Positions 1 through 64,000 of a DNA stretch of 64,000 bases are shown here, piece after piece. The DNA is from Gongronella butleri. Its lineage: Eukaryota; Mucoromycota; Mucoromycetes; Mucorales; Cunninghamellaceae. The notes beneath the pieces were generated by a model. It was not told where the DNA came from. It saw nothing but the letters and a program-made list of their open reading frames with translations, and did not search any database. The position numbers and the translations under genes are program-made. The number at the start of each line of letters is the position of its first letter. Position 1 is the stretch's first letter. The stretch is from NCBI GenBank assembly GCA_025201375.1, contig JAIWZP010000004.1, positions 806,001-870,000 on the forward strand, read 5' to 3'.

Positions 1-685
1 GCCGGCATCGATCGGCTTGATCTGATACGCAGGTCGCGTCGCGTCGTCATACACGCTCGTGCGCATCACATAGCCGCTCTGGTCCACTGCCACGTTTTTC
101 TGATGAAACACGGGATCGTCCACGCCCAGTGTAGCTTGCATTGGGATGTCATCAGAGAAGCGGCGATGCCGGCCGCCGTAGAAATCACCATCGTCGCTTT
201 CATCCTCAGACGAAAGCTCGTCATACTCCTGAGAAAAAAAAAAAAAATAAGAGATAAACCGAAAGCATGAGCCAACTTGTTTCTGAAAATAGACGGGGTG
301 CGCTCAATTGTACCGGTTCATGGGCTTCTCGGTCGTCTGCCTCGGTGCCGTCGGCAGCGGCACCGCCAGAAAACACCTCGACGTCCTCGTGCGGCGTGTA
401 TTGGACTTGCATAAGCGTTTTGGACACCTCAAACGGGTTGCTGACGGCCGTTGTCAGGAACTTTAACACCGAAAAGTTGATCAATTCGCGTGCGGCCGCA
501 CGCGAGTCAATCAGCTCGTCATAGTCGTCGGGCGGCGGCGGGTAATACACATCCGCGGGCGTGGCAATCGACGTGTAGTTGAAATTGTTGCTGACGCCGG
601 GCGTGTAATAAGGACGCAGACCGTGTAGGCCCTTGCCGGCCGTCGTGGGGAACGTCGCATACGGGTGACTCGAGTCGGTCGTCAT
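1..685 (-). CDS. UGO1: Ugo1/SLC25A46-like mitochondrial outer-membrane carrier-fold protein (5' part; 3' end lies outside the window)
   Basis: Ugo1-family proteins are degenerate mitochondrial carriers that act in outer-membrane fusion. The ATG is at 685-683. Exon 1 (685-314) encodes a Tyr/Pro-rich N-terminus, then a helix with the carrier-like motif NPFEVSKTLMQVQY (PFEVSK fits the P-x-[DE]-x-x-[KR] signature). An intron at 313-229 (GTACAA to CAG, phase 0) leads to exon 2 (228 to the edge), which holds an acidic linker and the SGYVMRTSVYDD / TRPAYQ block that I associate with fungal Ugo1. About 200 residues are present and the remaining carrier helices are outside. Placement in the family rests on the carrier motif plus that block; a generic mitochondrial carrier is the alternative. 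Confidence 0.72.
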
Positions 686-1893
686 AGCAAGCTGCCAGAG
701 TAGAAAAGGAACCGAGAAAAAGAAAAAAAGACAAAAAAAAAAAAAAAAAAAAAAGAACACGGGCGGCAAAAAGTCAAAAGCAGGGCCCCAAAAAAAAACT
801 TGGAACCTGGCCACCTCGGTTTTGAAACGCCGCCCTTTTCATCTCGTTGATTCACTAATGCCATTTTGTTCGTTTTTTATATTTTTTCATTTTATCGTCT
901 ATTTTATCGTCTATTTTGGAGTACAAGTGATGTCAATTTCAATTGAATTCATGGATGGCTCATATAAAGGATTTGATGCGTAATGGACTTGCCGCAAAGG
1001 TGGAAGAAGAATTGCCGGCAGCATATTTGTGAATGTCTGATTGATCACGGCGGGCGATGTGCATGACGTATCGTTTTTGCGGGCATGGCACGGCGGTCTG
1101 GAGACAAATGTGCAGCAGGAGCCATGGGAGCCATTGGATCTTGATCTTGAGATGAAGAAATGTACCCGCGTCTTGCGTAGCCGCTCATGACCATGCTCAA
1201 TTGTTTTTCAATGGTTTTCAGGTGCTGCTCAATGGCGCAAAGTGTGCGGTGGATGGACTGCGCGGCCCTTCAATGGCTGGCCATGGCGGTGTGGGCGGCA
1301 GGGCTATATGAGCCGGATGTGAAAGCGACACAGATGACATTGTCGCGTCTGATGGTGGTGGTGGATGATGCCAGGACTCATGTTGCGCTCTCCTGATGGG
1401 CGACGCGGGCGAGCCTGGTATTATTGGTGGCAGCAACACGGGCTGCTGTCGTTGCTGCGCCAATGACTTCCTCACAGAAGGAAGAAAAGGGGATGCTGCA
1501 GGGAAGGATGTTGTAGCGTCGACGCGTCGCTTTGCTTAACCGATCGACGAAGGTTAATCGTCAGTTTGCACAATTTATTCTTGCCTCATATTAATCGTTT
1601 TTTAATGGACCACTGCGAGTCATTCCCAACGATTGGACACAGACGTGGCTGCCTTTTTGTTCCTTTTTAAAAACGCGTGCCTAATTTATTTTACGATCAT
1701 GCGCGCCGAACATGCCTCGATTCGCTCTGCGGGCCACAGAATATGTAAACATCAATGCCACGAGTCCATGTGTCCCCAATTCCTATGCTCTAGGCATCTG
1801 AGAGACATGGGTGATCATATTCGAGTTGTTTTTTTTTTCGCAATTGACAGGCCGTGAAAGGCATATTTTACTTTTATATACTTGTTTAGCGGT
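686..1893. other. Intergenic stretch between the Ugo1-like gene 5' end and the TPMT-like gene 3' end
   Basis: No convincing gene. The part next to 685 has long A runs (731-754) and is the likely promoter/5' leader of the Ugo1-like gene. On the minus strand two adjacent open stretches lie at about 1475-1218 (Pro/Ser-rich) and about 1270-1045 (a heptad-like piece, IEQHLKTIEKQL). They are in different frames and no intron-sized gap reconciles them, so they could be a decayed or mis-assembled small gene. I saw no tRNA or repeat here. Confidence 0.4.
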
Positions 1894-2791
1894 TTATTTG
1901 CGCTTCCAGACGCTCATTTTTTCGCGCCCAAGACGTGATTCATGGCCCTCGGTGTCTTTGACGTACACGAGCTCAAAGTTGGCCTCCAACACCGCCTTGT
2001 ACCTAAAAAAAGTGTGTAAGATGCACTTGCACTTGCACTTACACTTGCAATTGATGTTTTTGTTCGTTGAACTTACGCGTCGACAGTGACCGCATAGGGT
2101 GGACCATCTTCAGGGTCCTTGGCCTCGATGGGAAACATGAGGGCAATCAGCACGCCACCAGGCTTGATCAATTCGGCATAGCGACTGCCCCACTTGGGTC
2201 GAAAGGACGGATGCAGGGCGCAGAAAAATCTAAAATTGGCAATGACAGGGTGAGTCGATTTCTTTTTTTTTCAATGGTGCCCACGTACGTATAATCGTAG
2301 GCAAGGTCATAGCCGCCGCTAGGAGCGTCAAAATGGAAGAAATCGACCTCTTGGAACTCGTAATTGAGCTTTTCGCGGTCGGGATGGATCTTGTGGCAAT
2401 ATTCGACGGCCGTTTTGCTGTAATCAAGGCCGATCATGCGTCGCGAGGGCGTCGCCAAGTATTTCACGTCATAGCCTTAAGATACAGAAAAAGGGAAGGA
2501 AATCAGCACCTAATGGCCAGGATTTTCACACAGTTGTTCGCTTTTTACCGCCGCCACAGCCAGGCACAATGCCAACACCCGATGTGGGGACGAGATCCTT
2601 GGTCTCCGGATCCTCCATGAGCTTGACAAGAGCCGGGGATGGCTCACCATGGTCCCATTGCGTTTTGCCCTGCTGCCAGCGCTCTTCCCAATTCACATTG
2701 AGGTCGTCTGTCGGGAAAATAAAACAAAAAAGTGAATGGATGAGATGGCACGTGATGCTTTTGAGCCATTCACAAGCCCACCTTGTTGCAT
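1894..2791 (-). CDS. Thiopurine/thiol S-methyltransferase (TPMT) family protein
   Basis: A SAM-dependent small-molecule methyltransferase; family members methylate thiols, thiocyanate or halide, and the substrate here is unknown. Five exons splice cleanly into 205 residues: 2791-2782, 2707-2549, 2475-2289, 2229-2077 and 2002-1894. The first exon is only 10 nt (ATG plus 7 nt). Visible blocks are NWEERWQQGKTQWDHGEPSP at the N-terminus, the SAM-binding VPGCGGG, the acidic strand end GLDYSK, the TPMT signature DYTFFCALHPSFRPKWG across the exon 3/4 junction, and LIKPGGVLIALMFP. All introns have GT-AG ends and phases agree. Length is slightly below the usual 220-290 residues. Confidence 0.88.
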
Positions 2792-3045
2792 TGTTTTTGT
2801 GTTTGGGGGGAAAAAAAAAGTTGCAACAAAAAAAAGTGAGGGGTGGGACAACATGCCCTCTTTTTAATGTGATTTCGGCAGAGCGGAGTCGTAAAGCAAC
2901 GTCATGCGTCGTCAGCGGCCATGGAATCTCCCGGAAGGCATTGAGGCGTTTCACTTTTTGATTTTTCTGCATATCCTACAGAATGCGACTTTTTTTTTTA
3001 TTTTAAGAATGGCGTGCGAAAATGAAAGAGGGTGATGATATGGCC

Positions 3046-5150
3046 TCATGTGGCGGCCCGCTTGGATGCAGGTGGCAACTCGGTATCTGATTTCCGCTTC
3101 TCACTGTGACAAACAAAAGTGGTTTTGAGCAATTGAGCGATTCGTGTGACCAGGCACGTCCAAAAAGCGCGCCGCCGATCGTGCGAGCGCGAGGTCCAGA
3201 TCGCGGCCCCCCTCCTGCGTTTTATTTACTTTTTGGCCGCCATTGGCTTACCTTGTGGAGCCAAAGGCCATCTCGGGCGTCAGGCGGAACGAGATGCAAT
3301 ACATATCCTTCTTGGGCGCAACATTGCGCACAAAATGGAGGCGGCTGCTAGTATCGTATGGCGATCCAATGACTTGCTCCACGCGCTTGGAGAAAAAGGG
3401 GCGAATGGATGGGTCAGCATGGTCCTTGCACGCGCGCGTCAGTGCACAAAATTGCCACAATGGCGTAATATCCGCAATTCCGCGCGCAACCACTCCTTTT
3501 TTTTTTTACGTTTTTTTTCTTTTTTTTTCTTTTTTTTTTCTTTTCTTCTTTTCTTCGTTTTCCCTTCTTTTGATATGCCTACCTGTGCAATATCTGTCGC
3601 GGGTTCAGAGCTCTTTGAGAAGCAATGGCAATGGATCATGGGTAAAGCAGGCTTGGGGTCTGCAGCGTCGTACAGAGTCTGATGGTCCTTGTACACGCCG
3701 CGGAACGCGTCGAGAAATTCAATGGCGGTGTCGGGTAGGTTCATGACAAAGTGGTCAAATGTCTTCCATTGCGTGGGCGCGGTCGCTGCAATGTCCTTGA
3801 CAGCCTGGCGGATAAACTCGCGGCCGTCCATGTTGTAAGGTATCAAGCGCGCATCCGAGATCTTGTTGAGCTTCTTGTTTTCCTTGAGCCAGTGGAACGA
3901 CTCGGGATTCAGATCATTTGCATACACCGTCACGCCCTTTTTGGCGGCAGGAAGCGCAAAAGGTCCCACACCAGCCATCACATCGCCTACAAATGCGAAA
4001 AAAAAATCAGACGACACGTCTCGTGTGCGCAAAATTTATGAACTTACACACGAATTGATCCTTTTTGAACTCCCTGACCAGACGATCGTGCTCGGTGTGC
4101 AATCGTGAGTTCCAGTACACTTTGGAAAAGTCAAATTTGAAGCGACAATTGCTCTCTTTCTGCAGAAAATTGAATAAAGTGAAAAAGGTGAGCGTCTAAT
4201 CGACTCAATTGATCATTTTGCCCGTGATGCCCCCACGCTTGTCCTTTTTAAAATGCCAAGGAATGCCAACGACGTGTCCTTTTGCGTTTTTTCATTTGCA
4301 CTTACGACTTCAGTGATCATATTGTCACTGCCAGCAAGCACTTCCATCTGGAAAAAGCGGAACGTGGTGTCGATGCTGTTGAGCTTGTTGACGACGCTCG
4401 TGATGTTTTTGTTTTTCTGTAATAAAGAGGATGAGATGCGCGTCCTGGCGTGAAATTGCGCCTTACATCAAGCAAGACCTCGCCAATGACGTGTTTCCAG
4501 GGCAGCAAGTCGTCGCGCAAGTTGACATGCGCAATGTGGCCGACCTGCGTGAAGGACGATGGGATCTCCTTGACTTTGTCGGCAGGAATCAATGCATTCA
4601 ACACTTGATCTATTCAAAAAAAAATTGCCACCAAAACACAAAGTGTGAGCACCAATTGCCCTTCCATTGCTCCCTTTGCAGCCTGTTACCGGTGCTCCAA
4701 TAGTCGTAATCCACCTCAATCGTGTGCTGGACCACTCCAAGCGACTCGTCGTCCACCAATTTCTTCTTGTCCGCGGCCAAAGTGTCAATGTCTGATTTTG
4801 CATGAAATCGTCAGTCATTGGCGCGTCCAATTGGTCCCCCGGCAACTCGTTTTCGGCCTTACCTTGCAGATCGTCGCGCAAAAGCAGCAGCCGGTTGTCC
4901 TTGCTCTCGGGATCGGCCACGACGGCGCGCATTCTGGGCAGATCAAGCACGTCACTAATGCAAAAGGCACAGGTGAGCAAAAAGAAAAAAAGAAAGAACG
5001 TGAAGCGAGACAAGTCACGTACGTTGTAAGCGACTTTTGTAGCAAAGCGACCTTTCTGTTAGGCACACGCAGCGCCAGCGTCTGGAACGTGGCCTTGAAA
5101 GCCTCGCGGTTCAGCACGGTCATACCGTACTGCGTGGGTGGCACGAGCAT
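3046..5150 (-). CDS. TRM5: tRNA (guanine37-N1)-methyltransferase Trm5
   Basis: Trm5 makes m1G37 next to the anticodon of tRNAs and prevents +1 frameshifting; fungal Trm5 acts in the nucleus and in mitochondria. The ATG at 5150 starts MLVPPTQYGM, followed by the long N-terminal region. Downstream are IPSSFTQVGHIAHVNLRDDL, the SAM-binding DVMAGVGPFALPAAKKG, YANDLNPES, MDGREFIR and the NLPDTAIEFLDAFRG active-site block. About seven introns, nearly all with A/T homopolymers, interrupt it; the first is donor 5022 (GTACGT) to acceptor 4955. The last exon ends at a TGA (3048-3046) after a basic tail, EKRKSDTELPPASKRAAT, that resembles a bipartite nuclear signal. Confidence 0.92.
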
Positions 5151-5660
5151 AGCAAAAAAGAAAAAATGGCGAGAAGAACGAGGAAGAAGCTGTTGGTGGC
5201 GGAGAATCCAGCGCGGCTTTTCTTTTGATTTTCAAACGGCGCCCGTTGATCTCTCTTTCCGCAGCCCCTGTGTGCCTTTTTTTTTTTTTCTCGAATTGCT
5301 CCCCACAAACGAAGCGTACAAGGACGAACGATCCACAATGCCATGGTATTAGCAAAAGTCTTATCAATTAGTCGTGCGTAATTTTGAGAATTCGATTTTT
5401 CGATCGTATCTTCATTAAATGCAGTATGAATTGTTCCAAATTGCGCTTTGCTTTCAGTGTCCATGACGTACAACTGACCAAAATTTGACAGAGATTGGAT
5501 CACTACAACGCCAGCAATGGTTGAATTGAAGCATTTTAGCACGTAGGTTTCTTATTTTCCACGAAATGCTCGAGATGACGCACTTAAAGCTTAATGACTA
5601 TATCAATTGCAGTGCGCAGACTCGCGTCGAGCAAGAAAATAGGTACAATTACTCAAAGAT
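5151..5660. other. Upstream region of TRM5 with two short unsupported ORFs
   Basis: The stretch holds the TRM5 promoter side and a poly-T run (5277-5290). A minus-strand open stretch (about 5542-5320) and a plus-strand ORF starting at 5566 with one hydrophobic segment are open. Neither has a recognised domain or splice-supported extension, and the second overlaps the start of a dispersed repeat, so I do not call them genes. Confidence 0.35.
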
Positions 5661-6545
5661 TGTCGAGAAAATCATGATTGGAATGGTTTTATTGTGTATT
5701 TTGGCCTTGTTTATTGAACTTACAATCTACAAGGACATTGGCGCCTTGAACCAGGAATTCCAAGCCTCCTCGTTCGAATGAGGCCGCTCACGAGACTCTG
5801 CGGCTGCTAGATGATGCGCAATCGCCATTTTTGAGTGCCACGCATATTTCGAGGGGCATCATACAACAGTCGCAAATTTTCAAATCGCGGGAATTGGGTC
5901 TTTGGGTCACCGCGCCGTTCACACCACATGGTAATAATCATCTCATTACCGACAAAGGAGCAATAAAAATTAAGGTCCATTGCCTGGTTTTGGCGAAATA
6001 TGGGATTTTTGCGTTTTGACGCGTTGTTTTCAACTCGTGCTCGGCAAAAATTGGTCTTTCAAATAAAGAACATGGTCGATTGCACACGTGGATACCCGTG
6101 ATTGATGGAAAAAAGCACGTTTCGACAGAAAACAACACCAAAGCAAAAAGAATGCGTTGTACGATTTTTTCCCTCGATTACTAGCAGCACATTTGTGACA
6201 CGCGTGTCTTGACCTTAACCAAACTCATACATTAGATCCACCGCTTTCTGATGGACGCGTCGGCGCACGTCCCTGATGCATTCCTGATGAAGATGAGCAA
6301 TTCATTTGTAGAATTTGTAGTAAAATCGAATATTGCGCACTTTCGAACAGTTGAAACGCGCTCAGTTTTGACATTTTCCGTCGTTTCTCCACGCGGTGTT
6401 TCTTGTATGAAAATTTTAGTATGATTCTGGAGACCTTATTTTCGTTTTCTGCCCCTCCCCGAGAGCATTTTTCGGCTAAATACGATTTGCGCGTTTTGAG
6501 CCAAGTTTCGCTTTTGATCCAAGCAAGCAACAAGCGAGACAATGC
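5661..6545. repeat. Dispersed repeat family, copy A
   Basis: This diverged copy matches a stretch near 27497-28260 and one near 61400-62440. Shared landmarks in order are GAAAATCAT near 5670, CGTTCGAATGAG near 5771, the terminal block ending CACACCACATGG (about 5880-5931), ACCGACAAAGGAGCAATAAA (5948-5967) matching ACCGACAAGGATGCAATAAA in copy C, and GATGGACGCGTCGGCGC near 6252. No intact right-hand arm is visible, so the copy is probably truncated. The minus strand near 5830-5740 reads as a remnant of a protein tail shared with the other copies. Confidence 0.6.
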
Positions 6546-6707
6546 ATGTCCTTGATTTATTGCTGACGAATTTCTAATACATCGTATCTATTCAGAGAGG
6601 GAAGCGGGGAAGCTGTTGAAAAGCCGGATGATGATAATATTTACACAAGTGGGAGCATGAGATGAAGGAATTGAGGTGGAAAGGGCAGGGGGGGCGGGGG
6701 AGGGAAT

Positions 6708-7044
6708 CTAGGCCTTGCCACTGCGCACGATTTCGGCGACGGTGAAGGACTTGTGCTTGCTCAATGGGCGGCAAGCCTCAATGCGCACCACATCGCCCAA
6801 GGAGCACAATTGATTTTCGTCGTGGGCGAGGTAATTTTTATGCGACTTGATCGTCTGCAGGCACAAGCAAGAAAAAAAGAAAAAGCAAAGAGAGTTAGCC
6901 CGAGCCTCGAGGGGATCAAAAAAGGCGTGAGCCACTTTTTTTTACCTTGAGGACGACAGGGTGCAATTTTTCACGGACAACCTTGACCTTGACGGTCTTT
7001 TGCATGGCGTTGCCAACGACCATACCCACAAAGTTTTGGCGCAT
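6708..7044 (-). CDS. MRPS17: Mitochondrial small-subunit ribosomal protein uS17m
   Basis: A component of the mitoribosome small subunit, homologous to bacterial S17 and binding rRNA through its OB fold. Two exons (7044-6946 and 6854-6708; 99 and 147 nt, phase 0) give 81 residues. The N-terminus MRQNFVGMVVGNAMQKTVKV and the KSHKNYLAHDENQLCSLGDV / RIEACRPLSKHKSF blocks are diagnostic for S17 (G-x-V-x-S-x-K-M-x-K-T-x-V-V plus GD-x-V-x-I-x-E-x-R-P-L-S). The length equals bacterial S17, with none of the C-terminal extension seen in some yeasts. The gene is divergent from the LYR-motif gene, with about 220 bp between the start codons. Confidence 0.92.
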
Positions 7045-7267
7045 AGTGAAGAGGCGAATGGAGTGAAAGAGCAAAAAAAAGAGAGAGAAAAAGAGAGAAT
7101 ACAATAAAATTGGCCAGTCAAGCAACAAAAAAGGGCTTTGTGACAAGTGACCGGCTTTTGATGAGTCCGGCCGCATCCCGGCATGTCGTTCAAACCCCGC
7201 TCTTGTCACCTCAAATTGCATGATTTCTTGGAGCACCCCCTTAGTTTCTTGCTTTTCTTCGCTTACT
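7045..7267. promoter_or_regulatory. Putative bidirectional promoter (uS17m / LYR protein)
   Basis: A 223-bp interval separates two divergent start codons (7044 minus, 7268 plus), and both genes encode small mitochondrial proteins. The interval is A-rich on its left side and carries no ORF. Shared regulation is inferred from geometry only; no specific factor site was recognised. Confidence 0.5.
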
Positions 7268-7822
7268 ATGCGCCCTGCCCTACTTTTGCTTCACAAGGGC
7301 GCTGCCCCGCCCGTGCCAAAGTTCTTCAAGGACTCGCACATGACTTTGAACCACGTAAGTCGTCTTTTTTTGCCCTTTTCTCTTCTGACTTTTTTATTTT
7401 CTCTCCTTTGACGCTAGTTCCTTCTTCGTGGCCAAGTCCTCTCGCTGTACCGCAAGCTGATCCGGTGCACCAAGGGTAAAGCAGCAATAGCCGGCAAGGC
7501 AAAAGAGCGTGGGACGCAGCAATGGCTCATAAATTCTAAATAGGCTTGAACAAAAGCGACGCCGACGAATTGCGCCATTGGATCCGTGCCGATTTTGAAC
7601 GCTACCGCAACGAGCGGGACCTGGTAAACCTTGTGATGATTTCTCTTGGATGGTCAGGGGGGAATTGGTCTCCGTGGCGAGCCCGTTTCATCTGTTAAAA
7701 TGAAGGGTTTGTTCATTTTTCTCTTGTTTCCCTAGGACAAGATAAAGAACCTGATCACCGTTGGCCAGCATCAGATGCATACGTTGCAGGGCTCCGTCTC
7801 GCTTGCTCAAGCATCCCGCTAA
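7268..7822 (+). CDS. LYR-motif protein, LYRM2-like
   Basis: LYR proteins are small mitochondrial matrix assembly factors that bind acyl-ACP and help build Fe-S or respiratory complexes. Four exons splice in frame: the first is 7268-7354 (GTAAGT donor), the second reads FLLRGQVLSLYRKLIR with the L-Y-R motif, then GLNKSDADELRHWIRADFER (donor GTAAAC), and the last ends at a TAA (7820-7822) after LITVGQHQMHTLQGS. The order Q-x-L-x-L-Y-R, then R-x-F-x-x-x-R-x-x-x-D, then GQ-x-x-x-x-x-L matches LYRM2 best. The N-terminus is basic/hydrophobic, as expected for mitochondrial import. Confidence 0.82.
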
Positions 7823-8248
7823 GAGGCGGGCCAACCTCAAAAATATTCCCAATTTCCTTGTTTTTTTTCATCATGTACCATATTAAAAAATTATCAACAT
7901 CAATCATCGAAAAGACAAACAGAATGGATTGTCATAGAAGTGTACATCCATGTCTGTGACATAAAGGGGGGGCAAGAATTGTGCATTTGGAGCAACAATG
8001 GCCCTCCATTTGTCGTTTTATGGCTTTCCCCTGATTTGGATGGCAGATATGCCCGCAAGCACAGCTTTTTTTACATATCAGAAGAGAGAAGCCGAGAAGA
8101 TTGCCTTTTGAATTGCCCGGCGGTGTCATCATGCAACCTGGGTGAGAAGACAATTGGGGAGATGTTTCCAAGAAGTGGACCAATTTTCTCCCTCTTCTCC
8201 CTCTTTTTTTTTTCAATCTCATTTTTTTTTCTACGCCTCGTCCCTCCC

Positions 8249-9852
8249 ATGGTGCTGGTAGCTAGCCGTCACCAGTCGTGGGTCAAGGTGCTTACCAAAG
8301 TGCGCACCATTCTAACATGTCCGTCAATCCCGCCGCCGCCTCGTGTGCCCGTCAATCGCACATGGTGGGACAGGATGAAACGGCCGTCGGGCGTGCATCC
8401 GCGCCACGAAATCATCGTGCGCTATCTAGGGCGCGTCGGTTTTGTCGCCAAGGGGCTCGTTTACGCCGTCATGGGCGGATTGTGTATTTCCACGGCTCAG
8501 CATCTCGGGACAGACTTGGAGGGCACAGAGTCGCCTATGGTAAGGTTGTACAGGACCCCAATGACGCGACAAATGGCATATCAAATGGATTGTTATTTTT
8601 TTATTGATTATTTCAGGGTGCATTCATCTTTCTTGGTCTGTTTACCATGGGCACGCCGATCCTCATCATCATGTTCATTAGCCTCTTGTTTTATTCACTG
8701 TGGCGGTTGTAATCCACTCTAAAACGGGCGAGCCACGTGCCTGGATGGTTGGAAAACTAACATATAGCTCTCTTTTTCTTTTTTTTTTTTTGGAAATCAT
8801 GCTAGTTGGGAAGGCCTCCTTGGGCAGGGATCGGATGCGACGGAAGCCCCATTTCATAATTTCTTTCGCTATCGTTTCTCGCCATGCGTTTCAGGGTGTG
8901 TTTACCTTGGCTACCTCTCGTACATTGGCAAATTGCTCTCCGACACGCGCGACGAACGAATTCAGGAAGCGACGAGCCCCACGGGGTGTTTCCCGGGCTG
9001 CTGGAGCTCCGGCAACGTGTGGCACCGCATGGCAGTCGGTATTGTCGGCGTCGCGTTTGTCTTTGCATTCATTTCACAAATCCAAAACGGCTGCACAGGC
9101 CGCTGGCACCGCGACCTGATGCTGCATCATTGCACACGCGCAGAACGCGTCACTATGCTCATTCTTGGCCATCTTGGCTTTATGGCTCGCGCGGGGGTAA
9201 CTTATTTTTTGGCCGTGCAATGACGCATCTTTTTTCTCATTTTGTTCGATTTTTATGATAGGTGTTTATGTTTGTGGCAGTGTTCATGTTCCGCTCGCTG
9301 ATCCACTCTATTCCTTCGCAACGCGACACGTTTTCCAATGCAATTAATCAGATCATTGACGTGCACGGCGGCACCGTGGGTTTGTGGTTCCTTGGCATCG
9401 GCTTGATCTTGTTTGGGATCTTTGCAGCGGCCCATGCGTATTACAAATACTTCCCCACGCCCCCACCGACGCGCTATGCGTTTCCCAGGCAGTGTAAAAA
9501 GGACGAATTGAATGATTTGTGCATCAAGGAAGAACATTCGCACATTTCTGACGCGCAAGAGGAGCGCGAGAATGACGTGGAGGAACACGCGATTCCTCAT
9601 GATTCTGCACAAGACGACGCGTCGTCTGCCTCGAATTCGTCGTCAAAGGACGACACACAAGAGGAATGCGCGCGGCGGAGTCGCATAACGAGCGAAAATG
9701 ACGCGTCCGTGGCGCAGCAGCTGTCCAATGCCATTATCGACGAGTCGGACAAGGACATGATCACGGTGCAGCGCCCCCCATCACCCTTTGAGCGTTCTAG
9801 ACGCTTCCGTTATCAAAAAAGACGCAGATTGCGCGAGGAGAGTCATGCATAA
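8249..9852 (+). CDS. DUF1206-like multi-pass membrane protein
   Basis: The function is unknown. The protein carries a repeated two-helix unit: GRVGFVAKGLVYAVMGG near 8430-8480, MAVGIVGVAFVFAFISQI near 9030-9085, and GHLGFMARAG continuing into VFMFVAVFMFRSL after an intron. That layout of three helix pairs opening with G-x-x-G-F/V-x-A is typical of DUF1206, known mainly from bacteria. Another helix (VGLWFLGIGLILFGIFAAAH) precedes a long acidic and basic cytosolic tail. Introns: 8540-8617; one opening near 8705-8709 and ending at CTAG just before 8813, which restores frame; and one at 9198-9261. The start is uncertain (8249 chosen; 8375 also possible). Confidence 0.6.
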
Positions 9853-9929
9853 CACTCAAATCGCGCCTGGACGCGCTTTTTCTCTTTTTGTCCATTATGA
9901 ATATGCTTTTTAATGCTTGGATATCGACA

Positions 9930-12900
9930 CTACACAGCTTGGGATGCGGCTCGTTCAGGGTCGTCAAGTCGATGAATCGTGACATTCTCGCCAGGGACCA
10001 TGCTACTGGCATCTATAATTCGTGTAATAGTCCTTGTTAGTCTCTCTTTTTCTTTTTCCTCCTTTTTTCATTGCCCTTTTTCCTCTCCTTGCTCACCTTG
10101 TGGTGTAATTAAAATGTATTGCGAGTTGGTTTCGTAAGCGGATTCCATCTAAAAAAAAAAAAAAAAAAACCAAAAAAAAAAAATTAAAATCCCACGATCG
10201 CGTCCAGACGCGTCGCCCTTTGATCAAGATATCGTACCATCATCTGCATGCTTGTCTTGCGATTGACAGCATCCATATAGACATCGAATTCGTCAAGGCT
10301 GAGCAGAGATTTCAAAAAAAAGACAAAATTGGTTGAGTGAGACAATCAGAGAGACGCGCAAAAGCGCAAAATTCCCACAATGGATATGCCGATTTTTTTT
10401 TTGTTTTTCATTTTACCACAAGATGGGCGTGCTGATGCGATCCCAGAGCGCGAGCAGGAAACTTATTTGGGCAAAAGACTTCTCGCCACCCGAGAGCGAG
10501 CGCGAATCCTTGCGGAATTTGCCATTGGGATTGCCTGACGTGTTGACCTGGAAAGAAAAAGAAGAATAATGAGACATTGTGAGAGCATGAAAAAAGGGGA
10601 ATTGCTTGAGGCTTACACAAAGTTCCAAGGTGCCCTTGTCGTGCTTGATCTTGATGGTGCCTTCATCGCCGCGCTTGTGCAAGTAGCAGTGGAAATCGAG
10701 CTTCATACCAAGAGCCAAATACATGCGGAATTGGTACCAGCGTTCTCGGCGCTTGTGCACAACGTATTTCATTTTCTGGGGGGAGCACGAGTAAAAAAAA
10801 AAAAAATGAGAAAAATTCCAAAAGTGTGTCAAAATCATATTGTCGACACCAATTGCACGCGACTTACCTTGATAAAGCGATTCATTTCCCCAATGTTGCC
10901 CTTGAGATCTTCATATTCTTTGCTGGTCACGAATGCGATCTTTTCAGCTTCTTCAAGTGTCATGCCCGCTCTACAATTGAAAAAAAAAAAAAATTAAAAA
11001 AAAAAATCAGCCGTCAGACTCCCTTTTTAAGCGCTCCATCTAATTGACCGCTTACTCTCGTGTGGCGGCATCGATCTTGTCTTGCAAATGCTTGATGCGC
11101 CGCTGCAATTCGCTCGTGGTGCCGCTGGGCTCGACGCGATGAGGGTAATCTTCCGTGGCCTGCGCCGTCCAATCTTTGACGGTGCGATCCAAGTGATTGT
11201 ATGCCTGTTTGTGTCGTTCCACGCGCGTCATCTCCGTGTCGCGATCGGTGATCGCGTCGTTCTTCTTTCTTTCGGTCTTGCGCGCCAAATCTTCCAGATT
11301 GCGAATGTCGGACTAGAGAGAAAAAAGAAGAAGAAATCAGCAATTGAGCCAATTCATGCTTGGGGAAAACGGGAAGGGGCTGCAAAGCAATTGAACTCAC
11401 GTCGTGGGCCGCGAGGCCGGCTTGGAATTCTTCATAGAGGAGTTGCCAATTTCTCAGCTCTTGTTTCACGTCTTGAACCTTATTATTGGCGGCCTCGCCT
11501 TGTTCTTTGAGTGCTTGGAAGACGCGACTCGTTCGTTCGGCCTGATCCGCCGATTCCTAATATTGAAAACAAGAAGAAAAAAGGCTCGTGTGAATATTTA
11601 ATTTTTAGGGGACGGGATGCATGTGGACGTACCTGACGTTCTTCTTCCAAGAGCTGCAAATCATCAGGCTCCTCATCGCGGAGATCGGTCTCGCATTGTC
11701 TGATTTGTCGACTGATCGAGAACATTTCCTGCTCCCTACGCTGGATTTCTCTCTAGAAACGTGCAAAAGAAAAAAAAAAAAAGATGAGGACGATGACGCA
11801 TTGGATGCTCTTGAGAGACAATCGTACCGCGATATTGGCGAGATTGGTCTGGTGGCGGCGGATTTTATTGTCATGCTCGGTCACTGCGTCGCGTGCCTCT
11901 CGCAGCACTTGTTCGCATTCGCGTCGTTCATGAGTGAGTCGTCTGTGATATTTTTTTTTAAAAAAAAAAAGGGAGGGTGGGATGAGAATTGGGGAAAAGG
12001 AGGGACAATGGCTCTTTTTTGCTTGCTTTTTTTTTTTTTTTACCTGATTTCGGATTCAATGTCCTTGTTGAAGCGAACGGGGCCAGTGTGGCGGCGGAGC
12101 GACTCTGTACGATAGCCATATCGTGCGCCAACATTTTGGCATTCTTTTGTATAGCAGGCTTTGACATTGACAGGTCGTGAGGCCATGATCTCCTCGGCAT
12201 TGGCGCGGTCGTCCATGAGGAGGATCTGGTGAATGTTCTTTGCGATGATGAGCTGGCGCTTAACGTACTCGTCGCTGATATCCATGGCACGCAAGATGGT
12301 GAGATATTCCTCATTTGGCTGCGGCGGGATGTCGAAAATATCGCGATTGGCCACAATGATGTTGCTCCTGACGCGGTGTCTCGACAAAAGGCCACGAAGA
12401 GCGGCTTGATCGTCGAAATTCTCGACGGCGAAATCGCTAAGCATCTTGCCGAGAATGACCTCGAGCACCTCGCCATATTGGGGATATTTGAGGCTCATGT
12501 AGCGGCCAAAGGGGCCCACGGGCTTGGGTCCGCGCCAACGATGTGCATTGATGTCCCTGATCAACGCCGGCATGCTGTCACCAAACGCGCGGATGCTGTC
12601 CTCCTTGCTCGCTTGCACAGAACGCAGCGCGTTGTGGTTCTGATCCACCGTCCTCTTTGCATCTTGCACGGCATTTTGCAATTGCTTTTGTTCCTCCTTG
12701 GCACTCACCAACGCGGCGTTCTCGTTCCTCTGGCGCTGCTTCAAGCCGTCCACCTCTTGTTCCAACGTCGCGTTGCGTGATCGCAGCGATTGCATCTTCC
12801 CATTGATCCGGTCCAATTTCTCTTGATTGTTTGATTCCAGCCGCCGTTTGGCATCTTCCACCTTTTGTGTCTGCGCCCGCAAATCTTCCTTGCATGTTCG

Positions 12901-14630
12901 GAATTGCTGGGAAGTTTTTTGCGCATCGGCCTGAAAAAAAAAGAGTAAAATCATAAAAAAAAAAAAAAAAAAAAGAGAGATGAGTGATCGTCCTTTATTT
13001 TTTTTCTTGGTTCATTTGCGTGTGCGCGTGCATTACCCTGAGTTTGTCCAAGTCGGATTGCGCTTTGACAAGTTCCTCGTTCAGTTGGATTCTGTCTGCA
13101 TTGTTGGGTTCGTTCGTTTCTTGATATTGGCGCTTTCTTTCCTTCAATTCCGCGATTTCCTCCTTGAACTTGTTGATTTTTACCTACAAAAAAGAGACAA
13201 GACGAGATAAGAAAAAGGTGTTAACGGAGGCAGTGGGGGAAGTCTTACATCGATGAGCTTGATCTTGTCCTCCATCTCCGCGACGCGCTCCTCGCATTTT
13301 TGGACTTCCGCTTCCTTGGCCTCGAGGTCTTTCTCCTTGGCAACCACTTGCGACCACACCAATTCGTTGTTGAGAGCATCCATCTCGGTCTCGTAGTTGC
13401 TAGACTCGCGCAATTGATCAAACCTGGCGCTCGCTTCAAATGCTCGTCGATGGAGCTCAGGCAGCACTTGCTTCTTGCGCTCAATGGCACTCTTGGTGAT
13501 TTCAAGGGTCTCATCCACCTTTTTAAGATCGTCGTCCAGCTGCTGGAGCAACGTGCCGCGCATATAGAGCTGTCAAAATGGAAAAAAAAAAAGCAGAAAA
13601 AGGTCAGAAAGAAATGACTTTTTTTCCCATGTTGATCCATCTTTTTTTTTTTTCTTACATTGTACTTTTCCGAGGGTGTGCTGTTGCTGAGGAATTGACG
13701 CGCCATGTCCTGGCTGAGCATGGTGAATGGATTGTCCACTTGGATGCAAAGATGATCGGTGATCTCGACCAGATCCTCGCGCTTTGTAGACACGGTCTTT
13801 TTGTTATTGGTCTGAATCTTGAGACTGCCGCTGCCATCCTTGACAAGTCTGCGCTCAATGATGATCGTGTCACCAAAAATTTCGTGTTTGTACGCGTCAG
13901 AGCCCGCGTTTGTCAGGTACACGCTCACACTGGCCGCATTGGCGCCCTCACGAATCAAGGAGCTCAATTTCTTGCCGCGATTCGTGGCCGTCGCCTTGGC
14001 ACCCAGCGCAATCATCATGGCCGTCAGCACAGCACTCTTGCCACCTAATAAAACAAAAAAAAGGGGGGGAGGAGAAAGACACAAAAGAAAAAGAAAAAGA
14101 AAAAAAAGTGGTGAGACACAAGACTTCCGGCGCAAAAGAACAGGTGCTTACTGCCATTGTGGCCAATGACAAAATTGATCTTGGGGCCAAAATCCATGAC
14201 AAGATACTTGTGGCACATAAAATTGAACAGCTCAACCCTGGCCACCGTGCCAGCCAGTGTGGTTCCCTAATGGATAGGTTGTCAGCGGCGCCCATGTAAA
14301 CAAAAGATAAAACAAGGCCTCACCGAGTTTTTTTCCGTGCGAAAATCAAATTTTGTCATGTCATAATTGGCATAATCGTCGTCGCTCGAGTCTTGTGAGC
14401 CTGTAGAGGTCTCCTCGCGGTCCTGGCCGTTGACTGCGTCCTCTTCCAGGCGCACGCGCTTGCGCGGCTGCTGGGTGTCCTGAATCTATCAATACAATAC
14501 GCAAAACAGTGCAGAAAGTGAGCCTCCAGGCGAAATGCCCTGTTTTTCTACACGCTGATTGCCTTACATCTTCTTCAGCCTCCGAGTCCGAAGCATCAAA
14601 TAACTTGGTGCGCTTCACAGAAGGTGACAT
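9930..14630 (-). CDS. SMC6: Structural maintenance of chromosomes protein 6 (Smc5/6 complex)
   Basis: An ATPase arm of the Smc5/6 complex, needed for DNA repair and resolution of replication intermediates. The ATG at 14630 opens an acidic, Lys-rich leader. The Walker A GHNGSGKSAVLTA is split by an intron (GGC-A | GT-GGC-AAG) and is intact after splicing. The rest of the ATPase head, a long coiled coil, a hinge (about 12540-12100, including RGPKPVGPFGRYMSLKYPQY), the second coiled coil, the signature SRSLSGGEKSFAQISFLLAL (about 10500-10440) and the D-loop SLDEFDVYMD follow. The C-terminus VTIHRLDDPERAASQ ends at a TAG (9932-9930). Well over ten introns, most with A/T runs. RRDLVEIT-type and hinge blocks distinguish it from SMC5. 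Confidence 0.93.
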
Positions 14631-14893
14631 GACCGATGAAAGAAAAAGAAAAACGAAAGAAAACGAAAAAAAAAGGAGAAAGAAAGGTACCAAAGGGAGT
14701 CGTGCATTTTTTATTTTGTATTTTTTGTCAGAGCGCGTCCGTCTCGAAGCGCGCTTCGCTCTGATTGGCCGAGGACCATGATTGTGCGGGGTTGGAAGTT
14801 AAATCTTCAAATTTCAACCTGCTCGTGCCGTTTCACCTCTTTTTCTTCCACTTTTTTTTTTCTCGCTCTGCATCTCTGCTACCCATCTGCACT
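14631..14893. promoter_or_regulatory. Divergent promoter region, SMC6 / AP-2 alpha
   Basis: A 263-bp spacer between opposite start codons. It contains purine-rich runs near 14640-14690 and a CT-rich tract near 14840-14870 just before the alpha-adaptin ATG. No specific element was recognised. Confidence 0.4.
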
Positions 14894-17800
14894 ATGCGAG
14901 GCCTGACCCTCTTCATCGCAGATATCCGCAACTGTAAGCGCAAACAGGAGCACTTGGACGAGGAATCCGCGGCTCGATACTCATAAAAGGTACGTTTCCC
15001 TTTTTATTTTCTAACTAGGTCGTGTGCGCGAGCTGGAGGAGAAGCGTATCAACAAGGAAATGGCCAATATTCGCTCCAAATTCAAAGGTACGCGTGTGCA
15101 GAGCCATTGAGAAGCATGAAAAGCTGACATTTGCTTTGTTTTGCTTTTTTTTTTTTTTTTTGCGTGCAGAGGGCAATATGAATGGTTACCAAAAGAAAAA
15201 ATATGTGTGCAAGCTGCTGTACATGTACATCCTCGGCTGGGACATTGACTTTGGTCACTTGGAGGCCGTCAATCTCATCTCCAGCCCCGTCTACAGCGAG
15301 AAACAGATTGTAAAAAGCGCGAGGTGCTTGAAATGAGGATGTGCTCATCTTTTTTTTTTAGGGTTACTTGGCCGTGACGCTTTTGTTTCACGAGAATAGC
15401 GACCTCGTGCGCCTGGTTGTTAATTCCACCAAAAAGGATCTGGACGACATGAACGAAATCAACAATTGCCTCGCCCTCCACGCCATTGCCAACATTGGTG
15501 GCCGCGAAATGGCCGAGTCCCTCTCGCACGACGTCCACCGCCTGCTCATCTCGCCGTAAAGATGCATCGTGTGCCACCATCGAGCCCTGCGGTCTCACAT
15601 TTGTGATTTTTGCCCCTTTTTTTTTCCTTTTTTTCTTTTTAGGACGTCCAAGAGCTTTGTCAAAAAGAAAGCCGCGCTGACGCTGCTTCGTCTGTTCCGC
15701 AAATATCCGGACGTGATCCCTGTCACGGACTGGGCCGAGCGTATCATCCAATTGATGGACGAGTACGACTTGGGCGTCGCATTGTCTGTCACCACCTTGG
15801 TCCTCGCGCTCGCTCAGAGCTATCCGGTTGAATTTGGCGGCTGCTATGTCAAGGCCGTCCACCGATTGAAGCGCGTATGGCCCTTGTTTGTTCATTGTTA
15901 AGGGCATTGCATGCTCATTTGCCACTTTTTTTTTTCTGTTTTTGGGTGTAGATTCTGATTGAACGCGACTTTAGCCTGGATTATATCTACTACAAGGTGC
16001 CAATTCCTTGGTTGCAAGTCAAGTGCCTACGATTGTTGCAATATTACCCGCCACCAGGTAATGCGCATCGCGTCAAAAGAAAGAAAAAGGCTTCTTTTTT
16101 TTTTATTAGCTTATTAACCCCTCTTTTTTTTTTTTCTGGGCCCGTCAGATGACCCCAAATTGCGCACGGACATCAGCGAGCTGCTGCAAATCATCATGAC
16201 CAACTCACAAGACTCGCCAAAGAACGTGCAGCACAGCAATGCGCAAAACGCGGTGCTGTTTGAAGCGATCAGCCTTGCGATCCATCTCGACAGCAATTCC
16301 ACCATCTGTGCGCAGGCGGCGGCGCTGCTGGGCCGCTTTATTTCGAGCAAGGAGACTAATGTGCGCTACTTGGGCCTCGAAACAATGGCGCATCTGGCGG
16401 CATGCGTCGATTCGCTCGATCCCATCAAACGGCATCAGGAAACTATCCTCATGTCGCTGCGCGACCGCGACATCAGCGTGCGCCGACGTGGTCTCGACTT
16501 GCTGTACTCCATGTGCGACGCGTCCAATGCCAAGATCATCGTGTCGGAGTTGCTGCGGTACCTGCAGGTTGCGGATTATGCCATGCGCGAGGAAATGGTG
16601 CTCAAAATCGCGATTCTCGCTGAGAAATTCGCGACGGCGTACTCGTGGTACGTGGACATCATCCTGCAGCTCATCTCCACGTCGGGCGACAAGGTCGGCG
16701 AGGAGGTGTGGTATCGCATTGTGCACATTGTCACCAACAATGAAGATTTACAAGAATACGCGTCAAAGACGGTGCTCAATTACCTCAGCTCCCCTCAGTA
16801 CAACGAGACCATGGTCAAAGTGGGTGCCTACATCCTTGGCGAATTCGGCCATTTGATTGCCAATCACCCCGGCTGTAGCCCCATTGAGCAATTCAACGCC
16901 ATCCACTCGAAATTCAATCTGTGTTCGTTGCCTACGCGTGCCTTGATGCTCACCACCTATGTCAAATTCGTCAATTTGTTCCCAGAAATCAAGCACCAAG
17001 TATTGACCGTCTTTAATCAATACCGCTATGTGCTGGACCCAGAGCTCCAGCAGCGTGCATGCGAATATCTTGCGGTGGCCACGCTGCCATCCGATGATAT
17101 GCTCCAGACGGTGTGCGAGGAAATGCCGCCTTTCCCGGAAAGACGCGAATCCACGCTTTTGTTGAAATTGAACCAGCAGCACGGCGATACAGAGGACAAG
17201 CGCGTGTGGGTCATTGGCGGCAAGGACGCCAATGTCGAGCAGCAAGACGGACTCAAGCGCATTGCCACCATGCGCGCCAACAGCATCAGCCGCAGCCGCT
17301 CCATGGACGTTTCGGCGCCTTCCCGTGCTGCCGCCAGTGCTGCCGCCAATGGCCATGCAAATACCATTGATGTGCCTGCCTCCGCCACCTCTGGGTCGCA
17401 CACCGCTGATTTGCTCGATCTCGATGCACTCGATTCGCTTCAATTGCAGGATAGCCCCATCGCTCAATCGCCCACGGCTATGAATCCAACGTCGTCGTCG
17501 CCCCTGGCCCTGCCCACGAATATACCATTGGCCCAAGGCTACGAGCTGCCCTTCCAGCAATTGCAATACTTGTCCGAGGGTCTGCTGTACGAGACCAATG
17601 ACGTGCAAATCACCATCAAATCCGAATATCACGCACACCAAGGAAGACTTGCCCTGTACCTCACCAACAAACTCGCCTACCCCGTGTCAAACATCGCGTT
17701 CCAGGTCGCCGACCACGACAGCTTCAAGTGCCAGATGCCCACACCGCTTCAACACACCATTGCCCCCGGCGCTCAGGTCCAACGCCTTCTCCAGGTCGAA

Positions 17801-18317
17801 TGCCTCGACGTCTTTACAGAGCCGCCCTCGCTCTTTGTCGGGTTCAACAACCAAATGCTCCACCTCAAGCTGCCCGTCTACCTCACAAAGTTCCAAGAGC
17901 CCGTCACCATGGACGGCCCAAGCTTCTTCAAGCGCTGGAACCAAATCGGCGGTGCGCCGCGCGAGAAACAGTCCATCTTCGCCAGTGCTGGGCCCATCCG
18001 TCTCGAATCCGTCACTGCGCTCCTTTCGGGCTATCGATTCGGCATCCTGCGCGACGTCGACCCCAACCCCAACAATTTCGTCGGCGTCGGCATCATCCAC
18101 GCAGGCGCAAAGGGCGGAAAGATCGGCGCGCTTCTTCGACTCGAGCCCAATCTTGAGCAAAAGGTAAAACTTCAAAAAAAAAAAAGAGCATCCATTCACC
18201 GCTTCAATTCTTTTTTTTATGGCCCAGATGTACCGCCTCACCGTCCGCACACCCAGTGAAACCGTGTCCGACTTGCTTCTCTCTATGCTTCAACAAAATT
18301 TGGCGGCTGGTGTGTAG
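14894..18317 (+). CDS. APL3: AP-2 complex subunit alpha (alpha-adaptin)
   Basis: The large subunit of the plasma-membrane clathrin adaptor AP-2; its appendage recruits endocytic accessory proteins. The start [14 protein letters not shown] at 14894 and the following [35 protein letters not shown] and [14 protein letters not shown] are alpha-adaptin diagnostic. Then comes the armadillo-like trunk, a Ser/Ala-rich hinge (about 17270-17520) with a clathrin-box-like LLDLD, and an appendage ending in [17 protein letters not shown]. Seven introns, most with T-runs before the acceptor. Stop TAG at 18315-18317. The basic 14950-15080 segment is where the phosphoinositide-binding region of the family lies. 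Confidence 0.94.
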
Positions 18318-18946
18318 ATCGCATTGCCCAAGTGTCTTTTTCATTCACGACGTAGATTCTCTCCATTTTATTTATTCTCTTTTGCTCCATACCATCTCCA
18401 TTGTTATAATCTCTTGTCCCCTTGTTGTCTCAACACAAAAATTTAAAAATAAAAAGCCCTTGTTTTGTTTGCCTGCTCTTTTGATCATTCCATATGATAC
18501 AGCACGTATGATATTATTATGTTTTGCACTGTGTAGCGCTGTGTGCAGCCTGACGCGTACAGTATAATAATGATGTTTTGTTGACCGCTGATTTGTTTGA
18601 GATGTTGTGCTTTTCGATTTCGTATTGTAAATTGCGCTATTGCCGCGTGCTTAATCAGCATGGGTGGAGACCTCGCCACTTTAAGCTGGCCGCGTTCTCA
18701 AGATCATGTTCATTTGATCATATGTTTGGAGCAGAGATCGATGATGGACACAAAACTTGTAACGGAATCAATATTATCGCTGTTTTGCTGATAAAAGATC
18801 AAATTAATGGGGTTTTATTATTCGTCAGGAGAACCAAAAAGTGAGTGACAATCTGTTAAATTACATGGTGAAGCTTATAAATACAATTATGGGCGAATGT
18901 GCAAAAAAATAAAAAAAGACAGAGAAAATTGGATGGTTTGTGCCTT
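18318..18946. other. Convergent intergenic region
   Basis: This region lies between the stop codons of alpha-adaptin (plus) and the UNC93-like gene (minus). It is AT-rich, with AATAAA-type signals (for example near 18448) likely used for 3' end formation. No ORF with a recognisable product. Confidence 0.5.
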
Positions 18947-20903
18947 TTACACAGCCTGATCCTTGAAATCCTCCTTGTCGCTGATGAATTCTTGGATGTT
19001 GTGTTCCTTGGCGTCTTGGATTTCCTTGTCATAACCAGTGACATCCTCCGTGGTCCATGCAACCCAGAGCATGCCGGGGAAAGCCACAATGACGAGGACC
19101 CAGCACGCGATCAAAAAGTTCAACCAGCGAACGTGAGTAGCATCAATACGCCAACCAGCAAGAGCACCAGCACATTGCGTCTGGAGGGGGGAAAAAAAGA
19201 GAAATAATGTCAGTGATCTTTTTTTTTTGTTTTGATCTTTGGTGTTTGAACATACCAGCTTAAGGATGCCAGTGCAGCGAGCGAGCGTGGTGGGGTCGTT
19301 GGACAGTGTGCCAATGAGGTAGTAGATGAGTGTCTGCCACATGCTGTCGGCAAAGCCAAAGCACATGTAGAGCACGAGCTCGGCACCATAGTGGGGCCCG
19401 CTGGTGAGATCGAGCAATTGGTCTGCAGGGAGCGCGGCATTGTAGATGCCATATTGCAGCTGGCTAAAGAGGCCACCGATCCACACGGCATTGAAAAAGA
19501 TAAAGACAATAAAGGCGGCAATGACGGTGCGCTTTCTGCGGCCAATCTTGGAGGAATCCAGGAGACGCGAAAGCAGGACACTGCCGATCATTTGGCAGCC
19601 CCAGTACAAGGCATTGTTCAGACCACGCGTGCGGATGTTGAACAGCGCGCCATTGACCTAGGAACAAGCAAAAAAAAAAAAATTAAGTCTCGCGATCCCG
19701 TGCCGCCTTTTTTTCCAATTTTTTTCTTTCTTTTTTCTTTTGCTTCGTCCCCCCTCCCTTTTTTCAGACTTACAGCATCGAATTGGTACGAGTAGACAAA
19801 GTTGGAGACGAAAAACATGGGGATCATGGCAAGAAGCTTGGGGGTGCGGATGGCCAGGCGGGCAGTCTCGAGCAAGTCGATCAAGATGGTCTTTGGCGTG
19901 AGCTTTGTTTCGTGGGCAATGGCCACGGGCGAGCCGTCGGTGCGGATCATCTTGTAGCGCGGGATGATGAACAGAGCGAGACACGTGCAAATGACCATCA
20001 GCACAATGAACACGATGTACGTGGAGTCCGTCACCACGCTGCCCGTCGTGTAAAAGTTGATGCCGAATGACACCATGCCGCCAATAAAGCTGCCCATGTT
20101 GCTAAATACACGTTGGAAAAAAAAAAAAAAAAAAGTGATGAGCATTGTGTTTCTCGTAGCGCACGGACCAGCTTACAAAATGACCCAAAACAAGGCAATG
20201 GCCGTGCCCTTTTCAGATTCCAATGGATAACCTGTCATGATCGCACCTTGGCCCTGTGGGAAGATTCAATGAGTTTGTGCTTTGCTTTTTTTTTTTCTTT
20301 TCTTTTCTTTTTTTTTTTTTTGCTTACAATCCAAAGCATCTGAGCACCGAGACCGAGGATCGCACCGGCGGCAATGACAAACGCGCCATTTTGCGTGTGC
20401 TAGAGCAATAAAAGAGGCAAGGAATGAGCATGGAGCCGTCTCGGTGGTGCCCGTGGTCGAGAATTTTACCTTGTAGCAGAGAATTGAGCCAGTGTACAGA
20501 GGGTAAGAAAGACCGCCAATGAAGATGCTGACGTTTCCGAGATGTTGGTAGCAAAAAGGGGCAATGAACAAGGATGAAAACATGCCGCAGGCATAGAGAG
20601 CAACATTGCCATTCTGGAAAAGAAAAAAAAAAAGAAAAAGGCGCGTGAGTGACAGGTCCTCGGGTTACACCATTTTTGTACAACAACGTACTGCGGACAC
20701 GGTGGGATTGATGCCACCAGCACCGCCCATGCCCGTGATGGTGTCTAGAAAAATAAAAAAAAAGTCAATTCAGCCACCCACAGGGGAAAAAAGATAAGCA
20801 ACGGGTATTTATTACTGTAAAGACCAGGATCAGCAAAGGCAACCAGGCCAATCAAAGCAATCTGGAACATGGGCTTGCGATAAAGACGCTTCAATGACTC
20901 CAT
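18947..20903 (-). CDS. UNC93-like / DUF895 membrane transporter (MFS fold)
   Basis: A multi-pass membrane protein of the UNC93-like branch of the major facilitator superfamily, common in fungi but with unknown substrates. The ATG at 20903 gives MESLKRLYRKPMFQIALIG, followed by FADPGLYS, an exon with TITGMGGAGG, and SYPLYTGSILCYK, GQGAIMTGYPLESEKGTAIA, FVSNFVYSYQFDAV and NGALFNIRTRGLNNALYWGC, a block order I associate with DUF895 proteins. About 11-12 hydrophobic segments are readable across about seven short introns. The acidic tail ends at a TAA (18949-18947). It shares orientation with the MurQ-kinase gene upstream. Confidence 0.83.
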
Positions 20904-21451
20904 GGTATAAAGTGAATAAAAAAAATGTGTGGAGAAAAAGAAGAAAAAAAAATGCAAAAAAGAAAAAGGGAATGGGCGTTTTTAAACGATTGCACAGAAA
21001 ATCTGGGGAGTTTTGAATAGAGTTTGGGCATTGCCCAAAGCGGGGTTATGCCTTGATTCGGTGCTCGGTCCTGACCTTGCCTGGGTACAATCTCTGATTG
21101 GCTCGATCTCGCCCTTTACCATTTGCCCTCGCTCGCAAACGGGGCGCACAAAAATCAAACATTGTGGTGGCACAAAGGACAGAGCCCAAAACGGAGAAGA
21201 GTCGAGCATGAAACAGGATGGTTTTATTTTTGTCTAATGAAAGCATCTAGGATTGAAAAAAATACATAAAGTAAAAATACAAAAAAAGGGGAGAGGGGTA
21301 ATTGAACCCACAAAAACGCGGGGCGACCGAGCAAGTGAAAAAAAAAAAAAAAAAATGTGGGGTGACTTTGAACTTTGGGACCCGCTTTTCCACGCGCGTG
21401 CACAGCAGAAGAGAGCGAAAGAGGAGAGTTTCGGCCGCCCCCGCGCGCAGA
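20904..21451. other. Intergenic region between two minus-strand genes
   Basis: It contains the 5' side of the UNC93-like gene (A-rich, 20925-20970) and the 3' side of the MurQ-kinase gene. An A17 run lies near 21339-21355. No supported ORF. Confidence 0.4.
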
Positions 21452-23481
21452 TTAATTCAAGGCAAGAGCGGCTTCCGTGGAGACATTGTCAATCTTGACG
21501 CATTGGAGGTTTGTCTTGCCCATGTTGGCCAGTTGTTGGACGAGGATGTCGCTGTAGGCGGGGACCGAGAGCAATCCGCCGCCGAGGATGACGACGTCGC
21601 CGTCTTTAATGATGGTTGCGGCAGTTGCAGCGAGTTCGGAAGCCTCCGAGACGAGGATGTCGTGAGCGACGGGGCAGGCGTGGTCCATGGCGGCGGCAAT
21701 GACGACGCGCGCCAAGCCGCAGATCCGTGTCTTGCGGTCCATGTCGGAATCGGCCGCCTGGTAGATGGCGCCCTGGAGAGCCTGGCGAGTCGCGGCACAG
21801 CCGAGATGCTGGACGACCAATTGGCTGACGGCGCTGGCCGACGCGCGTCCATCCAGCACTTTTCCCGTGTGCTTGATGGCTTGCACGCCAAGGGCCCAGC
21901 CGCTTCCTTCGTCCCCCATCAAATACCCCAATCCGCCCGCACGCGTCAATTGGTCGCCCTTGGCATTGCATCGAAGTGCAATCGATCCCGTGCCCGCAAT
22001 GACAATCACGCCCTGCTCCTTGCCTGTGTTCAAAAGATGCGCAGCCAAAAGCTCGCCATCGCTCGTCACCTTGATCTTGTCGCGCGGCGTCGATGCAAAC
22101 ACGTCTGCAATCTTGTCGTGCAGCGCGTTGCGCAGCGCGTCGTTGCCACATCCAGCAGAGCCAATCCAAACCGCTTCAAAATCAGGCAATGGCGCGTCCG
22201 CCGCATCAAGTGCCAACTGAATCACCTTTTTGATCTGGCTCGTAAACACCAAAAGGGGCGTTGTCGCTAAATTTGTCGAAACCACACGCGCCGTGCCCAC
22301 GACTTGCTTGGTCAATTGGTCCACAACCGTGGCTTCCATTTTCGTGCCACCGCAATCGACCGCAACTGCCCATTTCTGGCCCAATGCCTTGGCTGGCACA
22401 ACAGTAGCTTGCGCAAAGTTCGCCTGATGATTGCAGGCATCCAGGGCACGGCGCAGCACACCGTCCTTGGCCTCCAACAGCGCCTCGGCCTCAGCCACGT
22501 GCAACCCCGTCAGACCAACCAAAATCGACAGCTTCACCAGACCATGGCACGCCTCCATCAGCTGCTGCAACGCCAATTGATCATCCAGAGAGTGCTCGGT
22601 CGTGCTTCCAGGCAAGTAAAATCGGCCCTGGCCGTGCTCCGTCAATGCAAGACTAATGATCCGCACAGACCGCACACGCAGCTTCTCATTCGACGCCTTG
22701 ACATCCACCATCAGGTTACCCAGCGTCTTGCCCATCTTGACCATGGCAGCCGTCGACAACATGTTCAACACGAGCTTGGTCGCTGCGCCAAAAAAAAAAA
22801 AAAAAAAAAAAAGATGAGCACTTTTTTTTCATTTTCTTGCCTTTTTTTTAAAAAAATTATCCTACCTGTGCCGGCCTTCATGCGCGTGGATCCCGTGACA
22901 ACCTCGGGACCACAGAGCGGGGCAATGTTGACGTCGACGGCCGAGGCAAGAAGGGTGTTTGCATTAAATGTCAGGCCAATGGTGAATGCGCCCTTGTCCT
23001 TTGCGTGCTGCAGGGCACCCAACACGTATGGCGTGCGTCCCGACGCGGCAATGCCCACCATCGAGTCGAATTGCGTCACGTTGAATTGGTCCATGTCTTG
23101 GTAGCCATGGGGGTATGAATCTTCCGCACCCTCTGCTGCGCGTCGAATGGCCGCATCGCCACCGGCCATCCAGCCCTCAACGACACCGTTCGCAGAGTAC
23201 GTGGGCGGGATCTCGGACGCATCCACCACACCCAAACGGCCGCTCGTGCCGCAGCCAACGTAAATCAGTCGTCCGCCTTGCTTCATCCGCTCGTAGATCC
23301 CGTCCACCGCAGCCGCAATGTTGCCGAGCTCCTTTTGCACAGCGCCAGCCACTTTGGCATCCTCGTCGTTGATGATGCGCAGCAATTCCATCGTCGATGC
23401 TTGATCAATATGGCCCGTCGTCGCATTGCGCTGCTCCGTCAGCAGCTGCTGCAGCATCTTTTCAAGAGATTGTTCACCCAT
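21452..23481 (-). CDS. Fusion protein: N-acetylmuramic acid 6-phosphate etherase (MurQ/GCKR-type SIS) plus BadF/N-acetylglucosamine kinase
   Basis: Two exons (23481-22866 and 22782-21452) give 648 residues. Residues ~1-300 are MurQ-like, an enzyme that cleaves D-lactate from MurNAc-6-phosphate to give GlcNAc-6-phosphate: SIS loop GGRLIYVGCGTSGRLGVVDA, the Glu-bearing ASEIPPTYS and EGAEDSYPHG, NVTQFDSMVGIAASGRTPYV, and the terminal helical region LVGLTGLHVAEAEALLEA. Residues ~325-648 are a sugar kinase of the ASKHA fold: DCGGTKMEA, IGSAGCGNDALR, IAGTGSIALR, GLGYLMGDEGSGWALG and ILGGGLLS. The order kinase-after-etherase would let one polypeptide recycle muramic acid. Both catalytic acidic positions of MurQ appear intact. 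The etherase substrate in a fungus is inference. Confidence 0.88.
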
Positions 23482-24855
23482 GGCGTCTATTCTATCGCGT
23501 TGTGTATGGAGGAGGAGGGGAAAGGTAAAAAAAAAAAGGGGGGGGGGAAAGGTGTGCAATTAAATGACGAAACGAAAAAGAAAAAGAAAAAAAAAATAGC
23601 CCAGCTGAATTTATTCTCCATTTTTGATCTCCCCGCGACGTCCGTCAACCTCTCCACTCACTCGCTCGCTCGCTCACGCCCTTGGTTCCATCCTCGACCT
23701 TTTGGGTCGCTCCCAATTCTTGCATAAATCAAAAAGTCATAGCCAATAGCGCGCTCCGCCGTTCATTCGCCGGTGCAATCCAAGCGAAACGACGCTCGGC
23801 AGAAGCGACGCTAACGTCGAATAAAAAGTGAGTGCCACAAAACAGACCAGCAAAGCCAGCCTCCTTTTTTATCGCCTATGGTCTACCGTTTTCTGCCAAA
23901 AACAAAGCAACACGCGTACCTCGCGACACAAAAAGGTCTTTGGCCGCCATATAATAAACACAAAAACACAGACGAAAGTTGAAACGTAAAAAATAAAGTG
24001 GGGAAAGAGAAAGGGCTCGCTTTCGGCCGGTGCCCGCCTCATTTTTTGGATTTTGGCACAGCGCCACAAACCCGCTCGGTCCCGCCCGTCCGCCAATCAC
24101 AGACTCTATCTCGGCCACAGAGCCCCGTTGCCGCCGCAGGCACGAAGTAGCAGGCACGAATTGACGCCAATTGCCCTGACGCGAGAAATCCTACTTTGTG
24201 CGTCGAGATCTCCTTTTTTTTTTACCAGCACAAGAAGCCCATTCAGTGCAATGCAGAAACCCATGCTTGTCATTGATACTCAAAGAGTGCCCCTGTTGCC
24301 ATGTTGACAATGGCTTGCATGAATGCCAGTAAATGATATGATAAGTTTTTTTTTTTTTGCCTTTTCTGCTTGCCTTTGGATGGGCATCATGTGATGGATG
24401 GCGCCCATCAGGGCTTTAGTGACGCATGGCATGCTGGAGCATGGCGTGATCCCAATAGAGATCAGCCATGGCTGCCATAGCCTATGCGAGATACGCGAAA
24501 AGAGCTGCCAAGCGGGGAATCGCCCGACACGTGACATATTTTATCATCCGCAGTGACCGCGTGAGCAGTGTCGATGGCGAATTGCAGCTGTAAATCTCAC
24601 CATGGCAAGAACAGTGTAAAAAAAAACGAAAAGAAAGGAGTGATGGTGCGAGCAAGGGCGGCTGATGGCAGAATGCGTGCGTAGGGCGGATAATGGATCG
24701 CACCATTTCGCCCACCAATGGTGGCATTGAGCCAATTCCCCTCCCCCCCCCAAACCCGCCAATAGTGCGGTACGCACGCGTGAACAAGTCGCTTACCCTT
24801 CTGGCTCATCAACAAGCCTGAAACGACTCTTTTTCATTCTTGTTCTCTTAATTTT
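23482..24855. other. Long divergent intergenic region (MurQ-kinase / MFS transporter)
   Basis: About 1.37 kb separate two divergent starts. The left end has A/G-rich runs (23525-23597) and the rest is mixed composition with small unsupported ORFs. The size suggests regulatory content compared with the 200-300 bp typical of divergent pairs in this window. No known factor site was identified. Confidence 0.4.
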
Positions 24856-26708
24856 ATGCAAAATATGGGCAGCGACAAGGTTGAAAACGCCATTGAGCTG
24901 CCTGCGTCACGGTATGGCGCGGTGGGCAAAGCAGCAGCGACAACGACGACGCGTCAAAAAGCGGATGTGGATGAGGATACAGGCTCAATGACATGGTCAG
25001 CGCAGGAAGAGGCCATCGTGCTTGCCAAAATAGATCGATACCTCTTGTCCTTTGTCCTCGTCATGACATTCACACTCAACATGGACCGCACAAATCTGTC
25101 CAACGCCATCTCAGACGACATGGCGAGCGATTTAGGCTTTGACAATGATGGTATCAGCAGGAGCATCATGATTTACTCGGTCGTGTTCACGCTTGTCACC
25201 ATTCCATCCAACATCATTGTCAATAAATACGTCGGCGCACACGTATGGATTCCCTTTTTAATGACCAGCTGGGCCGTCGTCACCTGGTGCCACGCGTTTA
25301 TACAGGTAATTTTTTTTTGAAAAAAAAGCAGGCATTGAACCACTCCCGTTTGTTTAAAGGATTATCGGTCCTTTCTCGTGGTCCGCGTCGGCATTGCACT
25401 CTTTGAGAGCGGGTTTATCCCAGCATGCCTTGTGTACATGAATGCCTGGTATCGAACAAACGAATTGGCCACGCGTCTCGCTTATTTTTGGGGCGTCCAA
25501 GCGGTCGCGTCCGCTTTCTCCAATGTCCTCGCTTCCTTTGTGTTCCATTGGAGCGACTCGCTCCCATTGCAGGGTTGGCGCGTCCTGTTCATTGTCGATG
25601 GCATCTTTACACACATCATTGGCCTCATTGCATTGTAAAAAAAAATACGAAAAAAAAATCGCGTCGAAACGTATATTCTCATCGTGCAAATGGGTTTAGC
25701 TTTTATCTCCCCTCTCGGCCATCCTCCGCGACAACCTGGCTGACAAGTCGCGAGCGTGACATTGCAGAATTACGCGTCGTTCAGGACGACGCAATCAAAA
25801 AAGATCAATACAAGCCATTGACACGGTCCGATATGTATGACGCACTGACCGACATCAATGTTTATATCCACCTGCTGATCACCTTTATCGGGTACATATT
25901 ATTGCGAAAAAAAATGTCTATTATAGAACATCTAATCAGAAAGCCTTTTTTTTACTTAGCCTTATGCCCGCAATACCCATTCACTTGTTTTTACCCACCA
26001 CAATCAAGGCATATGGCTTCTCTACATCTCAAGCAAATATGCTCGCGTCCCCATCATCCCTCATTGGCTTTGTGTTTTCCGTATGGACGGCGACACATGC
26101 GGATAAACACGGCCAGGTCGCGTTGCACGGCCTGGCTGGCACGTTGTGGGGCCTGACAGGGTTCATCGCCATGGTCGTCATTCCAGAAAATGCAGATAAA
26201 TGGCTCCTGTATGTCGCTACCATTTTCACAGCCTCCATGCCATCTTGGCATGGCCTGCAGGTGGCATGGATGTCAAGGTAAGATACTTCTCGCACCATGA
26301 TTTGTAAATCGGCTCTTCTCACGTCGTTCAAACGCAGCAACCTAGGGCCCTTTGGCAAACGGACCATTGCACTTGCAGCCGTCATCAGCGCGGCAAATAT
26401 CAATGGCGTCCCTGGCGCGCTCATTTATCGTAAAACGTGAAATTTCGGCTTTCTGGCGGTCTTTGACCTTTTTTTAACCGATTTTAGAGGAAAGTGATGC
26501 GCCACGATACCAGCATGGCAACCGCATCTGCGTGGCACTGCACCTGGTAACGGCCTTTTTGTGGCTGCTGCAGCGCACACGCTACAAACGGCTGAATTGC
26601 GCACGCCAAGCCGTGTGGGACGCAATGACTGACGCAGAGCGACTGCATTACATGGAAACAACGCAAGACAGGGGAAATCATCGCCTAGACCATCGATATC
26701 GGCTCTGA
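24856..26708 (+). CDS. MFS transporter, anion:cation symporter (allantoate permease, Dal5) type
   Basis: A plasma-membrane transporter of organic anions/ureides or vitamins; the substrate is unknown. The ATG at 24856 begins an about 60-residue cytosolic leader, then helix 1 (YLLSFVLVMTFTLNMDRTNL) with the family motif D-R-x-N-L-x-N-A. DYRSFLVVRVGIALFESGFI, YMNAWYRTNELATRLAYFWG and GWRVLFIVDGIFTHIIGL follow. Further exons encode a loop (SSATTWLTSRERDIAE) and the second helical bundle, ending at a TGA (26706-26708) after RYRL. Five introns, the last with donor GTAAAA inside LIY|QES. It lacks an obvious long C-terminal tail. Divergent from the MurQ-kinase gene. Confidence 0.85.
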
Positions 26709-27496
26709 GGCCTGTGCACAGAAGCAGGCCGCTGAAAAAGAGCAAGTTAATTATATTTTTGCCACTGGCAAGTGTATTTTTTATTTTTTGACAATTAAAA
26801 AGACATGTATCATCCACTGAAAAGTTTGCCAAATCACACATCTCGGCACCAACAAAACTTGCCAGGCTTATCCTATTGCAAGAGATGTGTTCATCGAAAA
26901 ATTGGTAAAAAAGCTCAAATCACGGATATTCTAGACTTTAACACAATCAATCGCGCCATTTTAATACGCAGTGCATGAACAACAGACACTCCATGCATTC
27001 AGCATTACGCTTTGGTACCTATATTACTGTATCATACACAAAACAATGAACTCAAAACGTCAACTTTGCGCTAATTTGGTGTTTCAGGGCGTTTCAGCGA
27101 ATCGATCTCTGCCAACTTTTATCCAAACTGTTCTTCCGTGGATATTAAAAACGACCCACAGAATATTTTGGGCTTTCGAAATATGATGTATGAAAAGATG
27201 TTAGCAAAAAATTAATTTCTGCAGATCTTCCATTTTGTTCTCTCCAAATGCAACGTTCATGAAGCCTCAAACGGTTCTGAATTCTTGTGGTACACATCAA
27301 AGACAGGTGGGCCTAGTTTGACAGTGAAAGAACAGCTGTGTGGCCAAAAATCTCCAAATTGAAGCATCTTGGCATTTTGATGCTCCATTTCCAAGTCTCC
27401 GAATTGGTTGTGACATCCAACCTCCAACCAATGCTTACTTTCTCTTGGCAGTCTTGTGCTGAACAAAGCTGTTTAAAATGAACATTAACCAGGAGG
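26709..27496. other. AT-rich gene-poor region
   Basis: The region follows the transporter 3' end and leads into repeat copy B. A minus-strand open stretch at 27466-27257 (69 residues, Trp/His/Phe containing) has no recognised domain or splice context. Nothing else is supported. Confidence 0.35.
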
Positions 27497-28260
27497 TTGT
27501 CACGAAAATCATCGTTGAAAATCTTTTTACTGTTTTTAGGCTGCTTGTCGCTGAATTCGCAAATTGCAAAAAAGAGTAATCATTAGACCAGTTATTCCAG
27601 TGGCTCTCGTTCGAATGAGCCCACTCCTGAGACTCTACGACCACTAAATGCCGCGCAATCCTGGATTTTCGAAAATGGCAAATTTGCACAGGGGCACAGT
27701 CGGCCAGCTGAAAACCGTGAAATTTAGGTCCTCAGATCGCTACGCCATTCAACCCACATGGTGGATGGCCCTCATTCACCGGCGGAAATCAAATAAAAAC
27801 CAGGGGTCCATTGACTAGTTTCCGCGTAAATTGCGTTTTAGGCCATTTTTTCGACTCAAGGGCAACTCGATGAAAAATGCATGCACTGCCGAGAAACTTG
27901 CACCATCAGAAAGAGCATGGCTCGATGCGTACGTGGACATTGGTGATCAATGAAAAAAATGGTTTTTTGACCTTTTCGGCGCGCTTTCAAAGTCATATAT
28001 AATTTTTGACGAGTGATAAACGGCGTCAGTCGTCGAGCTGCGCGCGCTTGTTCCTAATCAAATCCATGCATCGGAGGTCCTTCTTGCCAGTGGACGCGTC
28101 GGCGCGGATTTATCGACGCGTTTGTCAAGCGCAATTCGCCGTTGAAATTAAATCTAAAATCTTGCATTGCTCGACAGCGACCAGATCAGTCACGCGCTTT
28201 TTTGGCCTTTTCGTCGTTTTCACCCCGCGATGCCTCTTGTGAGCAAGTTTGGTGCCATTC
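27497..28260. repeat. Dispersed repeat family, copy B
   Basis: It aligns with copy A from GAAAATCAT (27503) through CTCGTTCGAATGAGCCCACT (27606-27625) and the terminal block AATTTAGGTCCTCAGATCGC (27721-27740). It aligns with copy C through the inner blocks AGTCATATATAATTTTTGAC (27991-28010), GTGGACGCGTCGGCGCG (28091-28107) and GCCGTTGAAATTAAATCTAA (28138-28157). On the minus strand, 27690-27600 reads ...RIARHLVVVESQEWAHSNES, a protein tail shared with copies A and C. The right-hand arm is not seen, and sequence after about 28260 is unique. Confidence 0.65.
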
Positions 28261-29047
28261 TGCCAACTGACTTTTACAAAGTCTTCTCCAGTTCTCGAAA
28301 CGGCTCATTTTTTTATTTGCCTGTAGCGTGCGCCCAAAGGCCCGCAGAGTCTCGCTGGTGGGATCATTTGGACCAGAAAACATGGAAGCGTGGATTAAAC
28401 GCACTGACACCTTTGTCGGTCGCCATTTCAGTGTACAATAGGCGAAAGGCGATAAAAACGCGCCAATTGCCATTTTCTCGACAAGCTGCCTTAGCCGCTC
28501 TTCATTCTTTCGGCAAATCACGTACAGACGATGCCTCCATTCATCCCTTGTGTATTTGAACCCCAGCGGCTCGGGAAGCATTTCAGAAACGAATCAAAAT
28601 GTTGAAAAACGCACGAAATTGAGTATGTTGGCGCTTTCATTCAGTAGATCCCATTTGAAATTGGATCAGGCATCATGCTACATGGATGTTGGAAGCATTT
28701 GACAAGGTAAAAGATTTTTTACAACATTGGCTTTTAGGATTTGATCAAAAAAGGTCAATTTTCGACAATTGGACAAGCCGTAAAAAAAACTAGGATATCG
28801 TCACGCCATTGTCTTGCGGGTCTAATCATCCGCTGCATTCAAGGAAGTTATTTATCCACAGTCATGGCTGCTGAAAGGAGCAATTGAAGAGAGGTTGGTT
28901 ATCATAATGTAATTTTTAATAGAATGATATATAGGATGTAAACGAGGGGAAAAGAATTATAAACGATGATGTGGCATGAGAAACAGGGGGGAAATACAAG
29001 GTGAGGAGGGTACAAAAAAGCCAATGGCTTGGGGGAATCTTTTTTTT
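28261..29047. other. Gene-poor region after repeat copy B
   Basis: A minus-strand open stretch (28581-28186) overlaps the repeat and encodes no recognised domain. The rest is AT-rich and precedes the endopolyphosphatase stop codon. No supported gene. Confidence 0.35.
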
Positions 29048-30810
29048 TTACGCGTAAATGTCGCGTGTCTGGACAAAGATGTTTTCTACATAGGCTTTCC
29101 ACAACTTGTCGCCCTTTTTGTCGTCGGGATTGACCATGCGCTTTGCCAACTCGTAGAAGCTCTCTGCAGAAAGATCTGGCATGGCATAATCGGTGGATGT
29201 GGCGTATTCAAGCTTGAAATCGTGCGGTGAGCCTTTGCGCTCCCATTCCTTGATGTCTGCAAAGAATTGGTGGTAGCCAAGCAGCGTGCCATCGGTCTTG
29301 TTGTAAGAGTACACGCGCACAGTCGGATGAAACTTTGGCAAAACGGACGGTGAGACCTGGAAGGCGACAACGGGGGATTTTGGCACGTTGTCATCGTCGT
29401 CGTCGTCATTTTTATGTGTGAGGCGATCCAAATGGCGTGGGTTGAGCGACGAGTACATGTCACGCAGCTCGCGTGCAAATCGCGGGATCTTGATATTTTT
29501 CTTGCGCGCCATTCCGACCGCGCCGTCGCGATTTTGGAACGCGCGCTGCTTGTTTTGATTTTCGGGCGCGCCGCGCCAAAAGGCACCATGTTCGTCCATG
29601 TCGTCGTCATTGTCGTCGTTGTCGTCGTCGTTGTCGCCATGGGCGCGTACATGGGTGCGACTGGTATCGTAAAGCAAAAAGTGGTCCTTGTTCAAATGGC
29701 CAAACAGGTGTCCGACCAGCACGTCGGCGTAATTGGCGGCGGTTCTTGTGTAACCGTCGAGGCACGAGTACCTGTAGTCGCTGGTGGGCGGCACGTGCCC
29801 AATGACCAAGACCTTGGCGTCCTCTTGGCGCGCAAGCTCCAATTGTGCTTCGAACCACGCAAGATGCTGTTCGGCCGGCTCGCCCTTCCGATGGCAGCCT
29901 CGGACTTTTTTGTTCTTTTTGATGAAATACATTGTGTTGAGCGACAGGACACGCAATTGAGGCGCGACATGGACGACAAGGCCACCGTGCTGCGCAAACG
30001 GCTGTATCTGGCTGTTTGGGATCCACGGTTGCCAGAGATCTAGGTAGAATTGCAGCAGGCGTCGCGTCTTGCCACTGGATGCCGGGTCGCTGATCTTGTT
30101 GTGTGGAATCACATCATTGTTGCCGAGGCATGGCACCACAGGCACGCCGCGAAACGTCTCGCGCATCATGCTGGCAACAAGTTGGTTCGATCGATAAACA
30201 CTACCCCTGTCGCGTTTCACCTGCTTGTCCCAATCGTGCCTTTTTTTTTTTTTAAGAAAAGAAAGAAAAAGGGCATGCATGAGCATGCATTGGCGTGCGT
30301 TTTGTTGTTATTGTTGTTATTGTTGTTTTTTTTCTTCCTCTTCTTTTTTGTTTTTTAAATGTACCTCGCATTGTCGCCCGTCCACACGACGAAATCCAGG
30401 TGATCCGCCCATGTCCTGTTTACCCAATCAAGCGTCATTTTGGCAAGAGCGACGGGCGTGTCACAATCGGTTTCACCAAAGGGGCCTGCGATTTTCGATG
30501 TTTCCGCGTCCGTGTCGTGACAGGCTGATCCGATACTGCCGCCGACCGTGTAATTGTCATCGAGCTGCTCAAGAAAGAAATGAAATGAGACTTGCAAGCG
30601 GGGCAAGGGGGCCAAAAGATGAGGTCAAAAAATAAAAAATGCGGAAATTACGTGGATATCGGTGATGTGTAAGAAATAGCCCACGTTGTCCCTCTTTTTT
30701 GGCTTGAATGGCGGCTGCACAAGGTTGACAGGGGTGCTCAAGAGAATGAAAAAGAGAAGAATGAATACAGAAAAAAAGGCCACGAGGCATTTAATCGCGA
30801 ACATGGCCAC
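29048..30810 (-). CDS. PPN1: Endopolyphosphatase (vacuolar, Ppn1 family)
   Basis: It cleaves long inorganic polyphosphate chains in the vacuole. Type II topology: a short N-terminus, then a hydrophobic segment (FAIKCLVAFFSVFILLFFIL). Calcineurin-like metal ligands appear in order: HITDIHVDDNY, VWTGDNAR|HDWD (across an intron), CLGNNDVIPHN, VIGHVPPT and LVGHLFGHLNKDHF. PVVAFQVSPSVLPKFHPTVR and FADIKEWE match the fungal Ppn1 tail. Three exons; the introns lie near 30545-30650 and 30235-30360. Asp/Asn runs (NDDDNDDNDDD) sit in a loop that varies in the family. ATG at 30810; TAA at 29050-29048. Confidence 0.92.
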
Positions 30811-31182
30811 CAGCTTTATGATTTTTTCGTGAAAAGAAAAAGAAATGCGATGACCATGTGAGGTCGGGTGCGTGATTTTTTATGGACGACAAAAAAAAAA
30901 AAAAAAAAGGTCTCGTGCGACCATGCTTGTTCACGTCATTGGCCATCCTCTGACAGGCTGGGTTTTACCAATGCTCGTGCCCCTGATTGCTGATGGAGCA
31001 CCCCTTTTTGGCGTGCCATCGGGCCCCCATTTTTCAAAGTGGGCCATTGGTTGCGGAGTTTGTCAACAAGGTCCAGAAAGTGGCTTGCGTGGCAAGGATG
31101 CCGTTAAAAGGGAAGAAAAAAATTTTCAGTGCATTTTTTCCTCTTTTTCTCTCTCTCTTCCTCCCACTCCATTATATTTACC
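30811..31182. promoter_or_regulatory. Divergent promoter region (PPN1 / eL22)
   Basis: 372 bp between opposite starts. A CT-rich tract (31137-31170: TTTCCTCTTTTTCTCTCTCT and on) lies just before the ribosomal-protein ATG, a feature typical of fungal ribosomal-protein leaders. An intron in the eL22 leader is possible but not proven. Confidence 0.45.
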
Positions 31183-31539
31183 ATGGCCCCTGCCAAGTCT
31201 GCTGCTGTCAAGAAGTCCAAGTTCGTGCTCGACTGCTCTGCCCCCGCGGCCGATGGCATCTTTGATGTCGCTGCTTTCGAAAAGTACTTGCACGACCGCA
31301 TCAAGGTCGACAACCGCACCAACAACTTGGGCGACTCCGTCACCATCACGCGCGCTGACGCCAAGATCATTGTGCACGCCAACATTGCCTTCTCCAAGCG
31401 TTACCTCAAGTACCTCACCAAGAAGTTCCTCAAGAAGAACAACATCCGTGACTGGCTCCGCGTCATTGCCTCTGACAAGCAGACCTTCCAATTGCGCTAC
31501 TTCAACATCAACAATGATGAGGAGGAGGAGGAGGAATAA
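31183..31539 (+). CDS. RPL22: 60S ribosomal protein eL22
   Basis: A cytosolic large-subunit protein. A single exon of 118 residues, the usual eL22 length. [53 protein letters not shown] and [11 protein letters not shown] are diagnostic, and the tail is the expected Asp/Glu run (NNDEEEEEE). Strong preference for C-ending codons and the absence of an intron contrast with neighbours and fit high expression. The CCATGGCC context at 31181-31188 supports the start. Confidence 0.97.
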
Positions 31540-32389
31540 GCCCCCCAACCTTCCCCCTTCTTTTTTTTGTCGTATGCCCCCCCCGCTTTTAGCCACTTTT
31601 TGATTTGTATATATATTTTGTCTTGATCTAATGGGTGAGACGAGAACGAACCCGCTGAGCTCGCAATAAATATAGCTCGCAAATCACAATCTCTGTGCTC
31701 TACATGGGCTCGCGCCGCGTCAATGGCCATGACCAGCGCGTGCCCATGGCCTTTTTGGCTCTGTCCCATGTTTTTTTTTTTTTTTTGGTTAATTTTGGCT
31801 GGTTTGGCCCCCAAGCCCCCCTGGTTCAACATCCGTCATTTTGTGAGACCATCTGTGGTTTGAGCCAAAAGTTGGCGTTTACCCGGAACTCGCCATTTGA
31901 CGCGCGTGAGAGGGCAATTTTGCCTCTTTATCTCTTTTTTTTTTCTCCTGCCTTTGTGCTGCCTTTGCGCCCATGGGCATGTGGCCCTGTGGCCCAGATG
32001 TGTGTCTTACACAAGATTGCAATTCTCAACTGAAAAGAAAAAAAAACTCCTTGAAAATTCCACTTCCCCTGCAAGGGCCAGTTTGGTGCAACCCGGCTCC
32101 CACACCCCTTATTTTTTTGGTTTTCCATCGCTCACGATGGTTGCCTGATTTTCTTTCTCTTCCTTTTGCTTTCTTCTGCGTTTTTTGCCGCACCCAGATC
32201 AATTTCTTTTTTTTTTTCGCCACGTTTGCGCGTCTTTTTTTTATTTTTTTTATTTCGATCCCCTTGCTTGACTGGTTCACCGCCTTGTCGAGTGGATTTC
32301 TCTGGCTGGGTGTTCCTGATTGCCTTATATTTTATTTGCCACGTACCACGTTATCATACGGGTGTTGTCGTCAGCCTTGGAAGCGCCGG
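31540..32389. other. Intergenic region, T-rich
   Basis: 3' region of eL22 and a long leader of the next gene. T-runs occur at 31562-31569, 31772-31786 and 32208-32258. The frame is open upstream of 32390, but its translation is low-complexity Phe-rich and not credible as coding. No other feature seen. Confidence 0.4.
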
Positions 32390-33298
32390 ATGGCGGCAAT
32401 ATGCGCGTGGTGGGTGATGATGGTTGTCATTGGGCCGGGATGGTTAGCGGTGACGGCTGCGCAGCCGTTGTATCGCCGAGATGAGGCGCCGAGCAGTCCC
32501 AGCAGCAGCAATATCAGCATCATGAGCAGCAGCAGCAGCAGCAGTGCATTTTCCACGGCAGTGACCGATGATCCACAGGACGCCAGTCTCGAGGAACAGC
32601 TGCACGATGACCAAGTTGCTCTCAAGCGCATGATTATCATTTTATCGCTCGTGGGCGGCCTGGGGTTAATTGCTATCATCACCACCATTTTCATTTTTGC
32701 CCGCATCAAACGACAAAAGCACGAAAAGGAGCCCATTCTTCGCCACGACGACGATTCCTGTGAATATGACGATGCCGATGACGACGACGACGACGACGAT
32801 GACGACTCTACGTTGAGCGGCGACGAGGACACGCAAGGCGGCGACAGCAACAGCATCAATTCGTCTTTAAATGCTTCACAGCCCGGTCATCTTTCTCATT
32901 TCACGCCCGACCAGATCAGTGTGCCGCCCACAGCCGTCACAGTGCCACCACAACCATCTGCGCCCTGTTTCCTCGATGGACCATCGACGGCAACAACCCT
33001 AGAAATGGAAACAAGAGGCGGAACAGTGGCAACGAGCGGCACACAGGATGATCTGCATGCATACCTATTTACAACCACGCTGCAACAAGTAGCACCATCT
33101 CCACCCCAACCATCCGCCCCACCAGCCAAGTTTTTGCACGATGCCAATGCTGCAGAATCATCGACAACCCGATCAAATGCGTCGTTTGATCCATTTGTCT
33201 TGCCCGAGCAGCCTCCACCCGCTTATACGCCCACACCATGGCCCTATACTGCCGCATCGACCCCAATGCATCGACAAACGTCATCTTCATCCGTCTAA
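32390..33298 (+). CDS. Single-pass membrane protein with signal peptide and PPxY motif (unknown function)
   Basis: 302 residues. An N-terminal hydrophobic signal (CAWWVMMVVIGPGWLAV) is followed by a Ser-rich extracellular stretch, one transmembrane helix (IIILSLVGGLGLIAIITTIF), a basic stop-transfer (RIKRQKHEK) and a long cytosolic tail. The tail has a run of about ten Asp residues, Pro/Ser-rich segments and a near-C-terminal PPPAYTP. PPxY motifs bind WW domains of Rsp5/Nedd4-type ubiquitin ligases, so an adaptor or a regulated cargo is plausible. The layout resembles fungal SKG6/Mid2-like sensors, but no conserved domain is visible. Single exon; start chosen at the Met giving a canonical signal peptide. 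Confidence 0.65.
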   Translation: MAAICAWWVMMVVIGPGWLAVTAAQPLYRRDEAPSSPSSSNISIMSSSSSSSAFSTAVTDDPQDASLEEQLHDDQVALKRMIIILSLVGGLGLIAIITTIFIFARIKRQKHEKEPILRHDDDSCEYDDADDDDDDDDDDSTLSGDEDTQGGDSNSINSSLNASQPGHLSHFTPDQISVPPTAVTVPPQPSAPCFLDGPSTATTLEMETRGGTVATSGTQDDLHAYLFTTTLQQVAPSPPQPSAPPAKFLHDANAAESSTTRSNASFDPFVLPEQPPPAYTPTPWPYTAASTPMHRQTSSSSV

Positions 33299-34138
33299 AG
33301 CAAAAACACATTGGCTAGACCAAGGCTCCCTTTCCTTTCCTCCCCCCTTTTTTTTTCTCCTTGTAAAACTAATAAAATCGCGCCCTCCTTGTTTTTTTTT
33401 CTTTTTCTTTTTTTTACGCGCACGCTTGCAAGTCCTGGCGGTGGCATTTGGAAAGCAATTGAGTTTGGAAACAAGTGTCTAGGCGATGCGACGCCCAATT
33501 GGCTCGGGCGCCAGATGTGTCTCGCCCTTTTTTCTTTTTCTGCAAGTGGCCTCCTGACGCACCCATTGGGGGCCCGACCTTTTTCGATATGCAATAATGA
33601 TAGCAAATCGCACGCTGCCACTCCTTGTCACACTTTCTCCCTGGCCTCATCTCCTATTTGATTCTAAAAAAAAAAAAGAAAGAAAAATAAGAATAAAGGA
33701 TCGGTGGAGCAAAAACAAAAAAAAGAGAGAGAGACACACGCAATGCCACGAGTGCTCCTATTTTTTTTTTTCCTTTACGTGCCTCCTACACCGATGGACA
33801 TCGAATAGGGAGCGACAGCAAGCGTGGCTGCCATACTAGGAAGGTTCGATCATGCCGCATCAGCTTTTTTTTAACATGAGCAGTGCGCTCATTGGGCAAA
33901 TCGACGGTGGGTCTCGATTAATTGTGTCTAGTGAGAACCCAAGGTCCAAATGGAATGGGGGAAGGGGGGTTGCAACTTGGTGTCTCCCTGTCATCTCGGT
34001 GTCTCTCCCTGCGCGTGTCGTTTCATCTGCGTGATCATCGAGTCCCTCCTGAGCAAATTATATAAAGCGCAATTCACGTCAATGGGATGATTTTCGTTCA
34101 TTTTTTCTTTCTTTTCTTTCACCATTCATCTTTCAATC
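33299..34138. other. Intergenic region upstream of the defensin-like gene
   Basis: No supported ORF. It contains T- and A-runs near 33350-33415 and 33665-33735. The right end carries the promoter of the next gene. Confidence 0.4.
34059..34066 (+). promoter_or_regulatory. TATA box of the defensin-like gene
   Basis: TATATAAA lies 73 bp upstream of the ATG at 34139, followed by a CT-rich stretch (TTTTCTTTCTTTTCTTTC), a spacing typical of an inducible fungal promoter. Few other genes in the window show so clear a TATA box. Confidence 0.6.
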
Positions 34139-34360
34139 ATGTCATACAAATCCGTCTTTTTGTTGTTCGCCACGCTTTTTGCGTTGATTCTCGTTGCCCA
34201 GGCCAAGAAGGAAGTGGCTCCCCTTGCCAAGCGACAGGCCTGTGACTTTGGCAACCCGTGCAAGGAAGACTGCAAGGCCAAGTGCAAGGGTGAGAACATT
34301 GGCCGCGATCTGCGCGACGTTTGTTACCAAGGCGCGTGCTACTGCGGCTTCACGCCCTAG
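34139..34360 (+). CDS. Small secreted cysteine-rich peptide, defensin-like (CS-alpha/beta pattern)
   Basis: 73 residues, one exon. Residues 1-22 form a signal peptide (FLLFATLFALILVAQA); a short pro-segment ends in LAKR, a Kex2-type dibasic site, after which the predicted mature peptide starts with Gln. The mature part has seven cysteines, including C-x3-C (CKEDC) and a terminal G-x-C-x-C (GACYC), the two spacing hallmarks of CS-alpha/beta defensins. An odd number of cysteines is unusual and may leave one free or mark a divergent fold. Role (antimicrobial, signalling or other) is not shown by sequence. Its own TATA box suggests regulated expression. Confidence 0.7.
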   Translation: MSYKSVFLLFATLFALILVAQAKKEVAPLAKRQACDFGNPCKEDCKAKCKGENIGRDLRDVCYQGACYCGFTP

Positions 34361-34676
34361 TATTGCCACAATATTACGCCCGACCCATTCATCCTCTCTT
34401 CCTCGTCTTGTCTCTCTCTAAATCAAATAAAAATTGATATCTTTTTTTTACACACACCGCAAAAAAAAAGGAGTGAAAAGAGCAAAATGAATAAAAAAAA
34501 AAGGGGGGGCGCGTCAAGCGAGTTCTGCATGAAAAAGGGATATCCCTAGTCTGACATTTAAAACGCCGACTTTGATGAGATCACATGACGACTTGAACGG
34601 TTTCTTGCTTTCTCTTTTTTTCTTTATTTTTCTTTTTCCTTCATTCTTTTTTTTTTCCTTTTTCTTTGTTTCAAGC
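34361..34676. other. Intergenic region, defensin-like gene to SLU7
   Basis: 316 bp holding an AATAAA-type 3' signal (34427-34432, AATAAAAATT) and an A-run near 34491-34503, then a CT-rich SLU7 leader. No ORF. Confidence 0.45.
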
Positions 34677-36236
34677 ATGTCGTCCACGCAAGCCAATCGA
34701 TTGACAAAAGAAGACTACCGCAAGCAAAAGGATCTGGAGGCTGCGCGCAAGGCGGGCACGGCGCCGGCAGCCATTGACGATGAGGGCAACGAGATCAATC
34801 CACACACCCCTCAATTCATGCTGAATGCTCCTTGGTACGTGGACACGGGCAAGGTGTCACTCAAGCATCAGCGTGCGCCTCTCAAGCGCCAGGGGCCAAA
34901 GTTCACAGCCGACGACAATTATTGGTACGCACGCGGCAAACGAGCGGTAAGTCCTCCTTTTTTTTGTGAGATGTTTTTCTGCGGACGCCTTGGCAGCTCT
35001 ATTGGGTCCATTGGATGTGAGGATGGCCCCATTGGGACACAATGGGGTGCAATGGGGTGCAATTGGAAGAAAAAAAGGAAAAAACAAAAAGAGGACAATT
35101 TCTTACTTTTTGTTTTTTTGTCACCAATTGAATAGGGTCCTGCCGCGACAAAGTATCGAAAAGGAGCTTGCGAGAACTGCGGTGCAATGAGCCACAAGAC
35201 CAAGGATTGTGTGGACCGACCACGCAAAAAGGGCGCGCGATGGACGGGGAAAAACATCCAAGCGGACGAGATTGTGCAAAATGTGGACCTTGATTGGGAC
35301 GAGAAGCGCGATCGATGGAATGGGTACGATCCCAAGGAGCACGACAAGGTCATGGAGGAGTACAACAAGATTGAGGATGCGCGCCGTGAGGCCAAGGCGT
35401 CGGCATTTGCGCAAGGCACCGATACCACGGCCAGCAGCAAGGCCAAGGACGACGACAATGCCGATGACGACGATGACGAAAAGTACGCCGACGAGGCAGA
35501 CATGCCTGGCCAGCACGTGAATCAAAAGACACGCACAACCATCCGCAACTTGCGCATCCGCGAGGATACGGCGAAATACCTGCTGAATCTCGACACCGAG
35601 TCGGCCCATTACGATCCAAAGACACGCTCCATGCGCGGCAACCCGCTACCCGACAAGCAGGACGACGGCGGCTTTGCAGGTGACAATTTCACGCGTTATA
35701 CGGGCGATACAAACGACATGGCCAAAGTCCAAATGTTTGCCTGGCAGGCCGCAGACCGCGGCACCGATGTCCATCTCCAGGCAAACCCCACCCAGGTCGC
35801 TCTGCTGCACAAGGAATTCGAGGACAAAAAGGACAAGGTCCGTGGCTCCACCCAGCAGAGCATCCTCGACAAGTATGGCGGCGCAGAACACCTCGAAACC
35901 TTGCCAAAGGAGCTGCTGCTCGCTCAAACAGAGAATTACGTCGAATACTCGCGAACAGGCCGTGTCATCAAGGGCCAGGAACGCGCAAAAGCAAAGTCAA
36001 AATACGAGGAAGATGGTAAAACTTGAGAAAATTGGGAAAATTTGGCAAACCAATTCGCTCATCCATCTTTTTTTCTAGTGCTCGTCAACAACCATCAATC
36101 TGTATGGGGCTCGTACTGGGCCGATGGCAAATGGGGCTATCAATGTTGCCGTTCATTCATGAAAAATTCTTATTGTACCGGCCAGGCCGGCATTGACGCA
36201 CAACAGGCGTCCACGCGGCTGCTGGAGCAACAATGA
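34677..36236 (+). CDS. SLU7: Pre-mRNA splicing factor SLU7
   Basis: A second-step splicing factor that helps select the 3' splice site. The start is [20 protein letters not shown]. Exon 1 includes [15 protein letters not shown] and [11 protein letters not shown]; after an intron (about 34950-35135), [20 protein letters not shown] is the CCHC zinc knuckle. [56 protein letters not shown]-type and the terminal [11 protein letters not shown] / [16 protein letters not shown] blocks are all SLU7 signatures. Three exons; TGA at 36234-36236. Its presence fits a genome whose introns have T-rich, variable 3' ends. Confidence 0.95.
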
Positions 36237-37246
36237 GCCCTCTTTTTTTTTTTCTCTTTTCAATGATCCAATAAATTCATGTATTCCATATTTATGCATC
36301 TTTTTGATTGCCACGCAAGTCGTTTTTTTTTTTTTTAAAAAAAAAAAAAAGGGAGCGGAGAGCAATTTGGGCGCAATTTCTGCTGATGAGCCAGCAAAGC
36401 AGAAAAAAAAGAAAGCGACTTGTTCTTGCGAGCTTGCATAAAGGGGACCCAAGGGGGGGGGGAGGGCGGAGCGTGCCAAAAGATGAGAAGGAAAAAAAAC
36501 AAGCATCGTTTGGAACGGCCTCCTTGGATCGTCGGCGCCCATTGGACAGCTTGGTCCCGCGTCTCTCCTTTTTCATCATCTCAGGTTGTGTCACCATGCT
36601 CAATTTACACAAGTGTAACATGGACCGCCGTGTTAAATGCAAAAGCGACGCCATCTGTGTCCACACCGATGGCACCAAGCCAAGGAAAAGAATAAAACCA
36701 AAGAAAAATTGAGAAAAAGAAACGAGTCCATGACACATTCCCCATCTTTACCCTCTTGACGAGCCGTGAAATGAGGGAGATCATTTTAAAAAAAAAAAAA
36801 ATAGGAGAAGGTTGACAGGCATGGGCCTGTGATTTGCCGTGGAATTGGATGCTTTGCCAGGCTTTTTAACTCGATGCGTACTAGGGAGCGAGCTATTTTT
36901 ACTGCGCGCTCATCAAGTAGAGAGAGTGTGAAATTTTCTGGTTGACAAAGGTAAAACCCAAGCTTTTTTGACTTTTTGCTCTTTTTCTTTTTCTTCTTCA
37001 TATCCTTTTTATTGTTCTCGACGTGTCCTTTACACCCCTCCGTCCCCTCTCCCTTCCCTCTTTTTCCTCCCCTCCCCCAACCCACTCCACTCTTTTTTTT
37101 TTCTTTTTCAAAAAGATAAGGCTTGCTTTTCTTTTTTTTTCCCCAGTCGCTCCTTTAGAGATACCCGCCCTTGTCCTTATCCTCCCCCTCCCCTTTTTCT
37201 AAGCAACAACACGCTTTTTCCCTAGTCATTCCTTTAATATTTCACC
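36237..37246. other. Intergenic region upstream of the bHLH gene
   Basis: About 1 kb with facing poly-T and poly-A runs (36324-36350), an A-rich block (36787-36801) and a long CT-rich stretch (36970-37200) just before the bHLH start. No supported ORF. Confidence 0.4.
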
Positions 37247-38085
37247 ATGAATTCTGATAACAGCAATTTTACCTTTGATGAATACATCATGCCCTCTTCT
37301 TATCACCAAAAGCCCGACTTGGATGTTGCGTCTTATCAAGGTAAAAAAGAAAAAAATAGAGCCCCAAAAAAAAGGGGGACAGGATGGACGGTGGCATTGC
37401 CAGTCCATTGGCTTGCGCGTTTTCTCGAAAAGATGAACTTTATCCTTTTTTTTTCTTATTTCTTTTTGCCCTAGGCTATGCATCGACCCCTCTCCTTTCC
37501 ACCGCGGCATCCGCTTCCGCCGTGTCATACCTGCCCGCCGTGTTTGATTTGCCGGACACGCCGCCTGCGACGACACCACCATTGCTTTCTTCGTCGTCAT
37601 CGACATCGACGACCAGCTCGACACTGTCCGAGAAAATTGCAAAGGTGAACACGCTGCCCGAGTCGTTTTTGCCTCAATTCCATCAGTACAGCAAGGAGAC
37701 GTACGAGAATGGGCGCAAGCGCAAGTCGCGCCGCAGCAATGGCAGCAAGACAGACGATGACTCGAATTCCGACGAGGACAATGCCGCCGCCGCACTCGAG
37801 ATGCGTCGCCAAGTCCACATCCAGTCTGAGCAAAAGCGCCGCGCCCAAATCTCGGATGGCTTCCAGGAGCTCCGCCAGCATCTGCCCGGCTGCGTCAACA
37901 AAAAAATGAGCAAAGCCGCGCTCTTGCACCGCACCGTCCAACATCTGCAGCACCTCAAGAAGAACCAGACTTCTTTGCTTGCCGAATTGGAGCGCCTCGT
38001 CCGTGAAAATGAGCAGCTCAACAAATTCCAAGAATCGGTTTTGCAAAAGCAAGCCCTGGATCGCATGTACCAGGTGCCATTGTAA
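37247..38085 (+). CDS. bHLH transcription factor (Myc/Max/Mlx-type basic region)
   Basis: Two exons: the first encodes MNSDNSNFTFDEYIMPSSYH and ends near 37339 at SYQ, the second starts near 37475. The DNA-binding region reads VHIQSEQKRRAQISDGFQEL with H-x3-E-x2-RR, the E-box (CANNTG) class. A loop with KKMSKAALLHRTVQHLQHL and a leucine-rich continuation (ELERLVRENEQLNKFQESVL) follow, suggesting bHLH-zipper dimerisation. A Ser/Thr/Pro-rich N-terminal half is a likely regulatory region. It most resembles fungal Mlx/Max-like regulators; target genes are unknown. Confidence 0.88.
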
Positions 38086-38431
38086 TCGTTTTCCCCCCCC
38101 TCTCCCCTTTTTTTATTATTTGTTACTTTTTTTTTCCTTGGACACGCCCTTGGACACGTCATGGACACGTCTAGGACACGTCGCTCTTTTCTTCTTTCAA
38201 TTGAACGAATAAAAATAAAAAAAAACCAATTGAACCTGTCAATTGCCCGCCCTGGCTCGCCATTGGGTATGGTGGAAAAAGCTGAGGTTGTGTGGGGTAG
38301 GGGCACTGGGCGGCGGGGTCGGCGGACCCAGCTCCGCAGGATTTTGATTTCAAAAGGGGGAACAGTGACAAAGCACAATTGCCACCTTTTTTCTTTTTTT
38401 TTCCCCACTTTTTTTCTCGTATTTTCCCCCT
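38086..38431. other. Intergenic region, bHLH gene to PEX1
   Basis: 346 bp. It contains a near-perfect short tandem array, GGACACGyC repeated about four times (38141-38182). The remainder is T-rich and leads into the PEX1 start. Confidence 0.45.
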
Positions 38432-39217
38432 ATGCCCAAACACCTTCTTGTTCAGTTCACCCCTATACGTTCGTGTCTTGTCAACCTGCCACCACAGTGG
38501 GTGTCTGCGTTGCTCGACCAGCGAAAGGTAAAAAAAAATAAAAAGAGGAGCCAAATCGCCTTTTTGCTCTTAAAACTCACTTTTTTTGCACTCGTTAACC
38601 TTCAGGTCCCTCAAAATGTGATGCTGGAGCTGGCATGGACGCCAAAGGGCGGTGCCGACGCACGTAAAGCGTACTTTGGCTGGTCGGGCCAGGCGTCCAA
38701 GCCGTTGCCACCCAATTCGGTGTTTACGCACGGCGCCGACGGCAAGCTCGACGTCCTAGAAATGGACCCTCAACTGGGCACGGCCATTGGCCTGTCCGAG
38801 GGCCAAAAGGTAAATGAATTGGGACGCCAATTGGAAGTTTGAATGGGCAAAAACGCTGACTCGCAGCCTTGTTCTTGCTGGTTTTAGATCACGGTTGAGT
38901 TTTGCCGCAGTGTGCCCGAGTGCTCAACCGTCAATGTTGAGCCGTACACGGAGGATGACTGGGAAATTTTGGTAAGGTTCAAAAAACCAACAAAAAAGTT
39001 AAAAAAAGCATGTGGTTATGGCGATCTGACAGCTTGGCTCCGCATTTTCTTTCCCCCTCCCCCTACTTTTTATCCAGGAATTGCATGCTGGCTATGTCGA
39101 GGAAAATTTGCTCAGTCAGCTTCGTGTTGTGTATTCGAATCAATTGTTTTGTGTATGGATCCACGGCAAGACGCTGGTTCGCCTAAAAGTTGGTAAGTGA
39201 AAAGGGGGAAAGCATGA

Positions 39218-39255
<38 letters not shown>

Positions 39256-42200
39256 CTGACCTTTGCGTTTTTGTCGTTTTTGTTATTTTGTAGCTGAAAT
39301 CCAGCCCAAGCACGCTTTTGTCAAGCTCACGTCGAACACGGAGGTGATTGTGGCACCCAAAGTGCGCAAAGCCGCAACGGCTGCCGAGGACACGCCCACG
39401 GACCTTTCCAACAACGACGACCAGGCTGTCGAGCTGCCCCACGTCGATTTGCGCGCGATGCCTGCCTACAAGGACGCGAACGACGCGCCATTGGTGCTCG
39501 ATGACTTGTCCGTATATATTCACCCAGAGAACTTTCTCGGCCAGGAGATTGTCAGCGTCATCAAAGTCGTCCCTGCCTACAGCCAGCCAAACCAGCAGCA
39601 ACAGCGCAAAGCCAATGGCTCTAGCAGCAGCAATGCCGACACCGCCGTCGATGCCAATGGTCATGACGACACCAATGCCGCTGATCCCGCCACACCACCC
39701 AGCCCCGCATCCACCCTGTATGCCGCCATCCATCTCTCAAAACAGGTGCCTCGCAACCACGTTTTCCTCGGCGATGCCATCCGCTCGACCCTGAATCTCG
39801 CCGACTATGACATCATCCGGTAAAATGGAAAAAAAGGGGGATAATGGGGAAAATGTAAGGCCATTGGCTCATTTTTCCCACTTTTTTTTCCCAGATTGAC
39901 CAACACGACACTCAAAAAGACGCCCTTGGGCGCGCTTGTGTTCCGCCCCTATGCTGCGAGCCAGGCCAGCAACAATGTCATGAAATTCGGCGCCGACGCG
40001 ACCGCGCAGCAGAAGGAAAAGGCGCAGCAAAAGGAGGCGCTTGTGCAAGACTTGCAACGTAAAAATAGAGAATTATTCCGCAAATTGTGTCGTCCATTGC
40101 TAATGTATCTTTTTTGATTTAGACCATCTGAAGACACTAACCAAGGACGAAAAAGTCGTGCTGACGCATGGCCTTGTAGTTTCTGTTCATGACACAAAGG
40201 GGCTGCTTCAATTCGCGCAAAAAAAGCGCCTGTTTGGCGCCTTGACGAACGGTGCAGCCGCCGAGCAACCTGCAGAGCAATATGCCGTGGTGCCCGTGGC
40301 GCAGCTCAAATCGCTCCAAATCGACATTGGCGAGGAGGTGCAAAAGGACGAGCCGGCCAAGACAAAGGACAGTGCCGCGGCGCCACCCGTGCTTGGCGGC
40401 GTCGACAAGACGTTTAACAAGCTGCTCGCTTACGCCAAGGCCAATGTCGTTGAAAAGAAGCTGCAGGATGCCCTGGGCGTCCCTGGATCGGGCGGTGCTT
40501 TGGTCACCGGGTCGCACGGCGCCGGCAAGACCGAACTCGTGAAAAAGGTGCTCAACAGCGTGCACTACGATCCATCGTGCTTGATTTGTAAGAAAGAAGA
40601 GAGAGAGAGAAAAAAAAAGTCAATGGCATTTTTTTCTCATTTTTTCGCGTTTTCTCCCATTTAGATACCATGGAGATCAACTGCGCCGAGATTGCCAACG
40701 AACGCATTCCGACGCTCAAGGACACGATGCAAAAGTGGTTTGACGAGGCCGCGTGGCACGCGCCATCGGTGATCTTTTTTGACGACATTGACCGCCTGAT
40801 CCCTGCCGAGGTTGAACACGCCGACTCGACTCGGTCGCGTCACCTGGCCGAGCTGTTCACGCAGATGGCCACTACCATGACGCGCCGTCACGCCGTCATG
40901 ATGGTCGCCACCGCACAGCAACAACAGAGCATCCACGCCAACCTCATCACCAATCATCTGTTCACGGAACTTGTCCAATTGAAACCACCCTCGCGCGACG
41001 AACGCAAGCAGGTAAAAAAAAAAAGACAGAGGGAGGCAAACTGAGTGATTTTTGTGATTTTTATTGGATCTCACGCCATTTTTAATAGATCATGGAGACC
41101 ATCATGGAGCATGGCGCCAGTGTGCTTTCCCGGAGCTTGCCGCACATTGATTTGGTGTCTGTTGCGTCCGAGACCGAAGGGTATCTGGCGTCGGATCTTC
41201 GGGCGCTTGTGGAGCGCGCCGTGCATGAAGGCGCCGTGCGTAGCATCAAGGAAAAGATGGACCAGGCCGACCACAGTGCCATTGACGCGAGCGACGCCGA
41301 CTTGCAGCTGCAGCTCATCCAGCAGGACTTTGCGCAGGCCCGCGAGGGCTTCGTTCCCGCGTCATTGCGCGGCGTCAAGCTGCAGAGCTCCGGCGTCATG
41401 TGGTCCGATATTGGTGGCCTGAACGAAACGCGTCGCACGCTTCTCGAAACCCTCGAATGGCCAACAAAATACGCCGCCGTCTTTGCTCAATGCCCACTTC
41501 GTCTCCGCTCAGGGTACGACAATTCAACAACAACAACAAAAAAAAAAAAAAAAAAGTGAAAATTCGAAAGAAATCGCGCTCATAGTGCTTTTCTGTTTCT
41601 AGTCTGCTGCTTTATGGCTACCCCGGTTGTGGCAAAACACTGCTCGCATCGGCCGTCGCCAAGGAATGCGGCCTCAATTTCATCAGCGTCAAAGGCCCAG
41701 AGATCCTCAACAAGTACATTGGCGCAAGTGAAAAGTCCGTGCGCGACCTGTTTGAGCGCGCATCCGCTGCCAAGCCGTGCGTCCTCTTTTTTGACGAATT
41801 TGACTCCATTGCACCGCGCCGCGGCCACGACAGCACCGGTGTCACCGATCGCGTCGTCAATCAAATGCTCACACAGATGGATGGTGCGGAAGGCTTGGAT
41901 GGTGTCTACGTCCTGGCAGCTACGAGGTAAATTGCATGTTCCTTCTTTTGAGGAATTGCGCGTTAAAAAAAAAAAAAAAAGAGGGCAAGTCCACAATGGC
42001 TCACTTTTTTTTTTTGGCTCTAGCCGCCCCGATTTGATTGATCCTGCGCTGCTGCGCCCCGGCCGTCTTGACAAGGCGCTGCTGTGTGGCATGCCCAGCT
42101 TTGACGAGCGCTTGGAGATTCTGGGCGCGCTGGCCAGCAAGATGACGCTGGCATCCGAGGTGGATCTCAATGCCTATGCCGAAAAGACCGAGGGGTTCTC

Positions 42201-42768
42201 GGGCGCCGACTTGCAGGGTTTCTTGTACAATGCCCATCTCGAGGCTATCCACGGCGCCATCAATATCGACAGCTTCAAGGAACAGCTCAAAAAAGAGCAG
42301 GACGACAAATCCACAAAGGATCCCAAACAGGCCTTTGTCATGGCCGGCGGCAAGCACGACGACAACAAGGGCCCATTGACGTTGGCCGAAAAGGGCCATA
42401 TCTCTCAGCGCGTAAGCAAAACGAAAAAAAAAACGAGCGGATGGGGAAGCACGCGTACTCATTTTCTTTTTTGTTGCTTTCTTACCTAGTTGGACCAAAT
42501 CAAGCTTGGACTCAAAGCGCCCGATACCACGTCCAAGAAGAAGAAAAAGGCCGCCGCTCCCGCCTCCAATGCCGCGGCAGACGAGCACGTCGCAGCCATC
42601 ACGGTCAAACATCTCGAAAAATCACTCAAAACCACGCGCCCCTCCATCACCGCCGAGGAATTCTTGCGCCTCAAGGCCATTTACGATGAATTTGTGTCCG
42701 GTCGCACCGGCGAGCTGCCCAGCGGCGAGGGCGAAAAGGGCATCGGCAAGCGCTCGACCCTCGGATAG
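38432..42768 (+). CDS. PEX1: Peroxisomal biogenesis AAA ATPase Pex1
   Basis: With Pex6 it forms the hexameric motor that extracts ubiquitinated Pex5 from the peroxisome membrane. N-terminus [20 protein letters not shown] and [12 protein letters not shown] match the Pex1 N-domain. D1 has Walker [11 protein letters not shown] and Walker [12 protein letters not shown]2 has [23 protein letters not shown] and the second region of homology [17 protein letters not shown]. The downstream [20 protein letters not shown] block is Pex1-specific. Twelve exons; an A35 run sits in one intron. D1 Walker A has Ala-Gly-Lys-Thr intact, so both rings may bind ATP. ATG at 38432; TAG at 42766-42768. Confidence 0.95.
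39219..39253 (+). repeat. Poly-A tract (35 A) inside a PEX1 intron
   Basis: The longest homopolymer in the window, between donor GTAAGT near 39193 and the acceptor TAG near 39292. It is an extreme case of a feature present in most introns here. Sequencing length error is possible. Confidence 0.9.
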
Positions 42769-43172
42769 ACTGCTTTTTAGATTTGAAAGTAAATAAATGG
42801 CCAAGGCACACTCTGTGATCTTGCCGACCCTGTACTATTAATAATTTACAAGCATAATGCATCTGAATTTTTTGATCATGTTGTATTCTTCTGCTGATGA
42901 ATAAGAAAAAGTACGCTACGAATCAATACATTGAAAATGACTGTATGATACTGTATATACCGGTATGATATTTGCCAATTTCACAAATCTATCATACTGT
43001 AGCCTTATTATGATCTAATAATCACCGCAATAGCATACAGTAACTTGTGGTTAGATCACGTCCAACAAGCAACTCTTTGTCGAGTTTTTTTTCAGAAATC
43101 GGATCACTCAGTCCAGGGAACATCCATTTTGCATAAAAAAATCAGTGCCAAATCATGGTCAAAACTAGGGTA
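42769..43172. other. AT-rich start of the accessory island
   Basis: No ORF. It contains three TACTGTA/TACAGTA heptamers (42949, 42995, 43036) of the kind that recur at 47.4-49.6 kb. PEX1 3' end signals lie in the first 100 bp. Confidence 0.45.
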
Positions 43173-43627
43173 TACTAACGATTCGGTGAAACCGAAACCG
43201 AATCGAATCGAATCGATAATATCGGTTTCGGTTTGGCATTTTTTGAAACCGGTTTCATCGATAAAAATTTCGAGCCAAACCGGTAACCGATAAAAACCGA
43301 TAAGCGGGCATTGAAAAAAAATTGGTGGTACTACTTCGTACAATTTAATCTTTATGGTCAGAAATAGATTTTTAGTGTAGTGGTTTGACGCAGGGACGCA
43401 ACCTGCAAGGTCCAGAGTTCGAATCCTTCTTTGATTTTGCATTTTTTTCCCAATTTTTAAAATTGAGCGCTTCTTTTTTTTGGAAAGGTCACGTGTTGAA
43501 GTCTTAACGATTCGATTCGGTTCGGTTTCGGTTTCCGGAAATCTTATCGATTCGGTTTCGGTTTTCGAAAATATTATCGATTCGGTTTCGGTTTTACAAA
43601 AAAACCAAACCGGTTCATCGATAGTAT
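43173..43627. repeat. Inverted-repeat element with ATCGATTCGGTTTCGG units flanking a tRNA-like core
   Basis: The left arm (about 43173-43300) and right arm (about 43500-43627) carry repeated units of ATCGATTCGGTTTCGG and their complement, so they face each other. The outer ends are alike when one is reversed: ATACTAACGATTCGGTG on the left, ATACTATCGATGAACCGG from the right. A tRNA-like core lies between. This resembles a small non-autonomous foldback element. It directly abuts the 3.77-kb mobile element. Confidence 0.6.
43371..43432 (+). other. tRNA-like (SINE-head-like) segment with A and B boxes
   Basis: TAGTGTAGTGG at 43373-43383 fits an A box and GTTCGAATCC at 43417-43426 is a perfect B box, 44 bp apart. 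A 5-bp stem GCAGG/CCTGC (43390-43394 with 43402-43406) encloses a 7-nt loop. No acceptor stem pairs and position 33 is not U, so it is not a functional tRNA. T-runs further downstream could stop Pol III. Likely a SINE head or tRNA fossil. Confidence 0.45.
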
Positions 43628-43872
43628 GGAGGTCGGTCATAATTGGTTGCCTGTGCTTAGTATGATAGATCAACATTTATTTTATAGGACATCTATGCCT
43701 TTAAAGTCTTTTTAATTGCACTGAACATTGTCTCCCGGGAAGACACTGTGGCCTTATACCCGTGTCTTTGCTTCGGTCCCGATTACGTAATCAATTGGTT
43801 TGCAAATGATTATCTAGACGCGTTTTAAACAATTAGACAAATTTTGAACAAAAAGACTTGCCCGATCGCCTA
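43628..43872 (+). repeat. Left 245-bp direct repeat of the mobile element
   Basis: Identical over its full length to 47149-47393. Begins GGAGGTCGGTCATAATTGG and ends CCCGATCGCCTA; it lacks the TG...CA ends of LTRs. On the minus strand it offers AATAAA-like sequence that could end transcripts of ORF1/ORF3. Confidence 0.95.
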
Positions 43873-43877
43873 CAGCA

Positions 43878-44150
43878 TCAGATGATATTAACGTAAACGG
43901 TTCTTTTTACCTTGCGAGTAACAATAAAGCTAAAGACTACATTTCCAGCGATATTTGCTTCGATTACTCCTTGCAATTCATCACTGCTGCAGCGTGCTTT
44001 CACAATGCCATTATTGAGGACCAGATGTAGATACGTTTTATTTCTGAACGACGCGTATCCATACTTATTTACAGTGTAAGTTTCACCAATGGCAAGACAT
44101 GAATAATCAGCTCTGTATGATGATACCTGAGGGCTGTTTATGACGATCAA
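43878..44150 (-). CDS. Mobile-element ORF3, 90-residue unknown protein
   Basis: Starts inside ORF1 (44-nt overlap, different frame) and stops 5 bp before the left direct repeat. No recognised domain; the translation alternates hydrophobic and polar residues (SFRNKTYLHLVLNNGIVKA) like a small beta-rich fold. It could be an independent protein or a C-terminal extension of ORF1 reached by frameshifting. Its fit to the space supports it being real. Confidence 0.5.
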   Translation of the reverse strand: MIVINSPQVSSYRADYSCLAIGETYTVNKYGYASFRNKTYLHLVLNNGIVKARCSSDELQGVIEANIAGNVVFSFIVTRKVKRTVYVNII

Positions 44151-45561
44151 TGACTCTGGGAGCGCATTGGTTCAAGGATAACATGCTAAAGGAATCTTCT
44201 ATCTTGACCAACGGCGCCAAACTGCGATTGATAGAGTTTTCCAGGCGATGGTTAGGCCACTCGATGTAGATGTTCTTATAGATATCAAGGCCAACGTCGG
44301 CAAACATGCTGATATTTTCTATTTGAAGACGACTACGGGAAGGAAACAAGGAATTGGACAGACCAGGTACCAACGTCATGGCGTTACATCCTTCAGCTCT
44401 TTGGTAACGCTCGTGTTTAATAACGTCATACGAGTGATTGTTACCGGTGGTGTCAGCAGTGATTTGCTCAATAAAGAAGCAGTGGATAATTCTGTCGTTG
44501 AAGCTGAAGTTGGCTAACAAGCACTCAAGTTTATCTCTGCTAATTTTATCTTTACAAATACCATGCATTCGCCTTGTAAGTGAGTTCCACCAATGACAGT
44601 AAGCAAAAGTACCTGTACTCTCAATGTACACTGCAGTAACTTGGGAAAGCTTATCGACAATCTTGTGCCATTGCTCGTACAAGGGAACATTGAAAGTGGG
44701 GCATTCTGCAAGATCATCCAGCAAGTTGTTCATTGCATGTTCGTATGAGGTGGGAGCAAAGAGCGTGCTGCCGTAGATGGTTAATTCGATACGAGTATAT
44801 CCAGCACCTAGAAAACGCTTTAGTCTTTCCATGGATGAGGTATCTGGACTGGCAACAAGATGGCTGAGACGTGATCCTAGGAGCTGAAGAACTTGCGTGC
44901 TTTCCAAGGCTTGAATGAACTTGTTATAGATTTTCGTACGAGTATTTGCGTTGTTCAATTGGGGACACTTGCCTAGGTAAGAGATGCAGTTATCACCAGT
45001 TTTTCGTCGGTCATTCACAATATCAAATATGGTGGCAAGATTGCGTGACAGGAGGTATTTTTCGATGATTTTACGCGTCGAAATGCGTGCGCAATCAACT
45101 GTCACATCGATACTTCGAATTAAGACCCTATTTTCATGCAATCTCGCGAGAGCCTCTTGTTGCAAGGAATGAAGTACGTCATTCAAGCTAATATTATGAA
45201 ACGTGACATTAATACCAAGGTAACCTACTTTATTCCATGATTGACGCATTTCCATTTCCTCAGATGCGAGATCAAAGCTCTGCCATATGCCTTTTCTGAT
45301 ATATTTTATGCGAAACTGATGATTTTCAAAGGCAGATAACAAGCAGCTCTTGATGATACCCATGAAGAACTTGATCTTTTGGGTAACGTCACAATTCGTG
45401 TCAAAGGCGCACCATAGCATAATGCTGTCAACGAAAATGCTCGTAAAATCTGTCCATCCATAAAGTTTGTCATAATTTTCTGTGTAGTCAATACCATAAA
45501 GGTCGTTTAGGTATTGGGAATGTTCATAAAGGAAAGAGTTTACAATAGTGTTGGTCATCAT
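44107..45561 (-). CDS. Mobile-element ORF1, 484-residue protein with faint replication-initiator resemblance
   Basis: A single uninterrupted ORF, divergent from the transposase. Its middle reads SIDVTVDCAR, then NCISYLGKC, TRTKIYNKFIQALES and GYTRIELTIYGS. The order D-x-T-x-D, then Y-x-G, then K-I-Y-x-K, then R-I-E-L recalls Rep_trans/phage-type plasmid initiators, in which the tyrosine near IY-x-K is catalytic. This is pattern memory, not an alignment, and no HUH motif is present. Alternatives are an accessory transposition protein or an unrelated conserved protein. Confidence 0.6.
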   Translation of the reverse strand: MMTNTIVNSFLYEHSQYLNDLYGIDYTENYDKLYGWTDFTSIFVDSIMLWCAFDTNCDVTQKIKFFMGIIKSCLLSAFENHQFRIKYIRKGIWQSFDLASEEMEMRQSWNKVGYLGINVTFHNISLNDVLHSLQQEALARLHENRVLIRSIDVTVDCARISTRKIIEKYLLSRNLATIFDIVNDRRKTGDNCISYLGKCPQLNNANTRTKIYNKFIQALESTQVLQLLGSRLSHLVASPDTSSMERLKRFLGAGYTRIELTIYGSTLFAPTSYEHAMNNLLDDLAECPTFNVPLYEQWHKIVDKLSQVTAVYIESTGTFAYCHWWNSLTRRMHGICKDKISRDKLECLLANFSFNDRIIHCFFIEQITADTTGNNHSYDVIKHERYQRAEGCNAMTLVPGLSNSLFPSRSRLQIENISMFADVGLDIYKNIYIEWPNHRLENSINRSLAPLVKIEDSFSMLSLNQCAPRVIDRHKQPSGIIIQS

Positions 45562-45696
45562 ATTGCACAGACTTTACAAATCTTGCTTGGTCGTCGGCGT
45601 TTGATTATAAATAGCTCTTCACATAAATGATTAATCATGTGACCATTTTAAAACGGGGCTTTATTTGAATGCACTATACATGAGATCAAAGGCAAG
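45562..45696. promoter_or_regulatory. Divergent promoter of the mobile element
   Basis: 135 bp between the ORF1 and ORF2 start codons, AT-rich, with TTATAAATA near 45604-45612 pointing to ORF1 or ORF2. Position is the main evidence. Confidence 0.45.
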
Positions 45697-47136
45697 ATGA
45701 ACGATGATCTTAGACAGTTATTTCAATATTTGGTTAGAATATATTGGTCATTTCTGAATGATGACTGGCCCATTGTTGAAAGAGAGAACCATCGATCTGA
45801 AATAAAGGGAATACTTGGTATAGAGATGGTAAAAAATTACGTGCTTGAACGTTTGGGCTATATACCTGTATATTTCTTTTTGACAGTATTATTTAGCAAT
45901 AGAGATTATCCTGGACCATATCGTGGAGTGGAGAAAGGCCTTTTGATATTGTATCATCTATTGACCGGTGCGTCCATGGATCAAATGGGGCAATTTATAC
46001 CCAAAAGCACCTTCAATACCATTTACAAAGCCTTTTATTCAAAGCAAGTGGACTGGCTAAATAAAAAATTAGATGAATGCCTAGCTGTGATGTTTTCGAA
46101 TGTAAAGATTAGAGTAATGTATGCAAGAGAAATGAATCCTAACGAGTTTAAACATGTAACGATGATGATTGATGGTCACGATTCACGAGCAACCTATATA
46201 AATGCATCATCGAGAGCTGATTATTATTCTTACAAATTAAAGAAATCTGGCTTTCGCACCCAGGTAGGCATGGATATCAATAGCATGATTTTGTTTGTTT
46301 CAGAGGCTGCACCATGTGCTGCAAATAATGATGGTTCGATGCTTGTTTCGATGGATTTATCTGATAAAATAAGTCGCTTTGATGTCGTTTGTGTGGATGG
46401 AGGATATACCCTATTTATAAATCGTATATTGCACATGAACCCCCATCTTCAGATTGAGAGCTTTGTAACTCCTGTGAGAAGATCAAGAGGTGTAAATCTT
46501 AGTGCAGAAGAGATAGCTTATAACCAGCTGCTTGGCGGGTTTAGGTCATCTATAGAATCTCGTTTTGGAGAGCTTGGTCATCTTTTCCATCGATTTAATG
46601 GCAAATCTGTGATCCGCGTATCTGAAACTGCTGTCTTTACGGCACAATTCAAGTTGGCATGCGTTTTAAGCAACATGAAAAAGTTTGTTGCCATGGGACA
46701 ACTTCAACAAACAGATCATCATACATTTTGGATGCATAAAGACTTTGATTATTACGGTGGTACTGCTTCTACTAGTTCTATTTATGATGTCGTCGACATT
46801 TTGAGCATATCTGACAGACGTGCGCATAAAGAGAAAATAGAGACAATACAACAAGAGCTTTTTAATCTTACTATTGAAGATGCTTTTGCACAAGGGAGGA
46901 ATTGTATTGTTAGCACTAATGTTGAAGAAGAGATGGTAATGCAAGATGCCGATCAGAGTACCGGTAATTACGAGGTTGAGAGGATTATTAATCATCGTCA
47001 TACCCCTAATGGCATCCAATACAGAGTAAAATGGATTGGATATGACAACAGACATAATAGGTGGCTATCAATGGACGAATTTAACGACGATGGGAACATG
47101 GTACAAGAATATATGCTTACCATTACTGAGGGTTAA
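45697..47136 (+). CDS. DDE transposase (DDE_4/Harbinger-like) with C-terminal chromodomain
   Basis: 479 residues, no intron. The catalytic region shows D159 in MMIDGHDSRA, D234 in DVVCVDGGY and E287 in GGFRSSIESRFGEL. The last motif, N-x(5)-R-x(3)-E-x-x-F-G-x-L, is typical of PIF/Harbinger-IS5 type nucleases; spacing is about D-75-D-53-E. The N-terminal ~120 residues hold a helical, probably DNA-binding region (LTGASMDQMGQFIPKSTF resembles a helix-turn-helix). Residues ~424-465 (NYEVERIINHRH ... YRVKWIGYDNRHNRWL) are a chromodomain, better known from chromoviral integrases, where it guides insertion to marked chromatin. The reading frame is intact, so the element may be active. Confidence 0.85.
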   Translation: MNDDLRQLFQYLVRIYWSFLNDDWPIVERENHRSEIKGILGIEMVKNYVLERLGYIPVYFFLTVLFSNRDYPGPYRGVEKGLLILYHLLTGASMDQMGQFIPKSTFNTIYKAFYSKQVDWLNKKLDECLAVMFSNVKIRVMYAREMNPNEFKHVTMMIDGHDSRATYINASSRADYYSYKLKKSGFRTQVGMDINSMILFVSEAAPCAANNDGSMLVSMDLSDKISRFDVVCVDGGYTLFINRILHMNPHLQIESFVTPVRRSRGVNLSAEEIAYNQLLGGFRSSIESRFGELGHLFHRFNGKSVIRVSETAVFTAQFKLACVLSNMKKFVAMGQLQQTDHHTFWMHKDFDYYGGTASTSSIYDVVDILSISDRRAHKEKIETIQQELFNLTIEDAFAQGRNCIVSTNVEEEMVMQDADQSTGNYEVERIINHRHTPNGIQYRVKWIGYDNRHNRWLSMDEFNDDGNMVQEYMLTITEG

Positions 47137-47148
47137 TATTTAAAACAA

Positions 47149-47393
47149 GGAGGTCGGTCATAATTGGTTGCCTGTGCTTAGTATGATAGATCAACATTTA
47201 TTTTATAGGACATCTATGCCTTTAAAGTCTTTTTAATTGCACTGAACATTGTCTCCCGGGAAGACACTGTGGCCTTATACCCGTGTCTTTGCTTCGGTCC
47301 CGATTACGTAATCAATTGGTTTGCAAATGATTATCTAGACGCGTTTTAAACAATTAGACAAATTTTGAACAAAAAGACTTGCCCGATCGCCTA
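47149..47393 (+). repeat. Right 245-bp direct repeat of the mobile element
   Basis: Begins 12 bp after the transposase stop codon and is identical to the left copy with no mismatch found on reading both. It may supply the 3' end signal for the transposase transcript. Confidence 0.95.
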
Positions 47394-47571
47394 TACACTA
47401 GTCAAAACGACCCTTGAAGGCTACTGTAACTCGCCGTAAACTCGACGCGATGTTCCCAAACCACAAGCGCTTTTATCGCGTTGGCCCGCTGATCCATTTG
47501 AGCTTTTGAGGTGACTCACACGTTGGGGCGTTCAGCCGTTGCCACGGTACGAGTCCAAATGGTGGCGATCG

Positions 47572-47585
47572 TACAGTATACTGTA
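47572..47585. promoter_or_regulatory. 14-bp perfect palindrome TACAGTATACTGTA
   Basis: Two head-to-head TACAGTA/TACTGTA heptamers form a perfect dyad, followed by single copies at 47593 and 47604. It resembles a dimeric factor site and lies about 60 bp upstream of the stem-loops. Confidence 0.4.
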
Positions 47586-47642
47586 ACCCCTTTACTGTAA
47601 GCCTACAGTATGAAACTGACGCTTTCTCATAAACTTGCCCAT

Positions 47643-47789
47643 CTGGTCCGAAATTTGGACCAGTTTGTGAACAACGAGAACAATGAGCTCAATCAGCAGG
47701 CACGCCAATTGTGGGGTGCTAGGCGCGTCAATGCACATTGTGTGCATTGTGGACAGGGCGCCGCACCAACGTGCCTAGCGCTTGAGCTC
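47643..47789. other. Two adjacent stem-loops, candidate structured RNA or cruciform
   Basis: Stem 1: CTGGTCC (47643-47649) with GGACCAG (47657-47663). Stem 2 is nested: GAGCTCAA (47685) with TTGAGCTC (47782), GGCACG (47699) with CGTGCC (47770), GGTGC (47715) with GCACC (47763), GGCGC (47722) with GCGCC (47758), and AATGCACA (47730) with TGTGCATT (47741) around a 3-nt loop. All pairs nest in order. Strand is unknown. A T-run at 47838-47844 could end a plus-strand transcript. Confidence 0.5.
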
Positions 47790-49889
47790 AGACCGAGCTG
47801 AGAGTCCGGTGTCGGCCGGTGAATCTGCCACACACCCATTTTTTTCGCCTATAAAATCCCACCTTGTTTAGATTTCCCCTTTTCCTTTTCTTTTCAATCT
47901 GTTTTCAGATTACTGTAAAAACCCCATCTTTTGTCTCACTTATTCGCAAAGTTTACACAGTTGATGGTCGACCCAATTTTTTAGCGTTGTTACAGTACAT
48001 ATTTTTTCGTGAATCCTGTGAATCGCATCATTTGAATGAAAAGGACAATGATACCGTAGGATTAAAAAGGTGGTAGGCTTTTATATCAAAAGTGAGAAAG
48101 AGAGAAGAAAAGAAAGGGAAAATACAGTACGTAGAGGGGGAAGCGGTTGTTGTATCGCCTCTTCAAACCAACCGGTAGGCATACTGTACATTGTTGTTAT
48201 TTTTGGGCGTGCGTCATTTCCTACAGTACAAACTCTTGAAATCCAGAGGTCGGCTTCGTCCTTGTGTAGATGAATCCACCAAAATGTCGGTGGTATTTTC
48301 ACAAATTTAGCACAGGAGGGTTTCGAAATACAGTATTATCTGGATCGCGGTGAAAACGATACCAATCGAAAGAGACACACTTGGGCGTCATTTTCAGATT
48401 GTTTGCTTGCCCGATGAATGAATTTTGCACGCTTGCAAAAGTCGATCAAACATTGGATTAATTTCCAAACTCACTTTTCTCGACAACTGCTAAAAGAACC
48501 CATGGTGTGTTTGACGTGTCAAATTTAGCTGCTGAATATCTGTCGAACGGGACAAGTTTCATCGCGATATGATCAAAAAAACTGACAGAGAGAACTGCTT
48601 TTTACAACAATTTCTTAAATGTTGATTTGCTCGAGAACGGTCTTGTTGACCTGTATTCCTGTAATTTTATTCCATTTTTACTAACAAACTGAGGGGTAAA
48701 GCATCTAATGGGATGACTTGCAGCGCCCTAGCTTGGGCCTTAACTTTTTGCATCGGTCACTTACGGTACTTCTGCAGGCTGCAGGCTGAACGCTGAAGGC
48801 TGAAGCCCACCAGCGCACAAAAATATATTGCTATGATATTTTGGGAAGGAGTCAAACATGAATTGGCGAAAAAATAATCTCGACCAAAGTAGGCACTTTT
48901 TTTCAGTCGATCGCCGTTCATGCGTCACTCTTTGGGTATTTTTCTTACTTTGGGGCGATCACTGCCATTTTGTCTGCCAATAGCAAATTGTCGGAGTTGT
49001 CTGTTTGGGACACTCGGAGTTCAAAATTTCCCAAATTTAGCATTTTCTGGGATTGAAATATGTGACCCCTGAGTGACCCTTGAATTTTTCAAAAGTGGTC
49101 GTAACGCTTTGGGAGTTTAAGCTTTTTTGTTGCAAATTTTGCGCTGAACGCGATCCGGCTATTTTTGAGTGGGGTCGACCAAGCAGATGGCCAGATGAAT
49201 GAAAAATAGTACAAATACAGTAGGAGGTTTTCAGCATTTCCTCGTCCAAAAAATCGGCAGGTCCGTCTTCTTGACTATTGAGCACTAGGTTGTACTGTAG
49301 TTTAAGCCGTGACGCATTTTTCATTGGCGGGCAAGCAAGCAGGCTGTAAAAAAAGTCTGGAGGCACAGCAGCCCGGCAAAGTCTGAAAAACGCGCTTTGC
49401 TTGATTGCAGGTTTTTAAAAGATAAAGGTCAAGATTTTGTGCAGTGTCGAGTGTTGTAGCGCGAATACGCGATGCTTCAGGGTTCAGGCATCAGGTACTG
49501 AAATGTTGTTACAGTAGCACGCGTCAGCTTCGGTCCACTAGGACTGAAATATGGATGGATTAAAAGCAAGCGTGCAAAATGACAGATCAGGGGGCAAGGG
49601 TCGATGTGATGAGCATACAAATAAGTTGTACTGTAAACGTGGATCCCATGTGAGTTGCTCGAGGGTGAAACGCCTCATTTGTGGCTGCCGGGGGTAGCCA
49701 AAGTAGATGTGGACGTCAAGCTGCGAGAGATTTCCCAGAGGATGTCATTCTGTAGAGGGGCAAAATCAACCATTGGCTCCTTTTGTTGTGGGGTGCTGGC
49801 GTGCTGCGCGGGCGCGAAAATAAAATGACAAGCAGCGGGGCAACCCCGCTTTCCCCTTTCTTTCTTTCTACACTTTTTTTTTCGCCTTT

Positions 49890-50783
49890 ATGTTGCCCAC
49901 GAGGATTTTGCGCTCGCCCAACCTCGCTCACAAGGTTCTCAAGGTAAAAGGATAGCCGCATGTTGCAGTTGGACGATCGTTTCAACCTTTGGCTATTCAA
50001 TGTACAGAGCTTTCAAACACAAGGCGGCTACGACCAGCGTATTTTGCCAGGGGTAAGGCACCATGTCGCAGCCAAAATGACGTGTATCATACTTATAGTC
50101 TGTCGACTAGCTCCGCATTATCAGTGCCGACACGGGCCGCGTCAAGCTCGAGTTTGAGGTGGAGAACTACCACCTTGTAAGTGCCATTTTCAGAAAATGA
50201 GGCAGCGTTTTTCAACTTTTTTTTTAATCTCTTTCCGAAAAGAATCGGCTAGGCTCGGTGCACGGTGGGTTGTTGGCCACAGTGGTAAGCCAATTTGATG
50301 AATGCTGCAAGGTCGCTTTGATGCTGACGCGCGTTTTTTTTTTTTTTCCTTTTCTGCTTGTTTTGTGCAGGTTGACATGGGCGGGTCATTGGCGCTGGCA
50401 TCCAAGGGCCTGTTTGCCACAGGTGTCAGCACGGACATCAATATCAGTTACATCTCGGGTGCCAAGGAAGGCGAGACCATCACCGTGGTAAGGGGAAAAG
50501 GATGAAAAGTAAGAAAAAAAACGCGTCTCTGACCATTGTATTCCACGTAGGACGCGACATGCGACAAGCTTGGCAAGACGCTAGCATTCACGTCAGTGGA
50601 AATGTCGTCCAATGGGCGCCTGGGTAAGCCAATTGGCGGCGAAAAGCGATTGGCAAGCGCACTCACACGCTTCCCCGCTCCCCCTTTTTTTTTTTTTTTG
50701 TAGTTGCTCTTGGTCGACACAACAAATTTGTCGCGCAGGCACACAAGCATCCTGAGAATGAGCTTGGCAAAAAGGCTGAATAG
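49890..50783 (+). CDS. Acyl-CoA thioesterase, ACOT13/THEM2-like hotdog fold
   Basis: Hydrolyses acyl-CoA thioesters; relatives are mitochondrial or cytosolic. Seven exons join in frame: LPTRILRSPNLAHKVLK, then LDDRFNLWLFNVQSF, LRIISADTGRVKLEFEVENY, NRLGSVHGGLLATV, VDMGGSLALASKG, DATCDKLGKTLAFTSVEM and VALGRHNKFVAQAHK. HGG-x-x-x-T-x-x-D is the active-site segment (here HGG then VVDMGG across an intron) and GVSTDINISYISGAKEGE matches the PaaI-like core. TAG at 50781-50783. The start at 49890 gives a basic N-terminus consistent with mitochondrial import. Confidence 0.88.
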
Positions 50784-51017
50784 AAACAAATGTATTTAGA
50801 CGCGCGCGACGTGTAAAATAAAATTTAGAAGGATGGAGGCGATTTGGTTGGATATAGGCGGGGGCCATTGTGTCACCTGGATTCTTTTTTTTTTGGCAGC
50901 CAGCTCAATGGGCAATTGTCCTTTTTTTCCCTTTTTTTTCTCGTCCAGTCTTTTTTCTTTCATCCCACCCATTCGTCTTTTTGCGTCGCTCGTCCCCTCC
51001 CTGTCTTTACCCTTTGG

Positions 51018-54000
51018 ATGAACAGCATCAACAACATCTCGCAGCAAATTCTCGCCAAGCTGCCCTTGTTCCGTCTCAAGGGTAAGGGGGTTCATCCGAT
51101 TTTGGCGTGCATTTTGGGCACGCGTGGTTTGCCATTTTGTTTCGTTTCTTGGCTCACGCCCCCCTGTTTTTCTTGTTTTTTCAATTGTAGACCTTATCAA
51201 GGCGGTGCGTGCGTGCAAGACGGCGGCTGAAGAGCGCGCCGTCATTCAAAAGGAGAGCGCCAATATCCGTACCGCGTTCAAAAACGAAAACAGCGAGACA
51301 CGACACACCAACGTGGCCAAATTGCTGTATATCCACATGCTTGGCTACCCTGCTCACTTTGGCCAAATGGAGTGTCTCAAGCTTGTGGCCAGCCCCAAAT
51401 ATGCCGACAAGCGTCTTGGCTACCTGGGCATCATGCTGCTTATTGATGAAAAGACAGAGGTGCTCACCTTGGTCACCAACAGCTTGAAAAAGTAAATGAA
51501 AAAGGCCATTTAGGTTCGTCATTTGCGTGAATTCACCTTTTTTTTTTTTTCTTTTCGCCTTGCAGTGACCTGAACCACAACAACATGTACATTGTCGGTC
51601 TTGCTCTTTGCACGCTGGGCAACATTTCGTCGTCTGAGATGGCGCGCGATCTTTGTGCCGAGGTCGAGAAGCTTCTTGGTAGCTCCAACACGTATATCCG
51701 GAAAAAGGTACGCATTGGCCAATTGGGGAGGGGGCGAACAGGGCAACTCACACCTTTTTTTTTTCCTAGGCTGGCCTGGCTGCGTTGCGCATCATCCGCC
51801 GCGTGCCTGAATTGTACGAAAACTTCATTTCGCGCACGAAATCGCTCTTGAACGACCGCAATCATGGTGTGCTTGTGACGGGGATCACGCTTGTGACGGA
51901 GATGTGCGAGGCGATGCCGGAGAACATTGCCCTGTTCCGCAAGGCGGTGCCGTTGCTCGTGCGCCACCTCAAGAACCTGACGACGGCCGGGTTCTCGCCC
52001 GAGCACGATGTGACCGGCGTGACCGATCCCTTTTTGCAGGTCAAGATTCTTCGGCTGCTGCGCATCCTCGCCCACAATGACCAGGAGGCCTCCGAGGCCA
52101 TGAACGATATTCTCGCCCAGGTCGCCACCAACACCGAAAGCGCCAAAAACGTCGGCAATGCCATTCTCTATGAGACGGTGCTTGCCATCATGGACATCCA
52201 GAGCGAGGCGGGACTCCGCATTCTCGCCGTCAATATTCTCGGCAAGTTCCTCAGCAACCGCGACAACAATATTCGGTAAAATATCGCTTTTTCTCCCCAT
52301 TTTTCCATTTTTCGATTTTTTTTTTTTTTTTTGCTAATTGCATTTTCCGATTTAGCTACGTGGCGCTCGAGACACTGAACAAGACGGTGGGGATCGACAC
52401 GCAGGCGGTGCAGCGCCACCGCAACACGATTCTGGACTGTTTGCGCGATGGGGACATTTCGATCCGTCGACGCGCGCTCGAATTGTCGTTTGCGCTGATC
52501 AATGAGGGCAATGTGCGCGTGTTGATGCGCGAGCTGCTCGCGTTTTTGGAGGTGGCCGACACGGAATTCAAGCAGAGCATGACGACCAAGATCTCACTGG
52601 CTGCCGAGCGCTTTGCGCCCAACAAGCGATGGCACATTGACACCATGCTGCGCATGCTCAAGCTCGCGGGCAACTATGTGCGTGAGGAGGTCCTGGCCGG
52701 CTTTATCCGTTTGATTGCCCAATCCGGCGACATGCAGCAATACACGGTGCAAAAGCTGTATGCCGCGCTCAAACGCGACATTTCGCAAGAAAGCCTGGTT
52801 CTCGCGGGTGTCTGGGTCATTGGCGAATATGGCGATATTCTCATTAGCGGCGGCACCTTTGAGGATGACGACACGCAGATTGAGGTAACCCAAAAAAAAA
52901 AAAAAAAGGGAGGGAAAGAAGAGCTTTTTTTGACTCTTTTTTTTTGTAATTTTTTTTAGGTGACGGACACGTCTGTTGTCAATTTGCTCGAGTCGATTCT
53001 GATGGGCCCGTATGCGAACCAATTGACGCGCGAGTACGTGCTGACGGCGCTGATGAAGCTGTCGTCGCGCTTGTCGGACGCGTCCGTGCAAAGCAAGATC
53101 ATTGAGATTCTCAACCGGCACAAGGCCAGCATGGAAGTGGAGATTCAGCAGCGCGCCGTCGAATACACCAATCTGTTTAGCTTTGATACCATTCGCCCTG
53201 CCGTCTTGGAGCGCATGCCTGTCCCCGAGGGCCGCACCATCATCAAGACCGGCAACGATGAGCTGAATAGCCCCGCCTCGGGCAGAGTCGCGTCAAAGTC
53301 CGCCGGACCAAGCGACCAAGATGTAAGTTTTCATTTTATTTTATCTTTCATTCTGATTTGCATGATTCTGACGCATTTTTTTTTTTAAAAAAAAAATAGC
53401 TTTTGCTCGATCTCATGGGAGTTGGGACGGCGTCGGGTGCTGGCGACGTGCTGGAGGAAGCCGAGGCCAGCCCCGAGGTGAGTCACGCACCTGCCGCGAC
53501 GGCGCCCAAGCAGCACAATGCCGATTTGCTTGCGGACATCTTTGGTTCGTCGTCTGGTTCTGCACCTGCGCAGTCATTCCAGCCGCAGGAACAGCAACAG
53601 CAAGCACGTACGGCGCCAGCGAATAGCAGCAACAATGCCAGTGCGCTGCTGGATCTGTTTGGCGCAGCTCCCGCACAAACATCGGCGGCCCCCGCTTCTT
53701 CTTCTTCTGGTTTGGACGCCCTGGCCGATTTGTCGTCGGCATTGCCGTCCACACCACCCGCGCATCATCAGCAGCAGCAACAATTCCCGGGCTACGAGGC
53801 GTATGGAAAGAATGGATTCAGTGTGCACCTTTTGCCATCACGCGATCGCTCCAACCCAGCCATTATCAACATCCAGGTCTTGTTCAACAATTCCGGCGCG
53901 AACGGCACCATCAGCAACGTGCAATTCCAGGCGGCCGTCCCAAAGAGCCAGCGTCTGCAGCTCGCCAGCCCAAGTAACACCACGGTCGCACCGGCCGTCA

Positions 54001-54143
54001 CAGAAAAGCAATTGATGCGCATCAACAACCCTCAGCAGACACCCGTCAAGCTGCGCCTCCGCATCTCTTATGTATTATCAAGTACTGGCCAAAAGATTGA
54101 CGACATGGCCGAGTATGGTCCATTCCCCGAAAATGCCTTGTAG
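51018..54143 (+). CDS. APL4: AP-1 complex subunit gamma (gamma-adaptin)
   Basis: The large subunit of the trans-Golgi/endosome clathrin adaptor AP-1. The core [40 protein letters not shown] and [13 protein letters not shown] is gamma-specific. The trunk continues through six introns, followed by a Gln/Ala/Ser-rich hinge with LLLDLMG and [12 protein letters not shown] clathrin-box-like pieces. The gamma-ear domain (about 53810-54140) ends YGPFPENAL. Exon 1 ([20 protein letters not shown]) replaces the usual very short N-terminus, so it may carry a few extra residues or be partly leader; the start at 51018 is the only nearby in-frame Met that splices well. Confidence 0.94.
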
Positions 54144-54359
54144 ACTCCCCCCCCCACCTTGTTTTCCCGTTTTTCCCTTTTTTTTTTTTTTGTTCTGTCG
54201 CGCCCCCCTCCCACCCTTTTCCTATTGTTATTTCAAAAAAAAAAAAAAAATACAACAATCATGTCTGGTTTAATCAAAAAAAGATCCAAAAAGTATTTAC
54301 AAATCTATCATGCGGAGGAGGAGTGGAGAATGAAAGAAAAAAGACGAGAAAAATGTCAA
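54144..54359. other. Convergent spacer between AP-1 gamma and mL49
   Basis: 216 bp with T12 and A15 runs (54177-54192, 54236-54250). Both 3' ends lie here. No ORF. Confidence 0.4.
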
Positions 54360-54788
54360 TTAAAAGCCCTTGGCGACGAGCCATTGCTTGATTTCATTGA
54401 CATAATTGCCCTTGATGACAATGTGGTTGTTGGTGGGGTTGATGCGCACGTGGTTCTTGGGCGCCTCGGGGAACATGGCGGCCAATTCGGTGCGCAAAGC
54501 CTCGACATCGCCCTCCACACGGCGGATGATGGTCAAATGCTTGGTGCCGCCATTCTTAATGTCCGAGTACACAGGCAGGCCTTTGTTGGTCGTGCGCGAG
54601 ACGAGATACGACGATTGCTTGGCGGTCGAATAGCAGCGCTGGCCGAGAGCTCGCAACCTTTTTTCAAGAAACAAAAAAGAGTGAGATACAACCCCCACTA
54701 TAAAATAGGCTGTGAAGCAATTTGGATCCAATGGCTCGCTCCACACCAACGTGGATCGTGCTGGATCGTGGCGGATCAACACTTACAT
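54360..54788 (-). CDS. IMG2: Mitochondrial large-subunit ribosomal protein mL49 (Img2 family)
   Basis: A mitoribosome component. The body SSYLVSRTTNKGLPVYSDIK, GGTKHLTIIRRVEGDVEALR, NHVRINPTNNHIVIKGNYV and EIKQWLVAKGF is the mL49 fold, preceded by a mitochondrial targeting segment (LRALGQRCYST). The start codon appears split by an intron: AT at 54788-54787 joins G at 54657 (donor GTAAGT at 54786, acceptor AAAAAAAG), giving ATG-TTG-CGA. No other in-frame ATG precedes the targeting segment. TAA at 54362-54360. A small gap separates it from the AP-1 gamma 3' end, which faces it. Confidence 0.85.
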
Positions 54789-55016
54789 TTTAAAAAGGTT
54801 GTAAAGAAAAAAGAGGGGAAAAAAGAAAGGTAAAAGAAATCAAATTGGCCCCCCATTGGAGAATTTTATGAACCTGGGCGCCGCCCGGCGACAAAATTGT
54901 GACGGCGCCCTCGTCAAATGGCGGCCCCGGACTCTTTGCTCGGCGCCCAAAACGAGCTCATTGGCCCCCCTTTTTGCATGAATTTCATGCCAACAAGAGA
55001 CGTACAAGAGGGTATT

Positions 55017-56082
55017 TTATGCATGGACGAAAAAAAGTAGTAAACAAGAGACAAGATATAGCAACCTAGACGCGTAAAAGGACAATTGGCCATTGTCTGT
55101 TTGTTCCGTGTGATCCGACACGCTCATTTTCACGTTTTTAAAATAGATTTGCTCGTCTTTTGGCGCTGCCCACTCCTTTGTGCTGCCACCAAAGAACGTG
55201 GTGAACATGAGCGTGCCTGCACCGAGGCCATTGGTCTCGCGATATTCCATTTCCGTGAATTTTATCACCTGGACGTCGTCTTGCCATAGTATCAAGAGGC
55301 CATCGGCCTTGCCTGGCGTGTTCATCTCCAAATACATGTCCAAGGAGGTCCATTGCCCTTGTCTGAACCGCAGCTCGCCACGGCCCATGCTCGTACCATA
55401 GCCGTCTTGATTGCAAATGACATTGTCTTGAGCGCACAGCTGATTTGTCACCGGCACATACATGTACGCCTCGCCATTGCCATGTTCGCGCCACATGACG
55501 CGCGCAGAAAAACATTCCACGCCGTCCGATTGATGCCCGCCCGAGCAACTTTCGTCCACCACGCCTAAATTATTGCCCAAGCATCGCATTAGTCCTTGCT
55601 TTTTCCTCTTTTTTTCCATTTTTCTTTCTTTCTTTTTTTGTATCATACGCACCTCCTTCAATTCCGGGCAGCTTGCCCCCCAGGACCCAATCAAAGTCTG
55701 GGGGAAAATACACATCGTAGCTGAGCAATGCCTTGTTGTACTGATTTTTGCCAAAGGGGCGCGAATGGAACAAGACGCCGCCCTCGACGCTTCCGGAACT
55801 GCGCGAGCCTGCGGGTGAGAAAGAGCCCTTTGGATAAAATACGCGCAGCACCGACTGGCTGGACAGGCTTGGATCGTTTACAAACTTGACGTCTCGTGAA
55901 CCTTGAATCTGATTGCTCACGTTCCAATGGTGCTCAATGAACTCGCTGGTGTTGTCGTCGGGGCTCTTGAGCTGTGATTTCGGTACAATGGGCGCTGTCC
56001 ACGTGCGCTGGAACTGTTGCTTGCGATAATCGGCATCTGCATGGCTTACAACAAGAAAAAACGCGAGCCAAATCAGCAACAT
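55017..56082 (-). CDS. Secreted polysaccharide-lyase-like protein (PL14-type fold), probably GPI-anchored
   Basis: An N-terminal signal (LLIWLAFFLVVSHADA), then blocks seen in fungal PL14-like proteins: VLRVFYPKGSFSPAG, GGVLFHSRPFG, YDVYFPPDFDWVLGGKLPGI, and after one intron GHQSDGVECFSARVMWREHG, GRGELRFRQGQWTSLDMYLE and LMFTTFFGGST. The C-terminus is hydrophobic (LLYLVSCLLLFFVHA), consistent with a GPI-anchor signal. The expected role is binding or cleaving uronate-containing polysaccharide, possibly of the fungus's own wall, since Mucoromycota walls contain glucuronans. Lyase activity is inferred. TAA at 55019-55017. Confidence 0.78.
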
Positions 56083-56368
56083 TTTTCTGGAAAATGAAAA
56101 AACGAGACACGATCAATCGCGCCAACAGCCGACGTCTGCCGGTCATGTCATCACGTTGAGCTTTTTGCTCCGATTGTTCCAAAGAAACAAACAAACAAAC
56201 AAAACTTGTAGAAAACCAAAAAAAAAAAAAAATTGTGGCCGCAGAGCCATCATTTATTACAAAAAAAAAAAAGTATTAGATGGCAATCCTCGAAAGGGAA
56301 AAAGAGGCGATCATGATCGTACAAAGAAAAACAGGGGGGCGTAAAAAAAAATGGGGCTCAATTGGGCA
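56083..56368. other. Spacer between the PL14-like gene and the bZIP gene
   Basis: 286 bp with A-runs (56218-56232, 56260-56271) and an AACAAACAAACAAACAAA microsatellite (56187-56203). 5' side of the PL14-like gene. Confidence 0.4.
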
Positions 56369-57286
56369 TCAGGTGGGACCATGATCGTGCCTTGTTGGGA
56401 GGTCGTGGTTGGCTTTGAAAGAGACGTGATTGTCGTTAGGGGCGTTTTCCGGTGTTTTCGGCCTGGTTGTGTAGTGTTCCTGATTGACGTCCATTTCGGC
56501 GCAGTCGTCGGCCAATTCGTCGTTTTCGTCGTCGTCCAGCACCATGTCTGCTGCGGCGGCATTGGGATGTGTGCACAGCTGTTGCTGAAGCAGCTTTTTC
56601 AGCATCTTTTCGGCCATGATTTTGCCGCGAAGCTTGTCGCAATTGATCTTGAGCTGCTGGTTCTCGCCCATGACGTGGTCCAGCTGGCGCATGAGCACGT
56701 CATTTTCCTTGGTCAGCGAATGGATCATGGAACGCATGTCCTGATGCTGCTGGTTCTTTTTTGCGCGGTACCGCGCCGATGCTGTCTTGTTGCGCTGGCG
56801 CCGCTCTTGCAGGGAGAGCGTTGCCTGGCCGCCAATGTCATCATTTTTACGCGAATTCGTCGTGTACGCGTCAAATACAGGATACGCGCTCATGGGCGAC
56901 GCGTCGTCGCCGCTACCGCTGCCGCTGCTGGTGCTGCTGGTGCTGCTGGTGCTGCTCGCACTGCTGGACACGTGACGATGGTGGTCATTGATGCGTAACA
57001 CGGGCGCCGTCGTCGACGTGGACGATGTGGGTGTCGGCGGTTCCGCAGCCATGAATGACGCGCTCGATTCGCGACGCCCATACTTTTGCCCATCGGGTGA
57101 CGTCGACCCGCACGAACTCGTGCTGCTACTACTGCTGCTGCTACTACTACTCGCGGAATAAGGCCCATGATCGGCCATGGATGTCTCGCTGCGGCATGGC
57201 GACGGAAATGGTGGCGAAACGTGCATCGCCATGGGCGACGTGATGGTGGAAATGGCCATCGGCTTTTGGTGCGTGAAAATCCCCAT
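56369..57286 (-). CDS. bZIP transcription factor
   Basis: A single exon of about 305 residues. The basic region RRQRNKTASARYRAKKNQQH has the N-x7-R core (N-K-T-A-S-A-R-Y-R) of the fungal Met4/Cys3-like group. The following leucine heptads (IHSLTKENDVLMRQLDHVM) give the zipper. The N-terminal half is a very long Ser/Thr/Pro-rich region and the C-terminus is acidic (LDDDENDELADDCAEMD), a possible activation segment. The ATG at 57286 is the first real ATG; upstream codons in frame are not ATG. Target genes are unknown; a sulfur-metabolism role is only suggested by the basic region. Confidence 0.88.
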   Translation of the reverse strand: MGIFTHQKPMAISTITSPMAMHVSPPFPSPCRSETSMADHGPYSASSSSSSSSSSTSSCGSTSPDGQKYGRRESSASFMAAEPPTPTSSTSTTAPVLRINDHHRHVSSSASSTSSTSSTSSGSGSGDDASPMSAYPVFDAYTTNSRKNDDIGGQATLSLQERRQRNKTASARYRAKKNQQHQDMRSMIHSLTKENDVLMRQLDHVMGENQQLKINCDKLRGKIMAEKMLKKLLQQQLCTHPNAAAADMVLDDDENDELADDCAEMDVNQEHYTTRPKTPENAPNDNHVSFKANHDLPTRHDHGPT

Positions 57287-57741
57287 TGGTCGATCCAAAA
57301 AAAAAAAAAGAGTTAAAAGGGAGAGCTAGTGGCCAATCCTGGGATTCGACGCTTTTATATTGCTTTTTTTTTTTTTTTTACCGGGTGAACCGATTTTTTT
57401 TTTTTGGCCCTGTGCACATGCTTACAATCTCGGCGTGCCAACGATCAAAACCGAGGATGTCATCATGGACAAAAAAAAAAGGGAAGGTGAAGCGTGGTGG
57501 GACAGCCGCCATCTCGCCGCAACGACGCATTTTGACTCCTTTTTTGTTGATTTGAGATCAAGCCGATGCAACGACACCCGGTAGAGTCATCTCATCCATG
57601 AAACAAGGAGAAGTGAGGTGGATTTTGACTCTGGCTGCTCAATGCTGAGATAAAAATAGTCGAACAATTATACCCTTTGATGACAATAGACAAAAAAAAG
57701 GTTTTATTGTGCTTTGGACCAAGAAAAAAAGGTTGATTGTA
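57287..57741. other. Region upstream of the bZIP gene
   Basis: 455 bp with poly-T/A runs (57299-57309, 57363-57379, 57395-57405). A short plus-strand open stretch (57420-57584) has no domain. It also contains the 3' end of the CRIB gene at the right edge. Confidence 0.4.
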
Positions 57742-58528
57742 TTAGGATGTGGATGGCTTCAGGGCAAAATTGACTAGGCCAAGATTCGGGTGGTGGCGTG
57801 GCTCTGCCTTGCGCTGCTGCCTTTTGCGAAAGGAGACCATTTCGGGCGTCATGGACGGCGACGACGACGCATACGCGGCGCGCCATGCCGCTGCGCGCTT
57901 TTTGACCGAGGAAGAGATGTGCGCATGTGGCGGCAGCGGCGGTGGTGGCGCATTTTTCGTTGCTTTTGTGCTGTCTTTGGCTGTTTTGCATGATGACCTG
58001 AAATGACTGCTGTGTGCGCCAGGCACGGTTGGTATCCGGCCGTCAAGCACATTAGCGGTCGTCAGGGGAGTGTGCTTTTTCGCGACTGGCGCATCCTCGG
58101 CATAAATCTGGGACGTGATATCGCTCAATTGCTGTGAAAGCACCTAAATAGGAGCCCGAAAAAAAAAATGCATAGATGAGCAACAGAGAGAGAGAGAGAG
58201 AGAGGGAGACCCCCTAAAAAATGTGTCGAACCTCGTCAATGGACGCGGCGGTCGCCGCCATATTGTCAATGCCAACATGTGCCGTGTGTTTAAAGTTGGA
58301 AGGCTTGCCAATGATGCTTTTTGTCACTTTTTTGTATTTTGGCTTGCCACGCCTCTTGATGCTGACACTCGCAACGTGTGGATGATGCTTGCCGCGCGGC
58401 TTTTGTCGTGGCCGGAGGCGCACCGTGCTGGAAATTTGCATTTTCGACTGGGCCGCGCTCGGCTCGACATGCTCTTTTAGCATGGATGGCAGGCTCAATT
58501 GCTTGGCTTTGGAAATCGTCGCTCCCAT
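57742..58528 (-). CDS. Small CRIB-domain protein (Cdc42/Rac effector-like)
   Basis: Two exons (58528 to about 58232, and about 58143-57742) with an unusual donor GTTCGA. Near residue 75 the sequence IIGKPSNFKHTAHVGIDN matches the CRIB consensus I-S-x-P-x(2-4)-F-x-H-x2-H-V-G, which binds GTP-loaded Cdc42/Rac. Ahead of it is a very basic region (SVSIKRRGKPKYKKVTK) that could bind acidic lipids; the rest is Pro/Ser-rich with no kinase domain. Gic-type polarity effectors of yeast have this simple layout, so a similar role is inferred. TAA at 57744-57742. Confidence 0.82.
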
Positions 58529-58791
58529 CGTCTTTTTTTTTTTTTTTGAGGGGAATTGATGAACGTTTGTTGAAACAGAAACAAAGAAAAAAAAATAAAC
58601 GATTGCTCCTACATAAAATACGCATGCCTTGTGTAAAAAATCAAAAAGGCTTGCTCTTGCCCGATTTGGGGCCAAGCAAAACAATGCGCCAGATTCGCGT
58701 GCGGACGATCGCCCGCCATTGATTGGGTCACACACACACAAAAAAAAAGGGGGGGTGGAGAGGGGAATAAAATTGATTTTTATTTCATTGT
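58529..58791. other. Spacer between the CRIB gene and GH47
   Basis: 263 bp containing a T16 run (58532-58547) and an A-run (58738-58748). It is the CRIB gene 5' side and the GH47 3' side. No ORF. Confidence 0.4.
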
Positions 58792-61124
<2,333 letters not shown>

Positions 61125-61399
61125 TTTTTGAAAGAGAAAAAAGAAAAAGAGGAAGAAAAAAAAAAAAAAAAGACGACATTGGTTCAGGGACCAAAATGGC
61201 TTTTAAAATTGGCATTTCACTCTCCGCAAGCCCCACCAAACCTAAAATGGCACCAGAGATCAATCGAAACCAAAAGCCCACATGACAATCATTCCGGTTC
61301 ACGCGTAAAAACGCGTCTTTTTCGTGTCCCGTGGTCACTCGCACTCTGCGCTACCCAATTTAAAAAAGGGGAAACGCGCTTGTTGCAACTTTATAGTAA
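61125..61399. other. Region upstream of GH47
   Basis: 275 bp with A-runs near 61138-61173. GH47 promoter side. No ORF. Confidence 0.4.
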
Positions 61400-62440
61400 A
61401 AAGCGACTTTTTTGTGAACGTTGAATTTTCGGCCAGTACGCCGTTTTGCTTCATTTTGCTCATTCGTTGATGAAAATGCAATCTACGATATCCCAAAAAA
61501 TAGACGCCCGACGCTTAAAAGCTGTCTCATTCGAATGAGCCCACGTGCAGTCGAGGAGTTGAAAAATGCAAAATTTAGGTGCTCTGATCACCACGCCATT
61601 CATACCAATGGTAACTGCTCTCTAATAACCGACAAGGATGCAATAAAAATCCGGCGTCCATTGATTGGTTTTCGCGTAAAACGCAAACAAAGATGCGATT
61701 TTTCATCCCAAAACAAACTCGATGACGCTTGGCCGCAGCACCTTGAAAATCATGCCATCAAAATGAGCATTGCTCAATGCATATGTAGACATGGGCGACC
61801 AATGAAAAGTTGATTTTTTGGCATCTTTGACACGGTTTTAAAGTCATATACGTTTTTCAACGCGTGATAAACCGCGTCCAACGTCGAATGACGCGCGCCT
61901 GTTTCTAATCGAATATATGCACTTGGGGTGTCTCTTGCCCGTGGCCGCGTCAGCGCGACGCGATGGACGCGTTTTTCCCATGTCATTCGCCGTTGAAATT
62001 AAATCTAAAATGGCGAATTGCTCATCAATCAGCAGACCAGTCCCGCTCATTTTTGGTGTTTTTCGTGGTTTCTCCATGCGGTGACTCTTGTGCTAAAGTT
62101 TGACGCCATTCTGGGAACCTGATGTTTGGATTTTGGTTTGTGAGACTCGCCGCGCCTAAATTTTGATTTACCCAAGGTGGGTGAATGGCGCAGCGATCTG
62201 AGGACCTAATTTTTGCATTTTTCATCTCCTTGGCTGCATCATCCCTTGGAAAATCCTTGTTTTCAAAAAAAAAAAAAAAAAAACATGATATCGCGCGATT
62301 CAGTGGTCGTGGCACCTCAAGAATGGGCTCATTTAAGCGAGGCCATTTTGAATGAGTCGGATGAACGTGCTGACGTCTTTTGTAAATTCATTGACAAATT
62401 AGCAAAACACACAAAAAAAAAAGGCCGTTTTCTTTGCAAC
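61400..62440. repeat. Dispersed repeat family, copy C (most complete; inverted terminal arms)
   Basis: The core (about 61559-62224, 666 bp) is bounded by inverted arms of about 50 bp: left GAAAAATGCAAAATTTAGGT (61561-61580) and, from the right in reverse, GAAAAATGCAAAAATTAGGT (about 62222-62203), both running on into CTCTGATC / CTCAGATC. Outside the arms lie further inverted segments carrying the motif CATTCGAATGAGCCCA (61528) and GGGCTCATTTAAGCG (62327). Inner blocks match copies A and B. No transposase gene is inside, so it looks like a non-autonomous DNA element. Confidence 0.68.
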
Positions 62441-62525
62441 GTACAGTGCCAATTGACACATACAACCCCAATGAACAAGTGCAGGATGGATTGATTTTTA
62501 TTATTAACACACTAAATTGACATGA

Positions 62526-64000
62526 TCACTCCTCCTCGTCACCCACTTGTTCTTCTTGATACTTTGGCAAAATCCAGAAATAATAATTGTCATCGCGATA
62601 CGTGGAGAAACCTGGCGCAAGCACCCCGAGGTATTTGTGGATTTGCCTGAATGAAACCAAAAAAAAAAAAAAAAAAAAAAAAAAAACATCAGTCTGTATT
62701 CAATTGGCTCGCTTTTTCAAAACTTACGACATGCCTTGCTTTGTTGATGGGAACCAGAAATCTCGCTCACGGACGTCAAGATCAAGGCCGCGCACAACGC
62801 GCTCAACGCACTTTTGGAAACACACGCTCGCGGGGGCGTCAGGATTTGTTCGGAACTTCCATGGACCGTCGCTGCAATAATGACGCCAAAGCAAACGACC
62901 GACGCGGTCCTTGTTCCATGGGCGCAAGTTGCGAAACGATTCGTCCACTTGGTGGCCAAGGTGCTCCAGCGTGTTTTTGAACGCAGCAAAGTATGTGCTT
63001 TCGCCGCTTTTCAAAATCTTCATGTCCGAAATGATAATGGGCTTGTTGTCGCGGTCCTTGAGGTATTCCTTGGTGGCCATGTTCTTGATCAAAATGCCGC
63101 GCGTCGTCACCGCAGGGTCCACATGGAGAAAATAATCGCCTTGGGGCACAAGACTGCTGGTATAAAGGCCATCACGCTCGCTTTGCACTTCATCGTCAAT
63201 CAAAACACGGAACTTGGTAACGTGATTCTTGCCAATCGACACCTTGGCATCCAAAAAGAATTCAAAAGCGTCCTTTTCATTGACCTTGAGCGGCGCCTTG
63301 CGCTTTTTCTTGCTCGACTTTTCCAAAATGTCCTTCAGCCAATGGCGCTTGAGCAATTTCTGCGCCTCTTCGGTCTCGTAGCTGCTTGGGTCGTCAGAGT
63401 CCATGCCAAAACGCTTGCTGAGGCTCTTGTAATATGTGACCTGACGGCTGCTCAGCGTGTCTGTCGGTGGGCTCTTGGAGACCTTGGCCTCGTAAATGGT
63501 CGTGTGCAAAATGTCGGCGCCCTTGCGCAGACCAAGGAGCCATGCACCCCATTTTTCTTCATCGGCATACAGCGGATGGACGCGCAGCATCGGCAGGTTC
63601 AAACGTCGCAAGTACGCACGCTGTGCAGCGCGCTCCTCAGAATTCTCAACACCTTGAGCAACGCCAATCAAGTCCTGCTGCTGCTGCATCCGCTTTTTAT
63701 TGCCCGCAACGACCGCCGCAGCCTTTTCCTCCGTTGGAGCGCCAGCACGCGACTTGGTCTTGTCCGCACGACCTGAAAAAAAAAAAAAAAATGAAAAAAA
63801 ATGAGCTCGTGTTTTTTTTTTCCTTTTCTTTTTCTTTTACCTTTGCAAATACTTGAATACGCTGCAGAATAGGCCTCGTGTGCTTCCTCCAGGCGCTCGC
63901 CAAGACCACTCGCCTTTTCAGCCACCTCCCAAGCGGCGTAGATTTCTTCACATTGTGAGCGAGTCATCAAAGGGATGCCGCCAGCCGCCGCCACAATCTT
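62526..64000 (-). CDS. Unrecognised protein, C-terminal part (N-terminus outside the window)
   Basis: Three exons are readable: edge to 63841, 63772-62728, and 62646-62526, with standard GT-AG ends and continuous frame, so the gene is real. It shows a basic region (KSSKKKRKAPLKVNEKDA), an antiparallel-looking stretch (IGKNHVTKFRVLIDDEVQSE and GLYTSSLVPQGDYFLHVDPA), a repeated K-D-R-D-N-K-P-I-I-I-S-D segment and a tryptophan-rich end (RNLRPWNKDRVGRLLWRHY, then DNYYFWILPKYQEEQ) closing with GDEEE. I recognise no family; nuclear or chromatin roles would fit the basic patches but that is a guess. TGA at 62528-62526. Confidence 0.6.

What the first reader, a model, noticed from the sequence alone, without database searches (positions are those of the whole stretch)
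43628..47393. A mobile element with direct 245-bp terminal repeats but a DDE/chromodomain transposase
DNA transposons with a Harbinger-like DDE core normally have short inverted ends. Here identical 245-bp direct repeats bound a fully coding, intronless, AT-rich unit, and there is no reverse transcriptase. Direct repeats plus a Rep-like partner ORF suggest an episome-like or tandem-derived element that integrates as one unit plus one repeat. The intact frames and identical repeats suggest recent mobility.
Basis: partly seen in the sequence, partly recalled or inferred. Interest (0 to 1): 0.85.

Follow-up and report, generated by a model that had tools for sequence, protein, structure and literature searches.

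The report
Fungal transposon with LTR-like direct repeats
This fungal jumping gene carries a cut-and-join enzyme and probably a plasmid-type replication protein, and is bounded by two identical direct repeats like a retrovirus although it has no reverse transcriptase, which suggests that it may jump as a small DNA circle.

Summary
Each unit has short inverted ends of its own. The element is unit–ORF1–transposase–unit with 3-bp target duplications (TAT here). The same 33-Mb genome holds at least five related families. Of 12 copies with two whole units, 11 have 3-bp duplications; so do 22 of 23 examined solo units. Paralogous empty sites support insertion. The two units of a copy change together while units of different families have diverged, so a copy's repeats appear to come from one template. 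ORF2 is a DDE_Tnp_4 transposase with an HP1-type chromodomain. ORF1 has no credible Pfam match, but conserved residues and, less firmly, its predicted fold match Rep_trans rolling-circle initiators, described in print as bacterial with a distant archaeal relative. ORF1 is broken in the window copy, open in others. Architecture precedent: KolobokP (animals, other partner gene). Best mechanism, inferred: a one-unit 3.5-kb circle integrates by cointegrate formation; recombination between units leaves solos and frees the circle. Rival: cut-and-paste of the whole composite with homogenised units. New variant of a known kind.

The parts
43625..43627 (.). left target-site duplication TAT
   Evidence: equals 47392-47394; 3-bp duplications at 33 of 35 examined insertions
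43628..43870 (+). left 243-bp unit (long terminal direct repeat)
   Evidence: identical to the right copy; solo copies elsewhere end at the same bases
43628..43639 (+). inverted end of the left unit (GGAGGTCGGTCA; partner GGCGATCGGGCA on the other strand at 43859-43870)
   Evidence: 9 of 12 match, by eye; family E 12 of 14
43881..44177 (-). C-terminal part of ORF1, in another frame than the main ORF
   Evidence: match to residues 462-560 of the C59 protein, 98% identity, one stop inside
44107..45561 (-). ORF1, 484 aa here (560 aa in C59 and C20): Rep_trans-like predicted initiator, truncated frame in this copy
   Evidence: motif and fold evidence from relatives
45562..45696 (.). 135-bp gap between the divergent ORFs, presumed promoter region
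   Evidence: position only; function inferred
45697..47136 (+). ORF2, 479-aa DDE_Tnp_4 transposase with C-terminal chromodomain
   Evidence: Pfam DDE_Tnp_4 E 5.7e-9 and Chromo E 3e-10; DDE and chromodomain folds
46969..47112 (+). chromodomain, residues 425-472
47149..47391 (+). right 243-bp unit (long terminal direct repeat)
47392..47394 (.). right target-site duplication TAT

Best explanation
A composite-like DNA transposon of a Mucoromycota-like fungus. SHOWN by sequence: two identical ~220-243-bp units, each with its own short inverted ends, flank a transposase gene and a Rep-like gene; full elements and single units are both flanked by 3-bp target duplications; the two units of an element change together. 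INFERRED mechanism: the mobile form is a circle of about 3.5 kb with ONE unit, kept or amplified by the Rep_trans-like protein. The DDE enzyme nicks both ends of that unit and joins them to a target. Copying the unit fuses circle and chromosome as a cointegrate: duplication-unit-genes-unit-duplication. Recombination between the two units then frees the circle and leaves a solo unit with its duplication. The HP1-type chromodomain may steer insertion towards heterochromatic repeats.
For: 3-bp duplications at 11 of 12 copies with two whole units and 22 of 23 examined solos. Paralogous empty sites, e.g. for L005, L007, L011 (full) and L017, L023 (solo), at 70-89% identity. Units are 0-3 bp apart within a copy. 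Three changes appear in BOTH units of a copy: a 3-bp insertion (A/C100), a base at column 60 (C/C29), and allele 77 in B, which maps to the C17+C61 branch of the inside tree, a branch supported by one informative site. The one full copy without a duplication (B/C50) is also the one whose two units carry different alleles of that shared site. The inner flanks of the unit agree between A and 4 of 5 B copies (ACAA|unit|TACAG; in L011 three extra bases precede one unit). ORF1 relatives keep D44 36/38, D151 38/38, Y211 38/38, K213 38/38, Q216 38/38, E258 37/38, matching the published Rep_trans site; predicted fold compatible. Of 58 ORF1 protein clusters, 21 have a longest contig of 3.29-3.99 kb, near the size of inside plus one unit. 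IS6/IS26 elements give the same anatomy by cointegration.
Confidence: 0.5

Rival explanations
1. Whole-composite cut-and-paste: the transposase pairs the outermost ends of unit-inside-unit, moves the linear element, and sometimes moves single units as MITE-like elements. Gene conversion or unequal exchange keeps the two units alike. ORF1 has a role other than replicating a circle.
For: Needs only standard DDE chemistry. 3-bp duplications fit full and solo forms alike. KolobokP authors argue that single repeats there can move on their own. All four one-sided unit differences are singletons.
Against: Units of different families have diverged widely while the two units of each copy stay 98.7-100% identical, and three changes entered both units; homogenisation would have to be frequent. 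It gives the conserved Rep-type active site no role.
Confidence: 0.35
2. Circles integrate by homologous recombination into pre-existing solo units: units spread as small transposons, and full copies are solos that captured a circle.
For: Solos are at least as common as full copies (A 6:4, B 7:5, C 6:2). Same end structure and duplications. A model of this kind is proposed for KolobokP.
Against: Copy-specific changes present in both units would need the solo and the circle to share them by chance or by conversion.
Confidence: 0.12
3. LTR-retrotransposon derivative moved by a reverse transcriptase in trans.
For: Direct repeats, solos and identical repeats look like LTRs.
Against: No reverse transcriptase domain in the ORFs. 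Ends are GG...CC, not TG...CA (TG...CA recalled). The transposase is under purifying selection (A-B dN 0.07, dS 0.58) and has a DDE fold.
Confidence: 0.02

Closest known systems
KolobokP composite-like transposons (Kojima & Bao 2022, PMC9587614; abstract and passages read)
   Same: Repeat-inside-repeat with direct repeats that have their own short inverted ends; solo repeats with 3-5 bp duplications; DDD/E transposase; circle and IS26-like models discussed there, pathway stated as unknown.
   Different: Reported from seven animal phyla; Kolobok transposase; second gene is a His-Me finger homing endonuclease; repeats of ~450 or ~660 bp; multimers common. Here: fungus, DDE_Tnp_4 plus chromodomain, Rep_trans-like second gene, 221-246-bp units, no multimer seen among 12 full copies.
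PIF/Harbinger superfamily
   Same: DDE_Tnp_4 catalytic domain and 3-bp duplications. PIF/Harbinger elements are reported from Mucorales (PMC7928374 passages); whether any of those have direct repeats was not checked.
   Different: Long direct repeats, chromodomain, no TWA target preference, no significant Myb-type match in the partner ORF.
IS6/IS26 pseudo-compound transposons (PMC7986276; passages read)
   Same: Directly repeated units around passenger DNA; cointegrate formation; recombination gives a one-unit circle and a solo with duplications.
   Different: There the repeat encodes the transposase; here the repeat lies outside both ORFs and the genes are the passenger. Bacterial and archaeal, not eukaryotic.
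Rep_trans rolling-circle initiators (pT181 RepC/RepD, RepSTK1, ICEBs1 NicK) and archaeal Rep-Arvir (PMC4797284, PMC13107129; passages read)
   Same: Predicted fold compatible with the TBP-like Rep_trans core, and the catalytic positions in order (metal D, D, E; nucleophile Y; K two residues later; Q/E three after that).
   Different: No PF02486 match; ~550 aa; 30 extra residues between Tyr and the metal Glu; Lys for the Arg before Tyr; found in fungi and metagenomes with a transposase, whereas print says Rep_trans appears restricted to bacteria.

Membership tests
KolobokP | long terminal direct repeats that each have short inverted ends | tested here: met
KolobokP | solo repeats with target duplications | tested here: met
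   22 of 23 examined solos
KolobokP | Kolobok-type transposase | not tested
   no KolobokP sequence was fetched; ORF2 matches DDE_Tnp_4 and Chromo
KolobokP | His-Me finger nuclease as second gene | tested here: not met
   no such domain in ORF1 or in 38 relatives
KolobokP | multimers sharing repeats | tested here: inconclusive
   none seen among 12 copies with two whole units, but assemblies can collapse them
PIF/Harbinger | DDE_Tnp_4 transposase domain | tested here: met
   36.2 bits, cut-off 24.8
PIF/Harbinger | 3-bp target duplication | tested here: met
   33 of 35 sites
PIF/Harbinger | TWA (TAA/TTA) target preference (recalled) | tested here: not met
   4 of 33 duplications are TAA or TTA
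PIF/Harbinger | single pair of terminal inverted repeats, no long direct repeats | tested here: not met
PIF/Harbinger | Myb/SANT-like partner protein (recalled) | tested here: not met
   no Pfam match in the window ORF1; of 38 relatives one touches a SANT/Myb-like model at E 0.11, not significant
Rep_trans (PF02486) | Pfam profile match | tested here: not met
   no match in ORF1, 38 relatives or the genome; the Bacillus subtilis control rings
Rep_trans (PF02486) | catalytic Tyr, Lys, Gln/Glu and metal D, D, E in order | tested here: met
   conserved in 36-38 of 38 relatives against the published site. Departures: Lys for Arg two before Tyr; the Arg of RxD absent; Cys/Ser near the TxY positions; Tyr-to-Glu spacing 47 against 17
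Rep_trans (PF02486) | TBP-like crescent fold | tested here: inconclusive
Rep_trans (PF02486) | nicks an origin hairpin and starts rolling-circle replication | not testable with these tools
   activity cannot be tested; no clear hairpin in the unit: z -0.5 (A), -2.1 (B)
LTR retrotransposon | reverse transcriptase | tested here: not met
   no such domain in either ORF
IS6-type pseudo-compound transposon | transposase encoded inside the repeat | tested here: not met
   the 243-bp repeat lies outside both ORFs

The most novel reading that the evidence does not exclude
A eukaryotic nuclear element that lives as a small circle replicated by a rolling-circle initiator of the Rep_trans type (so far reported from bacteria, with a distant archaeal relative) and integrates by DDE-catalysed replicative cointegration of a non-coding 'attachment transposon', which gives LTR-like anatomy without reverse transcription.
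Probability: 0.33. Interest if true: 0.93.

Novelty: new variant of a known kind. Interest (0 to 1): 0.77.

Why it matters
It shows LTR-like anatomy (direct repeats, solos, repeats that change together) in a DDE transposon of a fungus with a DDE_Tnp_4 enzyme, so the architecture known from animal KolobokP either arose more than once or is older than thought. A second gene with a Rep_trans-type active site would extend that replication family to eukaryotes and supply a possible replicating circle, which KolobokP lacks. It also warns that structural LTR finders may count such elements as LTR elements (inference). The mechanism can be tested directly with circle-junction reads.

Tried and rejected
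Assembly duplication: rejected, because the same structure occurs at many unlinked sites, each with its own flanks. Viral origin: three scans of viral contigs gave no confirmed relative. Relatives of ORF1 in plasmids and phages: one and three chance-level hits. PF02486 in the genome: none. A1 profile against PDB sequences: none. A profile search of proteins returned 32 clusters, 7 of them new, none with a Pfam label. Origin hairpin in the unit: unconvincing. Rfam in 40000-64000: none. tRNA next to the insertion: none. Foldseek on the transposase model gave no hit below E 1e-3; the DDE fold rests on the VIA second look and Pfam.

Literature. Ten searches of the held open-licence PMC library. 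The composite-repeat search (61) and the LTDR+Harbinger search (31) each returned only the KolobokP paper; one search returned nothing. The search for Rep_trans with eukaryotic/transposon/fungal (60) returned one review of secretion systems, seen as a listing only. Claims of absence in print rest on these searches alone. Papers: PMC9587614 outline and passages; PMC4797284, PMC13107129, PMC7928374 and PMC7986276 passages only; all others listing only.

Limits of the counts. Of 17 unit-only matches of the window unit, 10 were counted for duplications; six diverged ones were not fetched and one (L041:435) has unresolved ends. The C102 solo pair shares flanks (a duplication), so solos with independent flanks are 21 of 22. 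Family C and B unit matches come from one search each and are lower bounds. Random windows for the repeat test were drawn from 26 of 110 contigs, those already in view; 1 of 40 random windows matched flanks of three sites. The contig-length tally was made by eye from the longest contig of each protein cluster as listed; the DNA was not read. The transposase homologue list shows 120 of 188. The Rep_trans set was 18 sequences kept after removing near-duplicates and odd lengths.
Full report
Observation. The two 245-bp stretches at 43628-43872 and 47149-47393 are identical and direct. Comparison with other copies places the true ends at 243 bp: the full copies and near-identical solos start at GGAGGTCGG... 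and end at ...CGATCGCC, followed by the target duplication. The window's genome (33 Mb, 110 contigs, unnamed) holds two further full copies at ~99% (C59, C100), one copy split by an insertion (C20) and six near-identical solo units. Inside the repeats lie ORF1 (minus strand) and ORF2 (plus strand), divergent around a 135-bp gap. In the window copy ORF1 is truncated (484 aa against 560 aa in C59 and C20).

Families. Diverged relatives in the same genome have their own direct repeats: family B (five full copies, 221-bp units), family C (two copies, 224-227 bp), family E (C2, 243 bp, spacing 4754 bp, an extra 285-aa ORF, broken transposase) and family D (C105: left unit apparently complete, right unit matching over only 154 bp). 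B units give 17 matches and C units 11 (one a fragment) in the genome, of which 7 and 6 are solos. By the coordinates, the 3' end of ORF1 faces the same end of the unit in A-D; E has the same layout, but its two unit ends are too alike for me to tell which is which. The transposase is divergent from ORF1 in A and B and co-oriented in C, D and E. A-B divergence differs between the genes (transposase 87% aa, dS 0.58; ORF1 64% aa, dS saturated), which suggests that the two genes have different histories.

Insertion. 3-bp duplications flank 11 of 12 copies with two whole units (A 4/4, B 4/5, C 2/2, E 1/1) and 22 of 23 examined solos (A 6/6, B 6/7, C 6/6, diverged 4/4). Several insertions lie in repeats whose other copies lack the element and read through the target, e.g. 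full L005, L007, L011 and solos L017 (88.9% over 296 bp) and L023. Of 33 joined flanks, 18 match another site's flank (16 without one duplicated pair), against 0 of 40 random 300-bp windows among themselves; 1 of the 40 matched site flanks, and GC is 42% against 48%. Insertions thus concentrate in AT-rich repeats. Steering by the chromodomain is an inference; removal of insertions elsewhere by selection would look the same.

The two units change together. Within a copy the units differ by 0-3 bp. Three changes are shared by both units of a copy or clade: a 3-bp insertion in A/C100, a base in C/C29, and allele A at column 77 in B/C17 and B/C61, which form one branch in the tree of the inside (five informative sites for C100+C50 against the rest, one for C17+C61). 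The other differences are one-sided and unique (C59, C20, C61, C29). B/C50 carries a different column-77 allele in each unit and is the one full copy without a duplication, as expected for recombination between two loci. Units of different families have diverged far while the two units within each copy have not. One template per insertion explains this most simply; frequent gene conversion is the alternative.

Distribution. Named relatives in the lists are Rhizomucor, Benjaminiella, Cunninghamella, Apophysomyces, Mortierella and its kin, which are Mucoromycota (classification recalled). The host itself is unnamed. Of 58 ORF1 clusters, 21 have a longest contig of 3.29-3.99 kb, with 2 in 2.65-3.29 and 4 in 4.0-4.9 kb. 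Several such contigs appear to hold both genes, judging by equal lengths (3700, 3585, 3607, 3698). That is near the size of inside plus one unit. It fits circles, but collapsed integrated repeats would give the same.

Mechanism. In a circle with one unit, DDE strand transfer of both unit ends into a target, followed by replication, yields duplication-unit-genes-unit-duplication in one step with identical units; recombination gives back the circle and leaves a solo with its duplication. IS6-family elements are described as doing this in bacteria. Steps shown here: anatomy, duplications, solos, empty sites, shared unit changes. Steps inferred: the circle, the replicative joining, the role of ORF1, the role of the chromodomain. 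The main rival is cut-and-paste of the whole composite with homogenisation.

Known kinds. The architecture has one close precedent in the searches made, KolobokP, whose authors call it unlike any other DNA transposon and leave its pathway open. This element differs in transposase domain, host kingdom, unit length and partner gene. It works like KolobokP and like IS26 pseudo-compound elements, but is a member of neither by the tests made; it is nearest PIF/Harbinger by its enzyme. Rep_trans is said to appear restricted to bacteria in a 2026 paper that adds an archaeal relative, so a eukaryotic member would be new.

Noticed in passing
window 43170-43625: A repeat reaching to within 3 bp of the insertion, with inverted arms 43188-43219/43504-43535; copies at 98-100% on C53, C19 and C1 and a split one on C52.
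   Followed up: partly
L009/L010 (C20:409845-417459): The third ~99% A copy is split inside its transposase by about 7.6 kb of other DNA that includes a chromodomain match, perhaps a retrotransposon.
   Followed up: no
L038:5497-6351 (-): Family E carries an extra 285-aa Cys/His-containing ORF between ORF1 and the broken transposase; no significant Pfam match.
   Followed up: partly
L035:4194-6597: A 51%-identical transposase with an open frame, next to a 254-aa ORF with a weak DUF5763 match (E 4.7e-4, below cut-off); no ORF1 match and no unit found beside it. Possibly a relative without direct repeats.
   Followed up: partly
L016:5826-6050: A B-family solo unit sits 33 bp from the outer end of a C-family full element.
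   Followed up: no
window 43758-43775 (A unit) and the B unit: The otherwise diverged A and B units share the 18-mer ACCCGTGTCTTTGCTTCG in their middle; a possible binding or nick site.
   Followed up: no
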